From Oscillospiraceae bacterium (lineage in GTDB: Bacteria; Bacillota; Clostridia; Oscillospirales; Oscillospiraceae), in the NCBI GenBank assembly GCA_022792945.1, contig JAAWBZ010000073.1:1-64000 (forward strand): DNA of 64,000 nucleotides, read 5' to 3'. Positions 1 through 64,000 of the stretch are shown here, in pieces. Position 1 is the stretch's first letter, and each line of letters opens with the position of its first letter. Made by a program: the position numbers and the translations under genes. The notes beneath the pieces are model-generated. The model saw nothing but the letters and a program-made list of their open reading frames with translations, was not told the origin of the DNA and did no database searches.

Positions 1-107
1 ATCGTAGAAATACTCATCTAATACATAAATGTAGGCAAGCGCATACGCGGCACTCGAGATGTTCACATTGAGATACACTGGAATTTTTAACCACAGGTTG
101 CACTTTC

Positions 108-311
108 GTGATTGCACCAGAGCAGAAGGCCCGCGTCACCTATGACAATATCCTACGCCTCTCTGATGACCCGGACGTCAACGACGCCATCAAGTTCCTG
201 CGGGAGCGCGAGATCGTACACTTTCAGCGGTTCGGCGAGGGCCTGCAGCTGCTGCGGGAGCGGCTGAATCAGAACAACGTCTATTTCATGAACCCCGCCA
301 TCGACCTTTAA
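108..311 (+). pseudogene. cotJC: C-terminal fragment of spore coat protein CotJC / manganese-catalase-like protein
   Basis: EQKARVTYDNILRLSDDPDVNDAIKFLREREIVHFQRFGEGLQLL matches the CotJC C-terminus; the rest of the ~190 aa protein is missing and the frame is closed by TGA at 69-71. Confidence 0.7.
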
Positions 312-318
312 AGCCGCA

Positions 319-352
319 AAAATGAGGTGTGCCATTGGGCACACCTCATTTT
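319..352. terminator. Bidirectional intrinsic terminator (15-bp stem, A/T flanks)
   Basis: aaaatgaggtgtgcc-attg-ggcacacctcatttt between convergent genes. Confidence 0.85.
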
Positions 353-1053
353 GTCAGCGGCGGCAGGGACAGCGCGCTGGGATACTGCGTCAGGACTGTG
401 CATGCCGCCAGCTCCTCTGGATAGCGGGCAAAATTGCGCGCCGCTTTCCGGCAGATGCCGCTGGTATCCCCCGCCGGCTCCGGCATGTGGTAGATATAGG
501 TCTTTGCCGCAGCCTCCCGCAGCAGGCGGCGTGTCTGGGGATAAGAGAGGTATATGGCGTTCCAGAAAGCGTAGTCCACCGGTCGGCCCCCCAGGAACGC
601 GCGATGCCCCTCCACCGCCAGGCCGGCGTCCGTAGTCAGATAGACAGACGTGCCGCCGGCAGAGATCAGAAATACATAATGCTTTGCCCAGGCGTAGTCG
701 CAGGGAACGTGCTCGAGATACTGATATTCCACTGTAAACGCCCCCGTATGGACGACCCCATGGTCCGGCGTATCCGCCTGCGGAAAGAACGCGGAAATCC
801 CAGGATGCCGCCGCAAAAACGCCGCATTGGACGCCTGGTCATAGTGGTCGGGGTGCAGATGGGAATAGAAAATGCCGTCTACCTGGTCATAGGGCGGCTC
901 TCCCAGGATTACCGCCCGGGCCGTGCCGGCGTCCACCGCCCGAAAGCAGCGAAACGCGCCGTTGAGCACATCCACCAAAATCGAGGACGTGCCACAGGAA
1001 AAAAACAGGCCCGTACTGCTGAGCAGAACCGCCTGAAGCGTCTCGGCCATCAT
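346..1053 (-). CDS. MBL-fold metallo-hydrolase
   Basis: YSHLHPDHYDQ matches the HxHxDH motif of the metallo-beta-lactamase fold. Confidence 0.8.
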   Translation of the reverse strand: MMAETLQAVLLSSTGLFFSCGTSSILVDVLNGAFRCFRAVDAGTARAVILGEPPYDQVDGIFYSHLHPDHYDQASNAAFLRRHPGISAFFPQADTPDHGVVHTGAFTVEYQYLEHVPCDYAWAKHYVFLISAGGTSVYLTTDAGLAVEGHRAFLGGRPVDYAFWNAIYLSYPQTRRLLREAAAKTYIYHMPEPAGDTSGICRKAARNFARYPEELAACTVLTQYPSALSLPPLTK

Positions 1054-1068
1054 GCACCACCTCGCAAC

Positions 1069-1098
1069 AAAATCCGAAAGCCGCAGCTTTCGGATTTT
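1069..1098 (-). terminator. Intrinsic terminator downstream of the PTS-EIIC-like gene
   Basis: aaaatccgaaagc-cgca-gctttcggatttt, 13-bp stem. Confidence 0.8.
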
Positions 1099-1130
1099 AT
1101 TGTACTCTGTTTACCGCTGGGATGCAAGGG

Positions 1131-2222
1131 TTATATCTTCAAATCGCCCTCTTTGATCCAGCCCAGCCTTCGGCAGACCAACCCCAGTGCCCAGCAGATC
1201 ACGGCGGGCAATATGAAACAGATCAGCGCCATACCGATCCAGTCCATGGCGGCGATGGACGCCTTCGCGCCGGAGGCCACGTCCTGCACCCAGCCGCTGT
1301 AGACGCCGATGGGTCCTACAAAGCCGCAGGTTCCCATGCCGGAGGACACCGGCGCGCCGTTCATCTGCATTTGAAAAAGGCAGGTAGCGATGGGACCAGT
1401 CACGGCGGAGGTCAGCGTAGCGGGGATCCAAATGCGGGGATTTTTCACGATGTTGCCCATTTGCAGCATGGACGTGCCGATGCCCTGAGAGACGAGACCG
1501 CCCCAGCGGTTCTCCCGAAAGCTCATCACGGCGAAGCCCACCATCTGCGCGCAGCAGCCGGCCACCGCCGCGCCGCCCGCCAGTCCCGTGAGGCCCAGGG
1601 CTGCGCAGATGGCCGCGCTGGAAATGGGCAGCGTCAAGGCAACGCCCACGATTACCGACACCAGAATGCCCATCAGGAAGGGCTGGAGCTCCGTGGCCCA
1701 CATGATGACACGCCCCAAAGAGCTGGCCGCTGTGCCGATGGCCGGCGCCCACCAGGCAGACAGGCCGATGCCCACGGCAATCGTGACCAGCGGCGTCACC
1801 AGGATGTCCACCTTGGTCTCCTTGGAGACCACCTTGCCGCATTCCGCGGCCAGAATGGCAATGAACAGCACCGCCAGCGGTCCGCCGGCGCCACCCAGAG
1901 TATTGGAGGCAAAGCCTACCGTTGCCAATGAGAACAGTACCAGCGGCGGTGCCTGCAGGGCGTAGCCGATGGCGATGGCCATGGCCGGGCCGCTCATGGC
2001 CGAGGCCAGCCCGCCCACCGTGTAGGCGATCTGATGGTCTCCCTTGCCGATAGTCGCCACCGTGCGCATGAGGAACTCAATCTGAAACTGGGTGCCGATG
2101 GTATCGATGATGGTACCGATCAGCAGACTGCAAAATAGCCCCTGGGCCATGGCGCCCAGGGCGTCCACGCCGTAGCGCTTGGCGGAAATGACGATATTTT
2201 TCCGCCTCAAAAACTCTTTCAA
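1131..2222 (-). CDS. PTS transporter subunit IIC-like membrane protein (PTS_EIIC_2 type)
   Basis: Gly/Ala-rich polytopic protein resembling the PTS_EIIC_2 family. TTG start at 2222 chosen for RBS AGGGGAAAG; the ORF track starts at 2258. Confidence 0.75.
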   Translation of the reverse strand: MKEFLRRKNIVISAKRYGVDALGAMAQGLFCSLLIGTIIDTIGTQFQIEFLMRTVATIGKGDHQIAYTVGGLASAMSGPAMAIAIGYALQAPPLVLFSLATVGFASNTLGGAGGPLAVLFIAILAAECGKVVSKETKVDILVTPLVTIAVGIGLSAWWAPAIGTAASSLGRVIMWATELQPFLMGILVSVIVGVALTLPISSAAICAALGLTGLAGGAAVAGCCAQMVGFAVMSFRENRWGGLVSQGIGTSMLQMGNIVKNPRIWIPATLTSAVTGPIATCLFQMQMNGAPVSSGMGTCGFVGPIGVYSGWVQDVASGAKASIAAMDWIGMALICFILPAVICWALGLVCRRLGWIKEGDLKI

Positions 2223-2259
2223 TATCTTTCCCCTGCTTTCTTGCTTGCGCGAGATCAAC

Positions 2260-2314
2260 TGACAAGACAGCTGTCACGACCATTATATCCAAGATCCTCC
2301 GTCTGTCAAGACAG
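2260..2314 (-). promoter_or_regulatory. Consensus sigma-A promoter (TTGACA-N16-TATAAT) with two operator-like palindromes
   Basis: Minus strand -35 at 2309-2304 and -10 at 2287-2282. CTGTC-AA-GACAG at 2303-2314 overlaps the -35; TGACAAGACAGCTGTCA at 2260-2276 lies near +1. Both share CAAGACAGC. Confidence 0.75.
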
Positions 2315-2347
2315 CAGGCGAAAATTGGTCCGAATCCTAAATTTCCA

Positions 2348-2377
2348 TTGACAAAGGGGCCGCCGATTGGTTATGAT
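2348..2377 (+). promoter_or_regulatory. Putative niaR promoter (TTGACA-N18-TATGAT)
   Basis: TTGACA at 2348-2353 and TATGAT at 2372-2377, upstream of RBS aaaggaggtg. Confidence 0.6.
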
Positions 2378-2398
2378 AACGAAAGGAGGTGCGCAGAT

Positions 2399-2917
2399 AT
2401 GAATGGAGTACAGCGCCGGGAACAGATCGCCGCCCTGCTGAGCAGCCGGAAACCCCTCACCGGCACGGAGCTGGCGCGGCAGCTGGGCGTCAGCCGGCAG
2501 GTGATCGTACAGGACGTGGCGCTGATGCGCGCGGAGGACAAGAACATCCTCTCCACCAACAAGGGCTACCTTCTCTATCATTCCAGCGACTGCGACGGCA
2601 GCTGCCGCCGGGTCTTCTACGTCCGGCACACCACCGAGCAGGTGCGCGACGAGCTTCTGTGCATTGTGGAACTAGGCGGGCGGGTTTTGGACGTCAGTGT
2701 GGAGCATGAGCTTTACGGCCAAATCCGCGCGGATCTGCTCATCAACACCCGCCAGGACGCCGAGGAGTTCTGCCAGCGCCTGTCCACCTCCAGCGGCGAA
2801 CCGCTGAAGGTCCTCACCCGTGACTGCCACTACCATACCATCGCGGCCCCCTCCGAGCGCCTGCTGGACGTGATCGCGGCGGAATTGGACCGGAAGGGGT
2901 TTTTGGTGCATCTGTGA
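2399..2917 (+). CDS. niaR: Transcription repressor NiaR (HTH_11 + 3H domain)
   Basis: N-terminal HTH (TGTELARQLGVSRQVIVQDVALMR) followed by a 3H-like domain; ATG at 2399 after a strong RBS. Confidence 0.85.
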   Translation: MNGVQRREQIAALLSSRKPLTGTELARQLGVSRQVIVQDVALMRAEDKNILSTNKGYLLYHSSDCDGSCRRVFYVRHTTEQVRDELLCIVELGGRVLDVSVEHELYGQIRADLLINTRQDAEEFCQRLSTSSGEPLKVLTRDCHYHTIAAPSERLLDVIAAELDRKGFLVHL

Positions 2918-2937
2918 AGCGAACCCCATATAATTCA

Positions 2938-2965
2938 AACCGGCGCGTCCTTCGACGCGCCGGTT
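2938..2965. terminator. Intrinsic terminator hairpin between convergent genes
   Basis: aaccggcgcgtc-cttc-gacgcgccggtt. Confidence 0.75.
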
Positions 2966-2967
2966 CT

Positions 2968-3195
2968 CTATATCCCATTATCGTAGAGAAAGCTGGCATA
3001 AATGCGCGCCGCGCCGTCCAGCCAGGATGCCGAGCCATCAACGACCGCTGCCTGTTTAAACAGCGTCGGGTTCCGCAGCGGCCGGAAGGCGTCCAGCATG
3101 AGCATCGGCTTGCAGTCAAAGACCTTCTCCTCGCCGGTGTCGAACCGAACCCACAGCATATGGTCAAAAAGCGCCCGGACATCGACAACCTTCAT
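2968..3195 (-). CDS. DUF2442 domain-containing protein
   Basis: MKVVDVRALFDHMLWVRFDTGEEKVFDCKPML...FRPLRNPTLF pattern; ATG preceded by GGAGGG. Confidence 0.65.
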   Translation of the reverse strand: MKVVDVRALFDHMLWVRFDTGEEKVFDCKPMLMLDAFRPLRNPTLFKQAAVVDGSASWLDGAARIYASFLYDNGI

Positions 3196-3214
3196 AAAAA
3201 TACCCTCCGCAAAA

Positions 3215-4246
3215 TTATAAATCGCCAATCAGCATCGCATCTCCAAAGGAGAAAAACCGGTAACGCGCCTGTACCGCCTCGGCGTAGGCGGCCAGGACGT
3301 GTTCTTTCCCCCCGAAAGCCGACACCAGCATCACCAGTGTGCTCTCCGGCAGGTGGAAGTTGGTCACCAGCGCGTCCATGGCCCGGAAGCGGTAGCCGGG
3401 ATAAATAAAAATATCGGTCCAGCCTGACCGGGCCTCAAAGCTGCCGTCCGCCCCGGCAAAGGACTCCAGTGTCCGGCAGGAGGTGGTGCCAACGCACACA
3501 ATACGCCCGCCCTGCCGCCGGGTTTCGTTGAGCACCCGGGCGGTCTCCGCGGGGAGGATGCAGAACTCACTGTGCATCTGGTGCTCGGTGATCTCCTCCG
3601 CCTTGACCGGGCGGAAGGTGCCAAGACCCACGTGCAGCGTCACATAAGCCAGGGCCACGCCCCTGCTCCGGATCGTTTGCAGCAGGTCCTCTGTAAAGTG
3701 CAGTCCCGCCGTGGGCGCGGCGGCGGAGCCACTGACCCTGGAGTAGACGGTCTGATACCGCTCGCCGTCGGACAGTTCTTCCTTGATATAGGGCGGCAGG
3801 GGCATCTTGCCCAGGCGCTCCAGGACCTCCAGGAAAATACCGTCGTAGTGAAACCGCACCAGCTTGTTGCCGCCGGCCGCCTCCCCCACCACCTCGGCTG
3901 TCAGATCTCCGTCCCCAAAGGACAGTTGTGTGCCGGGACGGGTCTTGCGGCCGGGCTTGGTCAGGCATTCCCACACGCCGCTGCCCTTGTCCTGTAACAG
4001 CAGGACCTCCACTGCGCCGCGGGTAGGCTCCCGGTGGCCCAGCAGGCGGGCCGGCAGTACCCGAGAGTCGTTGAGCACCAAACAGTCGCCGGGCCGCAGG
4101 AAATCCGGCAGCTCATAAAAGTGGTGGTGGCCCACTGCACCGCTGCGCCGGTCCAGGGTCAGCAGCCGCGAACCGTCCCGGCGCTCCAGAGGCGTCTGGG
4201 CGATCAGCTCCGGCGGCAGATCGTAGTAAAAATCACTGGTTTTCAA
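3215..4246 (-). CDS. queA: tRNA preQ1(34) S-adenosylmethionine ribosyltransferase-isomerase
   Basis: [56 protein letters not shown]. Confidence 0.97.
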
Positions 4247-4264
4247 AATAACACTCCGTTTTCT

Positions 4265-5944
4265 CTATTGAAGGGTGATGCCCGTATAGTAAAACTGCAA
4301 AATCTCCCGGTAGCCAAAGCCCTGCGCGCCCATGGCGTAGGCCCCCCACTGGCTCATGCCGATGTTGTGGCCGTAGCCGCCGCCGGAGATGGTCCAGCCG
4401 CTGCCGGACGCGGACGGCGCGGCAGAAGTGGAGGCCGAGACTGTCCCCTTCCCGTCGGCGGAGACCACCGTCACGGTCCCGGTCACCGGTCCGGTGCCGG
4501 AGGCGGTGACGGCGGTGAGAGAATCGGTGGTAACGGTGGTCTTTCCGTCGTAGACAGAGTACGCGCCGCCGGAGGCCGCACCGCCGCCGTTGGGCTGGAT
4601 GGTGAAGCGGCGGCTCATGTATGTAACGCCGGGGAGGTTTTGCAGGAATCGCACGTCGTCCCGCTGGAACACGAATTTCTGTCCGCTGCTGTCGGTGACC
4701 GTAACCTCGTTGACGTTGCCGCCCGCCGTCGTGGCCGTGACGGCAAAGCCGGTGACGGTGCCGCAGCTGCGCCCCATCCGCTGGAGCTGCGCCTGGAGTG
4801 CCTCCGGCGTGACCTGATAGGACCAGCTCTTGCCGTTAAAGGAGATGGACGCCTCATAGGGGTCCTCCTTGCCCTTGAGGTACGGATAGTCCGTGCCCCA
4901 GGCGTTGACCGCGTCCTCCGTGCGCCCGCCGTCGGAGGAAAAGTAGAGCGCCTCGATCAGCGCGCCCTGGTAGTAGGCGCACTCACCCGCCGTCTCCTCC
5001 ACCGCCCGCAGCACGGTCTGCGCCCCCGCGCCGGTGTAGACGCCGCGGTAGACCTGGCAGTCGGTGGTGTTGCAGATGTCAAACCCTAGAGAGCGGTGCT
5101 TGGAGGCCCGCCGGGCGAAGGTCCGGACCGCCACCGCTCCGGCCTTCAGGGATTCCAGGCTGCCGGAGGCCACAAACTCATAGGGCAGCACGCCGGCGAC
5201 GTACAAATCCTCCGGCACGAAGTTCACCACCGTCAGGTCGTTGCCCGAGCGGCGCAGATACTGAAAGCCGCCGTAGTATTGGTACCCCTTGAACCAGGTC
5301 TGCGCCAGCTGTCCCCCGGCCCCGGCGGGCTGAACGGCCAGATACGCGCCCTCGCCGTTGTCGAACTCAAAGAGGATGCGTCCGGCGGCGCTGTCTACCA
5401 CCGTGTAGCAGGAGGCGCTGCCCCCCACCACTGTGGCCCCCGGATAGCCGGCCGCGTCGGCGGCGGCGTTGGCCGCGGAGGAGTAGAATTCAAAGCGCAC
5501 CACGTACTGCCCGTTGACATAGGCAGGAAAGCCGTAGGGAAAGGCGCTGGCCGCCTGCAAGGCGTCGGCATAGGAGCCGAAGCTCCCTGCCGCCTGTAGA
5601 TGATACGCGCCCACCAGCGTGTAGGCCGCGGCGGTGGGCGTCTCATAGAAGCTGCCGCCGGAGAGGTAGAGATTGGCGTCCTTGCAGACAGTGATTTTCT
5701 CATACGCCGTCTCCCCCACCGCAGTAAAGACGCCATTGCTGTCGTAGGTGCCGAACTGATAGCCGCTGCCCACCTCGTTGGCCAGATTCGCCGCAGGCAG
5801 TGCGTTGCTGCCGTAAAAGAGGCCCACCCGGATCACCCTGGAAGAAAATGCAGCGTCAGCGGACGGCGGAAGAATCGAGAGGAAAAGTACGCAGGTGAGA
5901 AACACCGAGAGGCCTCTCAAAAAAGATACAGGTTTTTGCGTCAT
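4265..5944 (-). CDS. Secreted SpoIID/LytB domain-containing protein
   Basis: Signal peptide; EDLYVAGVLPYEF, KAGAVAVRTFA and GYGHNIGMSQWGA are SpoIID motifs. Confidence 0.9.
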   Translation of the reverse strand: MTQKPVSFLRGLSVFLTCVLFLSILPPSADAAFSSRVIRVGLFYGSNALPAANLANEVGSGYQFGTYDSNGVFTAVGETAYEKITVCKDANLYLSGGSFYETPTAAAYTLVGAYHLQAAGSFGSYADALQAASAFPYGFPAYVNGQYVVRFEFYSSAANAAADAAGYPGATVVGGSASCYTVVDSAAGRILFEFDNGEGAYLAVQPAGAGGQLAQTWFKGYQYYGGFQYLRRSGNDLTVVNFVPEDLYVAGVLPYEFVASGSLESLKAGAVAVRTFARRASKHRSLGFDICNTTDCQVYRGVYTGAGAQTVLRAVEETAGECAYYQGALIEALYFSSDGGRTEDAVNAWGTDYPYLKGKEDPYEASISFNGKSWSYQVTPEALQAQLQRMGRSCGTVTGFAVTATTAGGNVNEVTVTDSSGQKFVFQRDDVRFLQNLPGVTYMSRRFTIQPNGGGAASGGAYSVYDGKTTVTTDSLTAVTASGTGPVTGTVTVVSADGKGTVSASTSAAPSASGSGWTISGGGYGHNIGMSQWGAYAMGAQGFGYREILQFYYTGITLQ

Positions 5945-5995
5945 AATGACCTCCATTTCTGGAAAAAACACCTAAAAAAGTGGCAAATACGCACA

Positions 5996-6024
5996 TTGAC
6001 AACCGCAGGGCCGTGTGGTAGGAT
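5996..6024 (+). promoter_or_regulatory. Putative asd promoter (TTGACA-N17-TAGGAT)
   Basis: TTGACA at 5996-6001 and TAGGAT at 6019-6024. Confidence 0.6.
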
Positions 6025-6164
6025 GGATACAAAATTTCGGACGCGGCGACGGACGTTTTCCGTCATTATACAGCAATTGCGCGCTTGATTCAAGGAAATC
6101 GCGGAATTTTCTTGCCGTGTCCGCAGAAAAACTGCTGTTGGCAGTGAAAGAAGGAGTATGCAGC

Positions 6165-7253
6165 ATGGAGAAGTACAAGGTTGGCATCATCGGTGCGACG
6201 GGCATGGTGGGACAGCGGTTCATCACGCTGACCGACAACCATCCCTGGTTTGAGACCGTGGTCCTGGCGGCCAGCAGCCGCAGCGCCGGCAAGACATACG
6301 CCGAGGCCGTGGGCCATCGCTGGGCCATGGAGACGGAGATCCCCCAGTGGGCCAGGGACATGACCGTCCTCAGCGCCGAGGAGGATGTGGAGAAGATCGC
6401 GTCCATGGTGGACTTCGTATTTTGCGCGGTGGACATGAAAAAGGACGAAATCCAGGCCCTGGAGGAGCGCTACGCCAAGGCGGAGTGCCCCGTGGTCTCC
6501 AACAACTCCGCCCACCGCTGGACGCCGGACGTGCCTATGGTGGTGCCAGAGATCAACGCAGACCACATCCGCATCATTGAAGCCCAGAGAAAGCGCCTGG
6601 GCACGCAGCGGGGCTTCATCGCCGTCAAGTCCAATTGTTCGCTGCAGAGCTACGTCCCGGCGCTTCATCCCCTGCTGAAATACGGCCTGGACCGGGCGCT
6701 GGTGTGCACCTATCAGGCGATCTCCGGCGCGGGCAAAACCTTTGAGACGTGGCCGGAGATGGTGGACAACGTCATCCCCTTTATTGGCGGCGAGGAAGAA
6801 AAGAGCGAGCAGGAGCCTCTGAGGCTGTGGGGCGCCGTGGCGGGGGATCACATTGAGAACGCCCGGGAGCCTTCCATCACCGCCCAGTGCCTGCGGGTGG
6901 CCTGCACCAACGGTCATATGGCCGCCTGCTTCATGAAGTTCAAGGGTGAGGCCCCCTCCATTGAGCAGATCAAGGCTGACTGGTCCGCTTTCCGCGGCCG
7001 CGCCCAGGAGCTGGACCTGCCCTCCGCCCCCAAGCAGTTCCTCCACTACTTCGAGGAGGACAACCGCCCCCAGACCCGCCTGGACCGGAACCTGGAAAAC
7101 GGCATGGCCGTCTCCATCGGCCGGCTCCGCCCCGACACGCAGTATGACTACAAGTTTGTCTGCCTGTCCCATAACACCCTCCGCGGCGCGGCTGGCGGCG
7201 CGGTGCTCCTGGCGGAGCTGCTGTGCGCGGAAAACTATATCACCCGCAGGTAA
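6165..7253 (+). CDS. asd: Aspartate-semialdehyde dehydrogenase
   Basis: MEKYKVGIIGATGMVGQRF, SNCSLQ active-site region, QAISGAG; ATG at 6165. Confidence 0.95.
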   Translation: MEKYKVGIIGATGMVGQRFITLTDNHPWFETVVLAASSRSAGKTYAEAVGHRWAMETEIPQWARDMTVLSAEEDVEKIASMVDFVFCAVDMKKDEIQALEERYAKAECPVVSNNSAHRWTPDVPMVVPEINADHIRIIEAQRKRLGTQRGFIAVKSNCSLQSYVPALHPLLKYGLDRALVCTYQAISGAGKTFETWPEMVDNVIPFIGGEEEKSEQEPLRLWGAVAGDHIENAREPSITAQCLRVACTNGHMAACFMKFKGEAPSIEQIKADWSAFRGRAQELDLPSAPKQFLHYFEEDNRPQTRLDRNLENGMAVSIGRLRPDTQYDYKFVCLSHNTLRGAAGGAVLLAELLCAENYITRR

Positions 7254-7263
7254 AAGCGACCCC

Positions 7264-7295
7264 AAAACCCCGGCAGCGTTAGCTGCCGGGGTTTT
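7264..7295. terminator. Bidirectional intrinsic terminator
   Basis: aaaaccccggcagc-gtta-gctgccggggtttt. Confidence 0.85.
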
Positions 7296-7296
7296 C

Positions 7297-8901
7297 TCAC
7301 GTCTCCGTGGCCTCATGGATCACCAGAAGGTCCCCATCCTGGATGGCGGTGACGCCGTGGGGGATCACGATGCGGCCCTGCCGCTGGATCATGATGATCA
7401 GACGGTTGGGGCCGGTGTCGATCTCGGCGACGGTCTTGCCCGCCCAGTCGTGCTCCCCTCCGATGGTCAGCTCTGTCAGATGGACGCCCTCCAGCGCGCC
7501 GATGGCCTTGGCGCTGAGAATCATCACATCGCCGTCCTCCAGCACGGTGCTGCCCCTGGGAATCTGCCGCTCGCCGCCGCGCAGCAGCAGCACCGCCAGC
7601 GTGTCCGGCGGCAGCAGAATTTCCCGCAGGGGCTTCCCGGTCCAGGGGTGGTCGGCGCGGATGGCGAAGCGGATGAATTGGATGGGGACCTCCTCTGTGT
7701 AGTCGTTGAAGGTTTTCATAACGTTAGTGGTCTCGTCGATCATGTTCAGCTTCCGGGCCGTCAGGGGGATCAGCGAGCCCTGCACCAGAATGGAGAACAG
7801 AACAATGCAGAACACCATATGGAAAATATCGCTCTCCACCACCGCCGGGTGGATGGTGGCGGTGATGGCGAACACAATGGACGACGCGCCGCGCAGGCCT
7901 GCCCACGCCACCAGGCCCTGCTGCCGCCAGAAGCAGCGGAAGGGCGTCAGCAGCACCGCCACCGCCAGCGACCGGGCCACCAGCGTCAGAAAAACCGCGA
8001 TGGCCAGCGCCGGCAGAACCACCCGAGGCATCTGGGACGGAAATGCCAGCAGCCCCAGGAGGAAAAAGATCAGCATCTGCATCAGCCCGGTCAGGCCGTC
8101 GAAGAAGTGAACCAGCGCGGCCTTGTTTTTCAGCGGCCGGTTGCCCAGGGCCAAACCCACAATGTAGGCGCTGAGGTACCCGTTTCCGCCGGCCACCGCC
8201 GGCGCGGCGTAGGCTAGCAGGGCCACCGCCAGCACAAAGATGGCGTCAAACCCCGCCGTAATAAACCGAAACCGCCGGAGCACCCACAGCGCCGCCAGCG
8301 CAATCACCAGTCCAAAGGCCAGGCCGTAGACGATCTGGGCAAAGAGCATGCAGGCGATCTCTCCGCCGCCGGCGCCGCCGTGTATGACCGAAAGACAGAT
8401 GGTGGTGAGCATATAGGCGAAGGGATCATTGCTGCCGCTCTCCACCTCCAGGAGGGACGCCGTGTGCGCCCGCAGGTTCAGCCGACGGGAACGGATGATG
8501 GAGAACACCGAAGCCGCGTCAGTGGAGCTGATGACCGAGCCGATGAGGAAGCACTCTGCCCAGCCCAGGCGCAGCAGCAGCCGGCAGAAGAGTCCGGTCA
8601 CAGCCGCCGTCAGCGCCACGCCGACGGTGGAAAGCAGGATCGCCTGGGCCGCCACGGGCCTTGCCTCGCGCCAATTGGTGCCGAAGCCGCCGTAGAACAT
8701 GATGAAGATCAGCGCAATGGAGCAGACCTGCTCGGCAAAGGCGTAGTTGTCGAACCGGATCTTCACTACGCCGTCTGAGCCGAAGAACATCCCCAGCAGA
8801 ATGAACACCAGCAGCATCGGCACGCCAAAGCGGCTGGAAATCTTATTGCCCAGAACGCAGACGAGGATAATGGCTGCGGAGAGCAGCAGAAATTGGGGCA
8901 T
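7297..8901 (-). CDS. Potassium/proton antiporter, CPA1 (NhaP2/CvrA-like) with TrkA-C domain
   Basis: Na+/H+ exchanger fold (SVISSTDAASVFSIIRSRRLNL) plus C-terminal RCK/TrkA_C-like region. Confidence 0.88.
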   Translation of the reverse strand: MPQFLLLSAAIILVCVLGNKISSRFGVPMLLVFILLGMFFGSDGVVKIRFDNYAFAEQVCSIALIFIMFYGGFGTNWREARPVAAQAILLSTVGVALTAAVTGLFCRLLLRLGWAECFLIGSVISSTDAASVFSIIRSRRLNLRAHTASLLEVESGSNDPFAYMLTTICLSVIHGGAGGGEIACMLFAQIVYGLAFGLVIALAALWVLRRFRFITAGFDAIFVLAVALLAYAAPAVAGGNGYLSAYIVGLALGNRPLKNKAALVHFFDGLTGLMQMLIFFLLGLLAFPSQMPRVVLPALAIAVFLTLVARSLAVAVLLTPFRCFWRQQGLVAWAGLRGASSIVFAITATIHPAVVESDIFHMVFCIVLFSILVQGSLIPLTARKLNMIDETTNVMKTFNDYTEEVPIQFIRFAIRADHPWTGKPLREILLPPDTLAVLLLRGGERQIPRGSTVLEDGDVMILSAKAIGALEGVHLTELTIGGEHDWAGKTVAEIDTGPNRLIIMIQRQGRIVIPHGVTAIQDGDLLVIHEATET

Positions 8902-8922
8902 AAGACGCTCCTGTCTTCCCGC

Positions 8923-10143
8923 TTACCGGAGAACCGCCCGGTGGTAGACCTTCTTTCCCTTGCGAATTTTCAGACCAGCGCGCAGCTGGTCCTCAGTGAA
9001 CGCCGCATCAACAGCGGCGACCTTCTCGTCGTCCACGAAGATGCCGCCCTGCTGCACCAGACGGCGTGCCTCGCCGTTGCTTTTGCTGAGGCCGCAGGCG
9101 GTCAGCAGGTTCAGAATGCCGATGCGCCCGTCCGTCAGCTGCTGGCCGGACAGCTCTGTGGTGGGCATCTCAGCGTCGCCGCCGCCGGCAAAGAGGGACT
9201 TGGCGGCATTTTGTGCTTTCTCCGCCTCCTCCTGGCCATGGACCAGCTTGGTCAGCTCAAAGGCCAGGATTTCCTTGGCGCGGTTGAGCTGGCTGCCCTC
9301 CCAGCCGGCCATGGACTCAATCTCCTCCATGGGCAGGAAGGTCAGCATCCGGATGCACTTGAGCACGTCCTGGTCCTCCACATTGCGCCAATACTGGTAG
9401 AAATCGAAGGGGCTGGTCTTATTGGGGTCCAGCCATACGGCATTGCCGGCGGTTTTGCCCATCTTGTTGCCCTGGGAGTCGGTGAGCAGCGTGATGGTCA
9501 TGGCGTGGGCGTCCTTGCCCAGCTTCCGGCGGATCAGCTCGGTGCCGCCGAGCATATTGGACCACTGGTCGTTGCCGCCGAACTGCATGTTGCAGCCGTA
9601 GTGCTGGAAAAGGTGGTAGAAATCATAGGACTGCATAATCATGTAGTTGAATTCCAGGAAGCTCAGGCCCTTTTCCATCCGCTGCTTGTAGCATTCGGCC
9701 CGGAGCATGTTGTTCACCGAGAAGCACGCCCCCACCTCCCGCAGGAGGTCCACATAGTTGAGGTCCAGCAGCCAGTCTGCGTTGTTGACCATCTGCGCCT
9801 TGCCCTCGCCGAACTCGATGAACCGCTCCATCTGCCGCCGGAAGCAGACGGCGTTGTGGTCAATGTCCTCCTTGGTGAGCATTTTGCGCATATCGGTCCG
9901 GCCCGAGGGGTCGCCGATCATGGTGGTGCCGCCGCCGATCAGGGCGATGGGCCGGTTGCCGGCCATCTGGAGCCGCTTCATCAGCGTCAGGGCCATGAAG
10001 TGGCCCGCGGTGAGGCTGTCTGCGGTGCAGTCAAAGCCGATGTAGAACGTGGCCTTGCCGGCGTTGACCATCTCGCGGATCTCGTCCTCGTTGGTCACCT
10101 GGGCGATGAGGCCACGGGCCTTGAGTTCTTCATAACAAGTCAT
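8923..10143 (-). CDS. tyrS: Tyrosyl-tRNA synthetase
   Basis: YIGFDCTADSLTAGHFM, GGNDQWSN, KMGKTAGNAVWL, C-terminal S4 domain. Confidence 0.97.
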   Translation of the reverse strand: MTCYEELKARGLIAQVTNEDEIREMVNAGKATFYIGFDCTADSLTAGHFMALTLMKRLQMAGNRPIALIGGGTTMIGDPSGRTDMRKMLTKEDIDHNAVCFRRQMERFIEFGEGKAQMVNNADWLLDLNYVDLLREVGACFSVNNMLRAECYKQRMEKGLSFLEFNYMIMQSYDFYHLFQHYGCNMQFGGNDQWSNMLGGTELIRRKLGKDAHAMTITLLTDSQGNKMGKTAGNAVWLDPNKTSPFDFYQYWRNVEDQDVLKCIRMLTFLPMEEIESMAGWEGSQLNRAKEILAFELTKLVHGQEEAEKAQNAAKSLFAGGGDAEMPTTELSGQQLTDGRIGILNLLTACGLSKSNGEARRLVQQGGIFVDDEKVAAVDAAFTEDQLRAGLKIRKGKKVYHRAVLR

Positions 10144-10180
10144 ATGCGGATATCTCCTTACCATTTCAAATTTTTTGTTC

Positions 10181-10408
10181 TCAATCCATCAGGCGCCGGC
10201 CGCAGTGGGGGCATTTGGCGTCGTCCAGGTCGTGCGGCGTCCCGCAGTAGGGGCATGGCGCCTGCGCGATGCGCTCTGCCGGCGTTTCGTCCTCGTCAGA
10301 CGCGTAAAATTTCAGCTTTTTGCAGCCCCCACAGCACCAGACGGCCACCGGCAGCGCGCCGGAAAACAGCTGATCCCAAGGGCCCAGCAGCATACCGTAC
10401 TGTCCCAT
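10181..10408 (-). CDS. Small zinc-ribbon protein
   Basis: Cys pairs WCCGGCKKL and PCPYCGT...CPHCGRR; start at 10408 (RBS GGGGGAAG) or 10438. Lies between the T-box and tyrS. Confidence 0.55.
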   Translation of the reverse strand: MGQYGMLLGPWDQLFSGALPVAVWCCGGCKKLKFYASDEDETPAERIAQAPCPYCGTPHDLDDAKCPHCGRRLMD

Positions 10409-10461
10409 TTGCAGCTTCCCCCGCCCGATGCACTGCATCCTGCCGCCGCAGCCCTGCACCT

Positions 10462-10735
10462 TCTGAAAAACGCCCTCCGTCCCATAGGGACAGAGGGCGT
10501 GGATACGCGGTACCACCTCTGGTTCGCCGGGTCCTTGCGGGCCGCGGCCTCGGGGAGTATCCGAGGATACTCCGGCGCTGTAACGGGCGCGCCCGTCTGG
10601 CCCTACTGTGGCTTCAGGCCGCTGCTCCGGGGTGTATTCAAGCCGCCGCCCCGCCGGTTTGCACCCACCACCGGCTCTCTGGAGGGAAAAACGGTCCTAC
10701 TGGTCCCCTTCCTCGCATTTTACAGCTTCACTATA
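10462..10735 (-). ncRNA. T-box leader, tyrosine type (specifier UAC)
   Basis: Minus strand: AGCGAGG-like stem I start, AGAGAGCCGGTGG, GAA-TAC-ACC specifier at 10636-10634, T-box AGAGGTGGTACCGCG at 10520-10506, terminator ACGCCCTCTGTCCC...GGGACGGAGGGCGTTTTT. Confidence 0.92.
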
Positions 10736-10758
10736 CCATAAAGCCGCGCCGTTGTCAA
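10730..10758 (-). promoter_or_regulatory. Promoter for the T-box/zinc-ribbon/tyrS transcript (TTGACA-N17-TATAGT)
   Basis: -35 at 10758-10753 and -10 at 10735-10730; overlaps the 3' end of recN. Confidence 0.75.
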
Positions 10759-12407
10759 CGTCTGAGCATCTCCCCGGCGCTGCGGAGGGTGGTCTCGGTG
10801 ATGACCGCGCCGCCGATGATCCGGGCGATCTCCCGCTGCCGCCCCTCCCGGTCCAGGGGCGTCACAGAGGTGTAGGTCCGACCGTTCTGCACCGCCTTGG
10901 AGATGTACAGATGGGTGTCAGCCATAGCCGCCAGCTGAGCCAGGTGAGTGACGCAGAGAATCTGCTTGGTCGCCGCCACGGCGCAGAGCTTCTCCGCTAC
11001 CTTCTGCGCCGCCTGTCCGCTGACGCCGGCATCCACCTCGTCAAAGATCAGTGTCGGCACGCTGTCCTGCTCAGCCAGCACGTTTTTCAGCGCCAGCATG
11101 ATCCGCGCCAGCTCGCCGCCGGAGGCCACCTTGCTCATGGGCTTCAAGGCCTCGCCCACGTTGGCCGACATCAAGAAGCGCACGTTGTCCATGCCTCCCG
11201 GCGAGAGGGGCAGCTCCTCAAACTGGCACACGAACTGCACCTTGGGCATATCCAGCTGTGCCAGCTCCGTGAGAATTCGCCGGGCCAGCTCCGCCGCCGC
11301 CTTCTGCCGCGCCGCCCGCAAGGCCAGGCCCGCCTTTTCCGCGGCGGCCTCTTGCTTCTTCAGCTGCTTCTCCAGCTGCTCAATGCGGTCGCTGGCGAAA
11401 GCGATCTCGTCCAGCTCCGCGCGGCTCTTTTCCAAAAATTCCAAAATGTCAGCGCAGGTGGCGCCGTACTTCCGCCGCAGCTTATGGACGACATCCAGCC
11501 GTTCCTCCAGCCGCTCCAGCTCGTCCTCGGCAAAGGCCAGATCGTCCCGCAGCGTCCGAAGCTCCTCGGTCACGTCCTCCAGGGCGTAGGAGAGATCGTT
11601 CAAGCGGGTTTGCAGCGGCTCCAGACTCCCGTCATAGCGGCACAGCGCCGAGACCGCGCGTCCGGCGGCGGTGAGCATGCTGCACGCGCCATCGCTGTCC
11701 TCACCGCCGTAGAGGGCGTCCACGGCGGCACACAGGCCGCTTTTCATCTTCTCGCCATTCTGCAGGCGCTTGCGCTGAGACTCCAGCTGCTCGTCCTCAC
11801 CGGGCTGCAGCTGTGCGGCCTCGATCTCCTGAATCTGAAATTGCAGTGTCTCCACCCGGCGCAGCTTCTCGCTCTCGTCCATACTCAGCCGTTCGATCTC
11901 TGACCTGGTCTTTTGGACCGCGGCATACGCCTCGCCGTAGGCTGAAAGCTCCGCCTCGTCGTGGGCGAACAAATCCAGATAGTGCAGATGGTACGCCTCG
12001 TCAAAGAGCTGCTGGGAGTCGTGCTGTCCGTGGATGTTGATGAGCTGCAAACCCAGCTTTTTCAGCAGCGCCACCGTCACAGGCCGCCCGTTGACCCGGC
12101 AGACATTCTTGCCGTCCAGGAAGATCTCCCGCTGGATCAGCAGTTCTCCCGGGTCGTAGTCCACCCGATTCTCCGCGAACCAGGGCAGTTCCCCCACGCC
12201 GGTGAACACAGCGCTGACAAAGGCCTTGCCGCAGCCGGTGCGGATCACGTCCCGGTAGGCGCGCTCGCCCAAGATGGCGCTGATGGCGTCGATGACGATG
12301 GACTTGCCCGCGCCGGTTTCGCCGGTGAGGACGTTGAAGCCGGGATCGAACACGATATCCGCCTGTTCAATCACCGCGATATTTTCAATATGCAGTACAG
12401 AGAGCAT
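10755..12407 (-). CDS. recN: DNA repair protein RecN
   Basis: MLSVLHIENIAVIEQADIVFDPGFNVLTGETGAGKSI; FDEVDAGVSGQAA. Confidence 0.96.
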   Translation of the reverse strand: MLSVLHIENIAVIEQADIVFDPGFNVLTGETGAGKSIVIDAISAILGERAYRDVIRTGCGKAFVSAVFTGVGELPWFAENRVDYDPGELLIQREIFLDGKNVCRVNGRPVTVALLKKLGLQLINIHGQHDSQQLFDEAYHLHYLDLFAHDEAELSAYGEAYAAVQKTRSEIERLSMDESEKLRRVETLQFQIQEIEAAQLQPGEDEQLESQRKRLQNGEKMKSGLCAAVDALYGGEDSDGACSMLTAAGRAVSALCRYDGSLEPLQTRLNDLSYALEDVTEELRTLRDDLAFAEDELERLEERLDVVHKLRRKYGATCADILEFLEKSRAELDEIAFASDRIEQLEKQLKKQEAAAEKAGLALRAARQKAAAELARRILTELAQLDMPKVQFVCQFEELPLSPGGMDNVRFLMSANVGEALKPMSKVASGGELARIMLALKNVLAEQDSVPTLIFDEVDAGVSGQAAQKVAEKLCAVAATKQILCVTHLAQLAAMADTHLYISKAVQNGRTYTSVTPLDREGRQREIARIIGGAVITETTLRSAGEMLRR

Positions 12408-12420
12408 ACTCCCCCGCCCC

Positions 12421-12873
12421 TTACTCCAGCAGCTTTTTGATCTCCGCGCAGAAAGCGGAGGCAGACCCCGTATCACGCATGACCAGGAAAGCCGTATCGT
12501 CTCCGGCCAGCGTGCCCACCACCACTGACATATTCATGGCGTCGATGGCCGCGCAGGCCGCGTTGGCCAGGCCCGGCATGGTCTTGATGACCACCATGTT
12601 CTGGGCGTAGTCGTAGTGGGTCACACACTCGCGAAAGATCGTGTTGAGCCGGGTGGAAAACGTGCCGGATTTCTCCGAGGAGGCGGCGGTGTAACGGTAG
12701 CTGCCCATGGGAGTCAGCTCTTTGACGATCCGCAGCTCCTTAATGTCCCGGGAAATGGTGGCCTGGGTGCTCTGGTAACCGCTTTTTTGCAGCTCCTCCA
12801 GCAGCTGTTCCTGGGTTTCAATGTTGTGGGCCGTGATGATCTCCATGATCTTAGCCTGCCGTTGCATCTTCAC
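12421..12873 (-). CDS. argR: Arginine repressor ArgR/AhrC
   Basis: QEQLLEELQKSGYQSTQATISRDIKELRIVK and C-terminal GTLAGDDT. Confidence 0.95.
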   Translation of the reverse strand: MKMQRQAKIMEIITAHNIETQEQLLEELQKSGYQSTQATISRDIKELRIVKELTPMGSYRYTAASSEKSGTFSTRLNTIFRECVTHYDYAQNMVVIKTMPGLANAACAAIDAMNMSVVVGTLAGDDTAFLVMRDTGSASAFCAEIKKLLE

Positions 12874-12889
12874 TGTGCTCGCCTCGCTC

Positions 12890-13750
12890 TTATCTCATGA
12901 AAAACTTGTTGTTGATGATTTCAAAAAAACTGGTGTTTTTCAGCCGGACCAGCCGCGTCTCCCGCCGGGCGCGGCGCAGGCGCACCGTATCCCCCAGGCT
13001 CAGCCGGAACGCCCGACCGCCGTCAGTGGAGAGAAACGCGTTCTTCCGTCCCGTCTTGCCCACCCGCACTGTAATCTCCCGGTCCTTCGACGTGACAAAA
13101 GGCCGCGCCTGGACCGTATGGGAGCAGATGGGCGTGACGATAATATTTCGGGCAGACGGCTCCACAATAGGACCGCCTGCGGACATGGAATAGGCCGTGG
13201 ATCCGGTGGGCGTACAGACCAGAACGCCGTCCCCGGCGAAGCTGTACGCCTGTACGCTGTCGCAGAGGACCTCCAGGTGGATCACCCGGGCCACAGCTCC
13301 CTTGGTGATGGCCACGTCGTTGAGGGCGGTGTCGCTGTAGACCACCTGCCCCTCGTGGAACACCTCCACCGACAGCATCATCCGCCGTTCCACTGTGTAC
13401 TGCCCCGTGGCCAGACGCGAGAGGAGGTTCAGCTCCCCCGCCTCCAGCTCGGCCATGAAGCCCATGGTGCCGATGTTGACCCCCAGCACGGGGATGCTGT
13501 GGGCGGTGGCGGCCTTGGAGGAGTGAAGGATGGTGCCGTCCCCGCCGAAGCAGATGAGCAGGTCCGCCGTCTGCAATTCGTCCCCGAGATTATAGAAAAT
13601 GCGGTCCGCCGGCGGCTCAAAGCTCCTGTCCACGCCGAAGGGCAGGCAGATCTTCGTCTCCACTCCGGCGTTTTCCAGAATCTGCTCCGCCTGCGCGGCA
13701 TACTTGAAATTTTTGTCCCGATAGGGATTGGGCGTCATGACGACCTTCAT
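12890..13750 (-). CDS. nadK: NAD kinase
   Basis: FGGDGTILHS, NIGTMGFMAELE, TPTGSTAYSMSAGGPIV. Confidence 0.96.
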   Translation of the reverse strand: MKVVMTPNPYRDKNFKYAAQAEQILENAGVETKICLPFGVDRSFEPPADRIFYNLGDELQTADLLICFGGDGTILHSSKAATAHSIPVLGVNIGTMGFMAELEAGELNLLSRLATGQYTVERRMMLSVEVFHEGQVVYSDTALNDVAITKGAVARVIHLEVLCDSVQAYSFAGDGVLVCTPTGSTAYSMSAGGPIVEPSARNIIVTPICSHTVQARPFVTSKDREITVRVGKTGRKNAFLSTDGGRAFRLSLGDTVRLRRARRETRLVRLKNTSFFEIINNKFFMR

Positions 13751-14559
13751 ACCGTTTGCCCCCTCAGTGCTTTGTGCGCCTCCGCGACCAGGGACGCCAG
13801 CTCCGGGATCCGGTGTGTGCCAGGCTCCATGGAGAGGTGGCCTAAAAATTCAATGTTCCCCTCCGGTCCCTTGACCGGTGAAAAAGTCAGATTACGGATG
13901 GTAAGGCCCAGCGTATCCGCCAGGGCCGTAAACTGCTCCAGGACTTCCCGGTGGACCGCCGGGTCCCGAACCACGCCCCTCTTCCCCACCTTCTCCCGAC
14001 CGGCCTCAAACTGCGGCTTGATCAGGCACAGCACCTGTCCCGTGGGGCGCAGGAGCTTCTGAAGGACGGGCAGAACCAGCCCCAGGGAGATGAACGACAC
14101 ATCCACCACCGAGAGGTCCAGTGGCTCACCCAGGTCCTCCGGAGTCACATAGCGGATGTTGGTCCGCTCCATGCAGACCACCCTGGGATCCTGCCGGAGC
14201 TTCCAGGCCAGCTGGCCGTAGCCCACGTCGATGGCAAATACCTTGGCCGCCCCCTGCTGGAGCAGGCAGTCGGTAAAGCCGCCGGTGGACGCGCCGGAAT
14301 CGCTGCACACCAGTCCCGCAGGGTCCACGCCGAAGTCCCGCAGCGCTTTTTCCAGTTTCCAGCCGCCGCGGCTGACATAGGGACAGCCGCGGCCCCTGAC
14401 CTCCACCGGAGCCGCTGCGTCGTAGGACATGCCGGGCTTGTCCGCCTTCTGTCCGGCCACGTAGACCTCGCCGCTCATGATGACGGCCTGGGCCTTGGTG
14501 CGGCTCTCGGCCAGGCCGCGTTCCACCAGCAGGAGGTCCAGCCGCATTTTCTGTTTCAT
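13747..14559 (-). CDS. tlyA: TlyA family RNA methyltransferase
   Basis: S4 domain RLDLLLVERGLAESRTKAQAVIMSG; SGASTGGFTDCLLQQGA. Confidence 0.93.
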   Translation of the reverse strand: MKQKMRLDLLLVERGLAESRTKAQAVIMSGEVYVAGQKADKPGMSYDAAAPVEVRGRGCPYVSRGGWKLEKALRDFGVDPAGLVCSDSGASTGGFTDCLLQQGAAKVFAIDVGYGQLAWKLRQDPRVVCMERTNIRYVTPEDLGEPLDLSVVDVSFISLGLVLPVLQKLLRPTGQVLCLIKPQFEAGREKVGKRGVVRDPAVHREVLEQFTALADTLGLTIRNLTFSPVKGPEGNIEFLGHLSMEPGTHRIPELASLVAEAHKALRGQTV

Positions 14560-16397
14560 AGCCCGAATCCCTCCCGGATGGCCCGCACCAGGCCACCGCA
14601 GTCCAGCCCGCAGGCCTCATACAGCTTTTCGACGCTGCCATGGGTCACAAACTGACTGCCCAAATTCCGCTTGCGCATCACGGCAGGGACGCCGCGTACC
14701 GCCAGCACGGCGAAGATCGCGTCTGCGACGCAGCCGGCGTCCATGACCTCCTCGGCTACGAACAGCCGTCCTGTCTTTTGGACGGAACGCGCCACCGGCT
14801 CCAGGTCCAGGGGCTGGATCTGGTCCAGCTTGAGGACCTCCGCCTCGATTCCCTGCTGCTTGAGCTTCACAGCAGCCTCCAAAACAGGGTTAATCATGGT
14901 CCCGTAGGCCGCCAGCGTCAGATCACGCCCCTCCCGGAGCACCGGCTGGGTGCAGACGGACTTTAAAAAGCCGTCGCCGCCCCGGGGATAGCGGATAGCT
15001 ACTGGCCCGTCCAGCTCCAGCACTGCCCGGCGCAGCATCCCCCGCAGCTCCGCCTGATTGGCAGGGCAGAGCACCCGCATGCCCGGCACCTGCCGGAGGT
15101 AGGCCGCGTCAAAGACGCCGTGGTGTGTCTCGCCGTCCTCGCCCACCAGACCCGCTCGGTCCACCGCAAAGACGACATGCAACTGCAAAAGGCCCACGTC
15201 GTGGAGCAGCATATCGTAGGCACGCTGTAAAAATGTGGAATAGATCGCCGCTACCGGCCGCATCCCCTGCTTGGCAAGCCCCGCGGCCATGCAGACCGCG
15301 TGGCCCTCAGCGATGCCCACGTCAAAAAAACGCTCCGGATAGCGGGCGGCGAAGCCATCCAGCCCGGTGCCGGACTGCATGGCGGCGGTCACGGCGCAGA
15401 CCCTGGGGTCCTCCCCAGCCAGCTCCAGCATGGTCTGGCCGAAGGTCTCGGAAAAGGTGACGCGCTTGGCCGGCGGCGCCGCGCCGGAGTTCAGGTCAAA
15501 GGCCCCCACGCCGTGGAAGCGGGCGGGGCTTTCCTCGGCAGGGCCGTAGCCGCTGCCCTTCTTGGTGATGACGTGGAGCAGCACCGGACAGCGCAGCTCC
15601 TTGGCGCTCTGCAACAGCTCCGTCAGACGGCGGATATCCATGCCGTCCACGGGGCCGATATAGGAAAAGCCCATCTCCTCAAACAGGGTGATCCCCACCA
15701 GATGGCGCTTCAAAAACGCCTTCATTCTGTGGGTCAGGCCGTAGAGGTACTTGCCGCCGGGCACGGCCCGGGTGAAGCGGCGGTAGGCCAGCTTGATGCC
15801 GAAATAGCCGGGCTTGGTGCGGATGAGCTTCAGATGCTTGGAAATACCGCCCACATTGGGCGTGATGGACATGCCGTTGTCGTTGAGAATGACGATCAGC
15901 GGCTCACCGCTGGCCCCGGCGTCGTTGAGGCCCTCGTAGGCCAGCCCGCCGGTCATGGCCCCGTCGCCCAGCAGCGCCGCCACCTGATACGTCTCCCCCT
16001 GTGCCGTTCTGGCCCGGGCCATGCCCAGGGCCACCGACACGGCGTTGGAGGCGTGCCCGGCGATAAAAGCGTCGTGGACACTCTCCGAGGGCTTGGGGAA
16101 GCCGGCGATGCCGCCGTAGGTCCGCAGGGTGGCGAATCGGTCCCGCCGTCCGGTGAGCAGCTTGTGGACGTAGGCCTGGTGGCCCACGTCGAACACCAGC
16201 CGGTCCACGCTGGTGTCAAAGGCCAGCTGAAGCGCCACCGTCAGCTCCACCACGCCCAGGTTGGACGCCAGATGCCCCCCGGTCTGAGAGATATTCTCCA
16301 CCAAAAACCGGCGAATCTCCCGGCAGAGGGCCTCCAGCTGCGCCGGACGCATCTGCCGCAGCTCATCCCGGGTGGGGATGGGGTCAAGCACATTCAA
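14556..16397 (-). CDS. dxs: 1-deoxy-D-xylulose-5-phosphate synthase
   Basis: GGHLASNLGVVELTVALQLAFD, VFDVGHQAYVHKLLTGR, GDGAMTGG. Confidence 0.97.
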   Translation of the reverse strand: MNVLDPIPTRDELRQMRPAQLEALCREIRRFLVENISQTGGHLASNLGVVELTVALQLAFDTSVDRLVFDVGHQAYVHKLLTGRRDRFATLRTYGGIAGFPKPSESVHDAFIAGHASNAVSVALGMARARTAQGETYQVAALLGDGAMTGGLAYEGLNDAGASGEPLIVILNDNGMSITPNVGGISKHLKLIRTKPGYFGIKLAYRRFTRAVPGGKYLYGLTHRMKAFLKRHLVGITLFEEMGFSYIGPVDGMDIRRLTELLQSAKELRCPVLLHVITKKGSGYGPAEESPARFHGVGAFDLNSGAAPPAKRVTFSETFGQTMLELAGEDPRVCAVTAAMQSGTGLDGFAARYPERFFDVGIAEGHAVCMAAGLAKQGMRPVAAIYSTFLQRAYDMLLHDVGLLQLHVVFAVDRAGLVGEDGETHHGVFDAAYLRQVPGMRVLCPANQAELRGMLRRAVLELDGPVAIRYPRGGDGFLKSVCTQPVLREGRDLTLAAYGTMINPVLEAAVKLKQQGIEAEVLKLDQIQPLDLEPVARSVQKTGRLFVAEEVMDAGCVADAIFAVLAVRGVPAVMRKRNLGSQFVTHGSVEKLYEACGLDCGGLVRAIREGFGL

Positions 16398-16410
16398 AGC
16401 CAGCGCCTCC

Positions 16411-17028
16411 TCACCGATCCTTGCTGCGGAACAGGTTGCGCAGCCATTTGAAGAAATATTTCACGCGGTAGATCAGCTTGGCCGCGAAATGAACGATGGG
16501 CGTGCTGGCGTTGATAGCGAAGGTCTTGCCCACGGCTTTGCCGCCCACGGTCAGCGCCGAAACCACCGCTGAGAGAAGCAACCGAAAAAAAGAGGCAGCC
16601 GTGGGCGTAAAGCTGGCGATCACCTGCGCCGCGATCATGGCCGCCGCCGAACCGGAGATGATGCCGCAGATATCGCCCACCACGTCGTTGCAGATGGACG
16701 AGACGCGGTTGGCGTTGCGGATGAGCCGGATGGCCTCGCGGGCCTCTGGGACGTTGCGCGCGGCCATGGAGTGAAAGGGTTTTTCGTCGGCGGTGGTCAC
16801 CGCCACGCCGATAATATCAAAAAGGATGCCCACCAGAACGATCAAAAACAGGACCGCAAACGCAGCCGCCAGCTGCACGCGATCCAGCAAAGAGTCCGAG
16901 AGGAAGGAAAAACAGGCGGAGATCACCACTGTCGTAGCGAAAATGGTGCTGACCCATCGGATGTCCACCCTGCTTCCGGACTCCCGCTTTGATTTTTTTG
17001 TGCTTGCTTCTTTCTCTGATCCTTTCAA
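16411..17028 (-). CDS. oapA: Putative OLE RNA-associated membrane protein OapA
   Basis: 205 aa polytopic membrane protein with DxxxD motif (ICNDVVGDICG), directly downstream of the ~600-nt non-coding RNA region and upstream of dxs. TTG start after AGGAGG. Confidence 0.8.
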   Translation of the reverse strand: MKGSEKEASTKKSKRESGSRVDIRWVSTIFATTVVISACFSFLSDSLLDRVQLAAAFAVLFLIVLVGILFDIIGVAVTTADEKPFHSMAARNVPEAREAIRLIRNANRVSSICNDVVGDICGIISGSAAAMIAAQVIASFTPTAASFFRLLLSAVVSALTVGGKAVGKTFAINASTPIVHFAAKLIYRVKYFFKWLRNLFRSKDR

Positions 17029-17049
17029 AGGAAGCCTCCTGTAACAGTC

Positions 17050-17657
17050 AAAAAAGGCGGCGGCAGATCAAGTAAATCTTACGGCTTAGGTCGGGTTGGA
17101 TTTCCCCAGAGGCAGCCGCTCGTTGCCGATACGGCGGTTTCCCTTTAATGCCAAGGCGGGTCCGTCGCCGGAGCCCGTACCCGATTGCCACTGAGTCCGC
17201 ACTGCAATCCCTGATCCGCCCATGAATTTCATGACAGCCTAGGTGTTTTCCACAACAGGCACGCCGGTCCTTATCCTCTTTTGCAAATATGGTTTCGAGG
17301 GGCAATGTCATCCTGGCGCCATGGCCATGGGCCGGATGCTTAACTCCCCTGTCCCTCCATATCCACGCAAGGCAGGCTACGCTGCACACAGCGCCGAAGC
17401 ACCGCAATGCAGGTTCAACCCTGATTCGTAGGCGGTCCGGGCCCGAGGGCGCGCGGCCGTCCACAAGATCAGGTCTCCACGGTAACAGGGTCGGAAGTCC
17501 CATGCCATTGGGACGCGCCCTGAAACCTTAACCCCCAGCACCCACCCTAAGCTGGGCGCAAAAAGCAAGCACCAGGGACTTCATCGATATGCCCTTTAAA
17601 GGATTTTTAGGCCCTTCTTCGGGAACCGGCAGCACTGACTAGGATACTGCGCCGCCC
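17050..17657 (-). ncRNA. OLE (Ornate Large Extremophilic) RNA
   Basis: ~600-nt region between ispA and oapA-dxs without credible CDS and rich in hairpins. 5' GGCGGCGCAG (17656-17647) pairs with 3' CTGCCGCCGCC (17066-17056), followed by T6. Size and locus match OLE RNA. Confidence 0.85.
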
Positions 17658-17719
17658 ATACAGTTTATCACATTATTCAAGAATATACAAGAATAATATT
17701 CACGTTTTTCTACAAATTC

Positions 17720-18598
17720 TTATGACTCCCGTCCGGCCAGGTAGTTGGCCAGCTCTGTGAGGAACGCCCGGTCGGCAAAGGGCGAGAGCGCGGCAATGGC
17801 CGCGTCGGTCTGCTCACGGACGATCTCGTGGCAGCGCGCGAGGCCGTAGAGGCGGACAAAGGTGTTTTTCTTCTCGTCCATGCCCACGCGCTTTCCCAGC
17901 TTCTCAAAGTCCCCCTCCACATCCAGAATGTCGTCCTGGGTCTGGAAAGCCAGGCCGATGGCCCGCGCATAGTCCGCCGCGGCGCGCAGCTGCTCCTGTG
18001 AGCCGCCCGCCGCCAGGACGCCCATCTGACAGGCGGCCTTCAAAAGCGCGCCGGTTTTCAGCTCCTGAAGCCGGTGGATGTAGGCCGCGTCCGGTTCCAG
18101 CCGCTCTCCTTCCAGGTCCAGCACCTGTCCGCCTACCATGCCCAGCTCCCCGGCGCACGCCGAGAGCATCCGGAGAACCGCCACCGTCATCTCCGCCGGC
18201 GCGCCGGCCCCCGCCGCCGTCTCAAAGGCAGCCGTCAGCAGCGCGTCGCCGGCCAGGACGGCCATGGCCTCGCCGTAAACCTTGTGGCAGGTCAGCTTGC
18301 CCCGGCGGTAGTCGTCGTTGTCCATGCACGGCAGATCGTCGTGGATGAGGCTGTAGGTGTGGATCATCTCCAGCGCGCACCCAAAGGGCACGGCCTGCCG
18401 CCAGTCTCCGCCGCATACGCGGCAGAACTCCACGGTCAGCACCGGCCGGATGCGCTTGCCTCCGGCCAGGAGGCTGTAGCGCATGGCTTCAAAGAGCCGC
18501 TTCTGGGGCAGATCGTCCGTAAACTGCTCCGCCAAAAAAGCCTCCGCCGCGTCCGCGTAGGTCCGCAGCCGCTGTTTCCAATCATCCATGGGGCTCAA
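17720..18598 (-). CDS. ispA: Polyprenyl (geranyl/farnesyl diphosphate) synthetase
   Basis: GGKRIRPVL, LIHDDLPCMDNDDYRRG, FQTQDDILD. Confidence 0.96.
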   Translation of the reverse strand: MSPMDDWKQRLRTYADAAEAFLAEQFTDDLPQKRLFEAMRYSLLAGGKRIRPVLTVEFCRVCGGDWRQAVPFGCALEMIHTYSLIHDDLPCMDNDDYRRGKLTCHKVYGEAMAVLAGDALLTAAFETAAGAGAPAEMTVAVLRMLSACAGELGMVGGQVLDLEGERLEPDAAYIHRLQELKTGALLKAACQMGVLAAGGSQEQLRAAADYARAIGLAFQTQDDILDVEGDFEKLGKRVGMDEKKNTFVRLYGLARCHEIVREQTDAAIAALSPFADRAFLTELANYLAGRES

Positions 18599-18815
18599 AC
18601 TCCGTTTCCACCGGTGCGCCGTCCGGTCCCTTCATCAGCCGGGCCACCTTCAGCTCCGCCTGGTCCAACAGCGCGTTGCCGCTCTTGGCCAGGGCGGTCC
18701 CCTCCTCGAAGAGGGACAGCGCCTCCTCCAGGGGCAGGTCGCCGGACTCCAGCTTTCTCACGATCTCCTCCAGGCGGCGCAGTCCCGCCTCGAAGCTCTT
18801 GGATGCCTCACTCAT
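18582..18815 (-). CDS. xseB: Exodeoxyribonuclease VII small subunit
   Basis: SFEAGLRRLEEIVRKLESGDLPLEEALSLFEEG. Confidence 0.95.
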   Translation of the reverse strand: MSEASKSFEAGLRRLEEIVRKLESGDLPLEEALSLFEEGTALAKSGNALLDQAELKVARLMKGPDGAPVETEFEPHG

Positions 18816-20028
18816 GGTTCGTTTCCTCCTGGATGGTTGTGACGCGGGCGTCGGCGCTGCCGTCCGAGAGCCGGATGCGCACCGTGCCGCCCACCGATAA
18901 ATCTCCGGTCGATTTGACGATTTTCTCCCCGCTGCGGACCACGCTGTAGCCCCTGGCCAGCACCTTGAGGGGACTCAGGGCGTCCAGTGCCGCGGCGAGA
19001 GCCGTGAAGCGCTGCCGCTGGCCGTCCAGCCGGTGGCGCGTGGCGGCGATCACCCGGGTCTCCAGATGCGCCAGCGCTTTGCGCCGGTCCTCCACATAGT
19101 AGGTAGGGCTTTGCAGCACCCGGCGACCGGACAGGTCCGTGAGCCGCTGCCGGGCAAAGGCCAGCCGCTTTTCCACCGCCTCAGTCATCCGCCCCGCCAG
19201 GGCGTCGATCCGCTGCCGCAGCTCCGCCTGGTCCGGGGCGATCAGCTCCGCGCCGTTGGAGGGCGTCGCCGCCCGGACGTCGGCTACATAGTCCGCGATG
19301 GTCACGTCCGGCTCATGCCCCACCGCCGAGACCACCGGAATTTCCGAGAGGTAAATAGCCCGGGCCACGCGCTCGTCGTTGAAGGCCCACAGGTCCTCAA
19401 TGGACCCGCCGCCGCGGCCGGTGAGGATCACGTCGGCGACCTGGCAGCGGTTGGCATACCGGATGGCCCCAACGATCTCCGGCGGCGCCTCCTCTCCCTG
19501 GACGCGCACCGGAAGGATCACCACCCGGCTCAGGGGGTAGCGCTTACCCAGCACCCGCAGGATGTCGTGGACCGCCGCGCCGGCGCCGGAGGTGATGACG
19601 GCGATCCGGTGGGGAAACGGCGGCAGGGGCTTCTTGTGGGCCTGGTCGAAGAGACCCTCCGCCTGGAGCTTCGCCTTGAGCTGCTCAAAGGCCACATGGA
19701 GGTCGCCCACCCCCTCCGGCGTCAGGCTCTCGCAATACAGCTGGTACGCGCCGTCCCGGGGATAGATTGTGATGCGGCCCACCGCCAGCACCTGCATGCC
19801 GTTTTCCGGCCGGAAGCGCAGCCGTGCGGCGCTTCCCCGGAACATCACGCACCGCAGCGCTCCCTCGGCATCCTTCATGGTGAAATAGTGGTGCCCCGAG
19901 GGGTAGACTTTATAGTTGCTCAGCTCCCCCCGGATGCACAGTGTGCCCAGAAAGGGGTCTGAATCGAACTTATCCTTTAAATAGGCGTTGATCTGGGAGA
20001 CTTCATAGATTCGTTCATCCATTTTCAT
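18808..20028 (-). CDS. xseA: Exodeoxyribonuclease VII large subunit
   Basis: YEVSQINAYLKDKFDSDPFLGTLCIRGELSNYKVYPSGHHYFTMKD. Confidence 0.96.
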   Translation of the reverse strand: MKMDERIYEVSQINAYLKDKFDSDPFLGTLCIRGELSNYKVYPSGHHYFTMKDAEGALRCVMFRGSAARLRFRPENGMQVLAVGRITIYPRDGAYQLYCESLTPEGVGDLHVAFEQLKAKLQAEGLFDQAHKKPLPPFPHRIAVITSGAGAAVHDILRVLGKRYPLSRVVILPVRVQGEEAPPEIVGAIRYANRCQVADVILTGRGGGSIEDLWAFNDERVARAIYLSEIPVVSAVGHEPDVTIADYVADVRAATPSNGAELIAPDQAELRQRIDALAGRMTEAVEKRLAFARQRLTDLSGRRVLQSPTYYVEDRRKALAHLETRVIAATRHRLDGQRQRFTALAAALDALSPLKVLARGYSVVRSGEKIVKSTGDLSVGGTVRIRLSDGSADARVTTIQEETNHE

Positions 20029-20944
20029 GCTCCTGCCGCCAGGCGAGCACGGCAGCTCCCATGGCGTTGTCCGTAGAATATTCCGGGGCGCAGAACACGG
20101 CGTCCAGGTCCGAGAGCGCCTCGCGCAGCAACGCGTTGGACGCCACACCGCCGGAAAACACCACCGGCAGGCCCGGATACCGCGCCAGGGCCTGCTCTGT
20201 CGCCCGGCGCACCGCGCCGATCACCGAGCGGAGGGCAAAGGCCGCCGTCTCGCAGGGCGGCGCGCCGGTCCCGGCGAACTTCTGCACCTGGTTCTCTACC
20301 CCGGAGAGGGAGAATTCCAAATCCCGGCACCGGATCCGGAACGCCGACTGCCCCGCCGCCTCCCGGCTCATGGCGTCCAATGCCTTACCCGCCGGGAACG
20401 GCAGGCCCAGCAGCTTCCCGGTGCGGTCGATCAGCTGCCCGGCAGAGATGTCGGTGGTGCCGCCGATCCGCGACGCGCGGACACTCCGGTCCTCCGGCTC
20501 CACCCACAGCAGCTCCGTGGTGCCGCCGGAGAGGTGCCACGCCAGGTGCGGTGTCTCCAGCAGCTCCATCCGCCCCGCCGACCAGAGGGACGCGGCGATG
20601 TGCCCCTGCTGGTGGGCGCACCGGTGCAGCGGCACACCCAGCGCCGCGGCCAGCACCTCCGCCTGGGACGCCCCCGCCAGAAAGCACGGCATGTACGAGC
20701 CCTCCACCGCCCTGGGCTGCGTGCTGACGCCCACGGCCTCGATCCTGGGCCGGCCCGCCTGCTCCAGCAGCTGCACGAACAGCGCCGGCAGGCGCTGGAC
20801 GTGGGCAAAGAGCGCCTCGCTCTGCCGGAGTCCCAGCGTCCCCGCCCTCACATCCAGCAGCCGCGAGCAGTTCACGCCCCCCGCCCCGTCAAAGACGGCC
20901 ACGGAGGTGGTATAGTTGCTGGTGTCGATGCCCAGACACGTCAT
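20015..20944 (-). CDS. TsaD/Kae1-like protein (divergent paralogue, peptidase M22 family)
   Basis: LGIDTSNYTTSVAV, HQQGHIAAS (HxxxH), SGGTTELLWV, FSGGVASNALLRE. Confidence 0.85.
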   Translation of the reverse strand: MTCLGIDTSNYTTSVAVFDGAGGVNCSRLLDVRAGTLGLRQSEALFAHVQRLPALFVQLLEQAGRPRIEAVGVSTQPRAVEGSYMPCFLAGASQAEVLAAALGVPLHRCAHQQGHIAASLWSAGRMELLETPHLAWHLSGGTTELLWVEPEDRSVRASRIGGTTDISAGQLIDRTGKLLGLPFPAGKALDAMSREAAGQSAFRIRCRDLEFSLSGVENQVQKFAGTGAPPCETAAFALRSVIGAVRRATEQALARYPGLPVVFSGGVASNALLREALSDLDAVFCAPEYSTDNAMGAAVLAWRQEHENG

Positions 20945-21387
20945 GCGTCCGCCCCGCGGACGAAGCTGCCCAGAATGCCGTTGACAAAGGCCACCGTGTC
21001 CTCATCCTCATACTTCCGCGTCAGCTCCACCGCCTCGCTGATGGCCGCGCCGGTGGGGACGTCGTCCACGTAGAGGATCTCGTACATGGCCAGCTCCAGA
21101 ATGGCCCGGACCAGGACGCTGATGCGCTCCAGCCGCCAGCCAATGGCGTATCGGGCGATGTAGCCCTCCAGCTCCTCCCGCCGCGCTGCAATGCCGCCGA
21201 CGGTGCCGCGGATATAGGCCATCTGCTTGCGGCTGGGCCGCTCGGCGTAGACGTCGTTCTCCTCCTGGAGCGTTTCGTAGTAGCCGTCGGCAAACCGGGT
21301 GACGATGGCCTCGTCCGGCGACTCCTTGGTATAGTGCATGTGGAAAATCAGATGGATCACGATCTCCCGCGCGTTGATTCTGGTCAT
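20941..21387 (-). CDS. nusB: Transcription antitermination factor NusB
   Basis: N-terminal INAREIVIHLIFHM; C-terminal PTGAAISEAVELTRKYEDEDTVAFVNGILG. Confidence 0.93.
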   Translation of the reverse strand: MTRINAREIVIHLIFHMHYTKESPDEAIVTRFADGYYETLQEENDVYAERPSRKQMAYIRGTVGGIAARREELEGYIARYAIGWRLERISVLVRAILELAMYEILYVDDVPTGAAISEAVELTRKYEDEDTVAFVNGILGSFVRGADA

Positions 21388-21488
21388 AATCTCTTCTCCC
21401 GTCCAGTAATACCACCATTATACAAAAAAAAACCAAAAAAATAAACCCCTGTTTGCGCCCATCCGCAGTTTTTTCCCGGGACGCACCC

Positions 21489-21519
21489 GAAGCCTGCCGG
21501 AGATCATCCGGCAGGCTTC
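21489..21519 (-). terminator. Intrinsic terminator-like hairpin
   Basis: gaagcctgccgg...ccggcaggcttc, 12-bp stem downstream of the Asp23 gene. Confidence 0.6.
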
Positions 21520-21529
21520 CTGAGCGGGT

Positions 21530-21913
21530 TCATTTTTTGCTGGCCTTGGGCAAGGTGACGCCGCAGATGTCCACGTTAACGCACTGGACGGGCTGTCCGG
21601 TCATGGACTCCACAGCGGTAGAGACCTTCTCCTGCACGTTTCTGGCGATCTCCACCACACTGTAGCCGTAGGCAGCCACCACAAAGCAGTCGATGGCGAT
21701 CACGTCGCCGGCCAAAGAGAGCCGGATACCCTTCCCCAGGCTCTTGCGCCCCAGCATCTCGGCGATGTTGGAGCCGAGATTGCCGTTGAGACCGCAGACG
21801 CCCTCCACCTCGGTGGCAGCCATGGCAGCGATGGCGGCGATCACCTCCCCGGAGATGTGAACAGAGCCGTTTTCCAGGACTGCGGACAGATAATCCTTGT
21901 TTTCACCCATGGG
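21530..21913 (-). CDS. Asp23/Gls24 family envelope stress response protein
   Basis: GSVHISGEVIAAIAAMAATEVEGVCGL; VAAYGYSVVEIARNVQEKVSTAVESMTG. Confidence 0.92.
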   Translation of the reverse strand, partial: PMGENKDYLSAVLENGSVHISGEVIAAIAAMAATEVEGVCGLNGNLGSNIAEMLGRKSLGKGIRLSLAGDVIAIDCFVVAAYGYSVVEIARNVQEKVSTAVESMTGQPVQCVNVDICGVTLPKASKK

Positions 21914-21963
21914 GATCCCTCCTGTCCCGTCCATTTTACCACATTTTCGAAAAATTACAACCG

Positions 21964-22524
21964 CTATTTCACCTCGATCACCCGGATCTGGTCCAGGGTG
22001 TAGTCGGACTGGGAGGTGACGATATCGGAGATCAGCGCCACGTCCGTCGGGTCCAGCCCCTCGGCCGGGGCGGAGACAGCTACGGAGATGTTGTCATCGT
22101 TCATGTAGGCCACACAGTCCTCAAAGCCCTTGGCGATAACCAGGCTCTCGATCTGGGACTCGGCCAGGGCGGTGCCTACGATTTCATTCAGCTCGCCGGA
22201 GGCCGCGGAGGCGTCCTCGTCCTCTCCGGCGTAGGCCATGGCCTCCTGCAGCGTCTCCACGGCGTTGTCCCGGGCGGTTTGGCGGCTGAGTCGCACCTCG
22301 GCAAAGTAGTCCGACACGGTCTTGACCTCCGTTCCCGCTGTCTGCACCAGACCATCGCCGCCGTCCTCGTCCAGGATGAGGTTGCTGCCCATGACCTTCT
22401 CTGTGTCCAGCGCGTCGGCCAGATCCGCGGTGGACCGCTGGTTGTACGACCAGTTGAGATAAATGCCGGCGCAGACAAACACCAGCACTGCCGCCACCAC
22501 CGCATTGCGCTTCCAATTTTTCAT
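21964..22524 (-). CDS. spoIIIAH: Stage III sporulation protein AH
   Basis: N-terminal TM, YFAEVRLSRQTARDNAVETLQEAM; last gene of the spoIIIA operon. Confidence 0.9.
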   Translation of the reverse strand: MKNWKRNAVVAAVLVFVCAGIYLNWSYNQRSTADLADALDTEKVMGSNLILDEDGGDGLVQTAGTEVKTVSDYFAEVRLSRQTARDNAVETLQEAMAYAGEDEDASAASGELNEIVGTALAESQIESLVIAKGFEDCVAYMNDDNISVAVSAPAEGLDPTDVALISDIVTSQSDYTLDQIRVIEVK

Positions 22525-22540
22525 TGTGACTTCCTCCTGC

Positions 22541-23083
22541 TCATTTCATTTTAATCACTGTGATTTTATCCGCCCCCAGCCCCGTGAGGCTGGAAACGGC
22601 ATTCACCAAATCAAGCCGGACCGCCGGGCTTCCGGCCCCGTCGGAGACGATCAGCGCCCCCTGGAAGGTGGGGCTGTAGCTCTGCACCGCCACCGGCGCG
22701 CCCTGGCTCCCGGCGGAGGTCATCACGGTCTCCAGCGTTGTCCTGGTCTGCCGGTCGTCCTGACCGGTGCGGATCTCCTGGGTGGTGTCGGTCTGGTAGA
22801 CCGTCCGCACACCCGAGGCGTAGCGCAGCATCACCCGCACGCGCCCCGCGCCCTCCACCTGGCTGAGGATCTCCTCCAGCCGGGCCTCCAGGTCGGTCAG
22901 CTCCTCGTCCGCGGTCTCGCCGGGGACCGCCGGAGCCTGCGGTGCTTCGGCGGCGTCGGCGGTTTGGCGCTTGGGGATCAGCAGCAGGACCAGGCCCAGC
23001 AGCAGCACCGCCAGGGGGTATTTCAGCGCGCCCAGCTTTGCCCCGGCCCGCCGCAGCGTCTCGTTCCAGTCATTGTGCTTCAT
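22541..23083 (-). CDS. spoIIIAG: Stage III sporulation protein AG
   Basis: Single TM, LEARLEEILSQVEGAGRVRVMLRYASG; operon position. Confidence 0.9.
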   Translation of the reverse strand: MKHNDWNETLRRAGAKLGALKYPLAVLLLGLVLLLIPKRQTADAAEAPQAPAVPGETADEELTDLEARLEEILSQVEGAGRVRVMLRYASGVRTVYQTDTTQEIRTGQDDRQTRTTLETVMTSAGSQGAPVAVQSYSPTFQGALIVSDGAGSPAVRLDLVNAVSSLTGLGADKITVIKMK

Positions 23084-23564
23084 CTGTGTGCCACTCCTGT
23101 CGTTCCTCCGGGACAGCCAGCTCCTGCTCCAGCGCCCGGGTCATGCGGCTGCGCTGCTCCGGGGTAAACGTGCCGGCGATGGTCACGCGGTAGGGATAGG
23201 GATAGGTCCCGTCGCACCGGACCTCTGCCGTCACATGGGCCAGCTCCATGCCCAGTGTGTCTGCTTTGTCCCATATATATGCTTCGGTTTTCTCCTTTAT
23301 GATGTCCGCGATGAGTTCGGTGCTGTCCGCCTCAATCTCCCCGGCGGCGGCCTCCGCGCTGACGCGGACCCGGGCCAGGGACTGGGCCATGGCGTCGAAG
23401 TCCAGGCGCGCCACCGGCCCGATGGCCGCCAGGATCACCGCCAGCCCGCAGAGGAATTTCAGCGTCCTGTGCACCGCCCCCTCCGGCGTCAGCGCCAGTA
23501 CCACGCCGGAGAGCAGCGCAATGGACACCACCGAGATGAGATAATTCCGCACCGCCTCGTTCAT
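23070..23564 (-). CDS. spoIIIAF: Stage III sporulation protein AF
   Basis: MNEAVRNYLISVVSIALLSGVVLALTPEG...; the N-terminal part of the longer listed ORF is an out-of-frame artefact over spoIIIAE. Confidence 0.85.
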   Translation of the reverse strand: MNEAVRNYLISVVSIALLSGVVLALTPEGAVHRTLKFLCGLAVILAAIGPVARLDFDAMAQSLARVRVSAEAAAGEIEADSTELIADIIKEKTEAYIWDKADTLGMELAHVTAEVRCDGTYPYPYRVTIAGTFTPEQRSRMTRALEQELAVPEERQEWHTDEAQ

Positions 23565-24655
23565 GGCGTCACCGCCTGGATGGAGCAGACGCAGGAAATC
23601 AGCAGCATGAAGCCGCACGCGCCGGTCATGCCCATGAGGAAGCCCATGGCTGTGGAGAGGCTTTCGATGAGGCCGATCAGCGGCTTCTCCCCGACAGTGG
23701 CGCAGAGCGCCGCCGTCAGCTTCAGCACCAGGTGCTGCACCCCCAGCCGCAGCAGCGGCATCAGGCAGATGGCCAGCACCGCCAGCATACCGAACACCCC
23801 CGCCGCGCTCTTGAGCACCTGCGCGCTGACCAGCACGGTCTCCGAGGCGTCGGAGATCATCCCGCCCACCACCGGCACCATGGAGCTGACCGCCAGCTTG
23901 GCCGCCTTGAGCGCCGCGCCGTCGCTGACGCCGGCAATGACGCCAGAGAGGCTGAGATACCCGGTGAACAGGAACACCGCCAGCTTCAGGGCGTTGGTAA
24001 GCACCCACTTGCCGAACTCCTGGAGCCGCGAGAGCGTCTGGTTGCCCAGCACTGCGTTGGCCGCGGACACGGCGATGAAGGCGTAGAGCAACGGGATCAG
24101 CAGGCGGTTGATGAGCCCCATCAGCAGCGTGGACACAAAGACCGTGGCGACGTAGATGGCGCTGCCGGCCATGGCCCCGCCGCTGGCGATGGTGGCTGAG
24201 GCCAGCACCGGCAGGAGCAGGGCCGTGAAGCTCTGCAGCTGTGCCAGCGTCTCGCGGCCGAGGCCCACCATGGCCCGCAGGTTCGTCACGTTGAGCAGCG
24301 TGATGGCCAGCGCGCCCGCCAGCAGCACCGCATTGCGCGAAAGCTTGGTCTCCATCTGCGTCACCATGGCGCAGAGGATCACCACCGCCAGAATGGACAC
24401 CGCCGTCCGGATACTGTCCAGCAAAAGCGCGTCGGCGCGGGAGACGGCCTTGGTCAAAATAGCCTCGATGCCGTCGGCAAAGCTGCCGGGAGCCACGGGC
24501 GAGACATCGGGCATCAGCTCCGCGGCTTCGCCCTCCAGCGTCCGGTCCAGGCGGTCCATGCCGAACTGCTGCGCCTGCGCCTCGGTCACATCTACCGCCC
24601 CCGCAGGCGCGGCCAGCGCCAGCACGCAGAGCAGCAGGCATATCATTTGTTTCAT
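23561..24655 (-). CDS. spoIIIAE: Stage III sporulation protein AE
   Basis: Signal/TM region, multiple TMs, VVGGMISDASETVL; operon position. Confidence 0.93.
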   Translation of the reverse strand: MKQMICLLLCVLALAAPAGAVDVTEAQAQQFGMDRLDRTLEGEAAELMPDVSPVAPGSFADGIEAILTKAVSRADALLLDSIRTAVSILAVVILCAMVTQMETKLSRNAVLLAGALAITLLNVTNLRAMVGLGRETLAQLQSFTALLLPVLASATIASGGAMAGSAIYVATVFVSTLLMGLINRLLIPLLYAFIAVSAANAVLGNQTLSRLQEFGKWVLTNALKLAVFLFTGYLSLSGVIAGVSDGAALKAAKLAVSSMVPVVGGMISDASETVLVSAQVLKSAAGVFGMLAVLAICLMPLLRLGVQHLVLKLTAALCATVGEKPLIGLIESLSTAMGFLMGMTGACGFMLLISCVCSIQAVTP

Positions 24656-24656
24656 T

Positions 24657-25049
24657 TCAACCTCCCAGCAGCGTGTCCAGCAGATCCAGGACCGCCGAGA
24701 TCAGCGGCGTCGAGAGATACAGGGCCATGGCCGTGCCGCACAGCTCCACCATCTTGGCAATGCCGCTCTCGCCGCTGTCGGCGCAGACGCCGGCGCTCAC
24801 ACTGGTGAGGATGCCGATCATGGCCGTCTTGAGTACCGGCGAAAGAATGGCGGTGTTGACGCCGGAGAGGGCCTCCAGCCGCTCCAGCATCTCCAGCACC
24901 GGCTGGAGCGTCGTGACAGCAAAGGTACAGAGAATCGCCGCGCACAGCACCGCCAGCACCAGTGCGAATTCCCCAACGTGCTTTTTGAGGACCAGAATGG
25001 CCGTGACCGCCACCACCGCCAGGGCCAGTACCTGAAAAAAGCCCTGCAT
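24657..25049 (-). CDS. spoIIIAD: Stage III sporulation protein AD
   Basis: LKTAMIGILTSVSAGVCADSGESGIAKMVELCG. Confidence 0.93.
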   Translation of the reverse strand: MQGFFQVLALAVVAVTAILVLKKHVGEFALVLAVLCAAILCTFAVTTLQPVLEMLERLEALSGVNTAILSPVLKTAMIGILTSVSAGVCADSGESGIAKMVELCGTAMALYLSTPLISAVLDLLDTLLGG

Positions 25050-25243
25050 CAGAACTGAAACAGGTCCTTGACCAGGTCAAAGAGCTCCGCGATCCGCTGC
25101 ACCACGATCATCAGCACCACCACCAGTCCGGCCAGGGTGGTCATGGTTGCCTGCTCCTCCCGACCGGACCGGACCAGCACCTGGTTAAGGATAGAAACGA
25201 TGATGCCCACGGCTGCGATTTTAAAAATCAGATCAATGTCCAT
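25049..25243 (-). CDS. spoIIIAC: Stage III sporulation protein AC
   Basis: MDIDLIFKIAAVGIIVSILNQVLVRSGREEQATMTTLAGLVVVLMIV. Confidence 0.95.
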   Translation of the reverse strand: MDIDLIFKIAAVGIIVSILNQVLVRSGREEQATMTTLAGLVVVLMIVVQRIAELFDLVKDLFQF

Positions 25244-25310
25244 TGCCTTGGCCCCTTATGTTCAGAATCGGCTTGTCTCAATGTATGTGCCGCCGACGGC
25301 GGCTATGCGC

Positions 25311-25826
25311 CTATAGCGCCAGGATGGCAATGGCCAGCCCCGCGCAGACGCCCAGGGTGCAGTAGCTGCGCATCCGGGCGCGCTGGTCGGCCTGGAGGGC
25401 GTCCAGCAGCGACTGGAGCCGCTGGGAGGCCAGATCGATGGAGCACAGCTGGCTCTCCAGGTCGTATTTACCCAGTCCCTTGCCCAGGTTCAGCAGCACC
25501 AGGCGCACCTGGGCGGGAAAGGCCGCGGCTGGCACGGCAGCCAGCTCCTTTTTGAAAATGGCGTAGACCGAGCCCTCCTGCCGCAGATGGAGGTCCCCCG
25601 CCACCCGTCCGAAAAACGCTGCCGCCGCGCCGCTGCTCCCCACCGAGAGCAGGCGCATCAGCTCCGGCAGCGGCGTCCGCTGGTAGGCGATCTCCCCCTT
25701 CATCTGCTCCAGTGCTGAGAGCAGTTGCCGCAGCAGCGCGGCCTGCCGCCGGACGCTGAGGGCCATGGTGAAGCCGGCCCCAGACGCGCCCAGAATCACC
25801 AGTAAAATCCCCGCGGTTTTCAGCAT
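25311..25826 (-). CDS. spoIIIAB: Stage III sporulation protein AB
   Basis: MLKTAGILLVILGASGAGFTMALSVRRQAALLRQLLSALEQMKGEIAYQRTPLPE. Confidence 0.93.
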   Translation of the reverse strand: MLKTAGILLVILGASGAGFTMALSVRRQAALLRQLLSALEQMKGEIAYQRTPLPELMRLLSVGSSGAAAAFFGRVAGDLHLRQEGSVYAIFKKELAAVPAAAFPAQVRLVLLNLGKGLGKYDLESQLCSIDLASQRLQSLLDALQADQRARMRSYCTLGVCAGLAIAILAL

Positions 25827-26713
25827 ACGTCCTCCATCCTTTCCATACGCGCCTGCTTGTTCCCGTCCAGCACCAGCAGATTCCGAAAGATGCCCAGTTC
25901 CGCCAGCTGCCGGTACAGCGGCCGCCGCCGCAGCTCCTCGGGGCCGAAGCCGTGGGCCGTGGCCAGCAGGCGGACGCCGCAGTACCCGGCCCGGGCCATG
26001 GCCTCCAGGTCCGCCGCCGCCGTGATCTCGTCCACAGCGATCCACGCCGGGTTCATCACCCGCAGCAGCAGCTCCATCCCCGCTTCCTTGGGCGCCAGGG
26101 AGATCACGTCGGTCCTGCGGCCAATGGGCAGCTGGGGCCGCCCCCCCACGCACGCAGCCAGCTCACCGCGGCTGTCCACCACGCCCATCCGCTGGCCATA
26201 CCGGTCCGACAGCTGCCGCACCAGGTCCCGCAGGAGGGTCGTCTTACCGCTTCCCGGCGGGCCGAGAAGCAAGGTGCTCTCCATCCGCCCCTCCATGGCC
26301 TGCAGCACTCCGTCGGCGCAGCCTGTCCACGCTTTGGCAATGCGGAGGTTCAGAGAGGACGGCTCCTTGATAGCTGTGAGCTGCCCGCCGTCCAGCACCG
26401 CCGTTCCGCATAGCCCCAGGCGGTGTCCGCCCTGGAGGGGCAGAAACCCCTGCCGCATGGCATCCCCGGCGGCGTAGGCCGAGTAGCCAGTGGCCGCGTT
26501 GAGGATGCCCTGGAGCATGGCGGCGGTGCAGACCAGCGGCGCGGTCAGGGAAAGCGGCCCCTCCCGCCCGGCAAAAACCGCCGAGACCTCGCAGTCCATC
26601 CGGAACCGCAGCTCCTCCAGACGGGCCAGCTTGTCCGCCGGCAGCGCCCGGACCGCCTGCGCTACGGACGGCGGCAGATAGGTGGTGATCTGCCGGATCA
26701 TGGAATCGTACAT
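25820..26713 (-). CDS. spoIIIAA: Stage III sporulation protein AA (ATPase)
   Basis: Walker A LLGPPGSGKTTLLRDLVRQLSD; MNPAWIAVDEITAAADLEAM. Confidence 0.93.
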   Translation of the reverse strand: MYDSMIRQITTYLPPSVAQAVRALPADKLARLEELRFRMDCEVSAVFAGREGPLSLTAPLVCTAAMLQGILNAATGYSAYAAGDAMRQGFLPLQGGHRLGLCGTAVLDGGQLTAIKEPSSLNLRIAKAWTGCADGVLQAMEGRMESTLLLGPPGSGKTTLLRDLVRQLSDRYGQRMGVVDSRGELAACVGGRPQLPIGRRTDVISLAPKEAGMELLLRVMNPAWIAVDEITAAADLEAMARAGYCGVRLLATAHGFGPEELRRRPLYRQLAELGIFRNLLVLDGNKQARMERMEDVC

Positions 26714-26761
26714 ATTCTCAACTCCCAATTCAGCATATGCGCCCCGGAACAGAAAAAGACC

Positions 26762-26788
26762 GGGCCGTTGGAGCATCTCCAACGGCCC
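26762..26788 (-). terminator. Intrinsic terminator downstream of ftsK
   Basis: gggccgttggag-cat-ctccaacggccc followed on the minus strand by a T-rich run. Confidence 0.8.
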
Positions 26789-26801
26789 GACCGTGCATTT
26801 T

Positions 26802-29426
26802 TTATTCCAATTCCTCTTCCACCGGTTCCGCCGGCGCCGGCGCGCCGCCCTGCATCTGGGCCCACTGCTCCCGGGTGATCAGCAGCTGGCGGGGCTTGGA
26901 GCCCTCGAAGGGCCCGACGATGCCGCGCTCCTCCATCTCGTCCACGATCCGCGCCGCCCGGGCGTAGCCCAGCTTCAGACGCCGCTGGAGCATGGACACC
27001 GAGGCCTGTCCGGTCTCCAGGATCACCTCTACCGCGGCGGTGAGCAGCTCGTCGGCCTCGTCGTCGCTCTCCGGCTGGGACGGCGCGTTGTCGCCGCCCT
27101 TGCCGCCCTGCTCGGCCTTTTGCTCAATCTGGGCCTGGACCTCCTCAGAGTAGTTGGGCGTGGTGGATCGCTTGATGAAGTTCACCACGTCCTGCACCTC
27201 GTCGTCGGTGATGAAGCAGCCCTGAACGCGCTTAGGCTTGCCCTGTCCCAAAGGGGCGTAAAGCATATCGCCCTTGCCCACCAGCTTCTCCGCGCCCTGG
27301 GTGTCCAGGATGATCCGCGACTCCATGGCCGACGCCACCGCAAAGGCGATGCGCGAAGGGATATTGGCCTTCATCAGGCCCGTGATGACGTCCGCCGAAG
27401 GCCGCTGCGTAGCGATGACCAGATGGATGCCCGAGGCGCGGCCCATCTGGGCGATGCGGCAGATGGATTCCTCCACCTCCTTGGCCGCCACCAGCATCAG
27501 GTCGGCCAGCTCGTCGATGACCACTACGATCTTCTCCATAGGCACGCGCTCTCCGTCGTCCTGGGCAGCGGCCAGCTTGTTGTAGGAGTCCAGATCCCGG
27601 ACTCCCGCGTCAGCCATCATGCGGTAGCGGCGCATCATCTCCGTCACCGCCCACTGCAGCGCCCCCGCAGCCTTCTTCGGGTCGGTGACCACGGGGATCA
27701 ACAGATGGGGAATGCCGTTGTAGACGCCCAGCTCCACCATCTTCGGGTCCACCATGATGAGGCGCACCTCATCGGGCCGGGCCTTGTAGAGGAGCGAGAT
27801 GATCAGGGAGTTCATGCACACCGACTTGCCCGAGCCCGTGGTGCCGGCGATGAGCATGTGGGGCAGCTTTGCGATGTCCCCGATAATGCGGTTGCCGCCG
27901 ATGTCCTTGCCCACGGCGAAGGAGATCCGGGACTTGCTGCGGACGAACTCCTGGGAGTCGATCACGTCCCGGGCCAGAACGGTGCTGACCAGGCGGTTGG
28001 GGACCTCGATGCCCACTACAGAGATTTTATCGGGAATGGCTGAGATGCGCACACCCGTCGCGCCCAGCGAAAGCGCGATATCATCGGCCAGGTTTGTGAC
28101 CTTGCTGAGTTTCACGCCCCGGTCCAGCTCCAGCTCATACCGGGTGACCGACGGGCCGCGGGTGACATTGACGATATGAGCGTCGATGTTGAAGCTCTGG
28201 AGTGTGGCGTTGAGCCGCTCGGTGTTCTCCCGCATTTCCTCTGTGCCGTCCACATTGCCCCCCGTCCCAGGGCGCAGCAGCGCCGCAGGCGGATAGACGT
28301 ATTCGCCGCTGACAGGCTCCGACCGGGCGAACTCCTGGAAAACCTCCTCGGCAGATTTCTGCGCCGCTTCCTTCCTGGATTTCGGCGTCTCCGGGACCGG
28401 CGGTGCCAACGGCTCCGGCTGCGGCCGGGGCTTGAAGGGGATTGGCTCGGGCAGCACACGGACCGGTGGCTCCGGTTCCGGCTCCGGCACTGGGAAATCG
28501 ATGACCGCTGCCAGGTGCGCCTCCGGCGTCTCCGTCACCTCGCCGATGTCCGACAGCGTTTCCTCCGGCTCCGGTTCCGACGTTTTGGGCGCGGTCTTCC
28601 CCATTTTTTCCAGCAAATACTCGTCCGGCGACTGAATGGGCCGCTTTTGGGGCTTGGACGGCTCGCGCACCGGCATGGGAGGCTCGTCCACTGGGATGTC
28701 GAAGTCAAACTGCTGCGCCGTCCGGCGCTTCTCTTCCCGTTTTTCCACACGCTCGATCCGCCGCGCAGCCACGTGGTTGACCAGGATCTCCGCCGGATCC
28801 GGCGGCTCCTCATCCGGCGCCTCGTACTTGGGCAGGCGCGGCCGGTTGCGGATGGCGCGAATCAGGCTGATGACCGTCATGTTCAGCGAGCCCAGCAGCT
28901 CCAGCAGGAACAGCAGGATGAAGAGGATCACCGCTCCCACCCGGCTGAACACCGTCTCAAACAGCAGCGCCAGGAAGCCCGCCGCCAGCCCCCCGGCTGT
29001 GCCGCTGATACCGCCTTGATAGAGAACCTTAACCAGGCCGCCGCCCCAGCTGATGTAGCGGCTGCCGCCCACCAGCTGCACCAGCGCGCCAATGGACACC
29101 GGCAGCAAAAAGGCGCACAGCAGCCGCAGCCGCACCGGTCTTCCGCCGTGGAGCAGCAGAATCAGGAACGCCAGCAGGCAGGAAAACGGCAGTATGTACG
29201 CCCCGCCGCCCACCATGCCCCGTGAAAACTGACTGAGGCCCTGGATGAAAAGCCCCTGGATGTCAAAACACCCCAGCGTCAGGAACACGCCCAGGAACAG
29301 GCAGACCGCCGCACCGATCTCGCGGTGGACCGGCGTCTTTGGGGCCGGCTTTTTCGCGGAATTCCTGGACGCGCCGCCCCGGCGGGCGCCGGAGGCCGGA
29401 CGCTTTGTCGATTTTTTCTCCGCCAT
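26802..29426 (-). CDS. ftsK: DNA translocase FtsK/SpoIIIE
   Basis: N-terminal TMs, PHMLIAGTTGSGKSVCMNSLI, gamma winged-helix SVSMLQRRLKLGYARAARIVDEMEERGIVG. Confidence 0.97.
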   Translation of the reverse strand: MAEKKSTKRPASGARRGGASRNSAKKPAPKTPVHREIGAAVCLFLGVFLTLGCFDIQGLFIQGLSQFSRGMVGGGAYILPFSCLLAFLILLLHGGRPVRLRLLCAFLLPVSIGALVQLVGGSRYISWGGGLVKVLYQGGISGTAGGLAAGFLALLFETVFSRVGAVILFILLFLLELLGSLNMTVISLIRAIRNRPRLPKYEAPDEEPPDPAEILVNHVAARRIERVEKREEKRRTAQQFDFDIPVDEPPMPVREPSKPQKRPIQSPDEYLLEKMGKTAPKTSEPEPEETLSDIGEVTETPEAHLAAVIDFPVPEPEPEPPVRVLPEPIPFKPRPQPEPLAPPVPETPKSRKEAAQKSAEEVFQEFARSEPVSGEYVYPPAALLRPGTGGNVDGTEEMRENTERLNATLQSFNIDAHIVNVTRGPSVTRYELELDRGVKLSKVTNLADDIALSLGATGVRISAIPDKISVVGIEVPNRLVSTVLARDVIDSQEFVRSKSRISFAVGKDIGGNRIIGDIAKLPHMLIAGTTGSGKSVCMNSLIISLLYKARPDEVRLIMVDPKMVELGVYNGIPHLLIPVVTDPKKAAGALQWAVTEMMRRYRMMADAGVRDLDSYNKLAAAQDDGERVPMEKIVVVIDELADLMLVAAKEVEESICRIAQMGRASGIHLVIATQRPSADVITGLMKANIPSRIAFAVASAMESRIILDTQGAEKLVGKGDMLYAPLGQGKPKRVQGCFITDDEVQDVVNFIKRSTTPNYSEEVQAQIEQKAEQGGKGGDNAPSQPESDDEADELLTAAVEVILETGQASVSMLQRRLKLGYARAARIVDEMEERGIVGPFEGSKPRQLLITREQWAQMQGGAPAPAEPVEEELE

Positions 29427-29436
29427 GGGACCCTCC

Positions 29437-30270
29437 TTACGAAACCAGCGAGAGAACCAGCGTTACAATGGCAGCGCCCCAGCAGTAGTAGGCAAAGCCG
29501 CCGAACCGGCCCTTACTCGCAATGTACTTCAAAAGACTGATGGCCGCGTAGCCAGAGACCATCGCCACCAGCACGCCCACCAGATAGACCGGCAGCAGCG
29601 CCGTATCGACGCCGGCCTGCACAGCGTCGGCGATTGTGAGGATGTTTGCCCCCAGCACCGCGGGGATGGACAGCAGAAAGGAGAATTTCACCGCGAAGGT
29701 GCGGTCAAACCCCCGCGCCATGCACGCGGAGATGGTAGTCCCCGACCGGGACAGCCCCGGCACCACCGCCACCGCCTGCGCCAGCCCCACCAGCAGCGTG
29801 TCGCCCATGGTGGCGTTGAGCGCGTTTTTGTTTCCCCGGCGCATCCGGTCGGAGAGAAACAGCAGAAGCCCCGTCACCACCAGGGCGAAAGCGATGAAGA
29901 AGGTATTGGAATACAGTGACTCCACATATCCCTTCACCGGCAGCACCAGCAGCAGCGGCAGCGTCGCCACCACAATCATCAGGATCGTCCGCCGGGCCGA
30001 CACGTCGGGCCGTTCGCCGCGCCGCGGCTGGCGCAGACGGACCATGGTGAAAAACTCCCGCAGCAGCGCCGCGATATCCCGGCGGTAGGCCACAAACACC
30101 GCCACCAGCGTGCCTAGGTGCAGCAGGACATCAAAGAGCATGTGGTCGTGCTCCACGTCGGAGAGCTGGAAGAAATTCTGAAAAATAGACAGATGCCCGG
30201 AACTCGAGATGGGCAGGAACTCCGCAAGCCCCTGCACCAGCCCGAGAACAACGGCGGAAAGATAAGTCAT
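29437..30270 (-). CDS. uppP: Undecaprenyl-diphosphatase
   Basis: GLVQGLAEFLPISSSGHL, PGLSRSGTTISA. Confidence 0.96.
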   Translation of the reverse strand: MTYLSAVVLGLVQGLAEFLPISSSGHLSIFQNFFQLSDVEHDHMLFDVLLHLGTLVAVFVAYRRDIAALLREFFTMVRLRQPRRGERPDVSARRTILMIVVATLPLLLVLPVKGYVESLYSNTFFIAFALVVTGLLLFLSDRMRRGNKNALNATMGDTLLVGLAQAVAVVPGLSRSGTTISACMARGFDRTFAVKFSFLLSIPAVLGANILTIADAVQAGVDTALLPVYLVGVLVAMVSGYAAISLLKYIASKGRFGGFAYYCWGAAIVTLVLSLVS

Positions 30271-30342
30271 GGGACGTCCTCCTGTTGGTTTCTTACCACA
30301 CTATACTACCACAAACGCCCCGAGAATTCCATATTTTTCTGC

Positions 30343-31044
30343 TCAGGACGGCGTGTGGCGTTTTTTCTGTTCCCGGACGATGAGGCGGCGGAGAGTATCC
30401 AGCGCGTCGCCCAGGTTGCCCAGCTTGTCGATGAGGCCGCAGGCCACCGCCTCCCGGCCGTAGATCACCGTGCCCACGTCAGAGGCCAGCTCCCCCGTGG
30501 CCATCATATACTCCAAAAACGGCTCCCGCCCGATGCGGGAGTTTGCTGTCACAAACTCCACAATCCGTTCCTGGATGCGGTTGAAATACTGGAATGTGGC
30601 CGGCGCTCCCACCACTGTACCAGAGATGCGCACCGGATGGATGGTCATGGCCGCCGAGGGCACGATCAGCGACCGCTTGGCCGATACCGCCAACGGCACG
30701 CCGATGGAGTGCCCCCCGCCCAGCACCAGGGACACCGTGGGCTTGCGCATGCCCGAGATCAGCTCGGCGATGGCAAGACCGGCCTCAATGTCGCCGCCCA
30801 CGGTATTGAGCAGCAGCAAAAGCCCGTCGATCTCCTCGCTCTCCTCGATGGAGGCAAGCAAAGGCATCACGTGTTCGTACTTGGTGGTTTTGGCTGTCTC
30901 CGGCAGGACCTGATGGCCCTCAATCTGGCCAATGATGGTCAGCGTATAGATCGTGCCGTGCCGGCCCCGGGCTGTTGTCGAGCCCAGCTCTGTGAGCTGC
31001 TCACGGTCCTGTTCCTGCTGCGCAGCGCGCTGTTCCATGTCCAT
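30343..31044 (-). CDS. tepA: ClpP-like translocation-enhancing protein TepA
   Basis: ClpP fold: LLLLNTVGGDIEAGLAIAELI, GGGHSIGVPLA (Ser), MTIHPVR (His). Confidence 0.85.
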   Translation of the reverse strand: MDMEQRAAQQEQDREQLTELGSTTARGRHGTIYTLTIIGQIEGHQVLPETAKTTKYEHVMPLLASIEESEEIDGLLLLLNTVGGDIEAGLAIAELISGMRKPTVSLVLGGGHSIGVPLAVSAKRSLIVPSAAMTIHPVRISGTVVGAPATFQYFNRIQERIVEFVTANSRIGREPFLEYMMATGELASDVGTVIYGREAVACGLIDKLGNLGDALDTLRRLIVREQKKRHTPS

Positions 31045-31101
31045 ATGCGAAATACCTCCCGTCGTTTTCCCGGTTAGTATTTCCCGCCGCGCGCCGCAAT
31101 A

Positions 31102-31590
31102 TCAGCCGTCCGCCTGCCAGCCCTTGCAGACATCCACCCATTTTTGGCATTTGGAATAGCGCTCCAGCTCCTCGATGGTCATTTCAATGGCGGAATTGCT
31201 GCTGCCTGCCGCCGGAAACACCGTCTTGAAACGCCGGAGGGACACGTCCAGGTAGATCTCCACGCCCTCCTTCACCGCGAAGGGACAGATGCCGCCCACC
31301 GCATGGCCGATACGCGCCGGCGCGTCATCATAGGGAAGCATCCTGGCCTTGCCGCCGAAGGCGGCCTTGTATTTTCCGTTGTCGATGCGTGCGTCGCCCG
31401 CGGCCACCACCAGGATGCACCGCTCACCCAGCAAAAAGGAAAGCGTCTTGGCAATGCGGCGCCCCTCCACCCCCAGGGCCTGCGCCGCCAGATCTACCGT
31501 TGCGCTGGACACGTCAAACTCCTGAATGCGTCCAGCGATGCCCTCCTGGGCGAAGTACGTGCGGACATTTTCGATGGACATATAAAACAC
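31102..31590 (-). CDS. YbaK/EbsC-type aminoacyl-tRNA deacylase domain protein
   Basis: RRIAKTLSFLLGERCILVVAAGDARID, GHAVGGICPFAVKEGVEIYLD. Confidence 0.85.
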   Translation of the reverse strand: MFYMSIENVRTYFAQEGIAGRIQEFDVSSATVDLAAQALGVEGRRIAKTLSFLLGERCILVVAAGDARIDNGKYKAAFGGKARMLPYDDAPARIGHAVGGICPFAVKEGVEIYLDVSLRRFKTVFPAAGSSNSAIEMTIEELERYSKCQKWVDVCKGWQADG

Positions 31591-31659
31591 TCCCTGCTAC
31601 CACCCGCGCATCTTGCAGGCGGGCGAAAACTGTGGTATGATGAAACACGAGGTGCTGTT

Positions 31660-32130
31660 ATGACAAAGACCAACGCCATGCGGCTGCTGGACCAGGCAAA
31701 GATCGCCTACCGTGCCGCGGAATATCCGTTCGATGCGCGCGACCTAAACGGTATGTATGCCGCCGCCGGCATCGGCATGCCGCCGGAGCAGGTGTTCAAG
31801 ACCCTGGTCGCCCGGGGGGACAAGCGCGGCGTCGCGGTGTACTGCATCCCGGTCTGCTGCGGGCTGGACCTGAGAAAGGCCGCCCAAGCCGCCAGGGACA
31901 AGAAGATGGAGCTGGTCCCCGTGAAGGAGCTGCCGGGCCTCACCGGCTACATCCGCGGCGGATGCAGCCCCGTAGGCATGAAAAAGCAGTTCCCCACCTT
32001 CCTGGAGGAGACCGCCCAGCTCTACAGCGAGATCGCTGTCTCCGCCGGACAGCGGGGCTGCCAGCTGATCCTCTCCCCCCAGGATCTGGCCGCCTACACA
32101 GGAGCCGCGCTCTGCGATCTGACGGAATAA
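31660..32130 (+). CDS. ybaK: Cys-tRNA(Pro) deacylase (YbaK/EbsC)
   Basis: MTKTNAMRLLDQAKIAY, PPEQVFKTLVARGD, GYIRGGCSPVGMKKQFPTFL. Confidence 0.92.
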   Translation: MTKTNAMRLLDQAKIAYRAAEYPFDARDLNGMYAAAGIGMPPEQVFKTLVARGDKRGVAVYCIPVCCGLDLRKAAQAARDKKMELVPVKELPGLTGYIRGGCSPVGMKKQFPTFLEETAQLYSEIAVSAGQRGCQLILSPQDLAAYTGAALCDLTE

Positions 32131-32149
32131 CGACAGGAGGACACACGTT

Positions 32150-32422
32150 TTGAAATTTGAGTATCAACCCCGGGGAGTCTGCTCCCGCCTGATCTCCTTT
32201 GAGGTCGAGGACAACATCGTCCGCCGCCTGGAATTCACCGGCGGATGCAGCGGCAATGCCCAGGGCCTCTCCCGTCTGGTAGAGGGCATGGACATCGACG
32301 AAGTGATCCGCCGCGTCCGCGGCATCCGGTGTGGCTTCAAGCCCACCTCCTGCCCCGACCAGCTGTCCCAGGCGCTGTCCGCCGCCAAGGAGCAGCTTGC
32401 CCAACAGGCTGCCGGCACATAA
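32150..32422 (+). CDS. TIGR03905-type TSCPD domain-containing protein
   Basis: GVCSRLISFEVEDNIVRRLEFTGGCSGNAQGLSRLVEGM...PTSCPDQLSQAL. Confidence 0.85.
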   Translation: MKFEYQPRGVCSRLISFEVEDNIVRRLEFTGGCSGNAQGLSRLVEGMDIDEVIRRVRGIRCGFKPTSCPDQLSQALSAAKEQLAQQAAGT

Positions 32423-32441
32423 GAACGCCCAGAGGGAACCT

Positions 32442-32484
32442 CAGCCTGCCGGAACCGCGGCATCACCGCGGTTCCGGCAGGCTG
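32442..32484. terminator. Bidirectional intrinsic terminator, perfect 19-bp stem
   Basis: cagcctgccggaaccgcgg-catca-ccgcggttccggcaggctg. Confidence 0.85.
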
Positions 32485-32509
32485 ATTGATTTTTCAGGCA
32501 GTGGAACGA

Positions 32510-32914
32510 TCAGAAATCCTCCTCATCGTCCATGTCGAACTCCAGCTCCTCACCGCACTTGGGGCAGTTGGTGGAGCCTTCCTCAATGGTGGATTCGTCG
32601 ATGGTGATGACCTCGCCGCAGGTGGGGCACTTCACCTCGTAGAGCGCCTCGTCCCCGAAGTCAAAGTCCTCGTCCTCATCCTCCTCGCCGTCCTCGTCGA
32701 ACACGATCTCCTCCATCACGTCCAAAGAGGCCTCAATCTCGTCCAGCTCGTCGGAGACGGCCTGGGCGTTGTCCTCAATGTCGGAGATAGCGTAGGAGAC
32801 GTCCTCCAGCATGTCCACGATGGCGGCGATCATCTTGCCCTCGTTCTTCTCGGTGTCCAGCTTCAGGCCGTCCATTAGGCCCTTGAGGTATGCGGCTTTT
32901 TCAGAAAGTGTCAT
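32510..32914 (-). CDS. CD1247-type N-terminal domain protein with acidic linker and C-terminal zinc ribbon
   Basis: MTLSEKAAYLKGLMDGLKLD..., acidic DEDGEEDEDEDFDFGDE, then CPTCG...CPKCG. Confidence 0.75.
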   Translation of the reverse strand: MTLSEKAAYLKGLMDGLKLDTEKNEGKMIAAIVDMLEDVSYAISDIEDNAQAVSDELDEIEASLDVMEEIVFDEDGEEDEDEDFDFGDEALYEVKCPTCGEVITIDESTIEEGSTNCPKCGEELEFDMDDEEDF

Positions 32915-32930
32915 GATCGTTCCTTTCCGC

Positions 32931-33494
32931 TCACGCTTTGGCGCGGCTGAGATACTCGCCGGTGCGGGTGTCGATGGTGATCCTGTCGCCCTCGTTGATG
33001 AACAGGGGCACCTTGATCTCCGCGCCGGTCTCCACGATGGCGGGCTTGGTGACGTTGGTGGCGGTATCGCCCTTGACGCCGGGCTCGGTCTCGGTGATCT
33101 CCAGGTCCACGAAGTTGGGGGCCTCAACGCCGAACACGCTGCCCTTGTAGGACAGCACCGTGCAGGTGTCGTTCTCCTTGACAAAGCGGAAGCTGTCGTC
33201 CAGCACCGTCTTGTCAATGGGGATCATGTCGTAGGTCTCCTCGTCCATGAAGTAGTAGAGGTCGCCGTCGGCGTAGGAATAGGACATTTTCTTTCTCTCG
33301 ATGAAAGCGGTGGGATACTTGTCATTGGGGTTGAAGGTGGTCTCCACGACGGCGCCGGTGATCACGTTCTTCATTTTTACGCGTACAAACGCCGCGCCCT
33401 TGCCGGGCTTGACGTGCTGGAACTCCACGATCTGCATCACCTTGCCGTCCATCTCGAAGGTCACGCCGTTTCTAAAATCGCTGACAGAAATCAT
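32931..33494 (-). CDS. efp: Elongation factor P
   Basis: [44 protein letters not shown]. Confidence 0.97.
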
Positions 33495-33621
33495 ATTTGC
33501 TTATCCTCCTATATTTCCCACCGCAGTCTACGGTTTTCTACGGTACCATACAGCGATATCATACCCGATTTCCCCGCAAAATGCAAGTCCATATGCGGCA
33601 ATTTTGGATTTTTTTCCAGCC

Positions 33622-34119
33622 TCACCGGCCCAGCCGCCCCGCCAGAGCGATCCAGGGCAGCTCCAGGCCACGGCGCAGCTTCAGCCAGATATTGTGCAGG
33701 CGGATGGGCCGCACCAGGATCGACGTCAGGCCGGCGCAGTTGGCCCCCAGGACGTCGGTGTAGATCTGGTCGCCGGCCAAGGCGGTCTCCCCGGGCAGCA
33801 GGCCGCAGCGCAGCAGCGCACGGCGGATGCCCTTCTGAAAAGGCTTGCGGGCATGGGTGACGCAGTCCAGACCGTAGGTCTCGCAGAAGCGCACCACCCG
33901 GGGCTTGCGGCTGTTGGACACCACGCACAGCTGCACGCCGTCCGCCCGCAGCGCCTCCAACCAACGCAGCACCTCCGGGCTGGGGGTGTCAGTGGTGTAG
34001 GGGACGATGGTGTTGTCAAAGTCCAGAAACAGCGCCTTCGCGCCGTATTCCGACAGCAGTGCCGGCGTGATATCCGTCACACGGCGGAGCATCCGCCGGG
34101 GCAGCAAGGAAAATGGCAT
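33622..34119 (-). CDS. YqeG family HAD IIIA-type phosphatase
   Basis: LFLDFDNTIVPY, VVSNSRKPRV, GDQIYTDVLGAN. Confidence 0.9.
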   Translation of the reverse strand: MPFSLLPRRMLRRVTDITPALLSEYGAKALFLDFDNTIVPYTTDTPSPEVLRWLEALRADGVQLCVVSNSRKPRVVRFCETYGLDCVTHARKPFQKGIRRALLRCGLLPGETALAGDQIYTDVLGANCAGLTSILVRPIRLHNIWLKLRRGLELPWIALAGRLGR

Positions 34120-34229
34120 AATGGAACCTGCTTTTTCATAAATTCTACTGCCGATGGAAACCGGCAGCGTCCGGGCAGCGCGTCAGGGAGCTGCCTCAAG
34201 ATTATACCACGGCGCAGGAGGTTTGTAAA

Positions 34230-34985
34230 TTGTCCATGCCGATCTATTTGGCCTTTTCCCCCGAGGAATTTGGCCAGGCCGCGGCCTCCGGCCATCCGCT
34301 GGCCTGTATGGGCTACCGTCTGGCGTCCGACGCGCCGACGCTGCTGGCGCCCTCTCCCCTGCCGGACTGCCGCGCCATGATGCTTTTGCAGGACGACGCC
34401 CTGCCCGCCTACGAAGCGGCGCCGTCCCTGTCGCAGCTGATCGCCGAGTATGCCGCCGCGTACCACACCGGCCTCATCTGTGACTGCGACGCGCCGGAAA
34501 ACCCCTTCTGGACGACACTGATCCGGCAGCTGAACGACGCCTGTGCCGCGCTCTCCCTGCCCCTTTGGGTGTCGGAGGCCTACGCGGACGCCGCCCCGGA
34601 CGCCTGGGTCACTATAGGCTCCGACGTGAGCACCGGAGACTTCCGGCAGCGTGCCGCCCAGGCCGCGGCGCGCTATCCCGGCCGCTGTGTCCTGGAGCTG
34701 CGCCCCCTGGGCGCACAGTACGCCCTTCCCGGCGCGCCGGCGGGCAAAACGCTGACGCCCGACGCGCTACGGCAGCTCCAAGCGGACTGGAGCGCGCCGG
34801 TTTTCCACGCGCCGGATCTGCTCTGCCAGTATTTCAGCCGTGACGGCGACCCCCTGGAGCTGGTCCTCTTCGACACCCGGGAGACCCTCCGCGAGAAGCT
34901 AACCGCCGCCGGGGATGCGGGCTTCCAAGCTGCCGTGGGCCTCTTGCAGGAGCTGTCGGTCCGCCTGCCAGATGAGTCAAAATAA
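34230..34985 (+). CDS. Hypothetical protein (~251 aa)
   Basis: Full-length ORF with TTG start and AGGAGG RBS, bounded by a terminator; no confident family call. Confidence 0.6.
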   Translation: MSMPIYLAFSPEEFGQAAASGHPLACMGYRLASDAPTLLAPSPLPDCRAMMLLQDDALPAYEAAPSLSQLIAEYAAAYHTGLICDCDAPENPFWTTLIRQLNDACAALSLPLWVSEAYADAAPDAWVTIGSDVSTGDFRQRAAQAAARYPGRCVLELRPLGAQYALPGAPAGKTLTPDALRQLQADWSAPVFHAPDLLCQYFSRDGDPLELVLFDTRETLREKLTAAGDAGFQAAVGLLQELSVRLPDESK

Positions 34986-34987
34986 CA

Positions 34988-35018
34988 AAAGCGCCCTGCC
35001 GGCTTGGCAGGGCGCTTT
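34988..35018. terminator. Bidirectional intrinsic terminator
   Basis: aaagcgccctgcc-ggctt-ggcagggcgcttt. Confidence 0.8.
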
Positions 35019-35039
35019 GAATGAACATACCCAGGAAAA

Positions 35040-35222
35040 TCAATAGAACTTTCTCTTGTTCTTGCGGGCGGCTTCAGACTTCTGCTTACGCTTCAGGCTG
35101 GGGCTCACATAGTGAGCTCTCTTCTTGACCTCCGCGATGACGCCGGCCTTCGCGCAGCTTCTCTTGAAGCGCTTGAGCGCACTCTCCAGAGATTCATTCT
35201 CTTTGACGTGAATTTCAGACAT
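35040..35222 (-). CDS. rpsU: 30S ribosomal protein bS21
   Basis: [60 protein letters not shown]. Confidence 0.97.
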
Positions 35223-35293
35223 TGATTTCCCTCCCTCCGCTGTATCCGGATGCACCCAGGATACTTTCAGGGCCAGACTACGTGGCTTAAATG

Positions 35294-35322
35294 ATTATAC
35301 TCATTTCCGGGCCGGATGTCAA
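35294..35322 (-). promoter_or_regulatory. Consensus rpsU promoter (TTGACA-N17-TATAAT)
   Basis: -35 at 35322-35317 and -10 at 35299-35294. Confidence 0.85.
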
Positions 35323-35347
35323 GAATAATTTTGCAATTCGCCTAAAG

Positions 35348-37894
35348 TCACTTGATAATGACATTAACCAGCTTGTTTTTCACCACGATGGTCTTGATGA
35401 TCCGTCCGCCCAGCTTCTCCAGATTCCGCTGGACCACATCAGAGGCGTGGGCCAGGGCCGTCACGGCCTCCTGATCCAATCCTGCCTCGGCCTGCATGGT
35501 ACCGCGGAGCTTGCCGTTGATCTGGATGGCCATTTCCACCGTCGCGTCCACAGTCTTGGCCGGATCATAGGCGGGCCAGTCCTGCTGGCAGGCCATTTTG
35601 CCGTCCCCGGCGGCAAAGCCCTTCAGCGCCCACAGCTCCTCCACCATGTGCGGCGCGAAGGGACTCAGCAGCAGCAGCAGCACACGGATATCTCCTCTGG
35701 TGCAGCCGTTGGCGGAGAGCGTGTTGACCAGTGTCATCATGGCGGCGATGGCGGTATTCATTTTCAGCCCATCAATGTCCTCTGTAACCTTCTTGATGGT
35801 CTTGTGGAGGGCAGCCTCGTTGGCCGGCGTCACGTCCGCGCTGTCCGCGCAGCCCTCGGCCAGGTTCCATACGCGGTCCAGGAAGCGCTTGCAGCCCTTC
35901 ACGGCGCTGGTCTGCCACGGGGCGGCCTTCTCAAAGTCGCCCAGGAACATGATATAGAGGCGCAGGGTATCCGCGCCGAACTCCCTGACCACGTCGTCGG
36001 GATTGACTACGTTGCCCAGGGACTTGGACATTTTCACAATGGGATGATCGGCCATTTCGCCGTACTGCTCCACAAGATGCCTCTGCGCCGCGGCCTCGCT
36101 GCCGTACTGAGCCGTCAGGGCCCTGCGCTCGCCCTCGGGGAGGTTGGCGAGGTTGTGGGGATTCAGCCCCAGGATCATGCCGTGGCTGGTGCGCTTCTGG
36201 TACGGCTCCTTGGTGGGCACCAGGCCCAGGTCATAGAGCACCTTGTGCCAGAACCGGCTGTAGAGCAGATGGAGTGTGGTATGCTCCATGCCGCCGTTGT
36301 ACCAGTCAATGGGCGACCAGTATTCCAGCGCCTCTTTAGAGGCCAGCGCCTGGTCGTTATGGGGGTCCATATACCGCAGGAAGTACCAACTGGAGCCAGC
36401 CCACTGGGGCATGGTGTCAGTCTCGCGCCGGGCCGCGCCGCCGCAGCAGGGACAGGTGGTACGGACCCAGTCGGTCATCTTGGACAGGGGCGACTCGCCG
36501 TCGTCGGTGGGTTCGTAGCTCTCCACCTCCGGCAGCAGCAGCGGCAGCTGGTCCTCCGGCAGGGGCTGCCAGCCGCACTTTTCGCACCACACCATAGGGA
36601 TCGGCTCGCCCCAGTAGCGCTGGCGGGAGAAAACCCAGTCGCGGAGCTTGTAGTTGACCTGCCGCCGGCCGACACCCTTCTCCGCCAGCCAGTCGGTGAT
36701 GGCCTCCTTGGCCTCAGCCACGGTCATGCCGTCAAACTGCTGGGAGTTGATGACCAGATCGGTGTCCGAGGTGGTATAGACCGCCTCCTGCACGTCGCCG
36801 CCCTGGGCGGTGGCGATAATGGGCAGACCGAACTTCTTGGCAAACGCCCAGTCACGTGCGTCATGGCCCGGCACGCCCATGACGCAGCCGGTGCCATAGG
36901 TGGCCAGGACGTAGTCAGAGATGAAGATGGGCACTTCCCTGCCGTTGACGGGGTTGATCGCGTTGACGCCCATCAGGCGGACGCCGGTCTTTTCCTTGTC
37001 GGCGGCCAGCTCCGTGCGCTCAAAGTCCGACTTGCGCGCGGCCTCCTGGATATACTTCTCCACCTCGTCCCAGTTGGACAGGCGCGCCCTCCAGTCCTGT
37101 ACAAAGTGATGCTCCGGCGAAATAACCATGTAGGTGGTGCCGAAGATCGTATCAGGCCGGGTGGTAAAGACGACGATCTCATCGCCGGTGGTGGCCTGGA
37201 ACGTGACCTCCGCACCGGTGGAGCGGCCGATCCAGTTCTTCTGCTGGGTCTTGACGCGCTCAATGTAGTCCACCTCGTCCAGATCGTCGATGAGCCGCTG
37301 GGCGTACTCGGTAATTTTCAGCATCCACTGGGACTTTTCCTTCCGGATGACCGGCGCGCCGCAGCGCTCACAGACGCCCTCCACCACTTCCTCGTTGGCC
37401 AGGACGCACTTGCAGGAGGTGCACCAGTTGACCGGCATGGTGGCCTTGTAGGCCAGCCCCTTTTTATAGAGCTGGAGGAAGATCCATTGGGTCCACTTGT
37501 AGTAGCTGGGGTCGGTGGTGTCCACCATCCTGTCCCAGTCAAAGCTGAAGCCCAGCATCTGCAGCTGCTCGGTGAAGTGTCGGATGTTCTGCTGAGTGAC
37601 CTTGGCGGGGTGGATGTGGTTTTTGATGGCGTAGTTCTCCGTGGGCAGGCCGAACGCGTCGTAGCCCATGGGAAACAGCACGTTATAGCCCTGCATCCGC
37701 TTCTTGCGGCAGATGATGTCCATGGCGGTATAGGGCCGGGGGTGGCCGACATGCAGGCCCTGGCCGGAGGGATACGGGAACTCGACAAGGCCGTAAAACT
37801 TGGGCCGGGGGTCGCCGGTGACGGCGGCATAGGGCTTGGTCTCCAGCCACTTTGCCTGCCATTTCTTCTCAATGGCGGTGAAATCGTATTTCAT
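35348..37894 (-). CDS. leuS: Leucyl-tRNA synthetase
   Basis: EFPYPSGQGLHVGHPRPYTAMD, KMSKSLGNVVNPDD. Confidence 0.98.
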   Translation of the reverse strand: MKYDFTAIEKKWQAKWLETKPYAAVTGDPRPKFYGLVEFPYPSGQGLHVGHPRPYTAMDIICRKKRMQGYNVLFPMGYDAFGLPTENYAIKNHIHPAKVTQQNIRHFTEQLQMLGFSFDWDRMVDTTDPSYYKWTQWIFLQLYKKGLAYKATMPVNWCTSCKCVLANEEVVEGVCERCGAPVIRKEKSQWMLKITEYAQRLIDDLDEVDYIERVKTQQKNWIGRSTGAEVTFQATTGDEIVVFTTRPDTIFGTTYMVISPEHHFVQDWRARLSNWDEVEKYIQEAARKSDFERTELAADKEKTGVRLMGVNAINPVNGREVPIFISDYVLATYGTGCVMGVPGHDARDWAFAKKFGLPIIATAQGGDVQEAVYTTSDTDLVINSQQFDGMTVAEAKEAITDWLAEKGVGRRQVNYKLRDWVFSRQRYWGEPIPMVWCEKCGWQPLPEDQLPLLLPEVESYEPTDDGESPLSKMTDWVRTTCPCCGGAARRETDTMPQWAGSSWYFLRYMDPHNDQALASKEALEYWSPIDWYNGGMEHTTLHLLYSRFWHKVLYDLGLVPTKEPYQKRTSHGMILGLNPHNLANLPEGERRALTAQYGSEAAAQRHLVEQYGEMADHPIVKMSKSLGNVVNPDDVVREFGADTLRLYIMFLGDFEKAAPWQTSAVKGCKRFLDRVWNLAEGCADSADVTPANEAALHKTIKKVTEDIDGLKMNTAIAAMMTLVNTLSANGCTRGDIRVLLLLLSPFAPHMVEELWALKGFAAGDGKMACQQDWPAYDPAKTVDATVEMAIQINGKLRGTMQAEAGLDQEAVTALAHASDVVQRNLEKLGGRIIKTIVVKNKLVNVIIK

Positions 37895-37912
37895 GCTTCT
37901 CTTCCTTCTACA

Positions 37913-38272
37913 CTATACTTCGCTTTCTGCGGCAAGCGGGACCGGCACCGCGTCGTTCCACAGACGCTCCAGGTCGTAGAACTGCCGCGTCTCCTCGGTA
38001 AACACATGGACCACCAGACAGCCAAAATCCAGGAGCACCCAGGTGCCGCTGCGGTGCCCCTCCCGCCGGAGGGCCGGCTCACCCGCGGCGTCCAGTGCGG
38101 CTTCAGCCGCGTCGCAGAGGGTCTTGACATGGGTGCTGGAGCTGCCGGTGCAGATGAGGAAATAGTCCGCAAGGCTGGACACATCCGCGACCGCCAGCAG
38201 CTTGATGTCGATGCCCTTCTTGTCGTCCAGCGCCCTGACTGCCGTCATGGCGACTTCCTTTGGTGTTAACAT
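37913..38272 (-). CDS. rsfS: Ribosome silencing factor
   Basis: ALDDKKGIDIKLLAVADVSSLADYFLICTGSSSTHVKTL...WVLLDFGCLVVHVF. Confidence 0.95.
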   Translation of the reverse strand: MLTPKEVAMTAVRALDDKKGIDIKLLAVADVSSLADYFLICTGSSSTHVKTLCDAAEAALDAAGEPALRREGHRSGTWVLLDFGCLVVHVFTEETRQFYDLERLWNDAVPVPLAAESEV

Positions 38273-38288
38273 TATCGATCATCCTTCC

Positions 38289-39869
38289 CTATGTTTGCTC
38301 TGTCTGCGCGGCCCCGGCGCTCTCCGCCGTGCCCGGGTCCAGGACGCCCGAGCCGTTGGAGGGCTCCTCCGGCGGCAGCTCGGGCGGCTCCTCCGGCGGC
38401 GGCTCTTCTTCGCTGGGTGCGTTGGGATCATTCGGTTCGCTGGGTTCGCCGGGTTCGCTGGGTTCTCCGCTCTCCCCTGGTTCTCCGGGGTCTGGAGAGA
38501 TACCGGAATTGCCGCCATTGGGATCGCCTGCGGGATCGTCCGAGGCGCCGGGTTCACTGGCCCCGCCGGGGTCCAGGACGTCTGTGCCGCTGGGTTCGCC
38601 GGGATCGTCCGGCTCCTCCGGTTCCGGCGTCGGGTCCGGTATGACGGGCGGCTTCGGCGTACTGGCGGAGCCGCCGCCGGAGCTGTGCGAGCTGACACCG
38701 CCTCCTGAGCCGGCACGGATGTGCAGGCTTCCCAGCTGGATATCCGCATCATAGGGGTTGAAATGCTCGTTGACGATCTCCAGGACCTCGCTGGCGTTGA
38801 GGCCCCAGTAGGAGCCGCCGTTAAGCCCCACGTTGCGGCCCGGCAGCGTCACGGTGTACATATTGCTGAGGTCGCATTTCAAAAGCTCCTGCGCAAAATA
38901 GAGCATATTGCCCAGCGTCAGGTCCGTATCCACATATTCAATGCAGGTCTCCACGATGGGCTGGATCTTCGTGATGGTACTCAGAGACAGCAGCTCCCCC
39001 GCCAGCGCCTTCAAAAAGTCCTGCTGCACCTGGGTCCGCTGGATATCCGCGGCGGCGTAGCTGCGGAAGCGGACCAGCTGCATGGCGTGCTGGCCGTCCA
39101 GCAGCTGCTCGCCGGCGTAGAGGTCGATGTGCAGGTTCTGCGTGGGGTCGTTGTAGTACATCCGCTGCGGCACGTTGAAGGTCACGCCGCCCACGATGTC
39201 CACGATCTCCACAAAGGCCTTCAGGTCCACCATCACATACCCGTCCACCTCAAAGCCCAAAATAGACGAGAGCTGGTCCTCCAGCGCCTCGATGCCCTTC
39301 TCGCCCTTGCCCGCGCCGCCGTAGACGGAGTTGATCTTGGGCACACTGTAATTGCCGTAGACCAGCGAGTCACGCGGCACGCTCATCAGCGCCACGGTGT
39401 GCTCCTCTGCATCCAGGCGGGCGATCATGATGGTATCGGTCCGGGTACCGTCGCCGTCGGTGCCCACCAGGAGAATGTTGTAGTATCCCTCCACATGGGC
39501 GCCGGGGGCGTCAAACTGGACCTCCACCTCGTTGCCGTCGTCGTCGGTATAGGTGATCCGCGGACGCGCCGGCACCTCCACCGGTTCGCCGTTCTCGTCC
39601 ATCGTAATGGTCTCCTGCCGCCGCTCCGGCTTCTGGATGTCCGGCGGGCGCACCAGCGCCTTATAAATGCCGACCACCACGCCCGCCAGCACCAGCACCG
39701 ACCCTGCCAGCAGAAGCAGGCCCCGCTGTGTGCCGCTCAATCGCTGGAACCAGCCGGCGATCCCGGTTTTTCGCTTCCCCGGCGCGGGCCTCTCGCCGCT
39801 GCCGCCCTGTTTGGATGCGGCGTGCGCGCCGGTATGCCGTGTATTGTGCTTTCCGCCAAAAAGTTTCAT
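38289..39869 (-). CDS. LCP (LytR-CpsA-Psr) family cell-wall protein with long Pro/Glu/Ser/Gly-rich C-terminal tail
   Basis: YYNILLVGTDGDGTRTDTIMIARLD, DSLVYG, YAGEQLLDGQHAMQLVRFRSY; low-complexity C-terminal tail of >100 aa. Confidence 0.92.
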   Translation of the reverse strand: MKLFGGKHNTRHTGAHAASKQGGSGERPAPGKRKTGIAGWFQRLSGTQRGLLLLAGSVLVLAGVVVGIYKALVRPPDIQKPERRQETITMDENGEPVEVPARPRITYTDDDGNEVEVQFDAPGAHVEGYYNILLVGTDGDGTRTDTIMIARLDAEEHTVALMSVPRDSLVYGNYSVPKINSVYGGAGKGEKGIEALEDQLSSILGFEVDGYVMVDLKAFVEIVDIVGGVTFNVPQRMYYNDPTQNLHIDLYAGEQLLDGQHAMQLVRFRSYAAADIQRTQVQQDFLKALAGELLSLSTITKIQPIVETCIEYVDTDLTLGNMLYFAQELLKCDLSNMYTVTLPGRNVGLNGGSYWGLNASEVLEIVNEHFNPYDADIQLGSLHIRAGSGGGVSSHSSGGGSASTPKPPVIPDPTPEPEEPDDPGEPSGTDVLDPGGASEPGASDDPAGDPNGGNSGISPDPGEPGESGEPSEPGEPSEPNDPNAPSEEEPPPEEPPELPPEEPSNGSGVLDPGTAESAGAAQTEQT

Positions 39870-41065
39870 GCTTTGGTCCTTTCACCAACCAGAAAATCGC
39901 GCGCCTCCACCGTGTAGCGGTCCAGAGGCTTCCCTTCGCTTTTCAGAAGCTCGATGGACATCTCGAAGCCGCACAGCAACGCCGCGTCCAGGTCTGTCTC
40001 CGCCAGGGCGCGCAGCTTCTCCACGCCGTCAAAGTCCCGGTTCGGCTCCATGTAATCGGCCAGATAGAGAATTTTTTCCAGCACCGTCATATCGGCCTTG
40101 CCCGTGGTGTGCCAGTAGATGGCCTCATAGACCGCGTCGCACTCTCCAAATATGCGCCGCGCGATCACCGCGCCGGTCTTGGAGTGGAGGAGCTTATAGT
40201 GCGCCTTTTCGAACTCACTGGTCATAATACCATATTTTTCACATAATAGCAACTGTGCCGTCCGCCCCAGGGCCTTGGTGACGTCGTGGAGGATGCCGCA
40301 CCGGGCCGCCAGGGCCTCGTCCGCGCCCCAGCGGCGGGCCAGACGGGCGGCGGTGGCGCAGCAGCCCGCCACGTGTGGGACGCGCTTGGGGTCGTGGAGG
40401 GCGAGGCTGGCGTCCCGCAGCTGCGGGAAGGGCAGGCCGCAGAGGCACTCCCCCACACCGTAGAGGCCCTGCTCCCGGATGCAGGCAAGCACCTTGGGGG
40501 CCAGATACGCCTCCGCGCACTGGAAGCGCAGCATCCGCCGCACCTCGGTGGAGGACGCCTCAAAGACGTGATTCTGGAGGACCGTTACCTCCGCGCCAAA
40601 CCGTTCCCGGACGCGCGCCGCCTGCTCCTCCAGCTTCCGGCAAGCCGCGGGAGGATCGGCGGCCCGGTGGGCCGTGACAATGGCCGCGCAGCGGCAGATC
40701 TCCTCCGGCGCGCGCCACTGGCCGAAGGAGAGGAACATATCCGTCCCCATCAGCAGGTACAGCCGGTCCTCCGGATACCGCGCCCGCAGGGCGCGCACTG
40801 TATCCACCGTGTAGCTGGGACCCTCACGGCGCAGCTCCAGGTCGTCGATCTCGGCCCCGGGGATGTCCTCCGCCATCCGGCGCAGCAGCTCCAGCCGCGC
40901 CTGCGGCGGCGGAGAGAGCGCCGGCAGCGTCTTATGCGGCGGGACCGACGCCGGGACCAGGATCACCCGGTCCAGCGCCAGCGCGCGCATCATTTCCTGT
41001 ACCGCCAGAGCGTGGCCCTTGTGCGGCGGGTTGAAGCTGCCTCCGTATACACCGATTTTGCCCAT
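39866..41065 (-). CDS. nadD: Fused NadD nicotinate-nucleotide adenylyltransferase and YqeK HD-domain hydrolase
   Basis: N-term GVYGGSFNPPHKGH...LLMGTDMFLSFGQW...SSTEVRRML; C-term HVAGCCATAARLARRWG...CGILHDVTKALG (HD). Confidence 0.93.
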   Translation of the reverse strand: MGKIGVYGGSFNPPHKGHALAVQEMMRALALDRVILVPASVPPHKTLPALSPPPQARLELLRRMAEDIPGAEIDDLELRREGPSYTVDTVRALRARYPEDRLYLLMGTDMFLSFGQWRAPEEICRCAAIVTAHRAADPPAACRKLEEQAARVRERFGAEVTVLQNHVFEASSTEVRRMLRFQCAEAYLAPKVLACIREQGLYGVGECLCGLPFPQLRDASLALHDPKRVPHVAGCCATAARLARRWGADEALAARCGILHDVTKALGRTAQLLLCEKYGIMTSEFEKAHYKLLHSKTGAVIARRIFGECDAVYEAIYWHTTGKADMTVLEKILYLADYMEPNRDFDGVEKLRALAETDLDAALLCGFEMSIELLKSEGKPLDRYTVEARDFLVGERTKA

Positions 41066-41173
41066 CCTGTACGCCCCCGATTCTTTCAGACTCATTTTCT
41101 GTCATCACACAGCGGCCGCCCGGGGCGGCTGCCAGAAAATGGCATGCCAATCCTTTCCTTTCGGAAGGGGGAT

Positions 41174-41608
41174 TTATTTGCGCCGGTCCCTTGCGGCCTC
41201 CACGGCCGCCTGCCGGAAATACTCGTTGCGCTTGTCCCGTTCCTCCCGGGCCTTTTTCCGCCGGGCCTGGATGCCGGCGCGGACGGGATTGACCTTCTTG
41301 GGCTTGGCCCGGGCGGCCTGCATCTGGCGCTGGACCTCCAGCTTTTTGGATTTCCTGAAGATTACAAATTTAGAACCCATGGTCTGCACGCCCTCGGCCC
41401 CGGTGGCCTCGCAGATGGCGTCGCAGGCCTCCCGGGCGGTGAGCAGGGCGCTCTCCAGCACCTGGCCCTTGACCAGCTCACGGGCCTCCAGCACGGTGCC
41501 GGCCTCCGCGATCACGTTCTCCGTCACGCCGCCCTTGCCTATGGTGAGCAGGGGCGCCAAAAGATTTGCCTTGGCGCGCAGCTCGGCGCGCTCCTTACTT
41601 GTCAGCAT
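41174..41608 (-). CDS. yhbY: YhbY family RNA-binding protein
   Basis: LTSKERAELRAKANLLAPLLTIGKGGVTENVIAEAGTVLEARELVKGQVLE. Confidence 0.93.
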   Translation of the reverse strand: MLTSKERAELRAKANLLAPLLTIGKGGVTENVIAEAGTVLEARELVKGQVLESALLTAREACDAICEATGAEGVQTMGSKFVIFRKSKKLEVQRQMQAARAKPKKVNPVRAGIQARRKKAREERDKRNEYFRQAAVEAARDRRK

Positions 41609-42197
41609 GGAAAAACTCCTCATTCAGTCGTTTGGAAAATTGCCGCAGAGCGCGGCCCCGGTGAGAGATCTGATTCTTCTCCGCCGCCGGAAGCTCGGCG
41701 AAGGTCCGCCCCAGGGGTGGATAGAAAAAGACCGGGTCGTAACCAAAGCCGGCGTCTCCCCGCGGCGCGCGGGCGATGACGCCCTCACACGCTCCCCGGG
41801 CTGAGAGCACCCGGCCGTCCGGGAAGCAGCAGGTCACAATGCTGACAAACCGCGCCGTGCGCCGCTCGTCCGGCACATCCTCCAGGTTTTTCAGCAGCAG
41901 GGCCATCCGTTCCGCGTCGCTGTGCAGGCCGCCGTACCGTGCGGAGTAGACCCCCGGCGCGCCGTCCAGGACGTCCACCGCCAGCCCGCTGTCATCGGCA
42001 ATGGCCGGCAGGCCGCAGGCCTCCAGAACAGCCCGGGCCTTCAGCAGCGCGTTTTCCTCAAAGGTCGTACCGGTCTCCTCCACCTCCAGGTCCAGCCCCA
42101 CCTGGGATTCCAGGAGGACCTCCACGTCCAGCGCCCCCAGAATGGCCTGCAGCTCCCGGAGCTTGCCCGGATTTTTGCTTGCCAGCACCAGCTTCAT
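41595..42197 (-). CDS. rdgB: XTP/dITP diphosphatase (RdgB/HAM1)
   Basis: LVLASKNPGKLRELQAIL, GLPAIADDSGLAVDVLDGAPGVYSARYGG. Confidence 0.96.
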   Translation of the reverse strand: MKLVLASKNPGKLRELQAILGALDVEVLLESQVGLDLEVEETGTTFEENALLKARAVLEACGLPAIADDSGLAVDVLDGAPGVYSARYGGLHSDAERMALLLKNLEDVPDERRTARFVSIVTCCFPDGRVLSARGACEGVIARAPRGDAGFGYDPVFFYPPLGRTFAELPAAEKNQISHRGRALRQFSKRLNEEFFHADK

Positions 42198-42910
42198 ACC
42201 AAATCCCCCAGCAGCTCCCGCTGCATGGCGCACAGCTCCTCCGTCCCCTTGCGGCACAGGCGCACCAGCGTCTGCTGCTCGTCCAAGGTAAAGGGCCTGG
42301 CCTCGCCGGTGCCCTGCAATTCAATAAGCGCGCCGGCCTCGGTCATCACGCAGTTGAGATCCACCATGGCATGGGAATCCTCGGCGTAGCAGAGGTCCAG
42401 CAGTGGCTCGTCCGCCACAATTCCGGCGGAAACGGCGGAGACCAGGCCGCGCAGCGGCATTTTCTCCACATTTCCCGCCTCCAGAAGCCCCCGGCACGCC
42501 AGCGCCAGGGCGATAAAGCCGCCGGTCACCGACGCCGTGCGGGTCCCGCCGTCACCCTGCAAAACGTCGCAGTCGATGGTGACGGTCCGCTCCCCCAGCG
42601 CCTCCAGGTCCGCGGTGCTGCGCAGGGCGCGCCCGATGAGGCGCTGAATTTCGGCGCTCCTGGGCGAGAGCTTGAGCTTGCTCACGTCCCGCTTGGAGCG
42701 CTCCCGGTTGGCCCGGGGCAGCATGGAATACTCCGCCGTGATCCACCCGCCGCTGCTCACATGGGGCGGCACGCGCTCCTCCACCGAGGCGCAGCAAAGC
42801 ACCATCGTGTCCCCCATCTCGATCAGGCAGCTGCCCTCGGCGAATTTCGAGAAGCCCGGCGTCAGCTTCACCGGGCGCAGCTGGTCAAATGTTCTGCCGT
42901 CGATCCGCAT
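42194..42910 (-). CDS. rph: Ribonuclease PH
   Basis: RIDGRTFDQLRPVKLTPGFSKFAEGSCLIEMGDTMVLCCASV; IGRALRS; DCDVLQGDGGTRTAS. Confidence 0.97.
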   Translation of the reverse strand: MRIDGRTFDQLRPVKLTPGFSKFAEGSCLIEMGDTMVLCCASVEERVPPHVSSGGWITAEYSMLPRANRERSKRDVSKLKLSPRSAEIQRLIGRALRSTADLEALGERTVTIDCDVLQGDGGTRTASVTGGFIALALACRGLLEAGNVEKMPLRGLVSAVSAGIVADEPLLDLCYAEDSHAMVDLNCVMTEAGALIELQGTGEARPFTLDEQQTLVRLCRKGTEELCAMQRELLGDLV

Positions 42911-42920
42911 CGCGTCCTCC

Positions 42921-43826
42921 TTAAATCAGCGCGTCCACAAATTCCCTGGCCCGGAAAGCCATCAAATCGTCCATCTGCTCGCCGACGCCCACGAACTTCA
43001 CCGGAATTTGCAGCGTGTCGGCCACGGCGATGACGATGCCGCCCTTGGCGGTGCCGTCCAGCTTGGTCAGGACCATGCCGGTGACGCCGGCAATTTCCTG
43101 GAACTGCTTGGCCTGGATGAGGCCGTTCTGCCCGGTGGTGCCATCCAGCACCAGGAGCACCTCCTTGTCAGCGTCCGGCAGCTCCCGGTCGATGATGCGG
43201 GCGATCTTGCCCAGCTCGTTCATCAGATTCTGCTTGTTGTGCAGCCGCCCGGCGGTGTCGCAGAGGATGATGTCGCTCCCCCGGGCGCGGGCGGCGGAGA
43301 TGGCGTCGTAGACCACCGAAGCCGGGTCCGCGCCCTCATCCTGGCGGATGATCTCCACGCCGCTGCGGCCCGCCCAGATCTCCAGCTGGTCTGCCGCCGC
43401 CGCGCGGAAGGTGTCCGCCGCGCACAGGAGCACCCGCTTGCCCTCCCCGCGCAGGAGGTTGGCCAGCTTTCCAATGGTGGTGGTCTTGCCCACGCCGTTG
43501 ACGCCGATGACCAGCACCACCGAGGGCTTGGTCCCGGCCCGGAGCGCGCCGTCGCCCACGCTGAGCATCTCCACCAGAATTTCCTTCAGCGCCTCGCGGA
43601 CCTCCCCGGCCTCCCGGAGGCGGCGCTCCTTCACCCGGGCGCGCAGCGCCTCCACGGCTTTGACCGACGTCTCTACGCCAAGGTCGGCCAGAATAAGGCT
43701 CTCCTCCAGCTCGTCGTAAAAGTCGTCGTCGATGCCGGAAAAGCCGGAGAAGATGCCGCCCAGCGACGATTCCATGGCCTTGCGCGTCTTGGACAGGCCG
43801 CTCTTGAGTTTTTCAAAAAATCCCAT
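42921..43826 (-). CDS. ftsY: Signal recognition particle receptor FtsY
   Basis: [36 protein letters not shown]. Confidence 0.97.
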
Positions 43827-43841
43827 GCGTGTTTCCCCTTT

Positions 43842-46800
43842 TTATTGGATTCCCAGCTGACGCTCCATCTGGCCCAGGTCGATGTGCAGGATTTTGGAGA
43901 TGCCCTGCTCCTGCATGGTGACGCCGTAGAGCACGTCGGCCTCCTCCATGGTGCCGCGCCGGTGGGTGATGACAATGAACTGCGTACAGCCGCAGAGATT
44001 GCGAAGGTAGGAGGCGAAGCGGCGGACGTTGTTGTCGTCCAGCGCCGCGTCGATCTCGTCCAGCAGGCAGAAGGGCGTCGGCCGCACCCGCAGGATGGCG
44101 AAATAGAGCGCGATGGCCACGAACGCCTTCTCGCCGCCGGAGAGCAGCGTGATGGTTTTGAGCTGCTTGCCCGGCGGCTGCACGCGGATTTCGATGCCGC
44201 AGCCCAGCGGGTCCTCCGGGTCCTCCAGCTCCAGCGACGCCTTGCCGCCGCCGAACATCTCCACAAAGGTCTTGCCGAAATACTCGTTGATCCGGGCGAA
44301 CTCCCGGGCGAAGATCTCCGTCATTTCCCGGGTAATGGAGCCGATGATCTCCTCCAGCTCCGCCTTGGCGTGGAGCACATCGTCCCGCTGGGCACTGAGG
44401 TACTCGTAACGCTCGTTGACCCGGGCGAACTCGTCGATGGCACCCAGGTTCGGCGTGCCCAGGGCCGAGATGCGGCGCTTGAGCGCGGCGATCTCCTTCC
44501 CCGCCGCTGCGGCGCTCTCCAGGGGCGCACGCTCCGCCGCCGCCGTGGTGGGCGTCAGCTCATAGGCGTCCCAGAGCTTGTCAATGATCTGCTTTTCCTC
44601 CATGGCCGCAGTGGTCTTGCGCTGCTCCAGGCGGGCGCTTTCGCGCTCCATCAGCAGGATGTCCCGGTTCTTCTCCTGGGCTTCGCGCTCGGCCTTGGTC
44701 TTGCGGGCCTCCGTCTCCATACGCTGGGCGGCGGCGTCCTGCAGGGCGCTCCTGGTTTCCACCAGCTGGCGGGACAGACCGTCCCGCTGGGCAGCCAGGT
44801 CCTCGATCTGTTGGACGAACGCGCCGTTTTCCGCCTCGCAGCGGTCCAGCAGCGCCTCCTTGGCAGCCCGGTCGCCCTGCATGTCCTGCGCCAGGGCGCA
44901 CAGCTGTGCAATGGACTCCTGCGCGGTGCCGCGCTCGGCCTCACAGGCGGCGGCGGCCATGCGCACGGCGGTCGTCTCCTCCTGCAGGGCGGCGCTGCGC
45001 GCCTCCAGCGCACCCCGCCGTTCCTGTATCTGAGCGAGCTGCCCGTCCAAGCCCAGTACCTGCCGCTCCAAGGATGCGATCTCCGCGGACAGCGCCGTCT
45101 GCCGCTCCGTGGCATCAGCGCTCTGGGTGTCCAGAGCTGCCAGCTCCCGGCGGCAGTTCTCGGCCTGGAGCTCCGCGGCCTCCACCAGGAGAGCCTGCTG
45201 CTTTTCGGTGCCCTCCAGGCGCAGCACCTCGTCCTCCGCCTGGCGCAGCTGCCCCTGGACCGCCGAGAGCTGGAATTCCACCTCCGCCGCGGCCCGGACA
45301 GCCTCAGACAGCGCCTGTCCCAGCGCCTCCCGGCGCTCGGACAGCGTGCGCCGCTGCTGCTCCAGCCGCTGAAGCTCGTTGGCCCGGGATAGAATCCCGG
45401 CGCTGCGCGCCGTGGAGCCGCCGGTCATGGCACCGCCGGCGTTGATGACCTGGCCGTCCAGGGTCACGATGCGGAAGCGGTTGGCATATTTTCTCGCCAT
45501 GATGATGGCGTAATCCAGATTTTCCACGACCACCGTCCGGCCCAGCAGATTCTGGAAGATGGCATCGTAGCCGCGGTCGTATTCGATGAGGTCCGAGGCG
45601 ACGCCCACGAACCCGCCGGTATGCTCCACGCCGCTCTCCTGAAGCCGCTTGCCCCAGATAGTGCGGACAGGCAGGAAGGTGGCGCGCCCGCCGTCGCGCT
45701 GCCGGAGCAGCTGGATGGCGGCCTTGCCGTCCTCCTCGGCAGAGACGACGATGTGCTGCATCGCCGCGCCCAGGGCCGTCTCCACCGCCACGGTGTAGCG
45801 GTCCTGGGTCTTGAGCAGCTTCGACACCGGGCCGTGGACGTTCCGCAGCACGCCCCGGGCCGCCGCCTGCATCACCACGCGGACGGCCTTGGAGTACCCC
45901 TCGTACTCACGTTCCATCTCGCGGAACATCTTCAATTTGGACTCGATGGTATCCAGCTGTACGCCGGAGGCGTCCGCCTCCTTTTGCAGCCGGTCGCGCT
46001 TCTCAGCCCTGGCCTGCATCCGCAGGCTGTAGCCGTCGATGGTATTGCGCGCGGCGGTCACGTCCTCCCGGGCGGCGGAGAGGCGGTCTGTCCAGACCTT
46101 CTGCTCCGCCCTGGCCTTCTCCAGGTGCGCCTGGGCCTGGGCCTGCTGCCCGGTGAGCTGCGCGCGCCGCTGGGCCTGCTCGTCCACCGAGAGGGCCAGA
46201 GAATCCAGCTCCCGCCGGCGGCTGGCACACTGGGCCGCGGCATTGGTCTGGGTCAGCTGCAAAGATGCCTGCTCCGTCAGCACCGCATCCAGCGCCATCC
46301 CGGCGGACTGGGTCTCCGTCTGCAATTGGGCCAGCTTCTCCGCTGTTTCGTCCTGCTGGCGGGACAGCGCCTCCAGCCGCGCCTTTTTCTGGACGATCTG
46401 CTCCGTGATCCCGCCGGCGCGGCTCTCCTGTTCCTGGAGCTCGGCGCGTATCCGGTCCATGTTGCGGCGGTTGTTCTCCAAATTGGCCTCCAGGACGGCG
46501 ACCTCGCCCTCTTTGGCACGCACGTCGTCCTCCAGCGCCGCCGCACGCCCACGCAGTATCTCCGTTTCCTGGTCACGCTGACGCAGCTCCTGCCCAAGCT
46601 GTTCGGCGGTATTGTAGAGGGCTGTCAGGTTTTCATGCTCCTGCTCGAGGATGAACGCGGCAGCGTTGTAGTCCTCCTCCGCCTTCTGGGAGGCCGCGGC
46701 CAGCCGCTCGAGGCTGTCCAGCCACATGGAGACCTCCAGGCGCTTCAGCTCGCTGCGGCAGGCCAGGTACTTCTGCGCCTTCTCCGCCTGCTCCCGCAGC

Positions 46801-47411
46801 GGCTCCACCTGTAGCTCCAGCTCGGCGATCTTGTCCCCGATGCGCACCAGGTTTTCCTGGGTGCTGTCCAGGCGCCGCTCAGTCTCCTCCTTGCGGTGGC
46901 GGAATTTGGAGATGCCGGCGGCCTCCTCAAAGACCTCGCGGCGGTCGGTGCTTTTGACCGACAGGATCTCGTCGATGCGGCCCTGGCCGATATTGGAATA
47001 GCCCTCCCGGCCGAGGCCGGTATCCATGAACAGCTCGTTGATATCTCGGAGCCGGGCGGACTGCTTGTTGATATAGTATTCACTGTCTCCGCTGCGGTAA
47101 TACCGCCGGGTCACCATGACCTCCGGCGTCTCGATGCGCAGCGCGCCGTCGGAATTGTCCAGAATCAGCGACGCCTCGGCAAAGCCCACCTGCGCGCGCT
47201 TTTGGGTGCCGCCGAAGATCACGTCCTCCATCTTCGCGCCCCGCAGCGCCTTGGTGCTCTGCTCGCCCATGACCCAGCTGATGGCGTCGGAGATATTCGA
47301 TTTTCCGCTGCCGTTGGGCCCGACGATGGCGGTGATGTCGCTGCCGAATTGCAGGACCGTCTTATCCGGAAAGGATTTGAAGCCCTGGATCTCCAATGCT
47401 TTTAAGTACAA
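43842..47411 (-). CDS. smc: Chromosome segregation protein SMC
   Basis: MYLKALEIQGFKSFPDKT, GPNGSGKSNISDAI, LLSGGEKAFVAIALYFAIL. Confidence 0.97.
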   Translation of the reverse strand: MYLKALEIQGFKSFPDKTVLQFGSDITAIVGPNGSGKSNISDAISWVMGEQSTKALRGAKMEDVIFGGTQKRAQVGFAEASLILDNSDGALRIETPEVMVTRRYYRSGDSEYYINKQSARLRDINELFMDTGLGREGYSNIGQGRIDEILSVKSTDRREVFEEAAGISKFRHRKEETERRLDSTQENLVRIGDKIAELELQVEPLREQAEKAQKYLACRSELKRLEVSMWLDSLERLAAASQKAEEDYNAAAFILEQEHENLTALYNTAEQLGQELRQRDQETEILRGRAAALEDDVRAKEGEVAVLEANLENNRRNMDRIRAELQEQESRAGGITEQIVQKKARLEALSRQQDETAEKLAQLQTETQSAGMALDAVLTEQASLQLTQTNAAAQCASRRRELDSLALSVDEQAQRRAQLTGQQAQAQAHLEKARAEQKVWTDRLSAAREDVTAARNTIDGYSLRMQARAEKRDRLQKEADASGVQLDTIESKLKMFREMEREYEGYSKAVRVVMQAAARGVLRNVHGPVSKLLKTQDRYTVAVETALGAAMQHIVVSAEEDGKAAIQLLRQRDGGRATFLPVRTIWGKRLQESGVEHTGGFVGVASDLIEYDRGYDAIFQNLLGRTVVVENLDYAIIMARKYANRFRIVTLDGQVINAGGAMTGGSTARSAGILSRANELQRLEQQRRTLSERREALGQALSEAVRAAAEVEFQLSAVQGQLRQAEDEVLRLEGTEKQQALLVEAAELQAENCRRELAALDTQSADATERQTALSAEIASLERQVLGLDGQLAQIQERRGALEARSAALQEETTAVRMAAAACEAERGTAQESIAQLCALAQDMQGDRAAKEALLDRCEAENGAFVQQIEDLAAQRDGLSRQLVETRSALQDAAAQRMETEARKTKAEREAQEKNRDILLMERESARLEQRKTTAAMEEKQIIDKLWDAYELTPTTAAAERAPLESAAAAGKEIAALKRRISALGTPNLGAIDEFARVNERYEYLSAQRDDVLHAKAELEEIIGSITREMTEIFAREFARINEYFGKTFVEMFGGGKASLELEDPEDPLGCGIEIRVQPPGKQLKTITLLSGGEKAFVAIALYFAILRVRPTPFCLLDEIDAALDDNNVRRFASYLRNLCGCTQFIVITHRRGTMEEADVLYGVTMQEQGISKILHIDLGQMERQLGIQ

Positions 47412-47510
47412 ACGTGCTACCTCTCATCAGTCAATGCGATCAGGATTCTATTTTGCTATTCTAGCAATTTCCCGCAGTGATTGCAAGTAAATTTTCTCAA
47501 AACCGCGCCG

Positions 47511-47541
47511 CAGGGCGCGGAGGGAAGCCCTCCGCGCCCTG
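47511..47541 (-). terminator. Terminator-like hairpin downstream of rnc
   Basis: cagggcgcggaggg-aag-ccctccgcgccctg, 14-bp stem; T-run weak. Confidence 0.5.
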
Positions 47542-47548
47542 GAGCCGC

Positions 47549-48229
47549 TTAAAATTGACCGGCCAGCTTTTCCAAAGCCGCCTCCGCCGCGGCCTGCTCG
47601 GCCCGTTTCTTGCTGGAGCCGGCGCCGGCGCCCACCACCTGGCCGTTGAGCGTCACCTCCACCCGGAAGGTCTTGTCATGGTCGGGACCGGACTCCTCCA
47701 GCAGCGTATAAGAAAGCACCTGATGCTTTTTCCGCTGCACCAGCTCCTGGAGTGCCGTCTTGACGTCGGCGTTGCAGGGCCGGCGCTCAGGCGCGCCGCT
47801 GAGCAGCAGCCGCTCGACGATGCCGCGAGCCGCCGGGAAGCCGCCATCAAGATACGATGCGGCAATCACCGACTCCACCGCGTCGGCGGTGATGCTGTTG
47901 CGGGTCCTGCCGCCGCCCAGGTCCTCGCCGTGGCCCAGCTTCAGGTACTCGCCCAGGCGCAGGCCCGCCGCGGCCCGGGCCAGGCTGGTCTCGCAGACCA
48001 GGTCCGCCCGCATCCGGGTCAGATCCCCCTCCGGATGATCGGGATAACGGCGGTAGAGGTACTCCGCCACCACGAAGCCCAGGATGGAATCGCCCAGGAA
48101 CTCCAGCCGCTCGTTGCTGGCCAGGCCGTTTTTCCATTTCTCGTTGGCGTAGGAGCTGTGGGTCAGCGCCTTTTCCAGCAGGCGCTGGTCCTGGAAGGTA
48201 TAGCCCAGGGCACGTTCCAGATCACGCAT
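47549..48229 (-). CDS. rnc: Ribonuclease III
   Basis: LERALGYTFQDQRLLEKALTHSSYANE, NERLEFLGDSILGFVVAEYLY, C-terminal dsRBD. Confidence 0.96.
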   Translation of the reverse strand: MRDLERALGYTFQDQRLLEKALTHSSYANEKWKNGLASNERLEFLGDSILGFVVAEYLYRRYPDHPEGDLTRMRADLVCETSLARAAAGLRLGEYLKLGHGEDLGGGRTRNSITADAVESVIAASYLDGGFPAARGIVERLLLSGAPERRPCNADVKTALQELVQRKKHQVLSYTLLEESGPDHDKTFRVEVTLNGQVVGAGAGSSKKRAEQAAAEAALEKLAGQF

Positions 48230-49259
48230 GATGCTCCAGCTCCTTCGGGACCGTGATGAGATCGATATTTTCCTCAATGGCCGCCACCAGACCGCTGCTG
48301 ACCGCCTCTGCCGCCTGGCGCACCGCGTTGGAAATAGCCAGGGCGTCCGACGAGCCGTGGGCCTTGACGATGGGCTTGGTGATCCCCAGGAACGGCGTGC
48401 CGCCCACCTCGCGGTAATCCATCAGTCGCTTGAGGTCCCTGATGCCCTGTTTGCAGAGCAGCGCAGCCAGCTTGGTGCCGGCGTTGCGCATAAACAGCCC
48501 TTTCAGCTGATCGGACATGAATTTTCCGGTGCCCTCGATGCTTTTCAGCAGGATATTCCCCGAAAAGCCGTCGGAGACCACCACGTCTGCGCCGCCCAGC
48601 ATCACGTCCCGGCCCTCGATGTTGCCGATGAAATGGATGCCGCCGCGCTCACTCAGCCGCTGGAGCATCCCATAGGCCGCTCGCTGCAAATCGGTACCCT
48701 TGCTGTCCTCCGCGCCAATGTTCAACAGGCCCACCCGGGGCTTTTCGATCCCCAAAGTCCGCTGGGCAAAGAAGGAGCCCATACAGCCGAACTGCAAGAG
48801 GAATTCCGGCGTACACTCGGCGTTGGCGCCGCAGTCCACCAACACGCACTTCCCCGCGGCGGTAGGGAGCACCGGCGCCAGGGCCGCGCGGCGGATGCCG
48901 GGAATGCGCTTGACGATCAGCGTGGCGGCGGTGAGCACCGCACCGGTGCTGCCGGCAGAGATGAACGCGTCACCCTTGCCGTCGGCCAGCATCCGCAGGC
49001 CCACCACCAGAGAAGAGTCCCGCCGCTTGCGGATCACCGTCGCCGGGTCGTCGTGCATGTCCACCACATCCTCGGCGTTGGCGATCTCCATCCCCTTGGG
49101 CAGATTGGTCACGCCCTTCTCCTTCAGGGCCTCCAGGACCTCCGCGCCGCGGCCCACCAGGACCAGCTCCATGTCCGCCATTCTGGCCGCCCGCAGGACG
49201 CCGGCAACGATCTCACCGGGGGCGTTGTCGCCGCCCATCGCGTCGATGATAATTCTCAT
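48222..49259 (-). CDS. plsX: Phosphate acyltransferase PlsX
   Basis: MRIIIDAMGGDNAPGEIVAGVLRA; SAGSTGAVLTAA. Confidence 0.96.
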   Translation of the reverse strand: MRIIIDAMGGDNAPGEIVAGVLRAARMADMELVLVGRGAEVLEALKEKGVTNLPKGMEIANAEDVVDMHDDPATVIRKRRDSSLVVGLRMLADGKGDAFISAGSTGAVLTAATLIVKRIPGIRRAALAPVLPTAAGKCVLVDCGANAECTPEFLLQFGCMGSFFAQRTLGIEKPRVGLLNIGAEDSKGTDLQRAAYGMLQRLSERGGIHFIGNIEGRDVMLGGADVVVSDGFSGNILLKSIEGTGKFMSDQLKGLFMRNAGTKLAALLCKQGIRDLKRLMDYREVGGTPFLGITKPIVKAHGSSDALAISNAVRQAAEAVSSGLVAAIEENIDLITVPKELEHHA

Positions 49260-50581
49260 GACAGGGCTCCTTTCTCGTTTTCCGTCTGTATGACCGCGTC
49301 GATCCGCTCCAGCGCGCGGTTGGCGATAGCCAGGTTCCTGTTGGCCTTACCCTTCACCCGATGACCCAGAGGCTCAAGGATGCCGAAATTCACATTCATC
49401 GGCTGGAACTCCCCCACGCTCCCCCCGCTGATATACCATGCCAGCGCGCCGATGGCCGTTTCCCGGGAAAAGTCCGGCAACGGCCGGCCCAGAACCTTGG
49501 CCGCCATGGCCTTGGCGCAGAGGAAGCCCGAGGCGGTGGACTCCACATACCCCTCCACGCCGGTCATCTGCCCGGCAAAGGCCACCAACGGGTCCCGCCG
49601 GTCTGCGTAATAGCGGTCCAGCAGCTGTGGGGAATTCAAAAACGTGTTGCGGTGCATGACGCCGTAGCGCACGAACTCCGCGTTCCGGAGCGCCGGGATC
49701 ATGGAGAACACCCGCTTCTGCTCCGGGAATTTCAGATGCGTCTGGAAGCCCACCAGATTGTAGACGCTGCCAGCGGCATTGTCCCGGCGCAGCTGCACCA
49801 CCGCGTAGGGCTCCCGCCCGGTCCGGGGGTCCCGGAGGCCCACGGGCTTCAGCGGGCCGTAGCGCAGGGTGTCCACGCCGCGGCGGGCCATGACCTCCAC
49901 AGGCATGCAGCCCTCAAATACCAGCTTGTCCTCAAAGCCGTGAACCGGCGCCTCCTCTGCGGTTTTCAGTGCATCCACAAAGGCCAGATACTGCTCGCGG
50001 TCCATGGCGCAGTTTACATAATCCGCCGTCCCACGGTCGTACCGGGATGCGAGCCAAGCCAGGTCCATATCGATGGACGCGGCGCTGACCAGCGGCGCAG
50101 CAGCGTCGAAGAAGCGGAGGTACTCCGCGCCGCCGAAGTAGTTCTGAATGGCCCCGCTGAGGCCGTCGCTGGTCAGCGGCCCCGTCGCCACAATCACCGG
50201 ACCCACCGAGATTTCAGTCACCTCTTCCTCAAAGATCCGGATGGCCGGATGGCTGCGGATCTTCTCCGTGACCAGCCGGGAAAAGCCGTCTCGGTCCACC
50301 GCCAGTGCGCCGCCGGCCTCCACCCGCGTCGCGTCGGCACACGCGAGGATCAGGCTGCCGCAGCGGCGCAACTCCTCCTTCAGGAGGCCCACCGCGTTCT
50401 CCAGCCGGTCGCCCCGCAGGGAGTTGGAGCACACCAGCTCGGCAAAGCCGGGGCTGTGATGGGCCGGCGTCATTTTGGCGGGCTTCATCTCGTAGAGCGC
50501 CACCTCCAGCCCGCCTTGGGCCAGCTGCCACGCAGCCTCGCAGCCGGCCAGGCCCGCGCCGATCACCCTGACGGTGCTCAT
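49256..50581 (-). CDS. trmFO: Methylenetetrahydrofolate-tRNA-(uracil-5-)-methyltransferase TrmFO
   Basis: VRVIGAGLAGCEAAWQLAQGGLEVALYEMKP; FAGQMTGVEGYVESTASGF. Confidence 0.97.
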   Translation of the reverse strand: MSTVRVIGAGLAGCEAAWQLAQGGLEVALYEMKPAKMTPAHHSPGFAELVCSNSLRGDRLENAVGLLKEELRRCGSLILACADATRVEAGGALAVDRDGFSRLVTEKIRSHPAIRIFEEEVTEISVGPVIVATGPLTSDGLSGAIQNYFGGAEYLRFFDAAAPLVSAASIDMDLAWLASRYDRGTADYVNCAMDREQYLAFVDALKTAEEAPVHGFEDKLVFEGCMPVEVMARRGVDTLRYGPLKPVGLRDPRTGREPYAVVQLRRDNAAGSVYNLVGFQTHLKFPEQKRVFSMIPALRNAEFVRYGVMHRNTFLNSPQLLDRYYADRRDPLVAFAGQMTGVEGYVESTASGFLCAKAMAAKVLGRPLPDFSRETAIGALAWYISGGSVGEFQPMNVNFGILEPLGHRVKGKANRNLAIANRALERIDAVIQTENEKGALS

Positions 50582-52827
50582 GGCGTCTCCTCCTTCTCCG
50601 CCGGCTTTTTCGCCGCCCTGGTCTTCGCTGCCGTCTTGGCTTTGGACGCCGGCTTTTTCGCCGGCTTGGCCTCAGCCTCCGGCGCGGCCTCAGCCTCTTT
50701 TGCGGCCTCGGCGGGCTTGCGGCGGTAGCCGCGCTGGTCCTCGGGCAGGAAGTTGGAGCATTTTTCATTGATGCAGAAGGGCTTCATCTGCCCCCGCCCG
50801 GATTTTTTGAACATGGACTGGCCGCAGACCGGGCAGTCGAACTCCGTGGGCACGTCCCAGGACATAAAGCCGCACTCCGCGCCGCGCTCACAGGCATAAT
50901 AGGCAAAGCCCTTCTTGGATTTCCGCTTGAGCATTCCGCTGCCGCACTGGGGACAGCGGCCAGGCATCCGCTCGACGATGGGCTTGGTGTTTTTGCACTC
51001 CGGGTAGCCGGGGCAGGCCAGGAAGCGGCCGAAGCGGCCGATTTTGATGACCATATTCCGCCCGCACAGCTCGCAGACCTCGTCGGTCTCCTCATCGGGG
51101 ACCTTCAGGCGGGTGTCCTTAAGCGCCTCCTCCGCCGCCTCCAGCTCCTTGCTGAAGTCGCCGTAGAAGTCCGAGAGCACCTGCTTCCATGGCAGCTTCC
51201 CCTCCTCCACCTGATCCAGGCGCGCCTCCATCCCGGCGGTGAACTCCACGTCCACAATGTCATTGAAACGATCCACCATCAGCCCGTTGACCACCTCGCC
51301 CAACGGCGTCGGCCAGAGGCGTTTGTCCTTTTTGATGACGTAGTCCCGGTCCTGGATGGTGGAAATGATCGTCGCGTAGGTGGAGGGACGGCCCACCCCC
51401 TTCTCCTCCATGGCCCGCACCAGGGTTGCCTCGGTGTAGCGGGCGGGCGGCTGGGTGAAGTGCTGCTCCTGCTCGCAGGCGGTTTTGGACAGCGGCTCGC
51501 CCTCGGTCAGATCCGGCAGGGGTGACTGGACCTCCTCGCCCTCATCGTCCTTCCCCTCCTCATAGATGGCGGTGAAGCCGGCAAATTTCAGGCTCTGGTG
51601 GTTGGCACGGAATACATGATCGCCGCAGACGGCCTCAATGGCGATGGCGTCGTAGAGCGCGTTGGACATCTGACAGGCCACAAAGCGGCTCCAGATCAGC
51701 TTGTAGAGCCGGTACTGGTCCCGGCTCAGGTCCTTGGAAATGCGCTCCGGGTCCAGCCAGACGTTGCTGGGGCGGATGGCCTCGTGAGCGTCCTGGGCGG
51801 CGTTTTTGGTCTTGAACTGGCGATGCGCGCCGTTGTGGTAGGCCTGGCCGTAGCGGCTGGTAATGAATTCCTGCACCGCGGCCAGGGCGTCGTCAGAGAG
51901 GCGTGTGGAGTCGGTACGCATATAGGTGATGAGGCCGATGGTCCCCTCGCCGGAGATATCCACGCCCTCATAGAGCTGCTGCGCGATGGCCATGGTGCGC
52001 TTGGGGGTCATATTCAGCCTGCGCGACGCCTCCTGCTGCAGGGTAGAGGTGATGAAGGGCGGCGCGGGCGAGCGCTTTTTCTCAGTGCGCTTGACGCTGG
52101 CCACGGAGAACGCGCCGCGCTCCAGAGACGCGATCACGGCGGCTACCTCAGCCTCGCTTTTCAGCTCCCGCTTTTTGGGGTCGCCGTAGAAGCGGGCGCG
52201 GAAGCTGCCGGGCTTTCCCACCCGCTGGAGCAGCACGTCCAGCGACCAATACTCCTGGGGCACAAAGGCCCGGATTTCATTCTCCCGGTCCACCACCAGC
52301 CGCGTCGCCACCGACTGCACGCGTCCGGCCGAGAGACCCCGGCGGACCTTCTTCCACAGAAGCGGACTGAGCTGATAGCCCACGATCCGGTCCAGAATGC
52401 GCCGCGCCTGCTGCGCGTCCACCAGGTCATAGTCGATGCCCCGCGGCTCGCCGATGGCCTTGGAGACCACGTTCCTGGTGATCTCGTTGAAGGTCACCCG
52501 GAACGTCTTGTCGTCCGGGATGCCCAGCAGCTCCTTGAGATGCCAGGAGATGGCCTCTCCCTCGCGGTCGGGGTCGGTGGCCAGATAGATGTTCTCGCTG
52601 TCCTTAGCCGCCTTCTTCAGGTCGGAGATCACATTTTCCTTTCCCTTCATGGGGATATAGTGCGGTTCAAAATTATGCTCAAAATCGACGCCCATGGTGC
52701 TCTTCGGCAGGTCCCGCAGGTGCCCCATGCAGGCCTTGACCTGGTAGCGGGGACCCAGATATTTGCCAATGGTCTTGGCCTTGGACGGGGACTCCACGAT
52801 CACAAGGTTCGTCTGTTCATTCGCCAT
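50578..52827 (-). CDS. topA: DNA topoisomerase I
   Basis: NLVIVESPSKAKTIGKYLG, Toprim and catalytic Tyr region ITYMRTDSTRLS, C-terminal zinc ribbons and basic Ala/Lys/Pro tail. Confidence 0.97.
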   Translation of the reverse strand: MANEQTNLVIVESPSKAKTIGKYLGPRYQVKACMGHLRDLPKSTMGVDFEHNFEPHYIPMKGKENVISDLKKAAKDSENIYLATDPDREGEAISWHLKELLGIPDDKTFRVTFNEITRNVVSKAIGEPRGIDYDLVDAQQARRILDRIVGYQLSPLLWKKVRRGLSAGRVQSVATRLVVDRENEIRAFVPQEYWSLDVLLQRVGKPGSFRARFYGDPKKRELKSEAEVAAVIASLERGAFSVASVKRTEKKRSPAPPFITSTLQQEASRRLNMTPKRTMAIAQQLYEGVDISGEGTIGLITYMRTDSTRLSDDALAAVQEFITSRYGQAYHNGAHRQFKTKNAAQDAHEAIRPSNVWLDPERISKDLSRDQYRLYKLIWSRFVACQMSNALYDAIAIEAVCGDHVFRANHQSLKFAGFTAIYEEGKDDEGEEVQSPLPDLTEGEPLSKTACEQEQHFTQPPARYTEATLVRAMEEKGVGRPSTYATIISTIQDRDYVIKKDKRLWPTPLGEVVNGLMVDRFNDIVDVEFTAGMEARLDQVEEGKLPWKQVLSDFYGDFSKELEAAEEALKDTRLKVPDEETDEVCELCGRNMVIKIGRFGRFLACPGYPECKNTKPIVERMPGRCPQCGSGMLKRKSKKGFAYYACERGAECGFMSWDVPTEFDCPVCGQSMFKKSGRGQMKPFCINEKCSNFLPEDQRGYRRKPAEAAKEAEAAPEAEAKPAKKPASKAKTAAKTRAAKKPAEKEETP

Positions 52828-52874
52828 TCCAATGATTCCTCCAACTCCGCCGCACCGGCGGATATTCTGTTGCG

Positions 52875-52945
52875 GAGGCGGTATTCATAGGCGGGAAACG
52901 GCAAATGCCGCCGCCGCGGCGTTTCACGCCTGTGAATACAGCCTC
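52875..52945. repeat. Large imperfect inverted repeat / hairpin (26-nt arms) between dprA and topA
   Basis: GAGGCGGTATTCATAGGCGGGAAACG and CGTTTCACGCCTGTGAATACAGCCTC; 23 of 26 perfect pairs and a 19-nt GC-rich loop. Confidence 0.8.
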
Positions 52946-54193
52946 TCATGCCCGCGCCAGCGCATAGCGGTTGCCGGGCAGGCGCTGCACCTGCTGCTTG
53001 ATCTCCAGGATGGTCAGCGCCGCCAGGACGCGGCCGGCGCCCAGGCCGCACTGTGCCGCCAGCGCATCCACGTGGCGCTCTCCCTGCTGCAGGGCCAGCA
53101 AGACCTGCCGCTCGTCCTCCGACGCGCCGCGCAGGGCGGCTTGTACGTCAATATAGCCTGTGTTTTCCGGATTGTCAACGGATTTTTTGTCGGATTCTTT
53201 TTCTGCAAGCCTGGGCCTGCGCACCGTCTGGGCCACCTTCTCCACCGATGACTCGCCGCGGTGGTCCCGCAGCTCGCCCATAGAGGCTGTCAGGCCCTCA
53301 CCGGCGCGGTATTCCTGTATCCTGTCCGGATAAAGGTCCGCATACTCGCGCATCACGTCCCAGCCGGTCTCCACTAAGATCGCGCCCTCCCGGAGCAGCT
53401 GATTGCTCCCGGCGCAGCAGGCCAGCCCCGCATTGCCCGGGACCGCGAATACGTCCCGCCCCTGCTCCAGCGCCAGATCCGCCGTGATCAGCGTGCCGCT
53501 CTTCCGGGGCGCCTCCACCACCACGATGCCCAGGGACAGGCCGCTGATGATCCGGTTGCGGGCCGGGAAATGACCGGCCACCGGCGGCGTCCCCGGCGGA
53601 TACTCGCTGAGAAGACAGCCCCGGCGGCGGACATCGTCGTAGAGGTGCCGGTTGGACCGGGGATACACCACGTCCACGCCGCAGCCCAGCACACCCACCA
53701 CCGGCCTGCCCGCCGACACCGCGCCCAGCATGGCCATGGCGTCGCCGCCTAGGGCCAGCCCCGAAACGACGATGCCGCCGCAGCGGCCGATCTGGTAGCC
53801 TAGGCGCTTGGCGCAGCTCATACCGTAGGGCGAGGAGCGGCGTGAGCCCACCACTGCCACCAGCGGCTCGCCGTCCAGGTCCGGCAGGACTCCGGCGTAA
53901 TAGAGTACCGTGGGCGGATCGGCGATGCTGCGCAGCCGGGCGGGATAGGCCGCGTCCTGGTAGGTCAGGATGTGGACCTCCAGGCGGGCGCACTGGTTCA
54001 TGACCGCCTGCGCCGCCTCCAGGTCCTTGTCCGCGAGCGCCCGGCGCTCCGCCTCGCCAAGACCCGCCAGACGGTATTCATCCTCGCCGGCGCGGTAGAT
54101 CTCCTCTGGCGTCTCGAAGTAGCGCAGGGCCTTCTGCACGCCGCGGGGGCCAATCCCCCGGCGCGTACTGAGCCAGACCCAGTTCAGCAGCAT
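52946..54193 (-). CDS. dprA: DNA-processing protein DprA
   Basis: VAVVGSRRSSPYG, VSGLALGGDAMAMLGA, C-terminal winged helix. Confidence 0.95.
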   Translation of the reverse strand: MLLNWVWLSTRRGIGPRGVQKALRYFETPEEIYRAGEDEYRLAGLGEAERRALADKDLEAAQAVMNQCARLEVHILTYQDAAYPARLRSIADPPTVLYYAGVLPDLDGEPLVAVVGSRRSSPYGMSCAKRLGYQIGRCGGIVVSGLALGGDAMAMLGAVSAGRPVVGVLGCGVDVVYPRSNRHLYDDVRRRGCLLSEYPPGTPPVAGHFPARNRIISGLSLGIVVVEAPRKSGTLITADLALEQGRDVFAVPGNAGLACCAGSNQLLREGAILVETGWDVMREYADLYPDRIQEYRAGEGLTASMGELRDHRGESSVEKVAQTVRRPRLAEKESDKKSVDNPENTGYIDVQAALRGASEDERQVLLALQQGERHVDALAAQCGLGAGRVLAALTILEIKQQVQRLPGNRYALARA

Positions 54194-54221
54194 CGCGCGG
54201 CCTCCTTTCCATTCTATCCCG

Positions 54222-54971
54222 CTATCGCTTCATCTGCCACATAATAATGGCGGCGGCGGCCGCCGCGTTGAGGGACTCGCACCGGGGGTTCATAGGGATC
54301 ACCACGCGCCCCGCGGACAGCTCCAGCAGCTCCCGGCTGACGCCCTGGCCCTCGCTGCCGATGACCACCGCCGCCCGGGAGAGGTCCAGGGCGCGGATGT
54401 CCGCCGCGTCCTCGGACAGCGCCGCGGCGATCAGCGCCACCCCCTGCTCCCGGCACAGCCGCGCCGCCTCCCGCCGGGTCACGGACCTGGGCGGCACGCG
54501 GAACACCGCGCCCATGGAGGCACGGACCACCTTGGGCCCGTAGGGATCGACGCAGCCCTCAGTCAACACCAGCGAAATATCCAGCGCGTCCGCTGTGCGC
54601 AGCATGGTGCCCAGATTCCCCGGGTCCTGGATGCCGTCCAGAATCACGCACCCCGCCATAGCCGGCGGCGGCGCTGCCTCGGCCATGGCACAGACGAACA
54701 GCACACCCTGGGGCGTCTGCATCTGGGAGATGCTTTTCATCACGTCCGGAGGCACCGTCACCTGCCGTGCCTCCTGCGGCAGCGGCGGCAGCGCCAATCC
54801 CTCCGTGGCCACCACCGTCCGCAGGTCTGCGCCCCAGCGGACGGCCTCCTCCAGCAGCTTGACGCCGTCGCCCACATACATGCCCTGCTCATAGCGGAAG
54901 CTCCGGACATTTTGCAGCTTCCGGATGCGCTGCAAAAGGGGGTTCCGGCGGCTGGTGATGCGCTCCATCAC
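54222..54971 (-). CDS. TrmH/SpoU family RNA 2'-O-methyltransferase
   Basis: ILDGIQDPGNLGTMLRTADAL, VIGSEGQGVSREL, IPMNPRCESLNAAAAAAIIMW. Confidence 0.95.
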   Translation of the reverse strand: MMERITSRRNPLLQRIRKLQNVRSFRYEQGMYVGDGVKLLEEAVRWGADLRTVVATEGLALPPLPQEARQVTVPPDVMKSISQMQTPQGVLFVCAMAEAAPPPAMAGCVILDGIQDPGNLGTMLRTADALDISLVLTEGCVDPYGPKVVRASMGAVFRVPPRSVTRREAARLCREQGVALIAAALSEDAADIRALDLSRAAVVIGSEGQGVSRELLELSAGRVVIPMNPRCESLNAAAAAAIIMWQMKR

Positions 54972-55618
54972 AGCTTCTGCAACCGCGCGATGCGCTCGTT
55001 GGCGCCCAGCACCGTTACCGTGGCTCCAGCGCGGATCACATCCTCCGCGCCGGGCTGGACCTGGAGCTTTTCTCCCGGCTGCTGGCAGGCCAGGATGGTC
55101 ACGCCATATTTCGCCCGCACGTTCAGCTCACGGATGCTCCTGTCAGCCCAATTGTCCGGCACAACCACCTCGGCGATGCCGAAGTCGTCGGACAGCTCAA
55201 TGAAATCCAGCACGTTGGAGCTGGAAAGGCTCTGGGCCAGCTTGACAGCCATCTCCCGTTCAGGGATCACCACCCGGTCCGCCCCCACCTTCTCCAGCGC
55301 GCGCTTGAAGGTCTCGTTGCTGGCCTTGCAGATGACCGCGGGGATGCCCAGCTCCTTGAGCGCCAGCGTCACCAGGATGCTGGCGGCCAGGTCGCCGCCG
55401 ATGGCCACGATGGCACAGTCGAAGTTCCGCGCGCCCAGGGCCCTCAGCACCGCCTCGTCCCGGGCATCGCCCACCACGGCGTGTGTGACGCGGCTGGCGA
55501 TGGCCTGAATATTCTCCTCGTTTTCATCCACCACCAGGACCTCGTTGCCCAGCTCGTAGAGCCGCGCGGCGACCGCCGAGCCAAACCGGCCCATGCCGAT
55601 CACTAGATACGTTTTCAT
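54968..55618 (-). CDS. ktrA: Potassium uptake protein KtrA/TrkA (RCK)
   Basis: YLVIGMGRFGSAVAARLYELGNEVLVVDENEENIQAIA. Confidence 0.93.
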   Translation of the reverse strand: MKTYLVIGMGRFGSAVAARLYELGNEVLVVDENEENIQAIASRVTHAVVGDARDEAVLRALGARNFDCAIVAIGGDLAASILVTLALKELGIPAVICKASNETFKRALEKVGADRVVIPEREMAVKLAQSLSSSNVLDFIELSDDFGIAEVVVPDNWADRSIRELNVRAKYGVTILACQQPGEKLQVQPGAEDVIRAGATVTVLGANERIARLQKL

Positions 55619-55628
55619 AATCTCGCTC

Positions 55629-57008
55629 CTATCCGATCAAAACCTTGGCCTCCGCATAGCGGTAGCGCTCCTTGGCGCGGTTGCCCAGTAAAAATCCAAA
55701 GCTGATAGTCATGATGCCCACCCGGCCGAAAAACATAAAGAGGATCAGCATCCATTTGGCACCAGTGCTCACCAGAGGCGTGATGCCGGTGGTCAGTCCG
55801 GCGGTCCCCAGGGCGGAGGCAGTCTCGTAGAGACTGTCCACAAAGGAGAAACCACCGCCGGCGCTGAGGATCACCGCGCCGGAAAAGGCCAGCGTCACCA
55901 TCAAAAACATAATGGTCATGGCCTGACGCACCTGGTCCGCGCCGATGGTGCGGCCGAACACGCTCAGCCGCGACTGTCCCCGGGCGGCGCTGACGGCCGA
56001 GAGGAAGAGGATGCCTATGGTCACCGTCTTGATGCCCCCCGCCGTCGAACCCGCCGAGCCGCCGATGAGCATCAAAACCGACGAACAGGCCTTGGATGCC
56101 TCGGTCAGCTCCCCCTGGGGCAGCGCCGCGAAACCTGCCGTGCGGCAGGTGACAGACTGGAAAATCGAAGCCAGCAGCTTCTCCCCGGTGTCCAGGCTCC
56201 CCAGTGTGCGGGGGTTGTCCCACTCCAGCACAGCAAACAGCGCCGCACCGCCCAGGACCAGAAAGGCCGTAATGGTGAGGACTAGCTTGGTGTGGACCGA
56301 AAGGCGCGAGAACCGGCGGTGCCGCGCCAAATCCACCCACACGTAAAAGCCCAGGCCGCCGAGAATAATCAGCGCGATAATCACCCAGTTGACCACTGGG
56401 TCGCTGACGAAAAGCCCTAGGCTGCTCCCCGGCTCCAGCTTGCCGAAGAGGTCGAAGCCGGCGTTGCAGAAGGCGGAAACCGCGTGAAAAATCCCCCACC
56501 GCAGCGCCTGTCCCAGGCCGTATTCCCCCCAGAAGCGCACCGTCAGGATCGCCGCCGCCGTTCCCTCAAAGATCGCGGTCCAGAGCAGGACGGTCCGCAC
56601 CAGATGGACCACACCCTCCATCTCGTTGAGACTGAATCCCTGGGCCATGACCAGCCGGTGCTGGAGGCCGATCTTCCGGTGCAACAGAAAGAAAAACACC
56701 GAAATAATCGACATGAAGCCCAGACCCCCGATCTGGATCAGCGTCAGGATCACCACCTGCCCGAAGCCGCTCCACTGCACATAGGTGTCCGCCAAAACCA
56801 GCCCTGTAACACAGGTGGCGGAGGTGGCGGTGAACATAGCGGTGAGAAAGCCGCAGCTCTCCCCGCTGCGGGAGGCTACCGGCAACATCAGCAGCAGCGC
56901 GCCCGCCAGGATCACCGTCAGAAACGCCAGCACAATATACTGCTCCGTCCGGAAACGCCGCCGGTACCGCGGACGCCGCAGCCAAAAGCCCATAATTTTC
57001 TCTTTCAC
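55629..57008 (-). CDS. ktrB: TrkH/KtrB family potassium transporter
   Basis: TATSATCVTGL, FHAVSAFCNAGFDLF, IGGSAGSTAGGIKT. GTG start at 57008 preferred; ORF track starts at 57023. Confidence 0.92.
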   Translation of the reverse strand: MKEKIMGFWLRRPRYRRRFRTEQYIVLAFLTVILAGALLLMLPVASRSGESCGFLTAMFTATSATCVTGLVLADTYVQWSGFGQVVILTLIQIGGLGFMSIISVFFFLLHRKIGLQHRLVMAQGFSLNEMEGVVHLVRTVLLWTAIFEGTAAAILTVRFWGEYGLGQALRWGIFHAVSAFCNAGFDLFGKLEPGSSLGLFVSDPVVNWVIIALIILGGLGFYVWVDLARHRRFSRLSVHTKLVLTITAFLVLGGAALFAVLEWDNPRTLGSLDTGEKLLASIFQSVTCRTAGFAALPQGELTEASKACSSVLMLIGGSAGSTAGGIKTVTIGILFLSAVSAARGQSRLSVFGRTIGADQVRQAMTIMFLMVTLAFSGAVILSAGGGFSFVDSLYETASALGTAGLTTGITPLVSTGAKWMLILFMFFGRVGIMTISFGFLLGNRAKERYRYAEAKVLIG

Positions 57009-57237
57009 CCAGCACCCCTCCATGGTTCCAGCACAAAAGGGACCCGCCGGTCCCCTATTTTCAATGGCATATACAAGTCCAGTATAGCATAGTATTCCAG
57101 ATTATTCAAGCAGCTCGTGGCACGGCATGGCGATTTTACGCCATTTTCCTACATGGAGCGGGAAAAACGCCCCGTCTGGCAGCTGGAACGGGTCAGCATA
57201 CCGTCCAACTGCCCAACAGGGCGCGCCAGGTTCATCC

Positions 57238-58248
57238 TTACGGCACCACGACCGCCTTGATCACCGCGGAGTCCTCAAACACGCGGCGCAGCGCCTCCGC
57301 ATCATTCAGGGGTACCTGATGGGTCAGCAGGCGGTCCGCCGGGATCACGCCGCGGCGCAGCAGCTCCACACTCAGGGGAAATTGGAGTGCCGGCTCGGAG
57401 AGCATGGGCAGAATCGATTTTTTCTGCAAAATCAGCTGGTCGATGTCCAGCGTCACCCGGCCCGCGCCGCCCAGGTCGATGCCGATGGGCACCACACGGC
57501 CGCCGTAGCTCACCGTCTCCACCGCCAGCGGCACCGTCCCCGGCGGCGAGGTCACCACCGCGGCATCCACCCTCGGCGCGGCCGCCGCCATCTGCGCGGC
57601 CAGGTCCGCGTCCTGGGAGTAGACCACCGCGTCGGCGCCCAGCTCGCGGGCCAGGCGCGCCCGGTGCCGGCTTCTCTCCGTACCCCGGCGGGAGCCGACA
57701 GCCACGATGGTCCCGGCCCCGAAGTGCCGCGCCGCCCGGATGCACATCAATCCCAGAGGCCCCAGCCCCCACACCGCCAGTGTCCCGCAGGGCGGCACCT
57801 GTGCCGTCTGGACCGCGTGGACCGAGACGGTCAGCGGCTCCACCAGGGTGGCTGTCATGGCGTCCAGGCCGTCACAGCGCACCAGCATCGCCTCCGGGAC
57901 CAGCAGGTACTCCCCCATGCCGGACTGGCCCCCCAGGGTGGTCATAGCGGTGCACAGCTGCGGCCGTCCGTTCTGGCAGGCGGCGCAGCAGCCGCAGGCT
58001 CCCACGTCCTCCACCGCCACGCGGTCCCCCGGCGAGACCGTGCGGACGCCTTGGCCCACCGCGGCTACCTCGCCGGAGATCTCGTGGCCCAGGGGCGTCC
58101 AGTCCTCACAGACCCGCAAAAAATGCAGGTCCGTGCCGCACACGCCGCAGCCCAGCACCCGCACCAGGGCCTCCCCCGGTCCCGGCTGCGGCACGGGCTT
58201 CTCCCGCAGGGACAGCTCAAAGCCCCTGCGGCCCAATAAGTATCGCAT
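57238..58248 (-). CDS. Zinc-binding medium-chain alcohol dehydrogenase family protein
   Basis: LGCGVCGTDLHF, GHEISGEVAAVGQGV, CGCCAACQNGRPQLC. Confidence 0.92.
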   Translation of the reverse strand: MRYLLGRRGFELSLREKPVPQPGPGEALVRVLGCGVCGTDLHFLRVCEDWTPLGHEISGEVAAVGQGVRTVSPGDRVAVEDVGACGCCAACQNGRPQLCTAMTTLGGQSGMGEYLLVPEAMLVRCDGLDAMTATLVEPLTVSVHAVQTAQVPPCGTLAVWGLGPLGLMCIRAARHFGAGTIVAVGSRRGTERSRHRARLARELGADAVVYSQDADLAAQMAAAAPRVDAAVVTSPPGTVPLAVETVSYGGRVVPIGIDLGGAGRVTLDIDQLILQKKSILPMLSEPALQFPLSVELLRRGVIPADRLLTHQVPLNDAEALRRVFEDSAVIKAVVVP

Positions 58249-58260
58249 CGCATTCCTCTC

Positions 58261-59481
58261 CTATCTGCCCGACAGCTCCACGGCCCTGCGCAGGATAGAC
58301 CACGCCGGCGCCAGGGCCGGCAGCTGCATCCGGAATTCCATCTGCGGCGTCCGCGGCTCCGTCAGGACGTTGCCCTCCAGGTCCTCCATCTCAGGGACCG
58401 TAAAGGCGATAGGCTTGGTGTCCGGTCCCACCAGCTCCGCCCGGTCGCCGGCGGCGAACTTGTTGCGCAGGCTCAAAACCGCCCGCCCCTGGGCGTCGCA
58501 GCTGGTCACCAGGGCGATCACCTGCCAGTCCCGGAGATAACGGGCGCTCTCGGTGTACTGCCCCGGCGGGCCGTAGTAAAAGCCAGTGGAATAGTGCCGG
58601 TGGCTCACGTGCTCCACCTCGTCACGCCACACCGGGTCCGCCGGACGTCCTGCCGCCACGTCGTCCAGGACATGACGGTACGCGCCGGTGACAATGGCGG
58701 CATAGTAGGCCGACTTGGCCCGGCCCTCCAGCTTGATGCAGTCCACCCCGGCGTCCATCAGGTCGTCCAGGTGGTCAATCATGCACATGTCCCGGGAATT
58801 GAGAATGTAGGTCCCCGCCTCGTCCTCAAAAACAGGAAAATACTCCCCCGGCCGCTTCTCCTCCATCAGCGCGTACTGATAGCGGCAGGGCTGCGCGCAC
58901 GCGCCGCGGCTGGCGTCCCGGCCTGTCATATAGTTGGAGAGGACGCACCGGCCGGAATAGCTGACGCACATGGCCCCGTGGGCGAAGGTCTCGATCTCCA
59001 AATCCGGCGGCGTCTTGGCGCGGATGGTCCGGATTTCGTCCAGGGAAAGCTCCCGGGCCAGGACCACCCGCTTGGCCCCCAGGTCGTGCCACGCCGCCGC
59101 GCAGGCGGCGTTGGCCACTGACACCTGGGTGGACACATGGCGCTCACAGCGGGGCGCATACCGCCCCGCCGCCTGGAACGCCCCCAGGTCCGCCAGGATC
59201 AGCGCGTCCACACCGGCCGCGTCCAGCCGCTCCAGGTGGGCGGGCAGGCACGCGGCCTCATCGCCCCGGGGCATGGTGTTCACCGCAACGTGGACCCGGA
59301 CGCCGTGTTCGTGGGCGAAGCGCACCGCCCGGGGCAGCTCCTCGTCGGAAAAATTTCCCGCAAAGGCACGCATCCCAAAGCCGGTTCCCGCCAGATAGAC
59401 CGCGTCCGCGCCATAGAGCACCGCCATGCGCAGCCGCTCCATATCCCCCGCCGGGGACAAAAGCTCCGGCTTTTTCCTCAT
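58261..59481 (-). CDS. U32 family peptidase / tRNA hydroxylation protein-like
   Basis: PELLSPAGDMERLRMAVLYGADAVYLAG, RCVLSNYMTGRDASRGACAQPCRYQY. Confidence 0.93.
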   Translation of the reverse strand: MRKKPELLSPAGDMERLRMAVLYGADAVYLAGTGFGMRAFAGNFSDEELPRAVRFAHEHGVRVHVAVNTMPRGDEAACLPAHLERLDAAGVDALILADLGAFQAAGRYAPRCERHVSTQVSVANAACAAAWHDLGAKRVVLARELSLDEIRTIRAKTPPDLEIETFAHGAMCVSYSGRCVLSNYMTGRDASRGACAQPCRYQYALMEEKRPGEYFPVFEDEAGTYILNSRDMCMIDHLDDLMDAGVDCIKLEGRAKSAYYAAIVTGAYRHVLDDVAAGRPADPVWRDEVEHVSHRHYSTGFYYGPPGQYTESARYLRDWQVIALVTSCDAQGRAVLSLRNKFAAGDRAELVGPDTKPIAFTVPEMEDLEGNVLTEPRTPQMEFRMQLPALAPAWSILRRAVELSGR

Positions 59482-60884
59482 TGTCCGCCCTCCAGGCTGG
59501 CCAGGAACTCGTCGTGCTCCTGATACGTCTCGGAGAAGTGGTGCGTACCGTCCACATCCAAGGCGTAGAAGTAATAGGGCGTGTCCTCGGGGTTCAGCGC
59601 CGCCTGGATGCTGGTGAGGCCGGGGTTGGCGATGGGCCCCACGGGCAGTCCCGGATAGCGCCGGGTGTTGTAGGGGCTGTCCACCATCAGATCGTCGGCG
59701 GTCAGCACCTCCCGGTGCTCGCCCAGGGCATAGAGGACCGTGGCGTCGATTTCCAGCAGCGGATAGTCCTTGCTGCAAAGGCGGTTGTAGATGACCGAGC
59801 TGATGGTCCCCGCCTCCGCCGCCGAGGCGGCCTCCTTCTCGATCAGGGACGCCACGATGACGACATCCCGCAGGTCCATCTGCCCCGCCTGGATCTCCGC
59901 CTCGGTGAAACCCCGCGCAGCCATTGACACGCGCAGCCGCTGGTTAAGCGCGTCCAGCTCATCGAGCATCTCGTCGGTGAAACGCCGCCGGAAGTTGTCC
60001 AGGAATTTGCCCAGCACCCGTTCCGGGTTGTCCCCGATGGCCCCCTCGGGCCAGGTCCAGTAGGGATTGATGTTTTCCACCTCAGGCTTGGCGGTGTAGA
60101 ACTCATAGGTATCGGGAAAGAGGTAGCCCTCCAGCCGGTTGTCCTCCCCGGCGGGCAGGCCCGCGAGGAAGTCGTAGTCAAATTCCAGCTTCGCCGCCGC
60201 CTCATAGAGGTCCGCCGCCTGGCAGACGCCCGAGGATTCCAGCAGCGTGAAGATCTGCTCACAGGTATAGCCCTCAGGGATGGTGACAGAGCAGACGATG
60301 CGGTTGGTGTTGCCGGACATGCCGCTGACTAAGGCGTGATAGTCATAGACGTTGTTCAGCTCGTAAGCGCCGGGCTTGATCTTCTCCTCGGCATGGGAAA
60401 AGGTGCAGTACAGCCGGAACAGCCACGGATACTCGATCAGGCCCTGGCGCTCCAGATTGTCAATGATGTCCTCCATGGTGTCGTCCTGGGTCACGGTGAC
60501 GCTGACCTCCCGGTCAGGCTTGGTCAGGGCCAGCACGTCGTCAGCCCAGCGCCAGCCGAAAAACGCCAGCAGCACCGACGCCGTGAGCACCGACACCACA
60601 TAGATCAGCACCCGCCAGCCCGTCGCCAGACGGCGGCGGGGCGGCTCCGATTCCTCCGGCTCCTCCTCATCCTGAAGTGTCAGGTCCGCATAGATCTCCG
60701 GGATGCGGGGCTGGAACGGCTCCGGCTTGGGCGGCTGCGCGGGCTTTTTCCGGCCGCCCAGCATGGTGTCCACGTGGTCCAGCTCCTCCCGGGTGCTGCG
60801 GATCAGCGCGTCTACGTTGTCCCTCTTCGCGGGGGTCAGGTCAGGATCGCCGCTGAGCGCGTCGATCCAGCGTTCGTCTGCCAT
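59478..60884 (-). CDS. mltG: Endolytic transglycosylase MltG
   Basis: IPEGYTCEQIFTLL, LEGYLFPDTYEFY, VIVASLIEKEA, SPYNTRRYPGLPVGPIANPGLTSIQAALNP. Confidence 0.95.
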   Translation of the reverse strand: MADERWIDALSGDPDLTPAKRDNVDALIRSTREELDHVDTMLGGRKKPAQPPKPEPFQPRIPEIYADLTLQDEEEPEESEPPRRRLATGWRVLIYVVSVLTASVLLAFFGWRWADDVLALTKPDREVSVTVTQDDTMEDIIDNLERQGLIEYPWLFRLYCTFSHAEEKIKPGAYELNNVYDYHALVSGMSGNTNRIVCSVTIPEGYTCEQIFTLLESSGVCQAADLYEAAAKLEFDYDFLAGLPAGEDNRLEGYLFPDTYEFYTAKPEVENINPYWTWPEGAIGDNPERVLGKFLDNFRRRFTDEMLDELDALNQRLRVSMAARGFTEAEIQAGQMDLRDVVIVASLIEKEAASAAEAGTISSVIYNRLCSKDYPLLEIDATVLYALGEHREVLTADDLMVDSPYNTRRYPGLPVGPIANPGLTSIQAALNPEDTPYYFYALDVDGTHHFSETYQEHDEFLASLEGGQ

Positions 60885-60900
60885 GAAATGACTCCTTCCT

Positions 60901-61440
60901 TCACCGGACCAGCATGCCCTTTGCCGTCTGCGCCGCCGCCTCACCGCCGCAGAGCGCCTCGGCCAGGGCCAGGGCGAACGCCGCAGAGGTGCCCGGCCCC
61001 CGGCTGGTGATCAACTTTCCGTCCACCACCACTGGCCCATCCTCGCAGACCGCGCCGGTGAGCTGGCCCTCGACGCCGGGATAGCAGGTGGCGCGCCGCC
61101 CCTGCAGGAGGCCCAGCCCGCCCAGCACCGAGGGGCCGGCGCAGATGGCCGCCACGTACTTCCCCGCCGCCCGGGCCGCGCGGATGGCGCGCAAAGCCGC
61201 CTCTGAACCCTGGATGGACGCCACGCCGCCCAAGCCTCCGGGCACCACGATCATCTCCAGCTTCTCCTGGTCGATGTCCTCCACCCGGCAGTCGGCCCGG
61301 ACCACGACCCCATGTCCGCCCTCGATCTCCAAACCGCCGATGCCGGCCGTTTGGACCTCCACGCCGCAGCGGCGCAGCACGTCCACCGGCGTGATGGCCT
61401 CGATCTCCTCAAAGCCCTTTCCCAACAGCAGATATACCAT
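60901..61440 (-). CDS. DJ-1/PfpI family protein
   Basis: VYLLLGKGFEEIEAITPVDVLRRCGVEVQTAG; VAAICAGPSVL nucleophile elbow. Confidence 0.93.
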   Translation of the reverse strand: MVYLLLGKGFEEIEAITPVDVLRRCGVEVQTAGIGGLEIEGGHGVVVRADCRVEDIDQEKLEMIVVPGGLGGVASIQGSEAALRAIRAARAAGKYVAAICAGPSVLGGLGLLQGRRATCYPGVEGQLTGAVCEDGPVVVDGKLITSRGPGTSAAFALALAEALCGGEAAAQTAKGMLVR

Positions 61441-61443
61441 ATT

Positions 61444-62112
61444 TCAGTCCTCCAAGCAACATTGTATGTGGGTATCGATCTCCGCCGCGATGTCCGCCGC
61501 GGGGCGGACGACGCCGCCGGGCGCGCAGTCGATCACGGTCCAGTGATAAAAGGCGGCCGCCTCCAGCGCCGCGCGGCGGCAGGTCTCCAGATAGGCCGCG
61601 TCCTTCTCGTGGATATCCGGCGGCGCGCCGCCTCCGTCGGTCCGGCGGCGCAGCAGCTCCAGGCACTGCGCCAGCGGCATGTGCATTAAAATCACCAGAT
61701 CCGGCTCCGGCAGGCCCAGCTTGCCGTACTCCAGGTCGCTAAGCCAGCTTAGGAACGCCCTGCGTGCCTCCGGCGGGGCCTTGGCCGCCTGGTGCACCGC
61801 GTTGGAGGTGGTGTACCGGTCCGAGAGCACCAGTCCCCCCGCCCGGTAGTAGCGCCCCCAGTCCTGGGCGTAGGAGGCGTAGCGGTCCACCGCGTAAAAG
61901 AGCGACGCCGCGTAGGCGTTGACGTCCTCCGGCGCGCCGCCGAAAGCCCCGCCCAAATACATCCGGATCAGAGCCGAGGACGGCTCCTCATAGCGGGGAA
62001 ACTGCAGACGGCGGAAGTCCCGCCCCGCCGCCTGGAGCCGCTCGGTCAGCATTCGGAACTGTGTAGACTTGCCTGAGCCGTCGGTGCCCTCAAATACGAT
62101 CAGCTTACCCAT
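61444..62112 (-). CDS. tmk: Thymidylate kinase
   Basis: LIVFEGTDGSGKSTQFRML, SDRYTTSNAVHQAAK. Confidence 0.92.
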   Translation of the reverse strand: MGKLIVFEGTDGSGKSTQFRMLTERLQAAGRDFRRLQFPRYEEPSSALIRMYLGGAFGGAPEDVNAYAASLFYAVDRYASYAQDWGRYYRAGGLVLSDRYTTSNAVHQAAKAPPEARRAFLSWLSDLEYGKLGLPEPDLVILMHMPLAQCLELLRRRTDGGGAPPDIHEKDAAYLETCRRAALEAAAFYHWTVIDCAPGGVVRPAADIAAEIDTHIQCCLED

Positions 62113-62836
62113 GACGGCCTCCTCCCAGGCGGCGTCCCACCACCGCGAACACGAATTTCGGCAGGCGCAGCATCCGCTTAAACCGCCGCGGCTCCTTGAC
62201 CAGACGGTAGAACCACTCCATGCCGATGCGGCTGACCCAGGCCGGGGCGCGCTTCACCGTCCCGGCGAAAGCGTCCAGCGAGCCGCCCAGGCCCATCAGC
62301 AGAGACGCACCCAGCTCGTCCAGATGCGCCGCCATGAACTTCTCCTGCTTGGGCGAACCCAGGCACACGAACACCACGTCTGCCTCGGCCTCCCGGACAG
62401 CCTGTACCACAGGACCCTCATCCTGAAAGTAGCCGTCCGCCGTGCCGCAGATGCAAAGACCCGGGTTGGCCGCGCGCATTTTCTCCGCCGCCAGCTCCGC
62501 GACGCCGGGCTTGGCCCCCAGCAGATACAGCCGCTTTCCCGCCGCCGCCAGCACCGGCAGCAGCGCCGCGGCAAAGTCCACCCCCGACACCCGGGCGCGC
62601 AACGGCGTCCCCAAAATCTTCGCCCCCAGCAGCACGCCCACGCCGTCGGGCAGCACCAGGGCCGCGCCGTTGAGCAGACGGCAGAAACTGCTGTCGTGCA
62701 TGGCCTCGTAGACGATCTCAGGGTTGGGCGTCACACAGTAGTGCGCCGCGCCGCCGTCCAGGATGCCGCGGGCCTGCGCCACCGCCTCTTCCATGGTCAC
62801 ATTGTCAAACTGTACGCCCATCACGTCGATTTTCAC
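62105..62836 (-). CDS. WecG/TagA/CpsF family glycosyltransferase
   Basis: CVTPNPEIVYEAMHDSSFCRLLNGAALVLPDGVGV, VFVCLGSPKQEKFM, RIGMEWFYRLVKEPRRFKR. GTG start. Confidence 0.94.
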   Translation of the reverse strand: MKIDVMGVQFDNVTMEEAVAQARGILDGGAAHYCVTPNPEIVYEAMHDSSFCRLLNGAALVLPDGVGVLLGAKILGTPLRARVSGVDFAAALLPVLAAAGKRLYLLGAKPGVAELAAEKMRAANPGLCICGTADGYFQDEGPVVQAVREAEADVVFVCLGSPKQEKFMAAHLDELGASLLMGLGGSLDAFAGTVKRAPAWVSRIGMEWFYRLVKEPRRFKRMLRLPKFVFAVVGRRLGGGRHG

Positions 62837-62870
62837 CTGCGGACCCTCCCGGATACGGATAGATAGGGTT

Positions 62871-62899
62871 ATCATACCACACTGGGGACGGTTTGTCAA
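62871..62899 (-). promoter_or_regulatory. Promoter for the wecG/tagA-like gene (TTGACA-N17-TATGAT)
   Basis: -35 at 62899-62894 and -10 at 62876-62871. Confidence 0.7.
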
Positions 62900-63002
62900 A
62901 ACCGCAGGCGCATTCTCTCCATTTCCCCTCTTTACTTTTTCACTTTACAATGGTACTATATGAAAAGACGTCCCCCCGCATCATTTCCTGGAGGTGCTAT
63001 CC

Positions 63003-63308
63003 TTGAACAACCGTAACAAACGCTCCGATCCGGACAACGACCTCTACCGCGCCATCCTGCTGCTGGAGTCGCCGGAGCAGTGCTATCACTTCTTCGTGGA
63101 CCTCTGCACCGTCTCTGAGCTGAAGGCCATGGAGCAGCGCTTCGAGGTGGCGAAGCTCCTGAATCAGGGCATGATCTACAGTGATATCCTCGAGCAGACC
63201 GGCGCCAGCAGCGCCACCATCAGCCGCGTCAACCGCAGCCTCAACTATGGCACCGACGCCTACCGCGCCATTTTCCAGAAGCTTGACAGCAAGGTGGGCA
63301 AGCCGTGA
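63003..63308 (+). CDS. YerC/YecD family TrpR-related protein
   Basis: LYRAILLLESPEQCYHFFVDLCTVSELKAMEQRFEVAKLLNQGMIYSDILEQTGASSATISRVNRSLNYG; TTG start after GGAGGTG. Confidence 0.9.
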   Translation: MNNRNKRSDPDNDLYRAILLLESPEQCYHFFVDLCTVSELKAMEQRFEVAKLLNQGMIYSDILEQTGASSATISRVNRSLNYGTDAYRAIFQKLDSKVGKP

Positions 63309-64000
63309 GTGCCTACGAGGCGCTGGCGGCCTCCTATGACGCGCTGACCCGCGATATTGCCTACGAAGAGACGCTTCGGTTCCTGGAGGCGGTCCTGCAG
63401 GCCCTTGACGCGGCGCCAGAGACGGTGCTGGACTTGGCCTGCGGCACCGGCTCTCTGTCTGTGCTGATGGCCCGGCGCGGCTGGCGGGTCACGGGGGTGG
63501 ACTGCGCGCCGGAGATGCTCACCGCGGCCTACGACAAGGCTCTGGCGCTGGAGGAGAACCGTCCCTTCTTCGCCTGCCAGCGCATGGAGGCCCTGGCCCT
63601 CCCCACCCCGGTGGACTTGGCGGTGTGCTGTCTCGACAGCCTCAACTATCTTACCAGCCCCGGCGACTGCCGGGAGACCTTCCGGCGGGTGTATGAGCAT
63701 CTCAACCCGGGCGGCGTCTTTTTCTTTGACATCAACTCCGCCTCCAAGCTCCGCGGCCTGGACGGACAGGTATTTCTCGACGAGAGCGACGATGTGTACT
63801 GTGTCTGGCGGGCGGAGTTTGACCCGGATGAGAATATCTGCTACTATGGCATGGACCTCTTCCAGCGGGCGGGCGGCCTTTGGCGGCGCAGCTTCGAGGA
63901 GCACGCTGAGTACGCCTATGAGGCGGAGGATTTGGAAAGCTGGCTGACCGGGGCTGGCTTTTCTCGGGTGTGCGTTTACGGCGACCGGGTACTGAAAGTG
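63305..64000 (+). CDS. Class I SAM-dependent methyltransferase (continues past window end)
   Basis: GTG start at 63305 overlapping the previous stop; my translation MSAYEALAASYDALTRD...VLDLACGTGSLSVLMARRGWRVTGVD; open to the window end and absent from the ORF track. Confidence 0.88.
   Translation, partial: MSAYEALAASYDALTRDIAYEETLRFLEAVLQALDAAPETVLDLACGTGSLSVLMARRGWRVTGVDCAPEMLTAAYDKALALEENRPFFACQRMEALALPTPVDLAVCCLDSLNYLTSPGDCRETFRRVYEHLNPGGVFFFDINSASKLRGLDGQVFLDESDDVYCVWRAEFDPDENICYYGMDLFQRAGGLWRRSFEEHAEYAYEAEDLESWLTGAGFSRVCVYGDRVLKV

Follow-up and report, generated by a model that had tools for sequence, protein, structure and literature searches.

To our knowledge, OLE RNAs, ~600-nt RNAs of Gram-positive bacteria, are among the largest conserved bacterial RNAs lacking a known biochemical function. 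They are located at the membrane with OapA, and Halalkalibacterium halodurans needs OLE in the cold, in the presence of ethanol or high Mg2+, and on carbon sources other than glucose; loss of OLE in this bacterium also alters protein secretion and the status of Mn2+ (PMC10898510, PMC12054373). By cryo-EM, the OLE RNA is a dimer with P3 stems that possibly cross the bilayer (PMC12265935, PMC12286853), and the A-rich P4 loop is a dimer contact (PMC12265935). The bS21 protein is a reported component of the OLE RNP (PMC12054373). OLE has been counted in 2,822 Bacillota hits/species genomes, with uncultured gut clades named, and the same work reported a phylum-wide anticorrelation between OLE and MpfA as well as the weak homology of OapA to CNNM (PMC11332333).

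The window analyzed here is a 64,000-nucleotide stretch of an Oscillospiraceae bacterium genome. The first-pass annotation had called a probable OLE RNA in a gap of ~690 nt between ispA and an oapA-dxs pair, and had proposed a search of the minus strand with the Rfam model. The gap is present, from the ispA stop at 17720 to the oapA start at 17028, and the locus comprises the following features:
17720..18598, minus strand: ispA (polyprenyl synthetase), the upstream neighbor (PF00348, E = 2.9e-55)
17041..17671, minus strand: OLE covariance-model match (RF01071, 474.3 bits, model positions 1-616)
17040-17035, minus strand: AGGAGG, the ribosome-binding site of oapA
16411..17028, minus strand: oapA, 205 aa, TTG start (CNNM, 24.5 bits)
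14556..16397, minus strand: dxs, the downstream neighbor (DXP_synthase_N, E = 8.1e-107)

The search was decisive in favor of OLE. The minus strand of 17041-17671 matched RF01071 with E = 3.4e-137 over its full length (616 of 616 positions), and the score exceeded the curated cut-off (50 bits) more than ninefold. We consider it virtually certain that this region is an ole gene. The predicted RNA proper is best read as extending from ~17656 to ~17050, narrower than the covariance match, and the originally assigned coordinates, 17050-17657, lie closer to the RNA itself than the slightly wider model match does. No second OLE copy was found in the genome, the assembly of which is 84.5% complete. 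The only other Rfam match above the cut-off in the window was a T-box leader (RF00230, 108 bits) at 10722-10490, minus strand, which probably controls the tyrosyl-tRNA synthetase-like gene at 10164-8923. The initial emphasis on a gut-type genome needs a correction, as OLE from uncultured gut Bacillota is already in print (PMC11332333).

The gene order was borne out by locus comparison, in which the same neighborhood is conserved in relatives and the order xseA-xseB-ispA-ole-oapA-dxs was seen repeatedly across families. In all 80 named loci (contigs encoding an OapA relative), oapA is immediately preceded by OLE in the same orientation. Additionally, OLE was found in 22 of 60 genomes chosen by kinship, and OapA was found in exactly those 22. 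In one genome of the same genus (G003, contig C25, locus L122, 3268-5486), OLE is preceded by unrelated ORFs, one of them regulator-like, and not by ispA, so this genome has a rearrangement on the upstream flank of the cassette. Another genome (G041) has two OapA relatives (C94:6632-7171 and C41:15701-16261) and a single OLE match.

The oapA call also holds. Nearly all relatives examined have a homologue immediately after OLE. The product matched CNNM weakly in Pfam, below the cut-off, as expected from the weak homology already described (PMC11332333), and NCBIfam has no model matching it. The DxxxD motif of OapA is functionally required, and its two aspartates, D115 and D119, were invariant in 35 sequences. 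The structure predicted from 35 sequences was helical, with a mean pLDDT of 79; its top structural matches were archaeal and bacterial CNNM transporters, the best being the archaeal CNNM MtCorB (7m1t), with a modest fold match (E = 1e-3, TM 0.38). As modeled, OapA is a CNNM-like integral membrane protein.

For the RNA structure, we used an alignment of 44 OLE sequences, with the caveats that these are related to one another and that the structure was taken from the curated model. Compensatory (two-sided) changes were found at 122 of the 164 helix pairs, whereas the shuffle control averaged 85 pairs, with 0 of 500 shuffles reaching 122, and the partner-slid controls gave 58 to 77. With P1 added to the model structure, 88% of its cells held standard pairs, and in the window copy 144 of 157 model pairs were standard. 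The compensatory pairs support a consensus secondary structure shared by relatives. The single-sequence fold of the minus strand was stabler than its shuffles (z = -2.8), a weak test beside covariation. The invariant bases of the alignment are kept in the window copy, and it has both contact sites named in the cryo-EM work, the GGCC loop of P9 and the A-rich loop of P4. The elements located within and just upstream of the RNA are:
17662..17690, minus strand: predicted ole promoter (TTGTAT at 17690-17685, a 17-nt spacer, extended -10 TGA-TAAACT)
17651..17657, minus strand: terminal helix P1, 5' arm (two-sided changes in 6 of 7 pairs)
17603..17610, minus strand: CUAAAAAU, the A-rich loop of P4 (UAAAAA invariant in the 44-sequence alignment)
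17055..17061, minus strand: 3' arm of P1, pairing with 17657-17651 and followed by T6

The ends of the RNA had been proposed to pair as GGCGGCGCAG with CTGCCGCCGCC, with one bulged base, followed by T6. The outer seven base pairs of this stem stood, with compensatory changes in all but one, whereas the inner CAG/CTG extension did not. In the latter, CAG is nearly invariant and its proposed partner varies independently, with no two-sided changes; the CTG bases belong elsewhere, covarying in the helix of columns 578-588 with 762-773, where 98.5% of cells are paired. T6 is present at 17055-17050, and oapA starts 21 bases past it. With ~600 nt separating the two arms of P1, this run is not a usual intrinsic terminator, and the terminator scan gave no intrinsic-terminator-like site at T6 or between OLE and oapA.

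At the 5' end, 65 of 67 relatives (the OLE loci with enough upstream flank for comparison) have the pattern TTGnAT-N17-TAnnnT ahead of OLE, with a TG separated from the -10 by a single base. Of 9323 control windows taken from these loci, 3 contained it; the rates are descriptive because the pattern was derived from the same sequences. The spacer was allowed to range from 13 to 21 and came out at exactly 17. In the window, the -10 hexamer is TAAACT (17667-17662), and the 11-mer CTTGTATATTC occurs once in the 3.27-Mb genome, at this locus. Distant families show, by eye, sigma-A-like -10 elements at the matching place. A generic sigma-70 scan found no promoter upstream of OLE, and six-letter consensus scoring there was no better than shuffles. 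From the sequence comparison, a conserved sigma-A-like extended -10 promoter is predicted to drive ole from just upstream, and its position would set the start at ~17656, in the first bases of P1. Such a promoter would give OLE a defined 5' end; we found no earlier description of it in the literature searched, which was mostly without the early OLE papers.

The absence of a detected terminator before oapA bears on the first alternative, in which the region would be no more than a long, structured 5' UTR regulating oapA and dxs in cis. It agrees with that arrangement that OLE almost touches the oapA ribosome-binding site, on the same strand and in the same operon. However, the full-length match is to a family shown in other work to be an RNP RNA (PMC12265935), and the whole molecule is conserved, including RNA-RNA and RNA-protein contact sites, which is more than an attenuator needs. 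In some relatives (L003, L013, and L022), oapA is followed by a gene other than dxs. We judge a purely cis-acting leader improbable.

An ole gene that is degenerate and non-functional in the window lineage is less probable still. Loss has occurred nearby, as OLE is absent from 3 of the 6 other same-genus genomes, but the window copy has the second-best score among the 22 genomes (474.3 vs 475.1 bits), keeps its standard pairs and invariant bases, and stands between an intact promoter and an intact oapA.

The region had also been described as free of a plausible CDS; it contains one ATG-started ORF of 151 aa (17503-17048, minus strand), and the probability that this ORF is protein-coding and the RNA structure fortuitous is negligible, as the frame contains 2 and 4 stops, respectively, plus frameshifts in the two closest sequences compared, shows no third-position substitution bias in those sequences, has no Pfam match, and lies in a region of dense compensatory covariation. 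The ole region is non-coding.

The genes of the other RNP partners were found by homology in the window genome or in sister genomes. An L7Ae-family ORF adjoining rpsL, with 3v7e (E = 2e-13) and YbxF 4lck (E = 2.1e-13) as its best solved matches, is likely OapC (YbxF), judging from these matches. By gene order, another L7Ae protein, encoded in the nusA-infB region, is assigned as YlxQ-like. The bS21 gene lies in the window, not adjacent to ole:
35040..35222, minus strand: rpsU (bS21, 60 aa; PF01165, E = 5.8e-21)

The infA and L24 genes and the map-infA region, the site of OapB, are missing from the 84.5% complete window genome. In G003, of the same genus, map and infA flank a gene whose product matches the solved OapB (7k9b, E = 1.3e-7). 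The match was weaker in G006, which lacks OLE, consistent with the published occurrence of OapB without OLE (PMC11332333).

We compared the distribution of OLE with that of MpfA-type transporters, defined as strong CNNM matches of 98 bits or more. These occurred in 2 of the 22 OLE-positive genomes vs 32 of the 38 OLE-negative genomes (Fisher p = 9.3e-9, a value that overstates independence because relatedness is uncorrected). The pattern among the 60 genomes is a fine-scale repeat of the phylum-wide anticorrelation (PMC11332333). Only G001 and G005, of the same genus as the window, have both systems (contigs C166/C21 and C29/C72, respectively), and a binning error is possible there. OLE and MpfA are thus nearly, but not strictly, exclusive. 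The absence of MpfA from the window genome is provisional due to the 84.5% completeness of its assembly.

Among the six other genomes of the genus, three (G001, G003, and G005) carry OLE and OapA, and three (G002, G004, and G006) carry neither. In the latter, ispA and dxs are spaced by ~155 bases with no gene between them (contigs C21, C2, and C9; loci L120, L119, and L118, respectively), and MpfA-type transporters are present. Just upstream of dxs, all three keep CTTGTATATACATTCATTGTATGGTACACT, a match to the ole promoter in alignment. In many other genera this promoter element goes with ole, so the situation is most simply explained by deletion of ole-oapA, and the aligned intervals point to a clean deletion in this lineage, loss being preferred over gain because the ole promoter was retained. 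A tree of the dxs N-terminus is not at odds with loss, but the genus is unrooted, and the tree alone settles neither loss nor gain. The three genomes are near-identical in dxs and therefore count as one event. In these genomes, ispA is followed by a hairpin plus a T run (GCCGCACGACGCCGTGCGGCATTTTTTTT). No prior report of a same-genus deletion with a kept promoter was found in the literature searched, mostly without the early OLE papers.

We somewhat favor the reading that OLE-OapA is being swapped for MpfA within this genus, with G002, G004, and G006 having deleted the cassette so that the ole promoter now drives dxs, and G001 and G005 holding both systems. If true, close species would represent all three states, and functional replacement would be directly testable. 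At one locus, the genus thus offers genomes with OLE only, with MpfA only and with both, a sharper comparison than the phylum-wide one.

Overall, an ole gene whose RNA forms an RNP with OapA and serves in metal homeostasis and stress is, with good confidence, the best explanation of the locus. Expression in the window genome would most likely begin at ~17656, where RNA polymerase would start at the gene's own extended -10 promoter and yield a structured RNA of ~605 nt. Transcription would read through from ole into oapA and dxs, so that the OLE 3' end would have to arise by processing or partial termination; 3' processing of OLE RNA has been published for H. halodurans. The RNA would adopt the architecture known for OLE and assemble with OapA into a membrane RNP, an assembly that we regard as very highly probable by analogy with described OLE RNAs. 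Binding of OapB, OapC, and bS21 would take place at the known sites, as in the H. halodurans work. As for function, the RNP would most likely tune divalent-metal (Mg2+/Mn2+) homeostasis and stress adaptation, the RNA plus OapA doing what MpfA-type CNNM-CBS proteins do elsewhere. We infer this MpfA-like metal role from the literature and the near-exclusive OLE/MpfA distribution, and hold the metal-homeostasis role to be reasonably likely.

The MpfA and CorB-type CNNM-CBS Mg2+ transporters share a CNNM-like membrane fold with OapA, but their CBS and CorC_HlyC domains are absent from it; OLE RNA has been proposed in the literature as the stand-in for these missing domains. OLE variants 1 and 2, common in the TANB77 and RF39 clades (PMC11332333), likewise come from uncultured gut Bacillota; their P7, P8, and P9 are shortened or missing, whereas the window copy fits the model throughout. 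With the full-length OLE RNAs (RF01071; Halalkalibacterium halodurans, Clostridium acetobutylicum), the window copy shares the model length, all helices, the A-rich P4 loop, the GGCC P9 loop and P1, together with oapA directly downstream and the isoprenoid/recN/xseA/nusB neighborhood. One of its hairpin loops is ten bases longer than in the model through an insertion, the other differences being ordinary helix lengths and nothing qualitative. Structurally there is nothing novel in the window copy, which is an ordinary full-length member of the published OLE family.
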